From Bryum argenteum (Eukaryota > Streptophyta > Bryopsida > Bryales > Bryaceae), in the NCBI GenBank assembly GCA_037043015.1, contig CM073327.1:5438727-5502726 (forward strand): a stretch of 64,000 nucleotides of DNA. The letters run 5' to 3'. This document shows, piece by piece, positions 1 to 64,000 of this stretch. Numbering within the stretch: position 1 is the stretch's first letter; each line of letters begins with the position of its first letter. The notes under the pieces are model-generated. The model was not told the DNA's origin. It searched no databases and worked only from the letters and a program-made list of their open reading frames with translations. Made by a program: the position numbers and the translations under genes.

Positions 1-2
1 AC

Positions 3-173
3 CAAGCTTTGAGACTCATCATAAATGGAGATATTCAGGAGTGTGATTATACTTTCACTACCGAGATCTTTGAACGTTGTGGGCATCATTTTAATAGATG
101 CGAAGGTTGCATCTACTGCGAGGTCGAGCAAGAGATCAATCGTCCGGGTGTCAAGGCACAACTGAAGAGCTAG
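3..173 (+). CDS. 3' end of an unidentified Cys-rich protein gene (partial)
   Basis: The frame starting at base 3 stays open for 56 codons to a TAG at 171-173, ending in the residues AQLKS. The fragment is rich in Cys and His (CDY, ERCGHH, NRCEGCIYCEVE), a spacing that could bind a metal, but I do not recognise the family. The gene begins before the window, so neither its start nor its intron structure can be judged. Codon use looks like real coding sequence rather than chance: the reading frame is balanced in composition and stops just before clearly non-coding AT-rich DNA. It could be the last exon of a zinc-finger-type protein; that is only a guess. Confidence 0.5.
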   Translation, partial: QALRLIINGDIQECDYTFTTEIFERCGHHFNRCEGCIYCEVEQEINRPGVKAQLKS

Positions 174-1392
174 AATGAGCCTTGGCCATTTGTGGTACCA
201 TATTGGTTCACATTCGATTTCTTTGTTGTACTTAAGTTCCAATTGAGGTATCAATAGTCAAGCTTTTCGATCATGATTTGATGAATAGACAAGGATCACT
301 TCTTAGTAGCTTCTTCTTACAGCGGGTACCGAGATGAAAGCCTTGTGCACATTTGATCGTTATTTAGCTCCAATTCGTAGCTCCTTCCGGAGTTGAGAAT
401 CTTCTACTGTTTCATTAGTTTGTTGGTGATATACAGTTGTAGTTTGTGAATGTCTTCCTGTGTGTAGTGTAGCTATATTTGTCATTTAAGAAAGCTGGAG
501 ACGCTCACTTTGTGGTGGGACTCTGCTTCGGGTGGAATTGAGGCTTGCTAGTTGCATGCATATGTTACATGTTCTTTCTGGCCTTTTCGAATCTCATATA
601 CAACTCTGTGAAATCACTTGTTTAACAAGATGCAGTAAGGTCACTGTTTATCACAAATGTACATAGATGGAGTAAGGTCATTGATCATCACAACTGTACT
701 GAACATGTTGAGCTCACACTTCATTGGTCAAGTAACGATAGAAACAGGGTTGAGTATACGTATGTGATGTAGTAAAATAGATGCTTCTGTAATGTCCATA
801 TCCAAACTATGTTGATGTGAGTTCGATAGTGTTCGGAAAAGATAATCATAGCATTGGTAAAAGATTCATTTGTAAACAAATCTTCAATAACTCCAACTCT
901 CTTATTTGAGATTGGTATGAAGAGAAGAGTATACTGGTTTCAATCTAATCACAACAAGGTCTCAATCTGAAACTAGTACATGCAGTACTAAGGTGGAGAT
1001 CATACATATTTTTTGCAACTTCTTACTTGATATGAGTTTGTTTGAAGTGATTTTTTGCTCTATACTAAAGAATCACTACAATCACCACATAGTGCACAAA
1101 TGAGAATCAAAAGTTGAGAGGACACGCAAACAACAAATCAAGTTATCAACTAAACCGAAACACTTGATCAAAATCTTCCCAAACCTAATGAACCCTTCTA
1201 AATAAATTCCCCAGCATAAGAGAATACATAGCAAACTTTCAAACAACCAAAAGCTTGCAGAAGAAGTTTTATTGACAATGTTCAATGCTATCTCCCTTAG
1301 TTCTAGTCTGTGCCGCGTAGGATATCTACAATCGATAACAATCGATCACAGTAACTGAAACATTTACAGAGCAGCAGTACCAATATATGCGT
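174..1392. other. Intergenic DNA, no gene seen
   Basis: This stretch is probably the 3' untranslated region of the left-edge gene followed by spacer. It is AT-rich, and short open frames (for example 1082-1285 minus) show no domain or coding character. Its right end holds the 3' flank of the minus-strand gene that stops at 1393. Confidence 0.5.
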
Positions 1393-2343
1393 CTAATCGA
1401 TGTCATCCAGATCCGAATCTTGCTGATTTCGAGGTGGCGATCCAGGCGGCGATGGAGGAGGTCCTGCAGGAACATCATCATCATCCTCGTCTCCAACATC
1501 AACATGTGCAAAGATCTCATTATCCGACGGCGTGGAATCAAGCAGACTCGGCATGATCCAATCGTCCTCAGCATTGTCAAATAAATCTCTCGTATGAACA
1601 TCATTAGCCGGACCATTATCTTCATCATCGTCATTGTCCTCATCATCTTCATCTTCGTCCTTGTCCTCGTCCTCATCATCATCTGCTTCACTGTGACTGC
1701 AACTAGCTCCAGCCGAATCATGTTGCACCTGGTACGAGTTCTTAGACTCTAGATCGCCGAACTTATCATACGAGTACTTGGACCCCGAGAATGCAATCGG
1801 AAGCATCTGCTTCTGGTTCCCTGAGATAGTAAACAGAACAGTGTCGGTATTCCCATCGACGATCTTGATCTTACGCGCCAGGACCACTTTCTGCACAATG
1901 AAGAGCTCCCGTGGGATGGAGTTTTGGGGTGTGAACCGAACGATCATATCATCCCAGTGCTCTCGTGGATACTCCTCGACCCAGCACTCCGGAATAGAAA
2001 CCTCGACCGATGATGGTAACTTAGAAGTCGGTCCGAGTAAGAGCTTGGCAGCCGTTGCAGCTTGCTCCCCGGAGATTGTGATCGTCTGGTCGGTGATGCA
2101 CTTGGTTGTTGGCTGGGCCCGCCTCTTGTTCAACGATTCTTGTCCTCTCCTTGGCTTTTCGAGTTCGATCACGTTGCCGATACGGCGGTAGCCTCCGTTG
2201 GTATTTGCTATTACGCTGAGCACATTCAAGTTGGTCCTGATTGGTAATGCGAGAATCGCTCGATGTTTCTTCCATAGCTCTTGAACTGGTCCACCGCTGT
2301 TCCTGCTGCTATTCTGGTTTCCCATGCTTCTAAGCTTGCTCAC
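1393..2343 (-). CDS. Single-exon protein of unknown family with acidic tract and Pro-rich tail
   Basis: This is an uninterrupted frame of 316 codons. Translation may begin at 2343 (MSKLRS) or six codons later at 2325 (MGNQNSS); I cannot choose between them. The N-terminal 200 residues look globular and mixed (LWKKHRAILALPIRTNLNVL, then ECWVEEYPREHWDDMIVRF). A run of about 25 Asp/Glu residues follows near residues 219-245, and the tail is Pro/Gly-rich (PAGPPPSPPGSPP) and ends in acidic residues. Acidic tracts of this kind are common in nuclear and histone-binding proteins, but no named domain is recognisable, so no function is assigned. The acidic run is encoded by a purine-rich trinucleotide repeat that also creates long spurious antisense frames. 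The absence of introns and a duplicated upstream region are the only structural oddities. Confidence 0.55.
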   Translation of the reverse strand: MSKLRSMGNQNSSRNSGGPVQELWKKHRAILALPIRTNLNVLSVIANTNGGYRRIGNVIELEKPRRGQESLNKRRAQPTTKCITDQTITISGEQAATAAKLLLGPTSKLPSSVEVSIPECWVEEYPREHWDDMIVRFTPQNSIPRELFIVQKVVLARKIKIVDGNTDTVLFTISGNQKQMLPIAFSGSKYSYDKFGDLESKNSYQVQHDSAGASCSHSEADDDEDEDKDEDEDDEDNDDDEDNGPANDVHTRDLFDNAEDDWIMPSLLDSTPSDNEIFAHVDVGDEDDDDVPAGPPPSPPGSPPRNQQDSDLDDID

Positions 2344-2449
2344 TCACAGCCTGCATTCACCAATGCAAAACCAGAACCCTTCTTTGTAAACCCTTACGAA
2401 GAACTAACCAATAAACTCGAATCCTTGGCAGAGAAACGAATCTTAACGA

Positions 2450-3075
2450 AACAAGCTCATTCTAGAACGGTACCAGAAGGCAAATCGTTACATTTCATAC
2501 AAAAACGTAAGCCCAACTCAATCCCAAGGGACTCAGTCTCGAACGATACCACTAGATAGCTGGTCTCGATCACTGTATCGATGTGCTACTGTTCACGTGC
2601 AAAACCCAGAAAGTGAAGAGCGTACCGAGAAATTTCGCCGTCGTATGCAATCGTACGCCGCCGTTGGAGTATAGTTAAAAGACAGGGATCCAGAGCCGTA
2701 GTGACAAGATCGATTGTGAGCGCGTGACAATGAGAAAGTACCAGTTGGCCTACAAAACTAAAATCTCTAACAGAATGCGATTCCGAACAAAACGAGAATT
2801 TTAAGTACTCCCAGAACTCATTCTCGAATGACGGTACCAGAACGCAAATCTGAACATTCTAAACGATCGAAAGCTTGAGCTCCACTCTACCCATTCTTGA
2901 ACTGTTCTACAACCTTGTACAGAATAGTAACACAGAAGAACGTCACTGTATCGATGCGGTTCTGTCCCCGGAACAGCGTATCGAGGAATTCCGCAACAAT
3001 AGCTGGAGTACATGCAGAGACACAGAGCCAGAGCTGTAGAGACAAGAGGATGATTGAGCGCGTGCACTAAATCGA
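2450..3075. repeat. Diverged direct duplication upstream of the acidic-tract gene
   Basis: Two blocks, roughly 2450-2735 and 2812-3075, share the same order of words. Each has a CTCATTCTcGAAnGGTACCAGAA-type start, then a TCACTGTATCGATG block, then CAGAGCCgtAG and GACAAGA, then TTGAGCGCGTG. They are clearly related but diverged by substitutions and small indels. They sit just 5' of the minus-strand gene that starts at 2343, so they may duplicate its promoter and leader. Confidence 0.6.
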
Positions 3076-3426
3076 GCCTTTTATCGACCGAGCGCAGACG
3101 CTGCAGCAACATGTTGTCTGTATACGTACCTTAGTAAGTCTGTCTGTGCTGGAAGGATGGACCAGGTCTTTATCTTTATCTTTTGATGGCTCTTGAATAT
3201 TGTGCGTTTTATTACATGAAGGGATGATCAGTACTGTAGGTCTGTCGGTAACAGTTGTTCATTGTGTGGTGTTGACAGAGATGGAGCCACGTAGCTTTGG
3301 TTCCGGAGAGGTGGCCGTAAATATGGGCCGCAATCAGATGCTACAGTATACAGGTAATCAGGTAGCTTCCGACAGCCCTCACATCTGAGCCACAGTCCCG
3401 GAAGTTTTCTGAGGTCATCCGGTTAA

Positions 3427-4353
3427 CCCCTAAAAATCCAAGCGTTTCCTTGACCTCCAGCACCAAAAACTGCCATTTTTCACCTTCGTTGGGAAATGGG
3501 GAAATGGAGAAACTTTTTTTTCTGGTTTTAGACTTTGAACCGTAAAATCTTGTACCTTACTTGTATACAAAGGTCTCATCAAAATTTCAACCGTTGGATG
3601 TTTGTCATTTGTGAGATCATAACAATCAAAGTTTGTCCAACACTTTTTTTTGCCGCTGCATGAGAGGCATTGTCTAAATGGTGCCAAGGGCAACTTGATA
3701 ATTGTTACTCCAAATGTTTTTCCGTCATTTTTTTTCATGTAGGTAATCAAGTTGGGTACGCTCATGCAAAATTGTAGAGACCAATTCCACTTTTTGACCT
3801 TAATGTAAATTATTTTATGAAAGAAGGTCTAAAAACAACAATATAGTAAAACAAGCACCACATATGATATAAATTTAATTTTAGAAGTTTTTTGATGGTG
3901 AGTAGGTACATTTATGAGAATGTGAATTTTGAAAAAAAAAACTTGGAAAAAATCCAAAATCTCAAATTTTGGCAATTTTTGAAAGAGAAAATTGTAAAAT
4001 TACTAGAAATTGTGAAGATTTTTTTGAAAGTTTTGGAGGCTGCCCTTGTAAAATTGGTAAACTTTTTGACTTCGAACACTTTGGAATTTGAATAGTAATT
4101 TGGTAATGAACATATTTTCAAAAAAGAATACTTCAAAAAAAAATATTTTAAACTGCCCATTTTGGACTTGAAACCTATAATTTTTAGATGAAGATTATAA
4201 AAATAAAATTTGGCTATGCAAATTTTACCACATACACATTACAATATGGGAAGCATCTAGTAAAGATCTTAGGCAAAAATATCAATTTAACTCCTTAATA
4301 TGAGCTGCCCGAAATCTCAATAAACCAAATCGGTTTTCCTGGATTTTTAGTGG
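3427..4353. mobile_element. Non-autonomous TIR element with TTAA target duplication (copy A)
   Basis: The left end reads TTAA|CCCCTAAAAATCC at 3423-3439. The right end is its near-perfect inverse, GGATTTTTAGTGG|TTAA, at 4341-4357. A second copy lies at 45737-46934 with the same ends. TTAA at both junctions and CCC-starting termini are features of the piggyBac superfamily, so this is tentatively a piggyBac-like MITE. No transposase is encoded; the interior is AT-rich and its frames are broken. Copy A keeps an unfilled TTAA inside (near 4146) where copy B carries a nested insertion. Confidence 0.75.
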
Positions 4354-6681
4354 TTAAAGCCCCTTACTTCACACGATCATCTCGTATATCTGAATGATAC
4401 CCACGTTATACAGGGGTAGTACCCATGTGATACCCCTGTGATACTAGGGTTTTTTCACGAATTTCAATTGGCAAAAAGCCTGAACCGCCAGTACTCCCGG
4501 TTCATTGATCTGAGCTGTTTTTGTGGGTCTTTTCCAAGGCGTGGCAATTGAGTGGCTCAAGATAAGAGATTAAAAGTAACATTGTTGCACATCGCTGTAA
4601 TTATTGGAAACTTTAATACCTTTTATGTCACATTCCTTCAAATCCCTACACGTCACTTTCCTTCAATCCTTTTTAGGTCGGATTTCATAATCTCAAAATC
4701 AGGGTATAATTCTACGAATTAGGGCTAAGGTGGACATCTCTTTTGACCATGTCACACTCCAAAAGAATGTGATAAAGTGGTATCATACAAGGTGTGACAA
4801 TATGGGGATATGTACTCAACTCATTATCATTAGATGTAATGATATGGTCCTGACATAGGGTAACAAAAGCAATATCTGCCCAGTACCGCCCAAACAAATC
4901 AATGATACCGTAGCTTTATAGCAGATTCTGCACGATGATACGCAAAATGAAAGGAGAGATCTGCCTAAATTGTCAAAATACTATTTTAAGATGCCTAACC
5001 TAGTTCATCAAAAGTAGTCGTGAAGTACAATTTCATCAAAAGTGAAAATTTCTTCACGATGATACGTAATGCCATTGCTACCCACTTGTGGTTGGTGTTC
5101 TTGCATCCCTTTAACATGATTTTGATTTTGAGTATTACGATATGCATGACATTCTTGTATATCTTGCTCATTATTGTCAACAACATACATGCTTGTTGCC
5201 TTGAATTCTTGAATGCATATCTTGCTGATTATGCATACCATCACCATTTCCATCTTCTGCCAAGATCCTCTGATCCTTGTTATGATAATGTTTACCTTGT
5301 TCTTGTAACTTCGTATCATCATGGACAAATAGTGCGTAGCCACTATTATGATTTAGTTTTAGTTGATTTCCACTTGGATTTGCTGCAGGAGAGTTCCCAC
5401 AAGGTTAACCATTACTATTTCCAGTTTGGTAGTTCCCACATAGTTGACCATTGACAATGTCCATAAATACTACATTAGCACTTGAATTTGCCACATCAAG
5501 GCCCCTTTCATGGAAGCTAGAGTGACCATGAGAAGATCACCATGTGTTAGAACATTATCATTAGTATGCAAATTTGGTATAAAGAAGTTACCATATTGTT
5601 GATGATTGTAAGCACCTATATATAATTGGTGGTTTATTCTCTCAGCACTAATAAATTAGCATTGTTGATTCACAGGTGGATGAGTATTGTCGCCAGTAGC
5701 ACGTTGATGAGTGTCTATTCTGCTCAAAGGTACTTGGTGGACTTTATCGTTCATCCGATTTGAATCGTCATCTCCATCATGTCCCATGTTGTCCTTGTTG
5801 TTGTCCTCTGAGTCCCCGATAGCTCCCCTTCACCCTTAGGATCCACAAGTGCCGGAGAGGAAGAACCACGGGTCTTACGTGGGCGACTATTGTCATCCAC
5901 TCTCGCACTTTGTCTCTTACGGGAGGTCTCTTAGGGGAACCTCTCGTCTTCCTAGCAATCTTGTCTGTGGGTTTCAGAGTCAAAATGGGAGCAATAATGT
6001 CCTTATCAGAAACCACCTTAGAAAGTCGCGTCAAAAATATTGTCTTTGTTTATGTCGAGGTCGGAGTAGGTCAGGCATCTCTCTTGCTTTGAGCAGCACC
6101 TTTCGTGATTGAGATGAAGGTTGAGTTGGTGCCTCTTGTATAGATTACCACAATGCGGACATTTGAATAGTTACCTTCACCTCCTTGCCATGCTAATCAA
6201 AAACAATGGTCAACAAATGCCAGTTATGACCATACATTTTGATCATGAGATGTCTGCGGGGTCCACTACTCTTTCCAGTAGTGTGTTCCTTCCACCCAAT
6301 AATGTGCTCCATTATCTTAGTGTCCAGGTTGTAGTGCGCGTGAGTTGACTTCAATTCAATGCCATCTTCCTTGCATTTGACTTTGCACTCCCATATCTCT
6401 CCCTTCACAAGCATGTTTGCAGGCCTACAACATCCCAAGGTTTAATAACGCCGAGAGGTTGATGCACAATAACCTAAAAGATATACATAATATTCCTTAC
6501 TCATACACGATATACGATATATCCATCCCTTGCAAATAGAGTTACAAGGTGTAATATTGACTATCCTCCCAATCCCACGTTTCCTTCTATCATTCATGGC
6601 AACCAAATATTGAACAGACATGAAATTCAAGGAGCATGGCAATGGCGTATACGCGACATCTCCACCCAAACCCAAAATTAC

Positions 6682-6683
<2 letters not shown>

Positions 6684-6769
<86 letters not shown>
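6684..6769. repeat. (AT)n microsatellite
   Basis: An uninterrupted run of about 42 AT dinucleotides. It produces meaningless Ile-Tyr repeat frames on both strands. Confidence 0.97.
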
Positions 6770-6770
<1 letters not shown>

Positions 6771-7894
6771 TCCAAAGCATAGAACATGCTAAACCCTAAA
6801 CCTTGCATTCTATTGTTTTCCTCTCTTGTTGTTCATTCGATACACTTTTTTCAAATTGCTACAAACTCAAGGGCGACATGATTTCAAGAATAGCGATCGC
6901 GGGCTCACTAGAAAGCAGTATTGGAGAGAGAAAAAGTTGGAGAATTCTACAAGATTGATAAAGCGTAGGAGCAGCACCACGGAATTTCAAGCATATGAGC
7001 GTAGTGTGCAAATGAGGAGGACAAGGGCAAACATTGCAATTCCACCATACCAAACCTTACATTGGCAAAATGAGAGCGAAAATGATGAGGGTGTACCTTG
7101 CGCATTGCCTTCATCGTTGTTAGCCACCAATTCAAAGATTTGACGTGAAAGAATTCTAATATTTGAATCATTTCCTCGTTATCATACACATAACGATAAC
7201 GCATACTAAGATAGCCCTGGATTCATACACTCATTTCCTCATCATAATGTCTCGTGACAACCTTGAATACACAATTACTCACACATGACAAGTGCATTTG
7301 ATGTGGCAGCTCCATAAAGATGATATCATGGATAAATGAAAAAATTTAGCCAATACCATCGCATCGGCTAATCTCCAAGAAGAGCTTATCAAGTAATGAA
7401 ACCCACTTCTATATGGGTATGTGTGAGAAGGTGGAGTAGTATTGAGTACGAGTGGGAAAGTATCGGGTAGTGGGTACTCACGAGGCTTGGACTTATCAGC
7501 TACCCGATAAGGCTCATGGCTGAGGAGTTGCGGTGAGTTGTATCGGGTAATCAGCGTGGCGACACAAGAAAAAGACACGCGCAAGAAGGCAAAAAGAGTC
7601 TTCCTTTCTGTAGCACAACTCATAGGAAGACGACTAAAATAAGGCCTGACACCGCAGAGATTGAACTTAGTGAGGAGTGCTTCAGACCAGTCCACTCACA
7701 CTCCCATTGCTCCATTTAACTTGAACAAGATTCGTCTGTTTTGATAGACATTCTGCAACGACAAGTCCTTACCCATGACTATGGACACAGTCATCAAAAA
7801 GGTCAGATCAAATTATTTTTTAAAAAAACATGTAAAAAATCCAAACCTAGGTATGAAAAAAAATTATACCCTATTAAAAATAATTTCTTCTAAG

Positions 7895-8405
7895 TTCCCC
7901 CTTCCACAACTTCCCTTCTTGGTTTCCGTCATTTGTTCGCGATTCTCATTATCTGTTTGTACTTCCCATCATTCGATTATGGTTCTCATTATTTGTTCGT
8001 AGTTCTTATCCTCCTTTCGTAGTTCTTATCCTTTGTACCCCCTTCCTAATTTCCCTCCAATGTTTCCTTGATCTACCGTTCACTCCTTTGCTCACATTTT
8101 CATGTTCCATATTCCTTGTTCCTTTGACTCCTGGTTCCATCGTTTGTTTCTGGTTCCCGGTTACCCGTCCTCAAACTCCCTTTTTTGGTTTCCATCATTC
8201 GTTCTCGGTTCCATCATAAGTTCCCAGTTCCTATCATCCGTTAATGGTTCTCATTATTTGTTCCTAGTTTCCATCCTCCGTTACCAATTCCTATCCTTTG
8301 TTCAAAGTTCATGGTTCTTGTTCCATGTTCCCTCGATCTCCTATGCACTCCTTCATTTGCTCCCATTTTACATGTTCCACATTCCTTGTCCCTTCAAATC
8401 CTTGA
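7895..8405. repeat. Degenerate pyrimidine-rich tandem array
   Basis: Many variants of short words such as GGTTCTCATTATTTGTTC and CCTTTGTTC recur. On a larger scale the array is an imperfect two-fold repeat: a CATTTTCATGTTCCATATTCC block near 8095 recurs near 8365 as CATTTTACATGTTCCACATTCC. One strand is almost entirely C and T. No coding function is apparent. Confidence 0.75.
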
Positions 8406-9205
8406 AATATTATTGGGATCTAATAAACTCTTAATAATAATCAAATACCACTTACGCAAACTCTTCATATCATATTTACATGACCAAATGATGATGGCCA
8501 TGATCATAACCATGCATGTATGATGGATCGCCAAGGAGAGACAGACAAAAGCAGTTCTTTTATATTCTGCAACGAAAAGCAGCTCGTTTCCCTCATATCC
8601 CTACACCACTCTCTGTACTTTATGTTTTTTTGTGCTTTTTTCCAATCACATTATGTGACGGTACCGGGTGTTATTTTTGTCCCATTCGTTACTTCCTTTT
8701 TTGACCAGCCACTCAGGAAATTCTGCAACCGTCCAGATTCCTAGCCCCACACGGCAAGCACGGCTAATCAAACAAGAAAAAACCTCCCTGAAAGTAAAAC
8801 TAGCAACAATAACAATGGTAACAACTGCCCCACCTTGAAATTGGAAAGGAAGGGATTGCTCAAAGACAGCTTGAAGTTGCCATTCAATGCAAGTTAAACA
8901 TGATCATTCATTGAAATAATTTGAGATATCAAAATATGAAAGACGTTCTTTGCGTCTGAATACTCCTTGCTGAGTCGACGGACGGAATGAATACTTACGT
9001 GGTCAGTGCACCATCTTGGGATGAATCTGCTTGCAATGTAGCATGACCACATGTGATGTTGCTTGCAGCCAAAAAATGAAATAGAGGTCAGACATAGTCT
9101 TGAAACCCTGTCACATTTTCCTGTGCCTAGTTTTGTTCTTCTTCTTCTACGGAAAATCCGATATCAAAGTTGTACAACGCCATCCCAGTTCTAATCTACA
9201 TGAAG

Positions 9206-12200
9206 CTACTGTGGCATACCCCCTGGAACCGGCCTGTTTAACCCCGGCATACCTCCAGGTAGTCCTGGCCCTTGATCAGACGACAGCATGGGTCCCCTTC
9301 CCATCATGATTGGAGGGGGAGGAGGGAGATCTCCTAGGACTTGTTGGCGCCCGAGCATGTGAGGTGCACTCATCATCTGTCTTTGGAAATGATGATTCTG
9401 CTGCATGCTCATGGCTCCTGCATTCATCGAATTTGTCAGCCCTTGATACATCTGCTGTTGAACGAAAGCTGCGTGGTTGGGCATCTGGTGTTGGTTCATG
9501 GCTTGTTGGAAGCCATGGCCATAAATCTGTCCTTGGAATGGGGGAGGGGGTTGAGCTAGCACAAGCGCCTGATGCTGCTGCCTGGGCGGGGACGAAGGCG
9601 GGTTGCCACTCGAGGCTCCACTCAGACGCTGGGCTGCTATCCGCGCATGATCCGCAACATAATTTGTTCGGTCATGGTCTACTTTTTCGCATTCCTTCCC
9701 TATCGACGATTGTAACTCGTTTAAGAACTTCAATTTCAGCTCCAGCTTTTTTGACTGGTGCAATGAAACCAGCCAGAAACAGTTTAGACCAAGGACCATG
9801 CACCATCTCAAGAAATCTGATCAAAAACAACTTAATAGCGAAGACAATGAAGCTTGGTAACCAACCATAGCTGGTGGTTTCCAGTTTCGGACTAGCTTTC
9901 TGTGGACTATGCTTTGACCTGTACAATTAAGAATGGCAAGTATGTTGAAAGTGGCTAGAAGTGCAGAAATGTGTTACCTGTTTTTCGATGACATCCTCCA
10001 TTAATCGCTTCATCTCCCGCTCTTCCTGATCAGCCAAGAGCTTAGCTTTGACGGATGCAGCTGCTATGGCACTGGCTGCCGCCCGCTTCACGCGCCCAGC
10101 AACTTTAGCCTCCTCCATGACGTTCAAACATTTTGGAGCATCTGATTTCAAAGCGATTTCCTTACCTGCATCGTGCCGATTCAGTGTAAGAGGCCGTTCA
10201 ACATCATACCAACTTACTAAACAAACATCGCTTTTTTCAGAATTAAGTCAATCTCGTGAGAAGATGAGGTGTATCTCGAACCTAAATTGGATTCTTGCCG
10301 AGGCTCTGGTTCAGTAGGTGGTGCATCATCCTCCTTTTGAGCGGACTCTGTGACGTCAGACATGGGCTGTTTCCCCTCAGCGATAGCGTCGGACACGGGC
10401 TGTTTACCCCCATCTTTAGCGGCAACAGCAGCAGGACTTGGGCCGGCTTCACCAGTTGCAGCGGTTTCCTCTCCACTTTGCATTTCTTCATCAGCCTGAC
10501 CTGATCTGCATATTTTCAATGAGAACTTTAGGTCCCTTCGATGCAGAAGACATGTTAAACCCCCTCACGGCCAACCATTTCCGACCATCTCCAGTGTAGC
10601 CATATTCTGGTATGCCACATTTGTAATTATACAGGAACGTTCATCAGATATTTCTCAGAACTGAATTTTTAAGTCTTCCAATATATGTCTTCAGAGTTAT
10701 CATCGAAATCTAGCTTTGACTCTCAAAAATGAACGTGTAAAAACATCTAATGATTGCACTAAGTACCTGAAAAGTACTAACATTTCTTAGGTGTACGATA
10801 CGCCAACATAATTAATCAATCAAGTGTTGAAGTCTATTATACTTACTACACCTGTAAACTCAGCTAAAGAACGAGGCTGAAATACAGTCTGAATTCGTCT
10901 TTTTGTTCTTGTAATTATCATAAGAAACAGCGTGTGAAATTTCGTCGGTCAAATGGATTTAAGACCTAGTTAGAAGTTATTAATAGATGCAACAAGGACT
11001 GTTCTGGATGTGCAAATCAAGTTCAAGAGCAGCTGAAAGCTCCTGGTTGTTCAGATGGCTGCTTAGGAGTTTCAACTATATTAACATGCATGAATAGGTA
11101 ACAGGAACCTTTCTCTTGCATTGCATTTACTTCTATGACCAGACATGGTTCCTCAGTATTGAATAGCGGTCAAAGAGAGCAAGATAGACAAGATAAGGGA
11201 CAATAATAGAGAAGAGTAAAAACCTGTCCGGATGCTGCGAAGTACTTGGTTCAATATCAGGAACTGGATCTTCTAGTATCATGGCAGTCCCAGCCGCAAG
11301 ATGAACCCCAGGGTCCTTCGTGCTCAAAGCTTCTAAAGCAGCCAGAGCAGCCTCTCTACCCAGACTTGACCCAATCATAGTAGCAAGAAACGCCATCTAC
11401 ATCCCACCACAAACACTGGTTAAGAAAACAGTAGGTTCCCGAAGGAAGAGTCGATTCAGAACTGATCATTATCTGGTAGGGTTAAAAGACCTCCTCTTAC
11501 CAATGAAGCAAGGAATTATCAACCACAACACTGACGAGTCTCAAGCACATCATCCCCACCGACTTCATCAAGGAACTGAACATTCACAAGACGGGTATCT
11601 CATCGTGGAATATCAAGCCCTCAACATAAGAAGTGGACTCCTTGAAACCTTAAGGACCAAACACAACCAGTTCGTGTTTATATTTTGACAGGTATAAGTA
11701 GGTAGTAAGGAACTTCTTTAGGTTCTTTCTTAACAATGCATGCAATATTCATCACTGATACCGGTGATGTAGAATGTGGCCTGATCTTTTCGCACATTGA
11801 TATTCGGACCATGAACGCTAGATTCATTGTGCTCATTTAGAAATTCATTGAAACTGGAGATGTCATGAGAAGAACGTACCTGGGCCATGACAGGGTTGCC
11901 AGCTTCTGCAAAGGCTGCAAGGTTTGGTGGGTACACGAGCTCTTCTCTCCGAGGCTCCTCAGAATTGTCCGTACTAGGTACAACCGCAGCGTCATCTTCA
12001 GGTCCTTTCTCACCTATTTCCTTTTCTTCTTGTTCACCCTCGAGCGTACTGTCTGTTTGCGAGATAGGAGTTGTGGCGGGCACTGCATTACTGGTCGATG
12101 CAGACTTTTCGACGTCATCTGAAAAGGCATCCTCAACTGGGAGCTTTATAAAATGTAATATGCACTGCGATTTGGACTTGGTCGCTACATGCTCAGCTAT

Positions 12201-14705
12201 TTCGTTCCAGTTATCTCCATATAATTCTAAAGCCTCCAGCAGCAGAAGCGTTTCCTGATCTGACCACCCTCCCCCGTTTGCGTTCGATGCTGTTGTGACA
12301 TCCATTTTTATGAAATCTGCCGACACCATGTCGGGCCCAAATAGCCCTTCATTATAGCAATCAGGGCACAAATCAAAATCAGCCTGCCACCACACAAGTG
12401 ATTTAACAGTCTCAGTCGAGGATATTATCAGTCTCTGCAAAAAACTCACAACTAATTATTTCCAAGTCTTTCTTCGTAACGAAAAGGCCTTCGCAGATTG
12501 GAATTGGCACGCGCATGGATGTTCCCCGAAGGTGGAGGACATCTAACTCACACATTTAAGGCACGGAAGAGTGATTCGAGAATTCGAGAAGTATACAGGT
12601 AAAAGGATTGACCTGCTTCTGACAGTGATACCGTTGTTTACTGCAATCTGCAGAACAAGAATTGCAATGATAGTCCACTTCAGCTCCTCCCTCAAACGCA
12701 AGCATCTCCGCAATAACTGCATCTGTTGTTCTTGATTTCGGGGGACTCAGTTGGAGGACAGGAGTACAAGATGGATCAACATGATACAAGCTTGAGCCTC
12801 TTCGTGGCAAAGCCCGCAGCATCAGTGCAGCATCCGACTCCATAATAGGAGAGCAATGCTTCCAAGAAGGTAGAAACTCCGCCGGAGCAGCATAGTTGAT
12901 TAGCCCCCAATGATCCAAAAATTCCATGATTCGATGTATAGCTTTCTCCTCCACACCACTGAGCTGCTCTTGCACATCAGCCACGGTGAGCACCGTCCCC
13001 AAATTCTCTCGATACTTCTTCATTATTATATTCCTGTACTCCATGTACAACTCAGGAGATTTCCCTGGCATTTTGCCACTAAAAAACTCCGGTAATCCCC
13101 TCTTCTCCAATGTGTGTATTTCAGTCCATGAATACCAGCCTGCCACAACATAAAATTCAAATTTCCCGCAGCTGAGTCCAAAGTCAGAGACTTAAAGTTG
13201 ACAACATCCATTGCTATCCAAGGACCTCAATCTTATTCTACCACTTTTAAGCAGGTCATACAGGAAGTTCATTGTTCTATCAACCGACACAAGCGAGGTT
13301 CTTCACTGACTCCGGTGTTGTAGAATTCGGCCCCACTGCTTGATAATGATAAAAAAGAATTGTAAAACCCTGGTACTAGGTACAAGTTGTCGTGACTTTG
13401 AAATCTCACAACACTTTCAAAGACCTGACATTCACTCTTTCAAATATATAAGCTTCTGATAAAAGAACGGACTAGGGGTTATAAAAAAACTGAGAATGAA
13501 AAGTTTTCCTTCCTACCAGCATGACTGGGAATAGTGTGGAGCTTCTCTTCCTCCGCCTCTGTTGTAAGGCTTGATGTAGCCAAAGAGGTTGATACCTGCA
13601 CAGTGATATTGTGGTACAAATTTCAAAACTAGCAGACTTCAACTTTCGATAGCCATTCTTGATAGCCCCTTCAAGAATTTCGTACCAAATTCTGAGCTTG
13701 CCCATTACTATGTACCGATAATGCTTCCTCACCAGATAAATGTGATTGTCGATAACTGAAGGCGTATAGCATTAGCAAGTCCCGAGTTTACTACTGGCTC
13801 AAACATGTTTTAAACAGAACCTACAATCTTGGATAATAGCCAGTTTGCCTTCCAGCCATTTGCAGAGAGAGATCAATGTACCTGCACAGCAGTGGCGACT
13901 GGCTGATCACCAGAAGTTTTAACATCTGCTTTAGGTGCAGTAGTACTTGGTGTTGCTGCTTCTGCATCTGTTGTTGCCCCAGAACTCACTTGCAAATCGC
14001 CTTGTGAATTTGAACAAGCCTTGTTTCCTTCGTCCACCTTTGGCTCTTTCACAGATTCATCAGGTTTCTGCACGGGGTCTTGCTTCTTGACAGCCTTAAG
14101 ATCTGTTGTAAAAGAGTTGGGAACTACTTGTTTCTTCGCCACTGACTCATTGGCTGCTGCTGGCTCCCCGTTAGCAGGAGGATGTTGCTGAGGAGAGTCC
14201 TGTTGACTTCCTCCTCGTGGTGGTCTCTTGCTGCTGACAGCCGGAGACCCCGGCGGTGTTAACCGCTTCCGCTTCAGCATTCTGGCGTTACTCTTCGTAT
14301 TATTGTTGTTGTTCGTGACGACACCGCCGTCCGCTGCGACGTCGTCCTCACCACTCTCTTGCGCAGGCGCTTCCTTACTCTTCTTCCCTTTCGCTGCTCC
14401 CGCTCCTGCCTTTACCTTAATCTTCAAACCTAAAACTCCCAAACAAAACACAATTCCTCCCACTCATCAATTGCCACCACTCACTCACTCATTCACTCAG
14501 TCACGCATCATCCGATCTATTCACTCGCCAGTCTCTCAAAATAAAATTGTCTCGAATTGCATTCGTCTTCTACTAAAATGTACATAACGGTCCTGCCTTC
14601 CGATTTCTCCAAACCCTAACCCTCGAACTCCCCAAACCCCTTCGATTCGAGTGACTCACCAGCAGGAGACGACGCCGCAGCAGCAGCAGCTCGCCGCGCG
14701 GCCAT
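9206..14705 (-). CDS. SWI3D: SWI3D-type subunit of SWI/SNF chromatin-remodelling complex
   Basis: Nine exons join in phase to give 945 codons before the stop: 14705-14660, 14429-13882, 13595-13517, 13139-12613, 12383-11880, 11396-11224, 10505-10282, 10165-9978 and 9754-9206. All junctions are GT-AG. The order is a basic low-complexity N-terminus, a SWIRM domain (about 226-320, from HAGWYSWTEIHTLEKRGLPEFF), and a ZZ zinc finger split by an intron (YHCNSCSADCSKQRYHC then FDLCPDCYNEG). A SANT domain follows (GGWSDQETLLLLEALELYGDN), then a conserved helical block (EAALAALEAL, KVAGRVKRAAASAIAAASVKAK) and a C-terminal coiled coil (SKKLELKLKFLNELQ) with a Gln/Pro/Met-rich tail. SWI3 proteins are scaffold subunits of nuclear ATP-dependent remodellers. 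A ZZ finger between SWIRM and SANT separates the SWI3D class from SWI3A/B, and the length is close to that of angiosperm SWI3D. Start choice: the ATG at 14705 gives MAARRAAAAA and splices in phase. Confidence 0.93.
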
Positions 14706-15814
14706 GAGCAGTTGCGAGCCTTCAAACCCTCGATACAATCAATCAGGAGTTCCTTACTCCCTCGTCCGCCATAACCAGCCAGTGCCGTTTTGCTCAAATG
14801 ATTGCTTGCAGCATAGGATTCTTCGTCCACTATCACTTCTTCCAAATGTGATCGTCTTTTCCAATGTGATCACATTTGAGCTCCAATTGTTGGCTGTTCT
14901 TGATAAGAACAATCACTGTGTGATTATCATGGAAACTCCAAAGGAGCCCAGCTGATGAGTGAGGGACGACGATGAAGGGTCTTCATTGGACTACTACTAC
15001 TACGGGGTACTAGGGCGGGAGCCAACATGGTGATGGACTTAATTAACTTACTTCCATTTGGAGGGAGTGAAGATTCCAATTTTTTCTTTATTTTGCTTTT
15101 TGAAAAACACCAAAACATTCATGGGGTGAGGTCAGATTCATGTAAGGACATCACTCATTTTTAGGATCTTCGATTCTTGACTTTTTGGCCATGTGGTAGG
15201 ATCCTATTTGGAGGCACAAAGTCATACTTTTTCTAAGTATATTTGTGTGTTGTTTAGGAGAAACGTGATTGAGTTTTGGATGTTTTTAGTGTAATGTGTT
15301 AAGTTTGTTGTCTATTTTTGAATATTTTAGGCTTATAATTCATTTCTAGTTGAATTTTTGTATTTTTGAATGAATGCAATAACTAAAGACGGACAAATAC
15401 ATGTAAAACTTGAAATGTAAGGGTTGTCATTTTTTATTTTCTTGCAATTATCCAAACTTGGATTCTGATTTGAGATTAAGGATTTATACACTTGCATAAT
15501 ATACAATATTTTTTTGGATCAAGTGTATTCTAATTCAGTTCGAACCAATTTGAACATGGATTTTGACTTAAGCAACCTCAATCCTTTGGAATAAATCAAA
15601 TTGTATACAACTCCACCAAGTATAGAAAATGTGAGGGTAACTCTAGGCCGGTACCCAAGGTGTATTGGTCGTTTATCCATCAGTCTACGAGCAACGGGAA
15701 AATGCACCGCTAAAGCTTCTTAGCCATGGCGAATTCCAACAATTTCACGCTCTACTATTTTGTTCACAATGTTAAAGTGAATCAGCGTATTTAGAGTTAA
15801 GTTCAATCTCGACA
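14706..15814. other. 5' flank of SWI3D and AT-rich spacer
   Basis: The first 150 bases should contain the SWI3D promoter and leader. The rest is AT-rich with no supported coding frame. I see no reliable TATA box. Confidence 0.45.
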
Positions 15815-16545
15815 TGTTAGCACGTGAAGGGAGATTGGACCTCTCATTTAAAGTTGAGTCTAATCTCCACATGTTAACATGTGAAGGGAGATTGTACATC
15901 TTAGCACGTGAAGGGAGATTGGACCTCTCATTTAAAGTTACGTCCAGTCTCGGCATATTAGCAGGGGAAGGGAGATTGGACCTCTCAAAGTTGCAATTAA
16001 TTGTCGAATGACACTCAACGAAGGTGGAACATGATAGCGCATAGAAGGTGGAACATGATAGCGCATAGAAGGTGGAACATGATAGCGCATAGAAGGTGGA
16101 ACATGATAGCGCATAGAAGGTGGAACATGATAGCGCATAGAAGGTGGAACATGATAGCGCGTAATCATCCAAACAATTGTCGTCTACTGTTTCAATTTAA
16201 TTGGATGATTTAGCGCATTGCAAAATGGAATTGACTTCGTGTTGTCTTATTCTCATTCTTTATTATGTTCGAATGATTAACTCCTGCCCAACATCGTGCT
16301 CGAGGGCGCAGCATATATTGCTATTGTTGTTTACCGCCCAGTGAAGAAGCTGGACCTCTCATTTAAAGTTAAGTCAAGTCTCGACGTATTAGCACGGGAA
16401 GGGAGATTGGACCTCTCAAAGTTGCAATTATTTATCGAATGACACTCAACAAAGGTGGGACATGTTAGCACGTGAAGAGGGAATGGACCTCTCAAAGTTG
16501 CAATTGATTGTCAAATGACACTCAATGAAGATGGGACATGGTGAA
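15815..16545. repeat. Tandem and dispersed units around a GGGAGATTGGACCTCTCA core
   Basis: At least five related units carry the order GTTAGCACGTGAAG, GGGAGATTGGACCTCTCA and TTTAAAGTTAAGTC. Three or four lie at 15815-16010, and two more at about 16345-16505 after the 24-bp array. Several units contain a CACGTG palindrome, and others have lost it by single changes. The frames across them encode repetitive peptides with no known domain, so I treat this as non-coding. Confidence 0.75.
16021..16164. repeat. Six tandem copies of a 24-bp unit
   Basis: The unit is AAGGTGGAACATGATAGCGC plus ATAG. Copies start at 16021, 16045, 16069, 16093, 16117 and 16141. The first five are identical and the last differs only in its final bases. 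Since 24 is a multiple of three, all six frames stay open, which explains the spurious ORFs here. Confidence 0.97.
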
Positions 16546-20180
<3,635 letters not shown>

Positions 20181-22107
20181 GCTGAGAGGCACGCTTTGTT
20201 TTCTTTATAAGATTTTTGCCTTACTTTCCTCTTCAAAATTGCTGGCTCGGAGAAAGTTAATCTACCTGCTTTCAGGAATCCTGAATGCAGTAGGGTGGCT
20301 TGGCACTGCATCATACAATCGACGTTCACACTTTATGAGGGTATGTTAGGATCTGCAGATATACAAATACACACCTCAGATTGGGAGCATAGGATATTTC
20401 TGTAGGCTGGTATTCATAAAGTACCTCAAGCTATAAGCTCGCGATTGGAGTGAAGCTTCTGAACTTCTAGGCATAGACTTTGTACAAATTTTTGGTGTTC
20501 AAGGAACTATATGTAGTATTTACGAAGAGGATTGTTGCTGCCATTGTAAGAATACGAGTCAGCACGGAGCTGCCTGGATTAGAAATCTTTTTTTGAGGCG
20601 ACTTCATCTTTTGGAGAATCCTCATTGACTCGGGCTTGGAACATTCTGTATGCATTTTTGTTTTCAGATGAGTGCACCTTAATCCTCCAGCTCCAAGTAT
20701 GCGGCAGCAGGATGCCGGGACGATTGATCTTAGACCCCTTAGTGCCACTTCGCGAGGTTACCCTAAAGCAACACACTCAGCCTTGAACAACTCTGATTGT
20801 TAGAGTGCAATTAAGATAGTTTGATCCAATATTTTTCTATGTACAGTTCCGGTGAAGATTGAATATTTTTATCCATTGAGTAGTGCTGTTTAAAGGTAAT
20901 CGATTGTCAAGGTGTTGCTTCTGGGTCATATTTCATAGTTCGGTGCCTCTACCTTATCACGCCGAAATGCACCTACCAGGAAATTGGAAGTTCAACCTCT
21001 CAAGCGGGTCAAGACCGTGGAAATTGTCTGTATGGCCCAGAGTTACAGGACGAGCGATACTTTCAAGGTTTGGCTGATATATCGGAATGGTGGTCCCACT
21101 TTTGCACCCCGGTTGTGGAACAGTGCCCTGAGCTTCAGACTTGTGGCAGTTCCCTTTCAGACGGACGAGCTCCTTTGTCGGTAAACGATGTGATTTGATT
21201 GTGTTGTTGAATGTGCTACTCCTTGGCCACATTAATTTGCGGTAACTTTTCACAAATTGTTTCATCTCTTCGTCAGACTTTGTCACGGAATTTTGTCGGT
21301 ATTGTTTTTCTCTTAATATGGCAGCCGTTCCATCCTATTCTACCAAGTTTTGAGATGTAGACTCGTTTCCACTGTACCTTCGCGATAGAGAAGAACTCTT
21401 AATCTGGTTTGGGGTGCCATTTCAATTGAGTCAATTTCAGGACGACTCTCGTTGTGGTGGTGCGCATTGGAACTAGAGTCTACTGTGTGTAGCGAGCAAT
21501 GGTGGGTTATTGTGATGTCGGGAACAAGAAGGGTTCGAGCTCGCGTTGTAATTAGTATGGCTACCGACAATCACTTATCACTCTTCTCAGATGCTCAGTA
21601 CGAGGGTAGGCTTTGAGGTTTGCTTCGTAGTTTTCTTGGAATACTGCTCCCTGCTTGAATTTGATTTGGAGCTTGTTACAAATAGTGATAGCTTTATGCG
21701 TTAATCTCTTTTTATATAAGACTGGATCTGTCCATGATGTCTGGGTTTGAATTGGACGCCTTACATAGTCTACATGAATTACGCGTTTTTGCTTCTTTGT
21801 CAATGCAGTGCCAGAGGCTTTAGATTTGCGAGTGTCTGAGTGTAATAAATGCAGATCGAATGAATGAAGTGGAGATTTGACAACATGGTGAAGGGGAAAA
21901 AATGAGCAATTCTGGAGCAATGTAAATGTTTGAGCTGGATTTAAGAACAAATTTCTTTACGCTGAGTTCTTTCGTTAAAGCACCTGACTTCTTGAACTTG
22001 TCTGCTTTTTCTGTAGACTGGTGAGGGTATCTTATTCTTCTGCAGAAGAGGCTTCTGATTGTTAGCCTCAATCGGTAAAGGCTTGTGGGGTTTGTCAAGG
22101 TGGGTGA
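20181..22107. other. Spacer between DDX41 and the NLR gene
   Basis: The first 250-300 bases are probably the helicase 3' untranslated region and the last few hundred the NLR promoter and leader. Short frames in between (20957-21286 and 21561-21950, minus) have no recognisable domain and may be chance or fragments of an old gene. Confidence 0.45.
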
Positions 22108-25100
22108 ATGGCATCTGTCAAACGATCAAGGGAGGAAGCAAACAAGAAGGGAGAATATCTCATTTCTTATCCTGAAGGTTGGTACGAAGAACATCCAGGT
22201 GCATTCCCAGTTGATGCGGTTATTGTGAGCAATGAGAAATTGGGGGATATACCCCGGCAACGGGCTGCTGGTGACAGACAAAGGATGAATCAGCTCTTCA
22301 AAGCGCTCGGTTTTCGCGTCACTATTATGCGAGATAAGAGCGCAGATGAATTGAGAGCCGACTTGAAGACCTTCTCTAGCAGCACAGAATCGTTATTCAA
22401 GAAGGATGTTACAAATTGCTTCGTATGCTTTATAAGTGCATACGGTGATACCCAGATCGATGGCCGTCTGTTCATTCTTGATCATAAAGGTAACAAAATT
22501 TACGTTATGGAGGATATCGTTGAACCATTTAAGTCATGTAAGGTCTTGGATGGAAAGCCCAAAGTATTCTTCATCAATACCATCTGGAAGTGCGACTGGC
22601 ACACTTTGCAACTCGAAGCAGGAGAAGTGTCCACCAGCTTCTCGGACACAAAAGTGAAACGTTCGGTGCAGTCTAGGGACCTACTGGAGGTATTTTCAAC
22701 AGAGCAAGAAAAGCTTGATGAGCCACATGAGACATATTATATCCAGGCACTTATCGATTCGCTTCATCAGAACCACAACGCCAAAGATGTAGGGGACATT
22801 GCCAATCAGGCCAACCGCTGGCAGAGTGCATCAGTCCAGAGCACGTTGAACCACAAACTTTTCTGGAGAACAAACAGGCTCGGAGATGTACCTGGTGCGT
22901 CAATCTCTTCCTTTTCGTTCTGCCTTCTTTTATTTAGAAACATGTTTTCACTGCACCTAAATGGCGTCAATGTGCAATAGCTCAGCAGCAATTGGCCATG
23001 TTTTCCAGCCATGCATTTCGTGATAAAAGTCATAGCTTTCTAGAGAGCCGTTTTTGAAGAAAGTTGATATAGAATCAAACAGACTAGATTACAGAGGATA
23101 TATTTGGCTGGAGATTGATGAGCATAATGCCGTGCAGGGATAGTGCTGCCACCTGACCAAGATGGCGAGCGAATGCTATTAGTCTACAGAACACCAGATG
23201 AAGCTCCAGAGCTGGATGTAGTCCTATTTCATGGCTACGAGTTCGGTGGCCGAGGGCAGCATCCTGTAGCCCTATCCTCTTGGTTTTCAAGACCTGCGAA
23301 ACCGGTCTGTTGGCCTGTTGAGTGGTTGCCGAGTGCATTGGATGGCATTCCAATGCGGGTGTTTTGCATGAAGTATTCCGATTCTATTGAAAACCCTGAG
23401 CCATGCTCAAGTAAGCGGACCTTGAAAGAGCTGGCAGAGCAGGTGCGGAAGGATCTCGGTCAGCTGGCTTCAAGGCCATTGATATTCATAGCGCACGGTC
23501 TGGGAGGTCTACTTCTACAAGAACTTCTGAACAGTAAGGACGAGTCCGTTCAATGCGTTAAGAAATGGCTAAAAGGAATTGTATTTTACGGGGTGCCATA
23601 CGATTTAAGTCCACGAGCCAAGAACTTCTCTCTCCCCGCTTTAGAGAATGCATTGAAACAGGACGATGGGTATCTATCTGTTGTGAGGAACTCAGACGTT
23701 GAAGGGGATTCGAATTTCGAAGGAGCACGCAAACATTTCTGCAGAGAGTACAAGGAAATAACCCTGTCATTTGAGGAAGGAAATGAAACATATGGTTCTG
23801 TAAGTTCTTTCTTCTAGCCACAGCCTGCTTGGCTTACGTGCAGATTTTTATATAGTTGAGATGGGGGTTTTCGCAGTTGATTTTAGTAGTGCCTTCTAGA
23901 TACAAACTTGCCGGACTTTAAGGATGTATGTCCTCGTTTCCTTAGCTGGTTCTTAATGCTGACGGGGCATTGCATTGTTTGTACTCACTTCTTATTTTTA
24001 ACGGTTTTTTTTCATTTTATTTGTTCTTTTCGATGCAGAAAATAAATTTGATAGCGGCACAGCAGTATGCTACGCAGGTGAACACGATTGCAGATAGCTG
24101 TTCAGCGTGCAATCATTTTGACATATGTAGACCGAAAACTCGGAATGAGGACACTGGTATATTTTCGGGGTTGTTGCGCTTCATCAGGAAGCAACTTCGC
24201 AATTGTGGTATGTTACACTGATTCTGAATGGGAAGTCTGATAGCTCTAATGATGCGAAATAATGCTGTGCTATAATTTGAATAAGACGTCTTAGACTGTG
24301 GGAATATCCAAAGTTCAATTACTCGACTTATCTTTGCTTCTCGTTGATCTACTTACTACGGCTAATGCGAGACATTTTTTAATACAGTTTGTAGCTGCTC
24401 ACGTTTAAGAATCTGTGAAGAGTGGTGCACGAAGATTTGTAGCAGAAATATTACGTTGGAGATTAGTTGTGACCATTCTAACCCGGCTAATATACATGGT
24501 ATCGGTACAATCTCGCAGAACGGGCAGACATTATTGTTGGACAGGATGGCCACTTTAAGAAACTCAGGAACTGGCTGTTATCAAGGGATACGACGGCTGC
24601 ATCAGTTGCTGGGATAACAGGGGGTGAGACATTTGGTGTTGCTGGAGTGGGTGGGATAGGGAAGACCACACTGGCCAAGTCATTGCTGGAAGACGTAGAA
24701 ATCAAAACTTACTACGACTATCGAGTCTATTGGATTGCTATCAAACGAGTACCGAACATTATCGAGTGTCAACGAAGCTTGCTCTCAGAGATCTGCAATG
24801 AGATGCCTTCGGTGAAATTAGACTCCGAGAAGCTTTTGCAAGCGGAACTCAAGCGAAAATGCTCCAAACTAAGGAGTGTGCTACTTTTCTTAGACGATGT
24901 TTGGGAGAAGGACCACGTGGACAGACTGTTGGGAGACTCCTTCATCAAAGTCTTCCCTCCAGGGAGCAAGTGTGTCATCACCAGCAGAAAACCTGTAGAG
25001 CTCGCAAAACTGGATACAGTTGAGCAGATTGAAAAACTCGATGTTCTTAACGACGAGGATGCGACAACGTTGTTCTGTTCCAAGGCTTTCTTAAGCGGAA

Positions 25101-27061
25101 AAATGCCAACGGTTAACGACTTGAGGGTTGTTGTGGAACAAGTTATTGCTGCTTGTGGCAATATGCCAATCGTGCTCGCAACCATTGGTGCCAGCCTTTG
25201 GAGTACACGTGATATCAAGTCGTGGGAGGAAGTTCGAGATAGACTGAAAAGCATCACGGGTAAAAGCATGAGTGAGGACGACATATATCAGAACCTGATC
25301 AAGCAAGTGAGGATCAGCTATGATGACCTCCCTGTGAGAGATCCCGTATCTGGCGAAGGAATCGACTTCAAGGACTACTTTCTGGACTTCGCGGTATTTC
25401 CCTACAAGGAGGAGATTGAAATTGCCGTGCTCATGGACATGTGGACGAAACCAGGGGTGACAGAAGATGGGGCGTACAGGATACTTGAGGAGCTGGAGCA
25501 AAGGTCTATGGTGAAAATTGTTGGTTACTGGTGCTATGTGCACGACATCATCCGAACCCTCGCCGTGGGGCTGATTGAAGAGCAGCCTCTAAATAAGAGG
25601 AAAAGGTTGTTCGCGTGGGGACTGGAGAACAGCCTACCAGAAGCGTGGAAAATCTCCAGATCGCCGGTCATTTTTGAGACTGAGAAGATGGTGATAGCGA
25701 AGAGTAATCTGGAACAGTTTCTTCCGAGGGATGCTACCCTTTTCAAGCACTTAACGCAGATGCGTACGCTGATTCTGACGTCAAACCTGAATCTGGTGTC
25801 ACTTCCTCCAGAAATAAAGTACATGAGAAGTTTGGCGAAGCTGGATTTGAGTTGGTGTTTAGGTTTGAAGCAGTTGCCGGAAGAGATTGGAGAACTCGAC
25901 AGCCTTGAGAAGCTGAACATGGCCGGGTGCTGCTCCCTCGCTGGACTCCCTCTCTCGATTGGGAAACTAAATAAACTGATGGAATTGAACATGCAAAGCT
26001 GTGGGATACAGTACCTGCCTGACGAGATTGGAGAGCTCGCGAACCTGACGTGTCTGTGCCTGAACGACTGCAACCAGCTTCAAGAACTTCCCGACGCATT
26101 GGGAAAGCTGAGCAGCTTGGAGAAGCTGGATTGTGATGTACTTAACATATCGGTGATACCGAAAGCTTTAGGGAACCTCTCGTCCTTGAAGCACCTTTCG
26201 TTCGGTGCATGCGGTGGCATCACCGAGATTCCTGTAGAGTTTGTGAAGCTAACGAATCTCGTGTGCTTGTGGTTCGTGAATTCTCGAAACTTGAGAGTTT
26301 TACCGGACGAGCTGGACAAGTTGGCGGCAGCAGAGGGAAGCCTGAGAGTGTTTAACGTGTACAATACAAGTATAAGGAGGAAGAACCTACCGCCTAACCT
26401 TCGTGCCCTGCCAGTACCTTTCAACGGCACCATACAAGACGATGAAGTCGACTCAACGGCGGACGATCTTGATGGGCCATACTGGACGCACAGGCGAGGT
26501 ATGCTCGTGAACACAACGTCTCTTTATGATCCCAGCAACAAGGAGCAAAGACGTTCTTCCTTTGGGATTGTCAGAGTGGTAACCTTGGCGAAGAACGAGC
26601 CTTTTCTGAGCCCACGTTTCGTTATGGCCATTCGGATCCTGTTTACCATGAGCAACTACAAGCAAACGAGGCACGCCATTGTGAGATCGGGTGGTGTTCC
26701 CGTCCTTCTCCGTTGCATCGACACGGGCGAGGATTATAATTGTGCTCAATATGCGGCAGCCACACTTGCTAACATGTGTGTTACACCATCTACACACAAA
26801 GCAATCGTGGATACACCTCAGGGTCTCGATATTCTCACGCGAGCTTTGCATCGAAAGGATCACGTGGCTGATTGCGCCTTTCAATGCTTGCTTTGGATTC
26901 GAGAAGGGGATGAGATTGACAATGACTGGACTTATCACTCGGAGACGTTGGAAAAATGTGGGCACACCGATGGTCATCCAGGTTGCGCCTGTATCTGGTG
27001 CCAGCACTGGTTCAACTTTAATTATAAGGTGCCGTTTCTCGAGGTCGAAAACGTTTTCTGA
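22108..27061 (+). CDS. NLR immune receptor: pseudo-caspase, alpha/beta hydrolase, NB-ARC, LRR, ARM-like repeats
   Basis: Four exons (22108-22894, 23138-23799, 24039-24207, 24519-27061) join in phase to 1,386 codons; all junctions are GT-AG. Residues 35-255 form a caspase fold: the p20 strand FVCFISAYGD (105-114), KPKVFFINTIWK (150-161), and a p10-like ETYYIQALIDSL with STLNHKLFW. At the catalytic positions Tyr112 replaces His and Ile159 replaces Cys. Residues 265-483 are an alpha/beta hydrolase (VVLFHG, then IFIAHGLGG with Gly383 at the nucleophile, then KGIVFYGVPY). A Cys-containing linker follows. The NB-ARC has a P-loop (GVGGIGKTT, ~582-590), kinase-2 (LLFLDDVW, ~661-668), a GLPL-equivalent GNMPI (~753-757) and VHD (~880-882). 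LRRs run about 940-1145, ARM-like repeats about 1210-1335, and a Cys/His-rich tail follows (CGHTDGHPGCACIWC). NB-ARC proteins are nucleotide-driven immune switches; the N-terminal domains would be the output or bait modules. Hydrolase-NB-LRR proteins are known in bryophytes; the caspase addition is not familiar to me. Confidence 0.9.
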
Positions 27062-27805
27062 GCTGAAGACTTTTGGTGAAGGCAGTGAAGATCATACGAT
27101 CGTCGGAGTTTATTCATGCGTTCCGTCAGTGCAGTCACTCGTAGGGACTCATGAAGTCACCCCTGAGCTTTTTCTTGCCTAGTTCTGAATGTATTGTATG
27201 ATAGTTTCCTCAAGCCACTATGATGTGATCTGGAGCTCAAAATCTCTAGTAATGCAGCTGGAACAAGTTGCTATTGGCAAAGAAGTACAGGAGTGAGACT
27301 GATTATGCCCAGGGTTCTGACAATGAGAGCGTAACATGCACCGAAAAGCATCAATTGTGTTGCTTCAAGTTTACTGCGCAGTTTTTGGGAATGCTACTCT
27401 TGTTTGCAGATGCGAACCAGGGCATTATGGCTTCAATCTTAGCGTCTACTATGCAGAAGCAAAGATATTGGAATTTTTTCATTTTGTGAACCCCTTTTTA
27501 TAGTATAGACGTACTTCTTGTGTACTCCGTACAAGTGTTGCAACACATGATCGGTCTCCTAGCCTTCATATTCAAAATATACACAAATGGCGCTGGAGCT
27601 CATGAGTGGTAGGACACCTTCTCTGAACGTGGAACGATTGTACCTATTACGCAATGTCTTTATAGTTATACATAAGCTATATTACAAACTGGCACATGTT
27701 CTCTGTCTACTTCCCTAGCTGCACCGTCTCTCTTTTTTCCTCTCTTTTTCCCATAGCTACAACTCCTTTTTGTTCAGTGCTTTCTCCAACTTCATGAAGG
27801 AAACT
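27062..27805. other. Spacer between two converging genes
   Basis: The NLR gene and the cytochrome b561 gene are transcribed towards each other here, so this stretch should hold both 3' untranslated regions. No further coding frame is supported. Confidence 0.55.
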
Positions 27806-29522
27806 CTAGTCGAGGGGGCTGTACCCTTCCTGGCGACGAGGGTTAGGCAAGACGGCAGTCAAGACCACAACAACGCCGAAGAGGAAGATCACGAGGCCAA
27901 TGGTGTTGACGAGCATGGCCTCGGCCGCCCACAGGCCCACAGGAGGTGAGCCCTTTTGCAGGAATGTAAGCTTCTCCAGCAACCCCAGCTCCGCTGTTGC
28001 CAGGGCCGTCACGTATGCTGCCAAACCCAAGAAGATGTGCCATGGCAACAGCTCCGCGCGCTGTGGTGCTGACACACTTTGTGTCCAGAAGGACACAAAC
28101 CCGAGCACCCACTGCAAGCAACAATGCAGAGATAGCGTCAGCTACTATGGATTCTGCTAATCCTTACGACTTATTCAATTATCATATGAGCTTTCACATC
28201 TTGTAATGAAGGAATCTGGCGGACATAAACATTGTGACCGGTTCACATACTAATATATGAGTTCCACAAATTGAAGCTTTTGTGACGAAGATTCAATTCA
28301 TGATTCCCAAGAAGTTTCTCGTTTTAGAATTGGCATTGAGGTGAGATGTCGAATGTTATGTTGTGAGATTGTACCTGGACGAAGTAGAGAAGGATGACGG
28401 CGATGCCAAACCACGAATGCAAACTATAAAAGTTCTGAATCTTGTTGTCGAGGTGGAACTTGTAGGCACACAAAACACCCACGATGGCCAACAACAACGC
28501 CACTCCTTGCAATGTCATGTGGACTGCCTTCTGGTACCGCTTGTCTCCATTCACAGTCTTGTAAGCAATAGCAGCTGCACTCCAACCCAACCAAAAAATT
28601 CAGAGAAAAAAAAAAAAAAAAAAAAAAGAGACAAAATCAAACATCAACCGAAGCTTCCCTCCAGTAAAAACAGCAATTTACTGGAGCAAAACTCTCACCT
28701 TGACTCGACAAGAAGATAAACCCTGCGAACATGAAGAGTGGGTGCAGCTGCACAATCACCACAAACATCACGTTTCAGTAGAGGACTCCAATATTGCTGG
28801 TAAGATTATTCATCTTGAGCAGAATTTCAACTTGAAAAATCGTTAAAATCGGCCAATGGAGCTGAAAGATGGTGATTTGCAGGGAAGAAAGTGAACAAAG
28901 TAAAGGACACTCTTATAAACTATGAAATTCGTGGAGACAGTGAGCGACTGAATGATAAAACATTCGGCGCAAATAGAAGTAGACCAATATGTCTTCGTGT
29001 AATATAGCTGATTGTTGAAGTACAACTGCATAATGTGCTTCCCGGTGCCCCTTCGCAACGTATGTATTCATTCAGTCACGAGAAAGAAACGAAAAACTGA
29101 AAAATTGCAAAGACAAACATCGACAAACTGAAACGGTCAGCCATTCTAGCGGAGCATGAAAAAGGAGGTATTGGTATCCAAATGTAACATTGCTAGAGAC
29201 CTCTTCTTTGGATTTCTTGCACATGAGCTGCCTCATTACTCTTCGGAGAGAGAATCAAAGTGGAAGGTACAAAAATGGTCATCTTCGTCAATCGCCAACT
29301 AAGAAACCCTTGAGTTTAAGGAACAAGAACAACGAATCTCCAGAGCTAGAAACCCTACCGACTTAGAGAAGAGCTTACATTGAAGACAGCCGCTCCAGAG
29401 AGTCCATAGCCACCACGGTAGTAGTAAGTCCACACAATGAGCAAAACAATGGCAGCTATGCCGATGATGTGCACCAACGGCGCAGTGTACTTGTACGTCA
29501 ATCCCGAATACGAAGGTGCCAT
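27806..29522 (-). CDS. Cytochrome b561 (ascorbate-dependent transmembrane electron carrier family)
   Basis: Four exons (29522-29379, 28747-28699, 28574-28375, 28111-27806) join in phase to 232 codons, all GT-AG. The start MAPSYSGLTYKY leads into a first hydrophobic segment (VHIIGIAAIVLLIVWTYYY). About six transmembrane segments follow. Conserved His residues, the usual ligands of the two haems, occur in LHPLFMFAGF, KAVHMTLQG, SLHSWFGIAV and LPWHIFLGLA. In this family electrons pass from cytosolic ascorbate across the membrane to lumenal or apoplastic acceptors such as monodehydroascorbate or ferric chelates. The length is normal for plant CYB561 proteins and no residue looks missing. The short 49-bp second exon (LHPLFMFAGFIFLSSQ) would be missed by an ORF search. 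Confidence 0.93.
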
Positions 29523-30334
29523 CGCTGCCGAAAACCAAAAAAAAAAACTGCAACAACAACAACGCTCAAAACACCTCGATCTCCAGCTCTGTAACTAAAG
29601 GGCGCTGTATCTGCGAGCGAGCTTTTCCACCCACCCACGAATGAATATCTAGAGCTTACTGATGTGCTATTTTTGCATTGAAATAATTGGGTTTTTGGCT
29701 CAGATAAAGTGAGTGGAAAATGTGAGAGGTAGTACTTTTACCGAGGAGAATCGTGTGAAGCACACTTCTGTATGGATCGGGGACACTTGTGGAATGGTCG
29801 TCGCCGTGGATTGCATGTGTGAGCACTGTTGCAACTGGAATGGTGGGTAGAAAGCTTTGACTACGAAAGCTACTCTTTTGTGTCTGTAGGATTGTTAGGG
29901 TGCTTCTGTGGAGGTTTCCTTGGGTGACGATTGTCCTCTTTCGAGTTTTGTCTTTTACATGCATCTAAGTAGAAGATTTTACATGCATCTAAGTAGAACA
30001 GAAATTCCAACCTATTTAGAGGTCGGTGTGAATAGAGTGTTTGTTCAACCTATCGTTGGATGTACATGCCCGGAGGTCATCACACCAATGACAGGACTAC
30101 TAACCCCTCTCAGGTGAATACTATGCTAGTTCCTACCAAGTCATTAGTGCCTTACAGATACCGGACTTGATGTCCTCCCAAAGGGCTTTGAGGTACCCAT
30201 ACATCGAGGTCCAAGAATCCCCACCGTAGTTGGATGGACTATGGTGGTGGTGATACATGCATCTACAATTAGTGGCTATGGAGATTTAGAGTTTTTTGGA
30301 GATTGGTGTGGTTTCTTAGAGACGTTTTGCACCG

Positions 30335-30472
30335 GGAGTCAAGTCATCCATGGGGCCAAAAAGTGCAAAAATCCTCTCGACCGGATTAGTTCCTTTCTTG
30401 TGATTCAAAAAAAGGACCAATCACATTGCAAGAATTTTTGCACTCATTCGGCCCTATGTCTGACTTGACTCC
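30335..30472. repeat. Long imperfect hairpin (foldback element or small-RNA precursor)
   Basis: The left arm begins GGAGTCAAGTCATCCATGG and the right arm, read in reverse complement, begins GGAGTCAAGTCAGACATAGG. Pairing continues inwards through GTGCAAAAAT on both arms and again through GATTAGTCCTTT-like sequence near the loop. Nearly all of the 138 bases can pair, with scattered mismatches. It could be a small MITE or a transcribed small-RNA hairpin. Confidence 0.75.
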
Positions 30473-30547
30473 ACAATGTAAAGCGCCCCTTGACCTCTAA
30501 AGTCGAGTGGCCAAAAATGACTTCCAAACACACTGTGAATGCATTCT

Positions 30548-30577
30548 AAAATAAAATAAAATAAAATAAAATAAAAC
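30548..30577. repeat. (ATAAA)n microsatellite
   Basis: About six tandem copies of the pentanucleotide, immediately followed by A/C-rich sequence. Confidence 0.9.
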
Positions 30578-31541
30578 CTCCAAAAAAAATTCTTATAAAA
30601 TCAACCTATAATATATTTCCGAACATAGTTATAAGAATTCTAGCCATAGTAAAGTATGATGCTCCGAAGTTTTAATTCTTTTAGATTGGTAAGCTCATCA
30701 TGAACTGGCCAAGTGAAATCATTTTGGAGAACTTTGTTAGGTTTGTAGGAGATTAGACCAACTGGAATTTTTAGAATTTTGTTTTATTTCAATTTACTTA
30801 TGATTTCTCGAAGTAGAAATGGTCAAGTCGTTTGTCAAGTACCAAAAACCGCACCCTCTAAAGATACATCATGTATCATGGGTTCATTAAACTTTGAAGT
30901 TGAAAGCTACGTACCTCTTGCTTGGATAACTCTGGTATATGGTTATTGATCTTGAGTTGTTCTTGAGCACCATACCTTATCTTGTTGAATTCCTAAAGGA
31001 TACAAAGCCCAAGTCGGGTGTGTTGACTTTTATCAAGCTCCCAATGGCTTCATTTTAATCTTATGAAGTTGCAGTTTTTTTTAAAATTGTAGGTATTTTC
31101 CATACTTTTCCAATAGATCATTCATACTTCAAAATTTCTCAGTACTTTTTCAAATTCAAAAATCTCATTGATAAAGTTCAAAAGGACAATTAGGGCATGT
31201 TGAAATTTGCCTAAAAGTGTTGTGTATTTTAAATTGTGCTTAGAAAGGACTAGATCGCATGAACTTCAAAAATTTACCAAAGTTTGAGAATTTATTTTAT
31301 AGTTTTTTCTCTTTTCGAGTATAATAAGTACTGGGGCACAAGACACATTGTTGGATCTTTGATCTAATAGTAGTTATATGCCTTATTTATCCATGAAATC
31401 ATGAAGGTAGAGAATTGAGGAGCTAAAACTGGACACTTTACTCCATATGCACATGGGTACATTCCAAGGTGGTGGAATCCAAAAGTAGACAAGAAATTAT
31501 ACTATTGATAATCATTTATAGGGTGCCTTACAAGTAATGTA

Positions 31542-31982
31542 CCGTAGTAGGAAGGCAGGGTCGGCACTTTTGTGCCGAATAATTATTTAAAGTTCAAAAA
31601 GTAGGGGTCGGCAAACTCAAAAACAATTATTAAAAATTGGCTATTTATAGCCATCATTAATTTTTTCCGGCGGCTAACTAACTGTTTTGTTTGATTTTCG
31701 TTCATACTATTCATTGAATGCTCGATTTTCATTCATTTGCGGTTGCTCGTCAGCTGATTTTGAGGAGGTGATGAGTTGTGCATTATTTTTGTCAACGCAC
31801 AATAAGGGCTTCTTCTACAGCTGTAATTTTGAAGATTCCGACTTGTAGACTTTTTTTTTTCTTTTTCGGCTTTTCATTGAATTAATTTTTGTTGACTTCG
31901 ACAAATTACTCCATAAATTTATTTTATTTTTCGACAATTTTTTTGGGAATTATTTTTTGCCGACCCTGCCTTCCTACTACGG
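31542..31982. mobile_element. 441-bp MITE with perfect 25-bp inverted ends and TA duplication
   Basis: The left end CCGTAGTAGGAAGGCAGGGT plus CGGCA (31542-31566) is repeated exactly in inverted orientation at 31958-31982. TA flanks both sides (31540-31541 and 31983-31984). TA duplication and no coding capacity suggest a Tc1/mariner-derived MITE. The perfect ends suggest recent activity. Confidence 0.85.
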
Positions 31983-31989
31983 TATATAT

Positions 31990-32270
31990 GTAACCTTATA
32001 CGTTCTTCATGTCAAAATACTACGATTTGGATAAAGGGTAGAAATTTTGAAGATCCATAATTTCTTTATACAAAGTCCTTTTTCCACAAAGACACTTGAG
32101 TTGCGTCCCAAATCAAATGTAGTTTGTGTCATTGAAATTGAAAACCCACTTGATGAAGTATGAATAAATGGGATGCATTTTAGTAAAGACAAGTTTTATT
32201 TAAGGGTTTCCAGATATGGGGCATGTTTTACAAGTGCATGCCAATTATGTGAAATCAAATATAGATATTT
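31990..32270. repeat. Dispersed repeat, related to 40970-41222
   Basis: Both copies share the order TTGGAT-AAGGG, CATCCCAAGTCAA or its variant, AAGTATGAATAAATGG, ATGCATTTTAGT, and GGGGCATGTTTTAC, in the same orientation. Identity is moderate and the ends are not clear. Confidence 0.65.
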
Positions 32271-32529
32271 GTGAGAAGTTGAAATGGTTTCTCATCCCCC
32301 TTCTCTTCTTTTTGTAACTTTTAAAAATTTAGGCCATTTTAGCAATTCGCGGAATTTTTGGGACCATATATGCGTTGAAATTCCATATCTCGCAATTCAC
32401 TTATTGGATTGATGATCCAATAAGTAAAAATTCTATAGATGTGATTGTATGCTTAGGAACAAGGATATGAAGCGACGCAATTCAAATTTACTCTTGAAAT
32501 TGGTTTTTTTGGTAAGAAAACACTTCAAA

Positions 32530-32762
32530 CTCATTTTGCAACTAGGGGAAAACACTTTCTTTTCAATTTTGAACATTATGATCTCATAATTGGTGAGGAA
32601 TTTGAATCCAAAATTTCATACACATATACATGTACAAGTTAGGTACTAGATCCTACGGTTACATACTCGAAAATTTCTCAAAAGTTAAAAATTCGCACCT
32701 TGCAATGACCAAGGACTTTTTTGAGGCTATGTGGCCGTTCTGAGACCTTACGAAATTAGGGG
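32530..32762. mobile_element. End of a TTAA-type element, minus orientation (partial)
   Basis: Read on the minus strand from 32766 it begins TTAACCCCTAATTT. It continues through GTAGGATCTAGTACCTAACT and TTGTACATG to TGAGATCATAATGTTCAAA. The same order of words occurs on the plus strand at 44748-45000. The second terminus was not found, so this is a fragment or an element whose other end has diverged. Confidence 0.55.
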
Positions 32763-33368
32763 TTAAGTCTGGCACCAGGTTCAGGGTTTTAAATTTGGGT
32801 TTATCTAAACCCCAACCCTAAAACCGTTGCCTTGGTGAGTCCATGATTCTTTCATCATCCTACTCAAGTTAGGACCTTTCTTTGGTTTTTATATCTTTGT
32901 CTACATCTTGGATTTTTGCATATTGAGTACTTTAGTACAGCTTGAGCAATTCTCGAGAAATAATTATGCTTACAGAAAGTGGGACTTGGAGTAACGGAGT
33001 TCGTCTAGGTGTGTGACTGCTGGCCTTGTGGGTGTAGCTCCCAACATTTCGTTGAGAATGTCTGGCAATTAGTCGAGCAGGTCTTTATTTTCATGCAAGA
33101 ATTCGGAGAAGAGTTCGAAGAACATCAAATAAATTGTCGAGTGCAACGGATCCAACATACGGAGTTTTTTGGTCAGCGATGGATATTTCTAATTACTTCT
33201 GTTTTTACACTTCTGGGAGTAGAATAGTTGCCGAAATTTCATGAATGTGAGCCAAAGTCGGTTAGTATCCACCTCACGTTCGGGAATGTCTACATACCGC
33301 TGGTATGTTTTGTGTGCAATGATTCACATACGCAAAAGTAAAAATTGCAAGGCAATCGAAATTCGTAC

Positions 33369-33742
33369 TTTAGTTGTAATGTATTCCTGCTTGTACATTA
33401 CCGTCAGAAGTTTGACAACTTCATACTAGCATCAATGTGTCATGCATTACATGAATGACACACACACAAGGAAAATGTGAGCAAGAGAGACTATTCCATT
33501 ATTCATGAAAGTAAAGTAGAACAGGCTTCATACATAATGTACTTGATAGATACTCAGTCACTCTGCAACTATTCTGCTCACTGATTCTTAACTGATCTCG
33601 CTTCAGTGTCGCTGGGAGAGATAATCACACACAGGACAGGAATGAAGCTATATACTCTGCATTGAGGAATAAGCAAGAAAGAGGTTCTTGCTGTGATGTC
33701 ATCCTCATACCGTATACTCAGTCGTATTCTGTACCTACAACA
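33369..33742 (-). repeat. Copia 3' LTR
   Basis: It starts (minus strand) TGTTGTAGGTACAG and ends ATTACAACTAAA. The end is set by the CGTAC duplication at 33364-33368 rather than by a CA dinucleotide. Confidence 0.9.
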
Positions 33743-35261
33743 CTCCCACTCGTGATGATGATGGAGAATCAATTGCAGTGTCTGTAAGACCAAGCAAACC
33801 CTTCATGCGTTGAAACTTGTCACGTGGCAGGGCTTTAGTAAGCACATCAGCAATTTGATCAGCAGTGTTGATGTAAGTAATTTGAAGCTCCCCATTTGCC
33901 TCAGCTTCTCGAAGTTTGTGAAACTTGACATCAATATGTTTGGTTCTGCGATGGAATTCGGGATTCTTCACCAGTCTGATGGCAGCTTGATTATCAGAAT
34001 ACAAGACAATTGGATGTGCTTGGGGGCAGCAAAGATCAGCAAGAAGGCGACGCATCCATATCACCTCTTGGGAGCACAAGTGAGCAGCAACATACTCAGC
34101 TTCGGTAGTGCTCGTCGCAGTGCAGGTTTGCTTGCGGCTTCCCCAAGCAATGGGTCCACTATTCAGGACTAATACATAGCCCGATCGAGACTTTCTATCA
34201 TCAACATCCGCAGCGTAGTCGGCATCACAGTAAGCGATAAGCTCATGGTTGAACGAAGATTGAGCGCTGTAAGTGATACGCAAACCTGAAGAGCCACGTA
34301 AGTACTTGAGAATGCGACGTAGGGCTCCAACGTGAGATACCTTTGGATGGGAGTTGAATTTGCCAGCATGACTAGTGGCATACGTGATGTCCAACCGGGT
34401 GCCTTGACTTGCAAATTGAAGACTCCCGACACAGCTGCTGTAAGGAAAATCGGTGAGAGCATCACTTTCACTTGAATGATAATCAGATGAGCTATGCGGA
34501 TCAGCAGGAACCGCGACGGAAGTCGCATCATGAAAACCATAACGCGCAAGAAGGCGCTCAACATAACGCTTCTGATCAAGTTGCATGGTTTTGGTGAAGC
34601 GATCCCTTGTCAGATGGAGTCCGACATACATTTCAGGGTGGCCTTCGGTGATGCTGAAGGCACCTTTAATCTCTCCCAAGATGTTGGTGATGCGGTGAGG
34701 ATCCACGCAACAAGCAATACCGTCGTCAACAAAAATGCATAAGATCAGTGTGGGCTTGGCGCTGCTGACATAGACACAAGAATCTGCTGATGAAGGAATC
34801 AACTGATGAGATGTGAGAAAGGCATCGAAAGTGCGATTCCACACTCGAGAGGACTGCTTTAGTCCATAAAGTGCCTTGACCAATCGACACACTTGGTGAG
34901 GGCGTTGTGCATCAATGAACCCAGGTGGCTGCTCCAAGTAAATTTCTGCATCGATTTCGCCATAAAGAAATGCAGTGCGTACATCAAACTGAACGACTTC
35001 CATGTTTTCTACTGTAGCAATAGACAGAATAGCGCGAATGGAGTCAAACTTGACGACTGGACTAAATGTCTCTGTATAATCCAATCCTTCCTTTTGGGTG
35101 AAACCTTTTGCGACCAAGCGTGCTTTATAGCGAACCACTGAACCATCCGAGCCCAACTTTAACTTGTATACCCACTTTGATCGCACTACTTTGCGTCCAG
35201 GCGGGAGGTCCTGTAACACCCACGTACCATTCGCAATGAGTGAGTCATATTCGTCTTGCAT
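33735..35261 (-). pseudogene. pol: Copia reverse transcriptase and RNase H
   Basis: This open block of 508 codons begins MQDEYDSLIANGTW, the usual N-terminal part of copia RT. Visible motifs are VRSKWVYKLK, KARLVAKGFTQ, the QFDVRTAFLYG block, and FVDDG in place of the usual YVDD. The RNase H part has YCDADYA, ATSTTEAEYVA, YSDNQAAI and RRTKHIDVKFH. The block itself is intact, but an in-frame stop at 35292-35294 separates it from the upstream connecting region (35292-35744), so the polyprotein cannot be made without readthrough. Its stop codon lies inside the 3' LTR. Confidence 0.9.
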
Positions 35262-35792
35262 AGCTACAAGCCATGCGGTAGAATCAGTCGACTAAAGAGC
35301 CTCATCGAGTGTCGCAGGTTCTGGTAATACGCAAGGCATTGTCGTAGCTGCATTGCAAGTGTAACTGCCTTTCAAGACAGGAGTAACCCACTCTCCAAAA
35401 CGCTCCGGAGGATGTCGATCACGTCCGTCACGGCCAGTTGGTATGATCAGAGGGTTGGTTTCAAACGTGGAATCACTGCTTGGTAAGGTGCTGGTAGTTG
35501 TATTAATATCATTCCATGATGCAAAGCTATGTTGACCGTGATCACCGGTAACTTGGTCGTCATCAGAGGCAATGCTGCATGGCTCAATTTCAGCTAGTGG
35601 TGACGTTATGACCTCGGTACTTTCGGGAATCTCATGCAGAAGGAGATTGACGTCAATTTCTCCCACTGGTGCGCCACCATGTGGAGCTGGAGAATCATGA
35701 AGCAGATCAAGAGATGTGATTGGCATGATATCTAGGCATGACACATGCGTAACTGACTCTACAATAGATTTGGAACTACTATCAAGACTGAG

Positions 35793-36498
35793 CTAATCAA
35801 ATACGACGTGGCAACTCTCAATAATTCGTCTTGATTCGTTGTCCCACAGACGGTAGGCCTTGCTCGTCTCACTATATCCCATCAGAATACACTTCTTGCT
35901 CTTACGGTCCAGTTTGGATCGTAGTTGTATAGAAACATGTACATATGCATCAGCTCCAAAAACCCTCACGTGAGCAACTGAAGGTTTCACATTGTACCAG
36001 ACTTGATACGGTGTTAACGAATCAAGCATTCGAGTACCTGTTCGATTCAATAAGTACACAGCTGTGTGCACAGCTTCCCCCCAAAACTTGGGATGCACGT
36101 CACTCGACCAAATCATGCTTCTGGTTGCTTCAAGAATGGTACGATTATCCCGCTCAGCTACTCCATTTTGTTCAGGTGAGTATGGAACGGTGGTTTCATG
36201 ATGAATATTCTTGCGTAACAAGAACTCCTGGAACAAGTGATTGGTGAACTCCGTACCATTGTCAGAGCGTAAGGTCTTCACGATCTGATTGGTCACGCTC
36301 CAACTTTGCACAAAAACGTTGCATGCACTCAAGAGCCGCAGTTTTAACTTTGATGCAGTAGATGACCCGAAAACCAGAGTGATCATCTTTAAACAATGCA
36401 AAATACTTCGCACCTCCAATTGTAGCAGTATTGATCGGTCCACACAAATCACAGTGCACCAAACTACCAATTGATTATGTTTTCTGTCGATGTTCTTT
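35793..36498 (-). pseudogene. pol: Copia integrase (frame-shifted)
   Basis: The catalytic core is split between frames. The first part (36262-36462) contains MVHCDLCGPI and KDDHSGFRV. The second contains LRSDNGTEF and PYSPEQNGVAERDNRTI, which carries the catalytic Glu. The C-terminal end includes VWYNVKPSVAHVRVFGADAY and GYSETSKAYRLWD. At least one frameshift divides the core, and an in-frame stop near 35793 ends it. Confidence 0.88.
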
Positions 36499-38048
36499 CT
36501 AGGGAAAGACAGATCGGTGGCTCTTACCGTAAGCACATCCCGCACAAAAAGATGCACTATTCTCAGTGATCACAAGGCCATCAACCATTTTCTTCTTTTC
36601 CATGTGTTGGATCATTTGATGATGTAAATGGCCCAATCTCTTGTGCCAGATATCAAGACTTTGTTTGCTGTCTTTCAGAGCCGGCACTCCAATTACTGCA
36701 GCAGAGAAGGCTGCCTCGATGTAGCTTGCAGGTGGTGGAACAACGCTCATGAGTAATCGATAAACGCCATATTCTTCAACTCCCTTCATGACAATTTGTG
36801 CTCCTATTGTTAATGTACAGCCTTTCAGATGATGGAGAACCTCAATGCCGCGTTGTACACCTCGTGAAGTAGAGAAAAGATTTCGCCCAAGGTTGGAAAC
36901 ATGTACCACATCCTTGAGAATGTTCAAAGTTTCATGACCATCAATCAATGCTTTGAACATGATATCACCAATTCCTTGAGCATATAGCATCACTCCTCCA
37001 ATGCCTTCAACAAGCTGGTGTTGAGAAGAGATATCTTTGTATAGAGTGAACCACTCACGGTGTTCAGTCATGTGTTGGGAGCAACAACTATCAAGGTACC
37101 AGTTGTTGGAGTAGGCGCCTGGTGATGATGCCATGAAGGCTCGATGAATATGCTCCGTAGTGGCCGTTGGATCTGTCTTCTTGTCTTTATCATTTTTCTT
37201 CTCGTTTGTGCACTCCTTGCTCCAATGTCCTATCTCTCCACACTTAAAGCAGGTTGTGGTCTTCTTTTTCTCTGCAATTTCTCGCTTGCGTTGTTCTCGT
37301 TCTTCTGGTGTTCTTGTGGACATTCTTTGCTTGAAACCGGCTGCGTAGGCTGTGACAGTCCCGAGCTTGGAAGCTGAACGAGCATCTGTATCTCGTATGC
37401 GTGACTCTTCTCGAAGAAGTCGAGTCGTCATGGCTCTCATGGTCTTTTCAGTGTCTGGAACATTGTCCCATGCAGACTGGAAAGGTGCATACGAGCTTGG
37501 TAACTGACTAAGTATTTTCGCCATCACTGTCCGTTCGGAAAATGTAGAGTCTCCAAGATTGGTCAGTTCACAAATGGTTGCTTCAATCTTGCCAAGAAGA
37601 TCGGCGATGGTATCACCACTCTCCATCGATATGTCAAAGAAGCGTTGCTGTACATGCAACACAGTCTCCTGTGATCGCTGATCATGATATTCCTTGAGTT
37701 TGTCCCAAATCGCCTTCGAACTCTTGCATGTCATGACATTGCGTAGAATCTTCTCTTCTACGGCTTGACACAAGAAACCGATTGCTTGGCTATCCTTCTT
37801 CACCCACAATGCAAGTTCCGCGGTTGCAGCTGGATCTGGCTTCGAAAACGTTCATCCACGACATCCATGATCTCTCTTCCAAGAAAGAAAGCCCGCATTT
37901 GGAAGTGCCACATGTGAAAATTCTCTCCAGAAAACATTCTGATGTTTCCCAGCATATACTCCTTCGTCTCACCCATGGTTGCAAAGCTCCAAGAGTAAAC
38001 GGGTGACAAGTCAAAGAAAGAAAGAAACGGTGTAATTCGTCTGCACAC
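36499..38048 (-). pseudogene. gag: Copia gag and protease
   Basis: The gag start lies in one frame (MLGNIRMFSGENFHMWHFQM, about 37820-37980) and continues after a frameshift near 37805 with QAIGFLCQAVEEKI. A CCHC knuckle is present (CFKCGEIGHWSKEC). The protease has WYLDSCCSQHMT, where the family normally has Asp-Ser-Gly; here the Gly is Cys. The pre-integrase zinc domain is visible (WHKRLGHLHHQ ... CAGCAYGKSHR). Confidence 0.88.
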
Positions 38049-38115
38049 TCGACGGTCTGATTGACAACAGAGAATTACTGATACTGGCTATGCACAGCTT
38101 GCTCAGAAGCATTTT

Positions 38116-38128
38116 GTGGGCCATAACC
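38116..38128 (-). other. Copia primer-binding site, half-tRNA-iMet type
   Basis: Directly inside the 5' LTR the minus strand reads GGTTATGGCCCAC. This is the complement of the anticodon arm of plant initiator tRNA-Met (GTGGGCCCATAACC) with one base missing. It does not match the usual TGGTATCAGAGC complementary to the tRNA 3' end. Drosophila copia uses the same internal half-tRNA priming. Confidence 0.8.
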
Positions 38129-38502
38129 TTTAGTTGTAATGTATTCCAGCTTGTACATTACCGCCAGAAGTTTGACAACTTCATACTAGCATCAATGTGT
38201 CATGCATTACATGAATGACACACACACAAGGAAAATGTGAGCAAGAGAGACTATTCCATTATTCATGAAAGTAAAGTAGAACAGACTTCATACATAATGT
38301 ACTTGATAGATACTCAGTCACTCTGCAACTATTCTGCTCACTGATCCTTAACTGATCTCGCTTCAGTGCCGCTGGGAGAGATAATCACACACAGGACAGG
38401 AATGAAGCTATATACTCTGCATTGAGGAATAAGCAAGAAAGAGGTTCTTGCTGTGATGTCATCCTCATACCGTATACTCAGTCGTATTCTGTACCTACAA
38501 CA
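38129..38502 (-). repeat. Copia 5' LTR
   Basis: Same length as the 3' LTR and about 98.7% identical. It contains a TATA-like GAGTATATAGC near 38415 and a TGACATCA word near 38460. It abuts the primer site at 38128 and the CGTAC duplication at 38503. Confidence 0.9.
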
Positions 38503-38566
38503 CGTACGAACCTTGTAACGGATTTTACATATTTGATAACTTTTGTATTGTCTGTTTTTATATATT

Positions 38567-39862
38567 TCACGGGAGAAGTGTAATTGTTCCATCCTCGGCT
38601 CCATCCTTGGCTTTATCCATGCCTCCATCCTCGGCTCCATCCTTGGCTTTATCCATGCCTCCATCCTGATGCAAGAGTTGAAAAAATCGACGCTCTTCAC
38701 GAAGCGTGAGGAACCTGGCGAGACTGGCACGTTCTGCTTGGGGGAGACTCGGCAATCTAGGCTGATTCATGATACTGCGAGAATATAGGCCCCTCGGTGA
38801 ACCTGCTTCCGCCTTGAGCCGTTTAGAGGTGAACACATTGATGCAAGGAAAGTGGGAAGCTTTCCTCTCGTTGAGCCTTACTTTCTGTCGGAGAGCGGTG
38901 GAGTAGTCGACCAGCCATAACCGGATCTCCTCAAACCCGGGTCTCTTTGAAGGTTTTCGGTGCCAGCACTGTTCAATGAGCTCGATCAAGCGCTGATCCA
39001 CACTCTGCGGGAGCTTGGGCCTCACTCCTCGGGCCGCCAGATCAGCAATATCTACTTTCCTCACATCCTCGAAAGGGACACACCCTGACAGAATCTCATA
39101 GCATGTCATGGCAAAGGTGTAAACATCTGCCTTGACAGTGTAAAAATCATTGGGTCTCCAAGTAGAGGCCTCAGGAGCACGGTAGTAAACCGTCCCCACA
39201 TGACGACCATTGCTCGATGATGACACTTCTGGCGCTGCATAACCACTCGTCCCTACCACGCCCTGGAAGTGCTTCGTTCTCGCGAACTCCTCCGAGTTTT
39301 TGGACGGGTCCCGCTTCACCATCATCGACACACCGAAGTCTGTGATCTTTACTGTGCGATATCCGCCACTGTGATCACAAGGTACAAGTATGTTGGAGGC
39401 TTTCAAATCGCCATGGAAAATCCTCTGTTCATGCAAGTACTCCATCCCTGCCGCGATCTGTTCCAGGATGTACACAGCCTCTCGCTCAGTAAATGGTAAT
39501 TTTCTCCATTTCTTTGCTAATCGCTTGTTCATGCGATGACGGAGGTCGCCGTCCAGAAGCTCCATCAGAATCATGCACCGGCTTGGATCCCCGACGGTGT
39601 CCACAGAAAATCCTATGCAACGAATGATGTTGGGATGATCCAGCTTGGACAAAATGGCGACCTCCCTCTGAATGGCGCGAACGTCGGTAGTTTCAACAAC
39701 TTTGGCTGCACAAGCTTGACCGCGCCAGATTGCCTTGTGCACTGTCGAGAAGCCGCCGCGTCCGATCTGCTCGCCGATTTGAATGTCTGATGCTGGAATT
39801 CTGAATGATTCAGGCAATTCTTCATCAACTTGCATACTTTGGGACTTCCAGGGGATGGCCAT
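38567..39862 (-). CDS. Single-exon protein kinase with non-RD catalytic loop (TKL/RLCK-like)
   Basis: A 431-codon uninterrupted frame. The kinase domain spans about residues 28-320. It shows the Gly-rich loop IGRGGFSTVHKA (33-44), the catalytic Lys in CAAKVVE (Lys54), Glu67 in QREVAIL, and the catalytic loop HGDLKASN (150-157). DFG is at 175-177, and the C-lobe has KADVYTFAMTCYEILSG and the Arg in KRPGFEEI. The loop is HGD rather than HRD, a non-RD form often seen in immune-type plant kinases. The segment before helix F holds two APE-like motifs, SGYAAPE and YYRAPE, 20 residues apart, which is unusual. The C-terminus carries two 12-residue repeats (GGMDKAKDGAED). No signal peptide or membrane segment is seen, so it is probably cytoplasmic. 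A copia element lies 64 bp beyond the stop. The closest subfamily is not certain. Confidence 0.87.
   Translation of the reverse strand: MAIPWKSQSMQVDEELPESFRIPASDIQIGEQIGRGGFSTVHKAIWRGQACAAKVVETTDVRAIQREVAILSKLDHPNIIRCIGFSVDTVGDPSRCMILMELLDGDLRHRMNKRLAKKWRKLPFTEREAVYILEQIAAGMEYLHEQRIFHGDLKASNILVPCDHSGGYRTVKITDFGVSMMVKRDPSKNSEEFARTKHFQGVVGTSGYAAPEVSSSSNGRHVGTVYYRAPEASTWRPNDFYTVKADVYTFAMTCYEILSGCVPFEDVRKVDIADLAARGVRPKLPQSVDQRLIELIEQCWHRKPSKRPGFEEIRLWLVDYSTALRQKVRLNERKASHFPCINVFTSKRLKAEAGSPRGLYSRSIMNQPRLPSLPQAERASLARFLTLREERRFFQLLHQDGGMDKAKDGAEDGGMDKAKDGAEDGTITLLP
38590..38666. repeat. Two tandem 36-bp units in the kinase 3' coding end
   Basis: The unit beginning CATCCTCGGCTCCATCCTTG starts at 38590 and again at 38626. 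It encodes the repeated acidic/basic 12-residue block at the kinase C-terminus without shifting the frame. Confidence 0.92.
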
Positions 39863-42547
39863 CGTCGAAGACCTGCTTGTGAACTAATACTGAACCCGTA
39901 TCTGTCGAGTGCACATGCAAATCGAAAAGAAATCTGTCTGTTGTAACCAAACCTGCAAACAAGATGTGCATCCCTCAAACCCCCACTTTCACAACAGACT
40001 TCGTTTCCATCTGCATGAAGAGTTTAGACTACGAAGAGCTAGAAGAGTCTGTCTGAAAGCAAAGCATGTCCCTCACGAGTTCCAAGCACGCCACTGCACC
40101 TCATTGTCAATCATCAAGTATCGGTAAGGTGAACATTATGAACCATATCCGTTTAAAATACATGTTTGGCCAAGGAAGTCGTTGAGGTACTTTGGTTTAC
40201 ACTACCTTGAAAAAAGGAGATGTCCCATAGAGTTTGAGGTTACCTACTAGACACTACCTTGATTGAAGAAGATTGATCTCGGGGTTGAGATAACCATATG
40301 AATAAATTAGATTTTGTCATGTGGATAATGTTTCTTGGTCTAATGAGTTCTTGATGGAATTGAGGAAAAATAATCAACTTAGATAGTGGGAGCTTCACAC
40401 TTCAGACCATGAATATGATTGAACCTTGGCCCTATAAAATTTGTGATTGATTAAAAAAATTTGACCTTGCTTTAAACTTCCTTGGAAGAAAGTGACTAAC
40501 CAAGAAGTTTGAGGCCATCATAATATGCTAAATTATGCTAAGTGGATAAGGTGCCTTTGTCCAACTTATTATCTCTTGGGTCAAGGCATGATTTTCCACG
40601 TTCACACAAATAATTGTTACCTCAAATTAATCAATCATTGAGTTTATGTCTTGTACTTCAAAACTATTGTAATTCTCACACTACAAAACCAACACTGAAC
40701 TCTATACACAAAGGTTGGATTCCTAGCCATGACAAGTATTTATAAAAAAAGTGAAGGTAGTTCATATGTACCACCTCATTGTTGCAAAGGATGCGTGTAG
40801 TTGTACTGACAATAAGTTCAAGAGGTTTTGTTTTGAGGTTATTTGATGCAAGGGCATTGATTGCATTGAGCACAACCACGCAGCACAAGGCTCCAAAAGT
40901 TTCGAGGTCATTTCAAGGTAAGAAATCTGTCATAGAAATGCACACGCAATTTGGTAACAAGGCAATTGCGAAAATCATTCAACATGATTTGGATGAAGGG
41001 CAAAAACTTTGAAGAGCCATAGCTTTTTCATCCCAAGTCAAGTTTGGATGAACACATTGATTGGGTCGCAAATCAAGTTTGCTTTGTCTGGTAAAAAATT
41101 TAAACCCATACATTAAAGTATGAATAAATGGCATGCATTTTAGTGAATGCAACTCTTGTTTTTGAGTTTTCAAACATGGGGCATGTTTTACCATTGTAAG
41201 GCAATTATGGGAAATCAAAAGATATTTTTATGTTTATATATATAATTTTTATTTTTTTACATAATTATGATCTAAAGATGAAGGGTAACAACTTTCCCTA
41301 AGGCTCAATCAAGAACTTTCAGTATTAGAAAATTTTAATATCATCTCATTCTCCTAGTTTGACTTTTATATGCGAATTGTTCTCATACATTTGTCGGAAT
41401 TTGCTCAAATGTGATTAAACTAAAGAAATCTCTAAATCCAACAAAACTGAGATTTTATTTTTATTTTTTATTTTTTTAAAAATTTTTCTTTAGAAAATTA
41501 CAAATATGTAGCAGAGAATGTTCTCGTAGTGCAAAATGTCAATATAATATTTTCACATGCCACCATGAAGTTTGAAGGCTTCTTTTCATGCTCCAAGAAA
41601 GAAAATGGTACTCAAATGGCTGATTCTACACCAAAAAAAAAAAAAAAAAAAAAAATTAAAAAATATTAATTTTCTAAAAAAATAAAAAATAATTCATAAG
41701 TTATATTATTAGAAAGTATATATTGATATTTAAGAACCCATATTTAACTCAAACATAAGTCTATGGAACTTCAATTCTTAGAATATACTACACTAAGAAT
41801 TATATTTGATATTAAATGACGAATAGTGTATTTACCTCAATCATGTTCATAACACTATTTGTCAAAATGTGTACAATTAGTGTAGTAGGGCCACTACTTC
41901 TCAATGGCAACCTCTTTTCAGGCTGTCACCTTCCTTTGGCAAGCAACACACTTATCTAATCTTTTCCATGCCTCTTCCATAAACCCAACCCTAATTTCTT
42001 TCATCGTTGTACTTGGAGGTATCCAGTTCAAGCCTCTCCGTGTCCGCCTTCTGCAATGTTTTAAAATCTAACACTTAATGTCATCTTTATGATTTTCCTA
42101 TTCTTCAAAATTTAATTTTGTTCACAATTGGTGTTGCAATTGACGATTAGAGTTACAACAATCCTACCCTTGGTGTTGTTGTTTGTATTTTGTGTTGGCC
42201 ACACTAAACATAATTTTTAGTGTCCCTATTTTGACAATCAAGTATGAACTCCCCTATTGAATCTTTATAAAACATTCATCAAACTATATAACCTCTTTTT
42301 TTTAAAACCATTTTCTGACGGCAGGGCCTCTACCTCGTGAAGTTTTTACAGATACGAATATTGAGATTCACTATGATCAATTTGGCGAGGATTGGTGGAG
42401 ATGGTCGACGACCTGTACAACACCAAGTGGGTACCATCCCCTTCGACAAGGGTTTAGGGTTTAACGCTCATCAGGTCCGCGCAACTCTCCTCGCCCTGTG
42501 CGTTCCATCAATCAATGCTGTGGCCATCGTGACGATCGTCAGGCACC
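39863..42547. other. AT-rich spacer with degenerate repeats
   Basis: The first few hundred bases should contain the kinase promoter. The rest holds the repeat at 40970-41222, poly-A/T runs (for example 41632-41656) and no supported gene. Confidence 0.5.
40970..41222. repeat. Dispersed repeat, related to 31990-32270
   Basis: Same orientation and word order as the copy at 31990 (AAGTATGAATAAATGG, ATGCATTTTAGT, ATGGGGCATGTTTTAC), with moderate divergence. Confidence 0.65.
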
Positions 42548-44452
42548 ATGAAGCACCGCCATTCTATGCGCAAGCTAGGCCGCACCTCTGCTCACCGATG
42601 GGCGCTTCTACGGTATGCGCACTCCTTATGCATTAAAATCTCCCTGACCGTCCATTGGACAGAAATTCCTAACAATCTCCTTCATTGCTGCAGGAATCTT
42701 GTGTCGCAGTTGGTGCAGCACGAGCGGATCGAAACCACGGTCCCAAAGGTCAGCCTTTGAATGAAATGTATACTGTTTTCCAAATGTTAGGGTATTTCGA
42801 ATGCACCTCCCGAAAGTTTATTCTCGTAATCGAGCTTCAGGCCGAAGAGCGCAATTCATCTAGATCCTAGGGTTTTGTAAGTAGATGTCTCTTCACGCTT
42901 CTCGTGAAGCTGATAAGAATGTAGTTCGCTTCTACATCAGGGTTTCTCAAATTTACAGTGCTTTTTTTCACTGTCGAGCGCATTTTAGAGGTTTTGTTTA
43001 TAGTGGATCGGTTTCGTGCTCCCTGCTTAAATCACACTCGAAAGTTTGTTTTGGCCTGAATTTTGAAAGTGTTACGCGGTTCGGCAAAACATTCTGTGCG
43101 ATTGTTTTTGAGTTGTGTGATTGTGATTGGGCGGAGCGCAGGCGAAGGAATTGAGGAGAGTGGCAGATAACATGGTGCAACTTGGAAAAGAGGTGCTTCT
43201 TTACTTCACATGATTTTTTTGATCGTTTGGAGTTTTCGGAACTTTTTCCTTATCAATTCGTTTTTTGCTGCAGGGTACTTTGGCTGCACGGCGAAGAGCT
43301 GCGGCGGTACTTCATGGGGATGAGAATCTACACAAGATCTTCACAGAGCTAGCTTATCGTTACAAGTATGTCTTGCTATCTCGGCCATTCTTATGAGATT
43401 GCTGCACACCAGATCATCGCATTCGCTTATGGGAATGAATCATTTAAAGCATGCGTTGCTTTCGTCGTTGATAACGAAGCTTTGAAGGTTATCATGGTTG
43501 TCTATTGCCACATTCATTAGTCTGCAATCACCAAGTCTGAAAATACATTATGGAGTCTGCATTTGAAGTTGAAGCTTTGAACCTTATCAGCCACTCAGAA
43601 TCAGTATTCCGAATTTACATTTACTGCATTTCTTAAGCCACTGTTGTAAACAGATGAGGGGTGAGGGTTTCATGATTTAGGATCTCTCATAAGTATTCAA
43701 CATCTAACGTTGATCATTGTTGACTGTCAATTTAGATGTGTGATGCATAACAGCCTTTTTTCTTGGATTTTTAGGGATAGAGCAGGCGGGTATACACGAG
43801 TGCTGGCCACACGAGTTAGGCAAGGAGACGCAGCTCCAATGGCTTTCATCGAGTAAGTATCGTCACCCTTACATAAAAAGCTGAACTAAAATCTTCAACT
43901 CAAGCATATACCCTGAACTCTCCAAGCTTAGTGCATATATCTCTCAACTCTCAAGAATGTTCCTCTCCTTCACAATACCAAATCTCTTAGAAACACTAGT
44001 CCTTGATACGTTACAAAACTAACGTAATAGCATGATGTATAATTTAGCGTAGTTGCGCCGATTGAGTGAGCACTTTGTTAAAGATCTCTGTTTGTTACTA
44101 CTATAATTCCATGTGCACTACGCATAATTCGATTTTCAGAATTCACCATCGGTAATCTCCGTTTTCAGGATCATCAATCTAGTCCTTACATTATAGTATT
44201 GGCGTTATCGTATGATGTAAAGGCTAGTGTAGAAGTTGAACCCATTTGATTTGAAAACTTGAATAGAGCTCTTTGTTTGTTATGAGAATGATTTCATATC
44301 TTTGTATTGTGTGCAGGTTTGTTGATCGGCCGAATGAGCTGAGGGAGTCGAAACCAGCAGCGACCCCACCTCCTCCGAGGGTTCCATTACCTCCGTGGTT
44401 ACAGGCTCGACATGCTCGTTGTTTTGCAGATTCTGCAGATTTTGGTCAATGA
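42548..44452 (+). CDS. Ribosomal protein L17 (bL17), mitochondrial type
   Basis: Six small exons join in phase to 158 codons: 42548-42612, 42694-42748, 43142-43192, 43274-43365, 43775-43852 and 44317-44452, all GT-AG. The protein starts [20 protein letters not shown] and runs through [60 protein letters not shown] and [15 protein letters not shown], the whole length of a bacterial L17. bL17 sits in the large ribosomal subunit near the peptide exit tunnel. There is no long transit peptide and the C-terminal extension is short (about 35 residues, Pro-rich), which fits plant mitochondrial L17 better than the plastid form. Exons of 50-90 bp make this gene invisible to simple ORF searches. Confidence 0.93.
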
Positions 44453-44747
44453 CCCTAAAAACGGATATTAGGATGCTTTTATTTAGATTTTTAAATTGTT
44501 AGGAAGCGGTGATCTGGGTCACTAGGCAGCTGACGTTGCTTACATTGATAAAATGATGTTCAGCAACTGGGGGCCTTGCAAAAATGGTGTTACTTTGTGC
44601 TACTACGTCCACGACTGTTTGTTTTTTTATGTTCTCTGTGAATATTGGAGTTCTTTGCGAGGATACATTTCCAGCTACTGTTTTTCTGGGTCCCAATTCG
44701 AGGTTTAAAACAGATATAAGAATGAACCCTTATGTTCGTGCATTTAA

Positions 44748-45010
44748 CCCCTGAAGGTGAGCATCCTCAAAATGTCCAAAAACCCTTAAACTTGCCCTCT
44801 TTTTATGCAAGATGCAACTTTTTGAATTTTGACAAGCTTTGAAGTATGTAAGCCGTAGGATCTATTACCTAACTTGTACATGAAGTATGTAAGCCGTAGG
44901 ATCTATTACCTAACTTGTACATGAACATGTACACCAAATCTTGGGTTCAATTTCCACTTTATTTGTGAGATTATAGTGTTCAAAATTGAAAAAAGAGTGT
45001 TTTTTCCATG
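44748..45010. mobile_element. TTAA-type element, second subfamily (left end)
   Basis: The terminus TTAA|CCCCTGAAGG is at 44744-44757. The following words GTAGGATCTATTACCTAACT, TTGTACATG and TGAGATTATAGTGTTCAAA match the minus-strand element ending at 32762. The matching right terminus was not located, and copy B of the first subfamily begins at 45737. Confidence 0.5.
44840..44921. repeat. Exact 41-bp tandem duplication
   Basis: The unit beginning TGAAGTATGTAAGCCGTAGG occurs at 44840-44880 and again, unchanged, at 44881-44921, inside the TTAA-type element. Confidence 0.95.
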
Positions 45011-45736
45011 TTGTAGAATGACAGAGCAAAGTTTTGGGGACCCAAAATCCTTTTTTGAAAGGGATCGGGCTCTTCAAATCTTGTTCTTAGGTGAAAAGGG
45101 ATCATGTCTGTTATTCTACCCTTATAGGACCTACAAATCTTGAAGAATGCTTGATCTTTCACATTGAGGTATGCCAAATTCAAATACAAAGGCCCAGTAT
45201 CAACAATTAAAAATGCACGTAAAAAATTATTGGATTGAAAATTCAAAATGTGAAATCATGCCTTACTACCTCTACATGTAAAAAGAAAAGAAAACTTGAA
45301 AAAAAAACTCAATTTATGGTGAAGTTATGAAGTTTATTGCGATCTATTTGATTTTGGGCAATTTTTGAGAATAAATGAGTATATACCGCAGTTTGGGTAG
45401 ATCTACGCACATTTCAAGTAGTGCTTTCAAACTTTGATCGTGAATATCTCCTAAATTATGAGGAATCTTGGAGCATGAGATGACTCATTGGAAAGGGTTT
45501 TAGTAGATAGAAAAGATAAGTTTGTCCCTATTTTTACGGTATTCCATAAGCACTTACAATAATAATTACAAATTTTAGAAATGACCAATATAGGTTAACC
45601 TGTAATTGGACATCCTATTGTATGTACACATGGGGTACATTGAGGATAGTTGTAGGATGATCAAATTTTCATTGGAACAAGAATCTGACATGCATGCCTA
45701 TAGGGGGTTGGCCGCCTTTAGGTGTTCATACCTTAA

Positions 45737-46934
45737 CCCCTAAAAATCCAAGCGTTTCCTCGACCTCCAGAACCAAAAACTGCCATTTTTCACCTTCATT
45801 GGGAAATAGGGAAATGGAGAAACTTTTTTTTTCTTCTGGTTTTAGACTTTGAATCGTAAGCTCTTATACCTAACTTCTATACAAAGGACTGGTTAAAATT
45901 TCAACCGTTGGATGTTTGTCATTTGTGAGATCACTGATAACAATCAAAGTTTGTCCAACACTTTTTTTTGCCGCTGCGTAAGAGGCATTGTCTAAATGAT
46001 GCCAAGGGCAACTTGATGATTGTTACTCCAAACATTTTCCGCCATTTTTTTTCATGTAGGTAATCAAGTTGGGTACGCTCATGCAAAATTTTAGAGACCA
46101 ATTTTACTATTTGACCTTAATGTAAAATATTTTATGAAAGTAGGTCTAAAAACAACAATATAGTAAAACAAGCACCACATATGATATATTTAGTTTGAGA
46201 AAAATTTGGACGGTGAGTAGGTGCATTTATAAGAATGTGAATTTTGAAGAAAAAAATCTTGGAAAAAATCCAAAATCTCAAATTTTGGCAATTTTTGAAA
46301 GAAAAAATTGTAAAGTTTCTAGAAATTGTGAAAATTGTTTTTGAAAGTTTTGGAGGCTGCCCTTATAAAACTCGTAAACCTTTTGACTTCGGACACTTTG
46401 GAATTTGAATAGTAATTTGGTAATGAACATGTTTCCAAAAAAGAATACTTCAAAAAAAGTTATTTTAATCCCTAAACGACCACGGCCACCGATTCGGCTT
46501 TTACCGTCAAGGCAAAAAATAATTTACAGTCAACTTCGAATGTTATGATCTCACATCTAATGATGATCCAACGTTGAAAATTTTCACACTACTACCAATA
46601 GTAGTCTACTTCAAGATCCTACGGTTGAAATTATATAAAAATTCCAAAAATATTGTATGTACCCCCATTAGTACATAGTGGTCAGTGTTGGGATTTCAAG
46701 CTCCCAAAACATCGTGGATCTTTAGGGGTTAAACTGCGCATTTCGGACTTGAAACCTAAAATTTATAGATGAAGGTTATAAAATCAAAATTTGGCTTTGC
46801 AAATTTTACCACATACACATTACAGTATGGGGAGCACCCAATAAAAATCTTAGGTAAAAATATCAATTTAACTCCTTAAAATGAGCTGCCCAAAATCTCA
46901 AAAAACCAAATCGGTTTTACAGGATTTTTAGGGG
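45737..46934. mobile_element. Non-autonomous TIR element with TTAA duplication (copy B, interrupted)
   Basis: The ends TTAA|CCCCTAAAAATCC (45733-45749) and GGATTTTTAGGGG|TTAA (46922-46938) match copy A at 3427-4353 and are perfect inverses of each other. Without the nested insertion at 46469-46728 its length is within a few bases of copy A. Identity to copy A looks high along the whole length, apart from small indels. Confidence 0.8.
46469..46728. mobile_element. Nested 260-bp TTAA element
   Basis: Its ends are TTAA|TCCCTAAACGACCACG and, inverted, TTAA|CCCCTAAAGATCCACG. Copy A has a single TTAA at the equivalent point (TTTTAAACTGCCC), while copy B has TTAA on both sides of this block. That comparison directly proves insertion with a 4-bp TTAA duplication. 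Confidence 0.85.
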
Positions 46935-46938
46935 TTAA

Positions 46939-47849
46939 GCAATGTTATTAGTGTTGACTTGCAAAAAGCACAAGGAGGAAATGAATAGCGTTCATAGAGA
47001 CCTTTACATTTCAAATAGAAGTCAATACTAGAATCTTATGTAGTTCTTATTGTTTAGACGTATTCTACTATTGTATTCAAATGAATGTTTTGATAAGTTT
47101 CGATTCGTAGAGAAATGTTCATTTTGAATATTTCAATGTTTTTGTACATTTTGAAAGCTAGAGGATCGTCCATTCTAATGATAAAGGTTTATGTAAGTTT
47201 TGAAACATGTGTAGAAAAACATTCATTTAAAATGCAGAACCTAATAATGTTTTTGTGCATTTTGGAAGGGAGAGGAATGTTCTTTTTAATGCCAAACGTT
47301 TTTACACATTTCAAAAAGTAGAGCATTGTATATTTAAATGCCGTTTTTAAATGCCGATTTGGATCAGTAGCTCGTTTAGATTATGGTTTCCGTCTCCACA
47401 CCTTACACAGATTTCAATAGTGCATCCACTTGTAAGAGTCTAGAGAATATTGACAAGTGATATACTAATGTACTTAACTATTAAAAAATTACTTATTAAC
47501 AATAACATTTGATACTTGTTAGCTATTAACAAAACCTAGGATATCTTCGATGGAGACTCAGGAAGGCGGCCGACATTGGGGGCATCTACGGAGCTCGTTG
47601 TAGAGCTGGAGCGGCAACGAGCTCGCTGGAGGCGTGCCGTTACCAAAGCTCGCGCTTCACATGGCCCTCCAAGTGCACTACTTCATTCCTATTCACTGGT
47701 ATCTACGTCACCTACGATGTTGCAACTAGTGCCCTTCTCTTCTTGTTTTGGACTACTAGTGTTGCGCTGTGTACATGTGAGAATGGAGCAAAGACAAGGT
47801 GAGATGGAGAGACAACTTTACAAAGCCTTTCATGATTTTGATGAAGAGG
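46939..47849. other. AT-rich spacer leading into transposon remains
   Basis: Repeated variants of GTTTTTGTACATTTTGAAAG are seen at 47130-47330. No gene is supported. The frame at 47576-47854 probably belongs to the N-terminal part of the decayed Harbinger transposase. Confidence 0.45.
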
Positions 47850-48964
47850 TGTAGGAGAAATTACTTGCAACAATGCACAAAGATTCAAGTGCCTTTGATA
47901 ACGAAATGAGAAGTAGGCCAAGAAAAGGTAGCACAAATGAAGAGGTTTTGGCATGAACATCCGCTCACAGATTACTTCGCCCCTACTCTTGTTCTTGACC
48001 ACGTTAAATTCTGTCGCTAATTAGAATGTGTAGAAAATTGTTTATGAGGATTGTAGACTTTGTAACTGCTTATTATTCCTACTTTGTCAAAAAACATGAC
48101 GACTTGGAGAGACTAGGGTTGTCTTCTCTCTAAAAGTGCACAACAACAACTAAGATGCTAATATATTGTTGTTGCTAATGCAACTCATGAGTAATCTTGT
48201 ACATGAGAGAGTACTGCGACTGAGGCCATGCGGTGTTTAGTCAATGCCATTCGCGAATACCGCCTTCCTACAAAATTGGATTTTGAGGAGCAGTTACAAA
48301 TTAACAATCAACGAGGATTCCTTAGGGCGGGTTTGCTTCATTAGATTGTATGCATTAGCAGTGGAAGAACTGCTCTGTTGCCTAACAAGGGCACTTTTAA
48401 GACAAATAAAAGAAACGCTTTGAGAGTCTTAATGCAATTGCAGATCAATCCCAATGAATTTTCCATTCATTTTTAAGCCTTTCCGCGGCAAACAACAACA
48501 TTAATATCTTGGATTGGTCTCACATTGTCACAGATATGCTCAGTGGTAAGTGGTGACGGCCGACACTTGAACTTCACAGTCAATGGTAACAAACAACGAC
48601 ATTAATCTCTTGGATTGGTCCCACATTGTCATAGATATGCTGAGTGGTGACGGCCGACACTTGAACTTCACAGTCAATGGTAGCATCTACCTCCATTATC
48701 ACCTCAAAATATAGATGGGATATACCATGTGTGGTCTTGCTTTGCTTAAACAATCCATGAGGCACAAGAAGAGAAAAAAAACATTTTGACAAGATGCAAG
48801 AAAAACCAAGGAAGATCGCGGAGAAGGCCTTTGGTGTTCTTCACGCACAATGGAAGATTGTATGCAACCGACGATAGGAAATTGAGGCACTGACCGACAT
48901 CATTCAAGCATGTGTTATCATGCACAACATGAGAATACACTACAATAGTGGTTTGGACTTGTAA
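47850..48964 (+). pseudogene. Decayed PIF/Harbinger transposase
   Basis: Reading through stops and frameshifts gives the ordered blocks of a plant Harbinger (DDE_Tnp_4 type) transposase. They are FMRIVDFVTAYYSYF, LERLGLSSL-KCTTTTKML, STATEAMRCLVNAIREYRLP, INNQRGF, a LNFTVNG block, HFDKMQEKPRKIAEKAFGVL from 48790, and ALTDIIQACVIMHNMRI, ending at TAA 48962-48964. The central catalytic part is disrupted by a duplication. At least five stops are present, so it cannot be functional. Confidence 0.8.
48489..48683. repeat. About 100-bp tandem duplication inside the Harbinger remnant
   Basis: The block CAAACAACAACATTAATATC through ACTTCACAGTCAATGGTAA (48489-48589) is followed at once by a near-identical copy (48590-48683). 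The first copy has seven extra bases (AGTGGTA-type slippage). Confidence 0.9.
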
Positions 48965-49999
48965 CCTTTTTTGATTATGGGCTTAGTAGAGGGGCCCTTG
49001 AAATATAAAATAGAAACAATTATTTCTCAGAGAGGAATATTTGATAGAATATTTGTAGCAAAAGAAAGAGAAATCTTATTTATGATTGATATGCAATTTG
49101 AGTTATTGACAGCAATTCAAATTTCTTAGAATTTTAGACATGTGCTATTATAATGAATATGCCTATTCAGTCACTGAATCTATCCTTTGCAGTGCCGCTA
49201 ACTTGCTCTCTCTCGCACTCACAACCCCTGCTTCTCTTCGCAAAAGCTTGAAAAACATTTACTGTAAACCTAAAACCTAAATAAAATGAGATTGAAATTG
49301 TAAAAGTAACATTTTACTTCAAAATCTATGGCCGCAGCCACCACCACATTTACCAGAGTAGGGCTCGTTGAAGCATCAACATGATCAAAACTCTTCCATG
49401 CACATAAATTGCTACCTAAGCCTACAAAGGATCCCCCATACACTCTGATAGTTTTGAAAATGTGGAGGAAAAAATGAGAAAGAAAATGGAGGGTGGCAAA
49501 ATGTCCATGCTTTGCACTCCTACATGCTGCACATGGTTCACCAGTAGAAAATGACACTAAAAAGAAATGTCCGTGATGACTCAAAGTTCTTGTTTCAATT
49601 CTGCTTCTAAATTATATTTTTAAAAATAAAAAAAAGAAAAGGAAAAAAGAAAAACATATTATTCACTTTACCTTAAATTTCTCCTAATCTAATAGACTAT
49701 AGTATGCTTATCACACCAAAAGAAAGGGAAAGTGAGAAATATAATAATTTATTTTGATGTCATTAAAAGTAAAATTTGAACAAGTTGACTGCGTCACTAG
49801 AGACAAGTCACTACAACTTCACATTTGGTGCCAATTTCTACTAGTAGTTGTTGTGGCTTCTGTCCTCTTCAACTCCTTTAGCACCGCTTGCTTCCATCTC
49901 ACTGTCTTCTTGTGCGCCACTTGCATAAACTACTTTAGTAAACAACAACATGCCTAAGGCGCCTCCGGTAGGCTCGACAATACCTTGAGAAAGACCGAG
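48965..49999. other. AT-rich spacer between the two Harbinger ORF remnants
   Basis: No coding frame is convincing; short frames at 49270-49584 (minus) and 49754-49957 (plus) lack domain motifs. Confidence 0.45.
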
Positions 50000-50560
50000 C
50001 AAAATATCTGCCTTCGGCTATTAAATTCGATGTTTTACCTTCGTAAGCTCTTCCTAGCAGCGCAACTAGAGGTACTCTTTGGTCATGTCATTGATAGCTG
50101 AGTGCAACATAATGACATTTGAGGGCAACTTTTCAGTGCAAATGTCATCTTTGATGTAGTTTTTGCATGTTCACACCATGCTCTCCATCACTCGAGCACG
50201 GTGGAGTTCTTCTTTTGTCGCCTTGCTGAATTAGGGCTGTTGCGCTAGCTTATGGGCAGGAGCAAAGTCAACCTCAAGGCACTCATTTTCCTCGTCATCA
50301 ACACTAGTAGTATAGTCCAACTCCGTGCTCAGGCGCCTCATTTTCATTGGTTGCGGCAGTAGAGTCTTGATTGCTTGCCGCTCTCGTACGTCAATAGAAG
50401 AATCAAACCACTACAAAATGTCCTTCAATATTTTCCAGCAATGGACGTGAAGAAATCCATGTTGTTTGTAGTACTTGACACGATACAACTCGAGCGCTTG
50501 TTGAAAAACGTCCTCTAGCAATGTTCCGCTCTCCTTCAAATTCAAAACCTGCTAATGTAC
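50000..50560 (-). pseudogene. Remnant of Harbinger accessory ORF (Myb/SANT or NAM-associated type)
   Basis: On the minus strand the frame around 50540-50420 reads ALELYRVKYYKQHGFLHVHC followed by WKILKD. This resembles the His-Cys-Trp-x-x-Leu-Lys block of plant NAM-associated or Myb-like ORF1 proteins carried by PIF/Harbinger elements. Later parts contain FSKATKEELHRARVMESM. Several stops interrupt it. It converges with the transposase remnant at 47850-48964, as expected if both come from one element. The family assignment is tentative. Confidence 0.5.
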
Positions 50561-51280
50561 AACAACAAATTTTGCAACATCGTGTTTTATGACCTTTTAC
50601 TTTGTTTCCAAATATCTTCCTTGCCTATCCTCAACCTTGATGCTTGTGCTCTTGGTAGTATTTAGTAATTCTATTCCAAAGTACACTTGCACGTTGGTCG
50701 TTGCCTGCAATGGGGACGTGTGAAATGTGAAGAAATCATGGACAAAGTTGACGCTCCTCCTCTAATACAAAATTCCACCTCTTTCTTGCCCAACCTGTAA
50801 GCCGTCGCCACCGTGGTAAGTTAACTAGAGAAATGAAATTAGTATCGGGCGCAAGCGAGAATGTCAAACTGGCGGCCCATGCAAATCCTTTTATGGGGCC
50901 ACATGTGCTTTGAGTAGTGTCGTGCTCCTGTTGGAGGGAGAATAGTGTTGTTGCGAGATGAGCTATGATAGCTATAGCGGGCTTGCGCCCTTTCATGTGG
51001 CTCATCGAAGATGCTCTTAAGACTATGTTTCTTATCAGTTCTTGCTTGTTACCTCAAAACCAAAATAAAACAAAATGATGTTTGGGGTAAAATTGGTGTA
51101 ATTTAAAAGGCTTGCATTTTATTTAAAGAATTTAAGACGTTTCATAACATTTTTGGGATGATGATTCAAAACAAGTTGTAACTATGCATGATACTATGAA
51201 AGCATTGTGAGAACTTCTCCACCATACATATCCCCTGACTACATATTAAAAAAACTTTTACATCAAGAAGCATAAGTTTC
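50561..51280. other. Spacer between Harbinger remains and the gypsy element
   Basis: A minus-strand frame at 50736-51005 contains no recognisable domain; it may be the start of the Harbinger accessory ORF or flank. Confidence 0.4.
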
Positions 51281-51408
51281 AGGGTGTAACAGGGCAAGAA
51301 CTAGATTTTTGTGTTTGCTAGAAAAGTAGATAGATAGTTGAAACCATTTTAGGAGTTTTTAGAAAATTTTAGAATTTGAGGTAGATGGCCTATGTGGGAC
51401 CCACCATA

Positions 51409-51537
51409 GAAGCTTCGAGAAGGTGGGGCCCACCTCTAGAGTCTTCTAGAAGGGCGGTTATCTAGGTGGGGCCCACCTCTAGGACCTTCCGGGAAGTTCC
51501 ATGGTGGGGCCCGCCATTGGAACATTCTAGAAAGTTC
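51409..51537 (+). promoter_or_regulatory. Heat-shock-element cluster in the LTR promoter
   Basis: Perfect alternating inverted pentamers occur as GAAgcTTCgaGAA at 51409-51421 (three units) and GAAcaTTCtaGAAagTTC at 51520-51537 (four units). A TTCtaGAA core lies at 51444-51451 (two units). The nearest one ends about 20 bp before the TATA box. HSF proteins bind three or more such units. The same cluster is present in the right LTR. Confidence 0.75.
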
Positions 51538-51556
51538 CAAGGGCGGTTAGGCAGAG

Positions 51557-51563
51557 TATAAAT
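51557..51563 (+). promoter_or_regulatory. LTR TATA box
   Basis: TATAAAT within GCAGAGTATAAATAGAAC, correctly placed between the heat-shock elements and the CT-rich start of the R region. Confidence 0.75.
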
Positions 51564-51773
51564 AGAACTGGCCGGGGCCATTTGGAGGCATTCGGTCAGG
51601 TACGCCTTAGTCCCTCTCTCTCAGTAAAGTTTGGTTTGTACTTTGCTTCTTTAGTTCTGCTTTGTTCTGTTCTGTTCAAGTCTATTCGGTCTTGTTTAGC
51701 CCGGTTTTCTCAGATCTTGTTAGATTAGCAGTATTTGAGTTGTGACCAAAGAGAGAATTCAGTCCCGTTTCAT

Positions 51774-51785
51774 TGGTATCAGAGC
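51774..51785 (+). other. Gypsy primer-binding site (tRNA-iMet 3' end)
   Basis: TGGTATCAGAGC, one base after the LTR, is the standard complement of the 3' end of plant initiator tRNA-Met. Confidence 0.93.
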
Positions 51786-52269
51786 GAGTGTCAGTCTATC
51801 CTTACGTTAGGTGCTATTAGCAAGAAGTCTACTTGAGAGTCAGTCATTGTGGTTTCATCAAGTCTTGTCCTTGGATCTACTTGGAGTTCCTTTCAAGGAT
51901 TTGGCTAGAAACGAGAGAAGGCGTCACGTGCAGAGGTCGTCGGAAGAATTGCATCATGGGAGAAATGGCGGAACCTACTCATATGGAGACTCGATTCAAA
52001 GACCTACTAGACCAGATTGTTTGCATTACAAGGACAAGCGGACGCTTCTAGAGCTAGAGAATTGACAAGCTGCGAGGTCAAGTTGAGCAAGCCTCAAAAC
52101 ATATTCGGGAACTTCAAGACAAGATGATGTATCTCAATGGCTTTTCAAAGATGCGACAATATCTCCAACTGTCCAGGGCGAACTCAACCGACGGAATTAT
52201 ATATGCAAACCCGACTATTTGAGGGTGCAAAGCAGAATTTGGTGGCGACTTGAGCTCAAAACTATGGAG

Positions 52270-52900
52270 CTCAAGGCGGATTTCAAAATTGGGAGGAATT
52301 TGAGACCGAGCTCACAAACCAGTTTCGGCCCATCAATGCGGAGAAGTTAGCGCGCGATCAGTTGGCCACCTTGACACAGCTAAGGTCAGTGCAAGAGTAT
52401 GTCACCCGGTTCAAATCCATATGTCTCCAAATACCCAATGTTTCGGAGGGAGAGATGATGGATCGATTTGTTCGAGGATTGAAGCCGATCGTTCAACGAG
52501 AAGTGGAGACCCTCAAACATTTGAGGAGGCGGTTAGGATTGCAGAAAGAGTTGATGCCATAAACTTCAGAAATCGTGGAGTACGACCTGCAGTATGGAAC
52601 CCTACGCCACCACCTACTATGGTAGCCCAACAACCGACGCCAATGGAGATTGACGCCCTGCAAGGACCATTGACGCCACAGAGACGACAATTATTGGCAC
52701 GGAAGGGATTGTGCTTATACTGTCGGGAGTTAGGCCATCAGATTGGAGAGTGTCCAAAACGTCAGAATTCCGGTGCCAATAAACCAAGGCGGATCCACAA
52801 CCTCGAGGCTGACCAAGATGATGAAGGAATGGAGCGAGGAAAACGGGGCTCCCAATGGGCACCGAGGACCAATATCGGGGATAGTCGTTGTCTCTCGTAG
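52270..52900 (+). pseudogene. gag: Gypsy gag
   Basis: A retrotransposon gag block (LTQLRSVQEYVTRFKSICLQ, then EGEMMDRFVRGLKP) is followed in a shifted frame by a CCHC knuckle (CLYCRELGHQIGEC). Frames change at least twice and stops occur upstream. Confidence 0.85.
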
Positions 52901-52929
52901 TCAAACAAAGATGGCCTCGGGCAACACTC

Positions 52930-53110
52930 AAAAAGGTCACCGATATGTCTCACAGTCGACTTAGAAGACAACCGTGTCGAGTACTAGTGGATTGCGGTTC
53001 TACGGAGAATTGCATCTCGACCGCAATTGCCAACCGACTTGGGATCAAGACTAAGGTGATCACCGGAGGGACTATATACCTCGCAGACGATCGGAAAATG
53101 ATTTAAGTGA
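52930..53110 (+). pseudogene. pol: Gypsy aspartic protease
   Basis: VLVDCGSTENCIS carries the Asp of the retropepsin active site with Cys instead of the usual Ser or Thr (DCG for DSG/DTG). IANRLGIKT and a stop follow. Confidence 0.75.
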
Positions 53111-53579
53111 GACATGTGAAGAAGAGACCTTGAGATTGTGTGATGCCTATGCACTACGAGGAAAATTTAAGGTAACGGCTTCGGATATGATGTTATCCTG
53201 GGAATGCCGTGGTTGGAGGCGGAAATAAGCGATTGACCGGGTGGCAAGAACCATCTCTTTTAACGAAGGTGGACGCAAGATAATTCTTCATGCTTCAACA
53301 TCAAGTGGATTGAAGAAACGACAGACAACTAAAGGCATATTGGTGGGGATGGCCTTCATGAAGAAACAGATGACGTGGCGGCCGGTGTATGTGGTGGTTC
53401 CAAATATTGCTTCAATGGTAGAGAAGAGAGAGCGAAGGAGCGAACGAGTTGAGCAACTTATCGGCCGAGTTCCGAGATGTCTTTCCCGCCGACTTACCTA
53501 GTGGTTTACCACCCGATCGAGGTGCTCCTTCCACATAGACTTAATGCCGTGAAGCTAAACCAAAGAATCGGCCAATTTA

Positions 53580-54270
53580 TCGCCTAGCACCAAACGAGCT
53601 TGAGGAGCTGAGGAAGACGTTGGACGAGCTTTTGGAGAAGGGCCTCATTCGAGAAAGCACATCGCCATGGGGAGCACCTGTCCTTTTTGCACCCAAAAAG
53701 GATGGTGGATTGCGGCTATGCATCGATTATCGGGGCCTTAATAAGCAGACCATCAAAAATGCTTATCCACTCCCACGTGTGGATGACCTTCTTGATCAAC
53801 TTCGAGGCGCAACCATTTTTAGCAAGCTAGATCTTCGAAGTGGATACTGGCAGATACCAATTGCAAAAGAGGATATTGAAAAGACAAACATTTAAATGCG
53901 CGCTATGGACATTTTGAGTGGCTCGTTCGCCTTTTGGTCTCACCAATGCCCTTGACTTTTCCTTCATGGGTCACATGAACAGGTTGTTCCGGGACCTTTT
54001 GGACAAGTGTGTAGTTGTTTTCATTGACGACATTTTGATCTATAGTAAAACCCCGGAAGAGCATGACCAACATCTACGGGAGGTGCTACGTCGGTTACGG
54101 GATAGTCACTTCTATTGCAAGCAATCAAAGTGTGAACTTTGGAAGTCCGAGGTCACCTTTTTGGGGCATGTAGTATCATTCGAGGGTGTGTACATGGAAC
54201 AAGCTAAGGTGAATGCGGTGAAAGGACCGGCCAACTCCCAAGGATGTTTAAAGTTCGTTCTTTCTTAGGC
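53580..54270 (+). pseudogene. pol: Gypsy reverse transcriptase
   Basis: Motifs [67 protein letters not shown] and FLGHVVS are all present. A stop and frame change near 53895 lies between the fourth and fifth blocks, and another near 54240. Confidence 0.92.
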
Positions 54271-54857
54271 CTCGCGGGATACTATCGTCGTTTTGTTCGG
54301 CAGTTTGCGCACATTGCTGCTCCTCTGACAAATCTATTGGAGAAGGGCGCTCCATTTGAGTGGAAACTACAACAACAAGGCGCTTTCAATAATTTGAAGG
54401 AGGCACTCACTCTCGCTCCACCCCGCAACCATATGATCCTGACCTTCCGTGTACGGTTGACATTGACGCCTCCGACTTTGCTATAGGCGCGGTCCTCCAA
54501 CAAGACTTCGGTAGGGGCCTTCAACCGGTGGCATATGAGTCACGCAAACATAAGAGGGCAGAGCGCAATTATTCTGCACGTGATCGGGAACAACTAGCAA
54601 TTGTACATGCTACCAAAGTATGGCGGCACTATCTATTGGGGAAACCTGTGACAATTCGGACTGATCATCGGCCCTTACTACATGATCTGCATTTAGAAAA
54701 TATGAAATCGAGACACCACCGCTGGGAAGAACAGTTGCAGCTGTTTGATATTCAACTTCAGTACAAGCAAGGGCGACAACATATTGTGCCAGACGCTTTA
54801 TCTCGGAGACCAGATCTCAAATCAATCGGAGGACACGAGGGAGATTGCTACCATTAG
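54244..54857 (+). pseudogene. pol: Gypsy RNase H
   Basis: It begins KVRSFLGLAGYYRRFVRQFA, passes a frame break near 54460-54530, then continues ESRKHKRAERNYSARDREQL and IRTDHRPLLHDL, ending at the GRQHIVPDALSRRPD boundary to integrase. Confidence 0.9.
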
Positions 54858-54859
54858 TA

Positions 54860-55850
54860 GTATTGTTCCGGATCTAACCAGAGGGAGAGAATGGAAGGAA
54901 GCCACCTACCAGGATGCTTACTTCACAATGGTGACTGATCGAGTAGAGGTAGGTGATGTGCAATATCAAGATTACAACTTCGTTGACGGCCTCCTCTATT
55001 TTAAGAAGCGGGTTTATGTACCTAACGATGCTAAACTTCGAACCCGCATACTTCAAGAAGGGCATGACATTCCTATCTCTGGACATCTCGGACGTGAGAA
55101 GACCTTAGAACGGATTTCTAGAACATGGTTTTGGGTAGGCTTGGATCGTGATGTTCGAGCTTTTGTGCATTCCTGTGAGCTATGCCAACGGAACAAGGAA
55201 CGCAATACTGCACCTCTTGGACTGCTGCAGCCGATTCCACTACCTACGGTACGATGGGAACAAGTAACCATGGATCTCATTACTTGTTTGCCGCAGACGC
55301 ATTGTAATCACACTGCGGTTGCTGTCTTTGTGGACCGCCTTTCGAAGCAAATTCATTTGGCTGCGGTACGCTCCGATATTGATGCCCCAACACTTGCACG
55401 AGTCTTCTTCGACACTGTCTTCCGTCATCATGGATTGCATCGTGTCATTATCTCAGATCGGGATCCGCGCTTCACAGGGAGTTTCTGGCAAGCACTATTC
55501 AAGCTTCTCGGCACACGACTTGCGATGTCCATGCCTTTCATCCTCGGGACCGATGGATGACAGAGCGTGCTAACCGGACCTTGGAGGATATATCTTTGCG
55601 GGCGTTTGTGGCAATTCACCACAACGACCGGATGAGTATCGACCCCTTTGAGTTCGCCTATAATGATAGTTCCCAAGCAAGCACGGGTCATTCACCATTC
55701 TTTTTCTTAACGCTGGTCAAGACCGATTACGCTGGCAACGCTCCACCGCCCCATCAACACCAACAACCCTACAACGGAGGAGTTTATACAACGACTAACA
55801 TCGGGGTTGCAAGAGGCTCGACAATGCTCTCATCGCACATTTAATCGACA
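54860..55850 (+). pseudogene. pol: Gypsy integrase
   Basis: The zinc domain reads GHLGREKTLERISRTWFWVG and SCELCQRNK. The core has TMDLITCLP, VDRLSKQIHL and ISDRDPRFTGSFW, and the Glu-bearing block TERANRTLED lies in a shifted frame after a stop at 55558. Confidence 0.9.
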
Positions 55851-56129
55851 AAAACAATATGCAGATAACCACCGCAAACATAAGACCTTTCGAGAAGGTG
55901 ACTTGGTTCGCTCTCAAATGCCAACCTTCCGTTAGCTACATCGACTCAAGTCTCAGAACTTGCACCCCCGGTGGATTGGACCTTTCCGAATCTCTACGGT
56001 CATATCCGATGTTGCATACCGCCTCGAGCTTCCGCCACATATCCACATCCATCCAGCTTTTTCATGTCTCGCACTCAAAGAATTTCATCATCGAATCGGA
56101 GCGCTTTCCGGCCGACATCGCCTCCGCCG

Positions 56130-56381
56130 CCACCGGTAGTGATTGAAGACCAGGAGGAATATGAAGTGGATCGCATTTTGGAACACCGCTATCTTCATCG
56201 TGGCAATGGACGTCCGCAACTACAATACAAAGTCCGATGGAAAGGTTATCCCATCCACGATGCAACATGGGAGCCCGCTCACAACCTTACCCATTGTCAA
56301 GAAACCATTTGGAGATATCATCGGGAGCGAACGAGGGCGTTCCGCATTAGCGGAGGATTAATTGTAACAGGCAAGAACTAG
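56130..56381 (+). pseudogene. pol: Integrase C-terminal chromodomain
   Basis: EYEVDRILEHRYLHRGNG, QLQYKVRWKGYPIHDATWEP and a final helix form a complete chromodomain with the aromatic residues in place. This domain directs chromoviruses to particular chromatin. The reading frame is open here, though disconnected from the core. Confidence 0.9.
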
Positions 56382-56850
56382 ATTTTTGTGTTTCTTTAGA
56401 AAAGTAGATAGATAGTTGAAACCATTTTAGGAGTTTTTAGAAAATTTTAGAATTTGAGGTAGATGGCCTATGTGGGACCCACCATAGAAGCTTCGAGAAG
56501 GTGGGGCCCACCTCTAGAGTCTTCTAGAAGGGCGGTTATCTAGGTGGGGCCCACCTCTAGGACCTTCCGGGAAGTTCCATGGTGGGGCCCGCCATTGGAA
56601 CATTCTAGAAAGTTCCAAGGGCGGTTAGGCAGAGTATAAATAGAACTGGCCGGGGCCATTTGGAGGCATTCGGTCAGGTACGCCTTAGTCCCTCTCTCTC
56701 AGTAAAGTTTGGTTTGTACTTTGCTTCTTTAGTTCTGCTTTGTTCTGTTCTGTTCAAGTCTATTCGGTCTTGTTTAGCCCGGTTTTCTCAGATCTTGTTA
56801 GATTAGCAGTATTTGAGTTGTGACCAAAGAGAGAATTCAGTCCCGTTTCA
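56363..56850 (+). repeat. Gypsy 3' LTR
   Basis: Nearly identical to the left LTR; differences are one G lost in CAGGGCAAG and a GC/CTT change about 30 bases in. The polypurine-like AGCGGAGGA lies just before it. Confidence 0.95.
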
Positions 56851-59669
56851 CAGGGGGAGGAGTCTTGTGTTGAGTGTTTAGAGCATGAATTTTAGCGAGT
56901 GTGAGGTTTTCAATGTAAATTCTTGGAGAGGATTTGACAAGCACATATATATTAGGGCACATAGGTTTTAAGAGAAGAGAGTAGAGAGGAGTGCAAGATC
57001 GCTCATTTAGGTTTTGAGAGATAAGTGTCAAAAGGAGTGTCGATAGGTGCAAAGAGGGAGGGAGTGGGGAAGGAGGACAAAAAATAGCGGCTCCTATGTC
57101 TAGAGATTAGTAATTTAGGAAGTTGCGGTAACTATTGATTTGAAAGTAAAGGCGCAAGGATTGAAGCTGGGAAAGCTAGAAGCCATTGCAACTTTAGAGT
57201 TAAAGGCTAGGGTAAGCTAGGAGATAAGGTTCTACTTTTGCGGGTGTGTATATCAAAAATTATACTAGCGTCTCATAAATTCATGATTGGAAAATTGAGT
57301 TCTCACTTCTTGTGAAGCACCATAATTGCAATTTGGTAACCAAACCTGAAACAAAGTGAAGTCGACATGAAACTACTCAATTTTGCTAGTATACTTTAAA
57401 GGTATGAGTTTCGATTTCTAAATTACCATTCTATGAACAAAACCTATATGCGCTTGTGGTAAGATGAATCAAGGATACATACTTTTACAGCTTTGTAGTT
57501 AACAATTTGATGAGAGGTTTATAACCTTTTATGATTTTTACATGGTTGAGTATTATTTTGTGTGTCGCACTATAGTTAGCAAAAGGCAAACATTCGGGTA
57601 AGATTGTCACGCTGTGAGACCATATCAGGCTTTTAGCCCATCAATAAGGACGGAGGTGAGGTAGAGAGTCTTGATGAGGATACATCATTTGAAGACATCT
57701 TCTACGCATGGTGAGCAAGTTGTGCAAAGAGGTTGTTATGTGCATTTTTTGCAAACAAGTTATCTTCACAAGTAACCTACATGGCTAGAATCTTATCAAT
57801 ATTGAAGCAACCTAAATTGCTCTAGTAGCCACTATGCTTGAGTTTATTGAAAAGTGAAAAGGGCCTTCGTAACAAAATGAGTACATTTTGTACCCGATTC
57901 ATTTTCTAAGCTTGTACTGTTTAGTGCAAAGTATATAAGGATTGTAGGGGAATAGTGTAACTCCTCTTTCTAATCTATTTCTCAATTTTATAGATGGGAT
58001 TTGTTATGAGGTGATTTTGAAATTAATTTGGGACTTGTGAATAGGGTGTTTTATGCATATTGGACACACAACCCTACATTGAGCTTAGTGTCGGCAAACT
58101 GGTTTAGAAGTTGGGCATTTGCATGATTGTTATGAAGAAAACTCCAGAAGTTGGAATATTAACGTTGGTCATACCAAAAGATATCACCACATATATACTC
58201 ATTTGCATACTTATAACTTCCACACAATCTTCACTAATACAAACTAAATATACTCAAGTGAGAAGATCATCATCAAATTACAATTTGCAATTAAAGAGGT
58301 AGCTAGAGAGGAATCAAGTGAGAAGTCCTCCATTGCAATTGTTGTTGGTTAAGATGCAGCTCAAAAAGCATGAGCTTTTAAATGGTACTCTAGCGTAAGT
58401 GATAAAAGCCATGGTAATATACCAACCATTTTAAGGTTTTTGAGAAAACTCGAAATGTATTTAAAACTAGATCTCATAGTGAGCGTGATTTCATATAACT
58501 TCCATTTCTATCAAATATACTATGGCTTAGTTTCTTTATAGTGATGACATTTGATGAAGTGGTGTCTTCAAGGTGCAATGTGCAAAGTTCCAAGAGAACC
58601 ACAAAAGTGTACAAGCTTTTGTACAAGCAATGCTAGTTCTAAATGAACAACTTCAATAACTCTAGTGAATGACATGAGCACAATAGCTTAGAATTAGTGA
58701 GACTGTTTAATGTAAGCAATGCGCTTATGTGGTGGTTAATTTGTTTTATTTTGTGGTGTGAGGGTTGTAAGTAGAAGAGAGATGATTCTTTAAATTCTAG
58801 CTTGTAGGTGGAGGTCTCATTTCTCTTGAGTTTGTATAAGGAAACACTAGCATTGTATTAGTCTTTGGCTTTGAGATATTAAAGAGGATGGTTCAAGTGA
58901 AGTTCTTGATTAAAATTTCCAAGTATTTTAATAATATTTCTAAATAGGTTAAACCTTACTGACATCATTTCAATCTATATAGATAAAACATATTGACTTA
59001 GCCTCCATTTGACAAAAGGGTAAGCTCAATAAACTAAACCGTTAATTCATTACTCCTTATATCTCATATTGGACGAGTTGTTTGAAAGGATGACTTGAAA
59101 GAATGCTTTGAGGATCAATGGTATTGCATGCTCAACAATTGCATACACGAGATTTTGCTTCATTTTTTGAACAATGTAATTTTTTTTTTGGTATCATTTC
59201 ACACTCATTCTATTCATTTTTATTCATCATATTTTAATGCAAGATAGCATTTATATTTCCTTTCAAGAGAGATTACTTACATTAGAGATTTGGGAAGTAA
59301 GTACAAAACAACATTTTGGGTGCTATTGGAGAAACACAACATGAGGGTATTTTCTTATGTAATTTTAAGTTAGGTCATTATATGTTGATGTTTATTGATT
59401 ATCTCGAACATGCAAAGTCTACTCTAATAACACTGAGGTATTGTATATTTCTATGGTGCATTCATTTAATCATATTTTTTACATTGTATGTACATTCTGT
59501 ATGTTAAAAACATAACTGAGTATATGTGAAATAGATTTATTTGTATGTATCACTTTTATATTGAGAGGAAATGGTAATTTTTTGAGTATTACAACACACA
59601 ATACATCTCTACAAGATTTCTTCACATTTTAAGATTGTAGACATTTGAGATATTTAAAATTTTAATTCA
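56851..59669. other. AT-rich spacer without a gene
   Basis: I see no supported coding frame, RNA gene or structured repeat. The right part is probably the 3' flank of the minus-strand gene ending at 59670. Confidence 0.5.
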
Positions 59670-62600
59670 TTAATGATCATCAATACTGCAGCTTTTTGCA
59701 TCTTCTTTCAAAGCCAATGTTGAATTTTCACAAAATGGTTTTGAAAGGTCAAAATAATCTTCTGGCTCAAAAGAACCTCTTGACTTTGCCATTTGAATTC
59801 CTCCAAATTTCTGATAAGAATGATTAATATGTTATAAAGAGAATTGAAAGTGGTCAATAATTCTCTTCACTTCAAAGAAAATAGATAATTATATAGTAGT
59901 ATCTACTATCTAGTCATATTTAAGACAACCATTATATTACCATTTCTAGTGACCCTTTTTAGAATTATTTAATAAAATTTAACATGAAAATCTGGCAAAC
60001 ATGATAAAGTTGGAAAAACTATGAACTCACCTCCACACTCAGAGAATTCTCCAAGATTCTCATATTTTGAGGCATTAAATGAGTATTACCATCTTGTACA
60101 ACTTTCCATTGGCCAAGTTCATAGGTTGGGGTACATGATGTTGGTATACTTCTTGTACTAGAACTACAATGAGCAGGTCATATGTTATTGTATCAATTAC
60201 CTTCTTATATATAGAAGATGAAAAAGTATTCTAAATAACAAAAAAATATAGAATCTATTTTTATATCTATAACAAGTACCTACATAGAGGTATCATAGTT
60301 GTTATAATAGTTTATATGGGAAGCACTTCTTACAATTAAAGCTAGAAATGTAACCCTACGGTGTGGGCCCTTTCTGTGGGTCTTAGAAAATTATCATGCA
60401 TATTATATAACGCATATTATATAACTATAGTACCAAAATAAATGAAGTAATAAAACTTCATATCACCAATAGGAAGTAATGTATTGGTCACAAGTCTCTC
60501 TATATAAGGGCCCAATTGGCTTATGCATATGTATTGGAAATTTCAAAACTAATTAGAATTGCAACATTACTACCTGTTATGAGAGATATTAGCATTGGTC
60601 TTGAATAGTCCATTTTCCGTGTAAGTATAAGGAATAACATATTGTAAGTTGGACATAATAGGAATATCTCTTTCACTATTAGAAACTGTGATTGGAGATT
60701 CAATACAAGTGTCGGCATTAGTACTAATCTCTTGAGCTGAAGTCTTCGCATCCAATAGTGACTTACTATCAGTCTCTATTTGTTGTGGTTTATTTACCAA
60801 AGGTTCATTCTTGGAATAAATACTATTCTCTTGAGCTGAAGTCTTGGCATCCAATAGTGACTTACTATCAGTCTCTATTTGTTGTGGTTTATTCACCAAG
60901 GGTTCATTCTTGGAATGAATACTATTCACTTTAGCTGAAGTCTTGGCATCCAATAGTGACTTACTATTAGTCTCTATTTGTTGTGGTTTATTCACCAAAT
61001 GTTCATTCTTGGAATGAATACTATTCTCTTGAGCTGAATTCTTGGCATCCAATAGTGACTTACTATTAGTCTCTATTTGTTGTGGTTTATTCACCAAAGT
61101 TTCATTCTTCGAATATGTAATATTCTCTTGAGCTAAAAACTTGGCATGCATTAGTGACTTATTGTTAGTTTCTATTTGATGTTGTTCGTTCAACAAAGTT
61201 TCGTTCCCGCACTTCCATTCACCACTAGCAATTATTTGCGTTGATGAAGGTTTATCTTGATTTACTAATGCAACATTAGTGAAAGTGTTTGTTGATTCCA
61301 TAACTCTTTCTGGTAATTGAACATAGTGAATTAAACACTCAATTACATTTTTATCCACATCGGATTGTCCATTTTCACTTTCATTAGGTGTTGATGATGC
61401 TTTTGTGATTTTCGATACTTCTGCAACAATAAAGTCAGACAAGCTTGTTTAGTGATAATCTAACTTGTATTTTTCTTGAATTGTTGGATCCCCAAAATAT
61501 GACACTATGTTTTATAAACTTAAACTTTTATAAGGAGCTGATGAGATACATTGGTCGGAAGGATGTATTATGTGTTTGCTATTGATAGTAGGAAATTTTA
61601 AAATCTCTATTATTAGTCTCAAAATTTGAACATGAAAATGTTTACGAATATACAATTTTATGCAATTGTCTCACGTGGCTGTAATGACACAATAATCTCT
61701 GTCAATGTATAGTTATAGGCAATCATATGTCATTACAATCTTGTTATTATGAAGTTTATACTAGAGCACTAACTTCTAGCATAAATTGAATAATTTTAAC
61801 AACACATCTCATTTTGTCACTATTTACTAAAGTAAAATAAGACTTCTAGAAAGTGAATGAAGTAGTCTCGTATTAGCACAGTTAGAAATTATTAGTATGT
61901 ACATGCTTCTTCATTAGTTTGACATTGACTTCTTGATTTCTAAACGTTTGATTGCCAACTTTGTGCATACATAAGCGCATAGTGGACAAACAAAATAGAA
62001 TGAAATAAAAGGTCAAGCGTTAAGACCTGAAATAATATAGCATCTCCAATCATAGAATTTAATCCAAACGCACCAAAAGGCAACTTTTTAGATAAGTCTT
62101 GTTTCAATTGAACACCTAAGATCTTTGCTTTGTCAATTAGCATCTTTTCCAATGTAAATATCTCAACACCCATATGATGAAATTGAATCTACAAAACCAA
62201 TTACATACTTCTTCTTAGCTTGCTTAGTATCTACTTAACAAGGTTTTATGAAGTCATGAAAGTAATATAAAGAGATTTGCATATGGTAATCATAATAATG
62301 AATAATCATTCAATAAAAGATCAAGTAGATCTAGGCAAGCTCTTCACAATAGAATTTTTAAGAATTACAACAAGCTCTGTAACAAAATTATATTACTAGA
62401 AGAATGTATACTTTAAATCTTTTGGAGAAAAATATTGCAAATTGTGATATTTAGAAAAAATGGGACATCAATAAAGTTTTCTAAACTATGATTTCATATA
62501 GGAAAGAAATGTAGAAATATACATTAATTGCAAGGAATGGTGGAAATGTAAGAATCGCATGGAATTTATCGCTACTTACAAGTGTAAATTTTCTAATAAA

Positions 62601-63720
62601 ATGAAATAAACAACAAACTATTGATGAAATCTAATACCTTAATATCCGAACCTTGAGGCAATTTTTTACTCTGCACCAAAGAAGTCAAGGAAGCATGTTT
62701 GATATATGAATCTTGTAGATCGTTATTAAAGAATTGAAATCATAAACATAGATATTTACATATTTAATATCACCAAAAGTGTATTGTACATTAGTAATTT
62801 AAATATTTAAGAGATTTCTTTTGCAACAAAATAAATGAGTTTAAGTATCACCATAATGCTTTTAAGTGTCTCATTCTCAGTTGCTATCTTTGACTCAACC
62901 TCAAGAGCACTTTGCAACTTCAATGCACATTGTTGATTTAAGAAATTTTCCTATTCACATCAAAGTTTGCATGTTCATCATATTTCGAGTTTAGCCATAT
63001 GTTTTGATTAATTTGAAATTCAAATGTATTGAAGGATAGTTGTGCTCATTAAAAAACAATTAACACACATTTAATTCTAAAGATATTAAAATAAGGGTTA
63101 TCACTTTAAGATAGATTATAATAGGATTTAAATTAATCAAACAATGTAGTCATTCTTATTAACTCTAAATCATCAATTTGATAATGTACCTCTTGTCTAA
63201 GTGCACTAATAGTCTCCATCATCTTGGTACACATGATTTCCCGTTGAATTTTGTAAAGCTCCTGCCTTTATATTAATTACACAATTATACAAAATATCAT
63301 ATCAATATTGTTGAAGTTTAAACATGAAATGTTAGAATTACGTTCATGAAGTTGAGTTTCAAAAGTTGTCATACACCAATTAATTTGTTATATGTAATAT
63401 GAAAAGAAAGGTTACCCACAAGTTCTTTAAGTTTTGAGGCGTAGTATTGTGTTTCTTTTTTTTGAGTCATTACTTGGTAATTTGAATGATCCACCTATCA
63501 AAAATTTCTTTATATTTAATCAGGAAACTTCAATAAGAGAGAGTAAGTCTTCATATTATCCAGAGTTGACATACGGAATATAGTCATAACAATCATAAAA
63601 ATCAAATAAATCAAATAATATCAAAAGTATGAAATGAAAAGTAATAGGAAAAATACCTTTGATGCGGCTTTACGTGAATCAAGCATTGTTGCCATTATAA
63701 TCTCCTTAAGCTCTTTGCTT
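59670..63720 (-). CDS. Multi-exon coiled-coil protein with 33-residue repeats (5' end outside or unclear)
   Basis: Supported exons with GT-AG ends are about 63720-63657, 63494-63420, 63261-63190, 62950-62852, 62670-62638, 62188-62027, 61420-60574, 60163-60031 and 59810-59670. The first six join in phase 0. The last three join in phase and end SKSCSIDDH-like with TAA at 59672-59670 (visible end KEDAKSCSIDDH). The join between 62027 and 61420 is out of phase, so an exon is missing or misplaced there. The N-terminal exons are heptad-like and charged (KLKELELYKIQREIM, LQSALEVESKIATENETLKS), suggesting a coiled coil. The long exon carries four to five copies of a unit containing LVNKPQQIETDSKSLLDAK. 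I do not recognise the family. The gene is AT-rich, unlike the SWI3D, DDX41 or NLR genes. Confidence 0.6.
60715..61150. repeat. 99-bp tandem repeats within the coiled-coil gene
   Basis: The block containing CTATTTGTTGTGGTTTATT recurs every 99 bases (for example 60776, 60875, 60974, 61073). Since 99 is divisible by three, each copy adds 33 residues in frame. The central copies are nearly identical and the outer ones diverge. Confidence 0.93.
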
Positions 63721-64000
63721 TGATCTGTAACTATATCTTACAAAAACAACATTAACTATTGGATTCAATATGAAACTTCATTATTGAATTGTTAGAGTTT
63801 TAAAAATACAATCAAAGTAAACAACCAATTAGATTAGGCTTCAATACGACATGCATTTGTACAAAGTTTTACTAAAAGGTATTAAGTTATTTACTATCAA
63901 GTATGTAAAAGGAGAAGCAAAAACTTAGAAAAAAGGAATATGATGATAGAAATATGAATTTCATAACTCATAGAATGAACATAGTCATGAATTAAACAAA

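Follow-up and report, generated by a model that had tools for sequence, protein, structure and literature searches.

A predicted NLR of the moss Bryum argenteum with a catalytically dead animal-type caspase domain, and a linked paralogue that retains the active site

Gene G1 of Bryum argenteum is predicted to encode a plant NLR with a catalytically dead animal-type caspase domain at its N-terminus, followed by a hydrolase-like domain. A linked paralogue, G2, encodes an NLR whose caspase domain retains the catalytic residues. That these domains are caspases of the animal type is near certain. A sequence-only reading had described the dead domain of G1; the finding is stronger than that reading stated, with live and dead members of the family side by side.

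The gene model of G1 comprises four exons, with GT/AG at all junctions and an unbroken frame of 1386 amino acids. Its features in the window (the whole 64,000-nucleotide stretch of DNA that was analyzed) are as follows.

22108..22894, + strand: G1 exon 1, with the start codon and the whole caspase-type p20+p10 domain, a predicted pseudo-enzyme
22441..22443, + strand: codon of Tyr112, which replaces the catalytic His (SAYG) in the alignment of 24 family members
22579..22584, + strand: codons of Thr158-Ile159, the place of the missing catalytic Cys of N[AS]CRG in the alignment
22895..23137, + strand: G1 intron 1, whose retention would add 28 residues and a stop ending at 22980
23138..23799, + strand: G1 exon 2, the hydrolase-like segment
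23497-23499, + strand: Gly codon of exon 2 at the presumed position of the nucleophile Ser, from a by-eye comparison with GHSFGG
24039..24207, + strand: G1 exon 3, a linker and the end of the hydrolase-like region, placed by splice sites and the continuous frame
24519..27061, + strand: G1 exon 4, with NB-ARC, LRR and ARM up to the stop codon
24629..25327, + strand: G1 NB-ARC domain, from Pfam

In exon 4, Pfam detected NB-ARC (E 4.9e-28), LRR_14 (E 2e-23) and Arm (E 5.7e-6), and the NB-ARC region contains the motifs GIGKTT, GNMP and VHD. Both G1 and G2 possess an NB-ARC domain with a P-loop and an MHD-type motif, followed by an LRR, which is the arrangement of plant NLRs. In both proteins, an Arm-type region and then a Cys/His-rich tail lie 3' of the LRR (G1, 26640-27058; G2, L013 4990-5397). 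The tail reads CGHTDGHPGCACIWCQHW in G1 and CGHHFNRCEGCIYC in G2, and these residues perhaps form a small metal-binding site.

The sequence-only reading had proposed a complete animal-type caspase fold at 22108-22894, and the fold searches bear this out. Pfam matched the region to Peptidase_C14 (E 7.4e-17), and caspases accounted for 60 of the 60 matches listed in a PDB sequence search with the domain and for 50 of the 50 listed by Foldseek with its predicted structure; the profile search described below likewise places the domain among the caspases. PADLOC returned no match with the G1 domain (P0001) or the G2 domain (P0002) as the query, and nothing exceeded the NCBIfam thresholds (P0002 scored 18.8 bits against caspase_w_EACC1, for which the cut-off is 140).

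Enzymes of the C14A family possess a catalytic His and Cys. In G1 the His is replaced by Tyr112 and the Cys is absent; P0001, P0003 and P0004 have no residue in the Cys column of the alignment. The substitution of the His, the loss of the Cys at Ile159 and the consequent naming of a pseudo-caspase had all been read from G1 by itself, and each agrees with the family alignment, which further shows that the S1 arginine of p10 is absent in 11/11 members of the G1 clade. The exon 1 domain is thus predicted to be a pseudo-caspase and no peptidase. As for the use of such a module in an NLR, we infer, as the earlier reading did, a role as output or bait.

The segment downstream of the caspase exon resembles a hydrolase. 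Pfam gave no match below E 0.3 for it, and a PDB sequence search with it was uninformative; the moss genome itself contains a relative at C4:23703889, which matches part of exon 2 (E 3.5e-5, 32% identity). The sequence GHSFGG is located in the frame next downstream of this relative, outside the part matched to exon 2, and the nucleophile-elbow place of G1, compared by eye, reads AHGLGG. Therefore, the hydrolase-like enzyme of G1 also looks dead, and a domain without its nucleophile would possibly be a second dead enzyme in one NLR. The NB-ARC match closest to the genomic hydrolase relative is approximately 540 kb away, and no NB-ARC was recognized by eye in the plus-strand frames of at least 110 amino acids directly downstream of it. 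Atypical enzyme-like N-termini on NB-ARC-LRR proteins are described for bryophytes in the HNL (alpha/beta-hydrolase) and PNL (kinase) NLRs (PMC3352924, PMC11218826). G1 differs from both in the caspase domain in front and the Arm repeat after the LRR. The rule given for the HNL class is a phase-0 intron between hydrolase and NBS (PMC3352924), whereas the intron of G1 just before the NB-ARC is in phase 1.

Across the genome (258.8 Mb, 25 contigs), the caspase domain has only one second copy, 35% identical and on the same contig. This is G2, a predicted gene of 1078 amino acids.

G000:C7:5435349-5438899, + strand: G2, the live caspase-NB-ARC-LRR-ARM paralogue (predicted gene model)
5435511-5436288, + strand: G2 caspase exon, upstream of the window
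window 1..173, + strand: last bases and stop codon of G2

The three exons of G2 comprise a bare ATG, the caspase domain and NB-ARC-LRR-ARM, with GT/AG junctions and an unbroken frame; the ATG-only first exon is the least certain part of this model. The caspase exons of G1 and G2 have the same end point, in phase 1. The G2 domain has the p20+p10 fold and retains the catalytic His and Cys and both arginines of the Asp (S1) pocket, as expected of C14A. Its Pfam match has an E value of 5.6e-31, and its PDB match to caspase-3 (6wi4, E 4.1e-14) aligns the His and Cys. The two genes are on the same strand; the approximately 21.9 kb that separate them contain SWIRM and DEAD-box genes. They are also related beyond the caspase domain: a search with the NB-ARC-LRR-ARM part of G1 found G2 with 1009.9 bits and 60% identity, and the next place scored 133.5 bits in a genome with at least 126 NB-ARC matches. 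Ten Peptidase_C14 matches were found in the genome; two are G1 and G2, and the other eight derive from six loci, which carry the metacaspase motifs SGHG and D[SA]CHSG in the frames read. G2 is most likely an NLR with a built-in caspase, and G1 its pseudo-caspase partner or sensor.

Relatives were collected with P0001 (6 matches), with P0002 (12 matches) and with a 20-row profile (53 matches). Twenty-two of them, with the G1 and G2 domains, constitute a family of 24. The protein searches were confined to sequences whose length was 0.55-1.75 times that of the query; therefore, annotated full-length NLRs could not appear. For this family, we assigned the S1-arginine and dyad roles from caspase-3, which we assume to hold. 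The copies with both His and Cys that the sequence-only reading had suggested looking for do exist: 13 members, G2 included, form a live, G2-type group with the p20 S1 Arg, the His and the Cys each in 13/13, and with the p10 S1 Arg in 12/12 members with letters at this position (P0019 lacks the stretch). Textbook caspase motifs are SHG and QACXG; those of the live group are AHG and N[AS]CRG, and the two letters that differ are non-catalytic. The dead, G1-type clade has Tyr for His in 11/11, the p20 Arg in 8/11, the Cys in 8/11 and the p10 S1 Arg in 0/11, the loss in P0021 being alignment-dependent because an Arg is located one place from the column. In P0001 and the two members closest to it (P0003 and P0004), the Cys is missing in addition to the His.

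An unrooted tree of the family and the animal caspases was built from 41 of 55 rows, without P0019 and 13 of the animal sequences. In it, the dead clade is a single branch (support 100/99), and the His was therefore probably lost once; the live group forms one branch with a support of only 65/84. Comparison of the segments, in which P0019 was left out, showed that most catalytic segments are less alike within the dead clade; the Cys strand is 69.3% identical in dead and 94.1% in live members. The C-terminal strand, which we take to be the dimer strand of animal caspases, is 73.1% identical in dead (n=11) and 70.5% in live (n=12) members. P0002, P0019 and the members added later (P0021-P0024) are absent from alignment A3, for the model of P0001; alignment A4, for the model of P0009, also lacks P0001. 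The longest contig listed is 30,696 bases for both P0008 (dead) and P0011 (live). This shared figure hints, without proof, that a live/dead pair is linked elsewhere too, with P0008 and P0011 perhaps on one contig.

The known system closest in logic is c-FLIP(L) and caspase-8. CFLAR and CASP8 are in the same chromosomal region and the CFLAR product heterodimerizes with caspase-8 (PMC7586951). Here too, as with c-FLIP(L), a dead paralogue is situated near a live one, with the fold kept and the His and Cys sites not catalytic (PMC7586951). The comparison with c-FLIP had already been drawn from G1, and it gains strength from the linked live G2, which was not known at the time. The two dead proteins differ in that the His and Cys positions of FLIP are occupied by Arg and Tyr, whereas G1 has Tyr and no Cys, and in that FLIP is fused to DEDs and G1 to an NB-ARC. 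In the Apaf-1/CED-4 apoptosome, an NB-ARC ATPase acts with a separate caspase-9 or CED-3, recruited via CARDs. G1 and G2 share with it the combination of an NB-ARC ATPase and a caspase, but place both in a single polypeptide. Compared with animal C14A caspases (caspase-3/6/7/8/9), the family has the same whole p20+p10 fold, as predicted, and in its live group the same His-Cys dyad and both S1 arginines; it differs in its place within a plant NLR, its one-exon domain, its AHG and N[AS]CRG motifs and its gene models, which are devoid of DED or CARD.

We propose, with a probability of roughly 0.55, that the dead-caspase NLR G1 tunes or triggers the linked live G2 in the manner of c-FLIP(L). The proposal builds on the observed domains, catalytic residues, family split and linkage, and on the predicted fold. 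Animal initiator caspases are activated by being gathered into proximity, a task carried out by NB-ARC proteins, Apaf-1 among them. Sensing of a pathogen by the LRR/ARM part or by the dead domains of G1 would lead to NB-ARC oligomerization, and the oligomer would gather the caspase domains of G2 and activate them by induced proximity. Active G2 would then cleave after Asp, resulting in defence or cell death. G1, in which the active site is gone but the fold, the NB-ARC and the last strand are retained, would enter through its caspase dimer surface and tune or trigger G2, as c-FLIP(L) does caspase-8. The joint transcripts, the activity, the heterodimer and the immune role are presumed in this scheme; for the heterodimer of G1 with a live caspase, the one point in favour is the conserved C-terminal strand. 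Classic NLR pairs are head-to-head, and the separation of G1 and G2 by the SWIRM and DEAD-box genes, in the same orientation, is against reading them as a pair. Other points against the proposal are the two deviating motif letters, the single-sequence searches, which gave family members only, the support of 65/84 for the live group and the alignment-dependent p10 Arg loss in P0021.

The main rival, which we consider unlikely but deserving of attention, is that G1 is an integrated decoy: its dead caspase and dead hydrolase would bait effectors that attack the live counterparts, and binding would switch G1 on, a dimer with G2 not being required. Both enzyme-like parts of G1 seem stripped of catalytic residues but retain the fold, and the NB-ARC persists, as would be the case for baits; integrated domains are widespread in plant NLRs, including those of mosses (PMC4759884, PMC5067614). 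However, the dead caspase of G1 is placed at the extreme N-terminus, as is the live homologue in G2, and the C-terminal strand is still conserved across the dead clade. The extreme N-terminus of an NLR is the usual output position. It is improbable that exon 1 is a decaying, functionless relic with a drifting domain. The additional Cys loss in P0001, P0003 and P0004 and the lower likeness of most catalytic segments would fit such decay, but all 11 dead members have open frames, the Tyr at the His position is fixed in 11/11, and the mean pairwise identity over the domain is 57.0% for the 11 dead rows versus 54.6% for the 12 live rows (again without P0019).

Slightly less credible still is that exon 1 is a gene of its own, a free-standing pseudo-caspase, with the NLR beginning further on. 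The 28 open residues beyond the donor and the similar tails of P0003 and P0005 look as if a retained-intron form were made; however, the GT/AG junctions are exact and in phase, and in G2 the caspase exon, whose donor has the same phase, is followed directly by the NB-ARC exon. If intron 1 is read through (22895-22980), the added residues are GASISSFSFCLLLFRNMFSLHLNGVNVQ, then a stop. A partial resemblance to this tail is also found in P0021; P0004, P0006, P0007, P0008 and P0022 stop near the donor, and P0023 and P0024 have different tails. The tail may belong to a short retained-intron form of G1, in which the pseudo-caspase would stand free and carry a hydrophobic extension.

Profiles separated the family from metacaspases, in accordance with the animal-type assignment of the sequence-only reading. 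A profile of 25 of the 31 animal rows matched 24/24 family members, none with an E value above 6.3e-16 (live 13/13, 70.6-139.4 bits; dead 11/11, 60.8-88.2 bits), and a metacaspase profile from the six loci pieced together from this genome matched 0/24. The animal profile hit 2/6 of these metacaspases, at E 260 and 450, and the live and dead family profiles each found 25/25 animal rows and 0/6 metacaspases. The animal rows are the closest relatives of the family by choice, because the family profile itself found them. Of the 5.77 billion proteins searched with the family profile, 6683 were scored as candidates. The matches outside the family numbered 31: 27 come from named animals and mostly bear the name caspase, and another four resemble animal caspases; no metacaspase was among the matches. 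Single-sequence searches with P0001 or P0002 returned family members only, and animal proteins were reached only via the profile. Against the PDB, the family profile matched caspase-6 across almost all of the domain (E 2.5e-27), and the best 60 of 237 matches were all caspases. The C14B features of metacaspases, overall similarity and the SGHG and D[SA]CHSG motifs, were not found in the family.

Plants do possess metacaspases, and the substituted dyad seen most often in bacterial pseudo-orthocaspases is Tyr-Ser (PMC6426788). Even so, it is very improbable that the domain diverged from a plant metacaspase or a bacterial orthocaspase, and we reject that origin on the profile results and on the N[AS]CRG motif and S1 arginines of the live group in place of D[SA]CHSG, with weaker support from a prokaryote genome scan with two short peptide patterns, which had limited reach and gave no relative.

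Contamination with animal DNA was rejected because both copies are on an 18.7-Mb contig, in frame with NB-ARC-LRR exons; the interval between the copies contains the SWIRM and DEAD-box genes, and G1 is followed by a cytochrome b561 frame. A viral carrier was also rejected, a scan of viral contigs with two short peptide patterns having given no relative. The one-exon domain, the animal relatives and the lack of a prokaryotic relative in the pattern scan together suggest that the caspase domain was transferred from an animal into a plant; an old eukaryotic C14A gene lost elsewhere is a possible alternative origin. We do not claim that the family is nearest to caspase-8 because the caspase tree is unrooted, has no alignable outgroup and contains animal rows picked by the family profile. 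The widest reading is that some plants have a working Asp-specific animal-type caspase, gained horizontally and built into an NLR as sensor, apoptosome and executioner, with a linked pseudo-caspase NLR regulator that repeats caspase-8/c-FLIP; we hold it tentatively, at rather less than even odds.

Fusions of similar logic are known in bacteria, which have metacaspase-NACHT proteins (15 sequences), two metacaspase-NB-ARC fusions (PMC3501461) and NLR-related proteins with caspase domains (PMC10952240). They share with G1 and G2 a caspase-like protease and a STAND ATPase, but are prokaryotic, and the pattern scan gave no sequence relative there. For plant NLR N-termini, one survey names TIR, CC, RPW8, Cbl-N, hydrolase and kinase types (PMC11218826), and the mixed-lineage-kinase domain is added in a 2026 review (PMC12856790). 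Another review of 2026 states that caspases are absent from plants (PMC13157962). In the available open-licence literature, we found no plant caspase-NLR; NLR tables in supplements, which are outside this scope, may list the domain.

The remainder of the window contains a protein kinase frame at 38567-39883 (- strand; Pkinase E 2.1e-50), kinase N-termini being a known moss NLR type. Retrotransposon remains occupy 33735-37851 (- strand), with RVT_2 at 33738-35291 and frames that appear gag/integrase-like by eye at 35793-37851 (- strand), and 54706-55560 (+ strand), with Integrase_H2C2 at 54706-55557. Open frames of repeated peptides, with units such as NKPQQIETNSKSLLDAKTSAQEN and YALSCSTF, are located at 60570-61448 and 15720-16196 (both - strand). 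An Rfam scan of the 64-kb window gave no match.

The presence of caspase domains at the N-termini of NLRs, with intact active-site residues in one group, provides a concrete gene for testing Asp-directed caspase cleavage in plant immune death. The linked dead paralogue is a natural case for the evolution of a pseudo-protease regulator.
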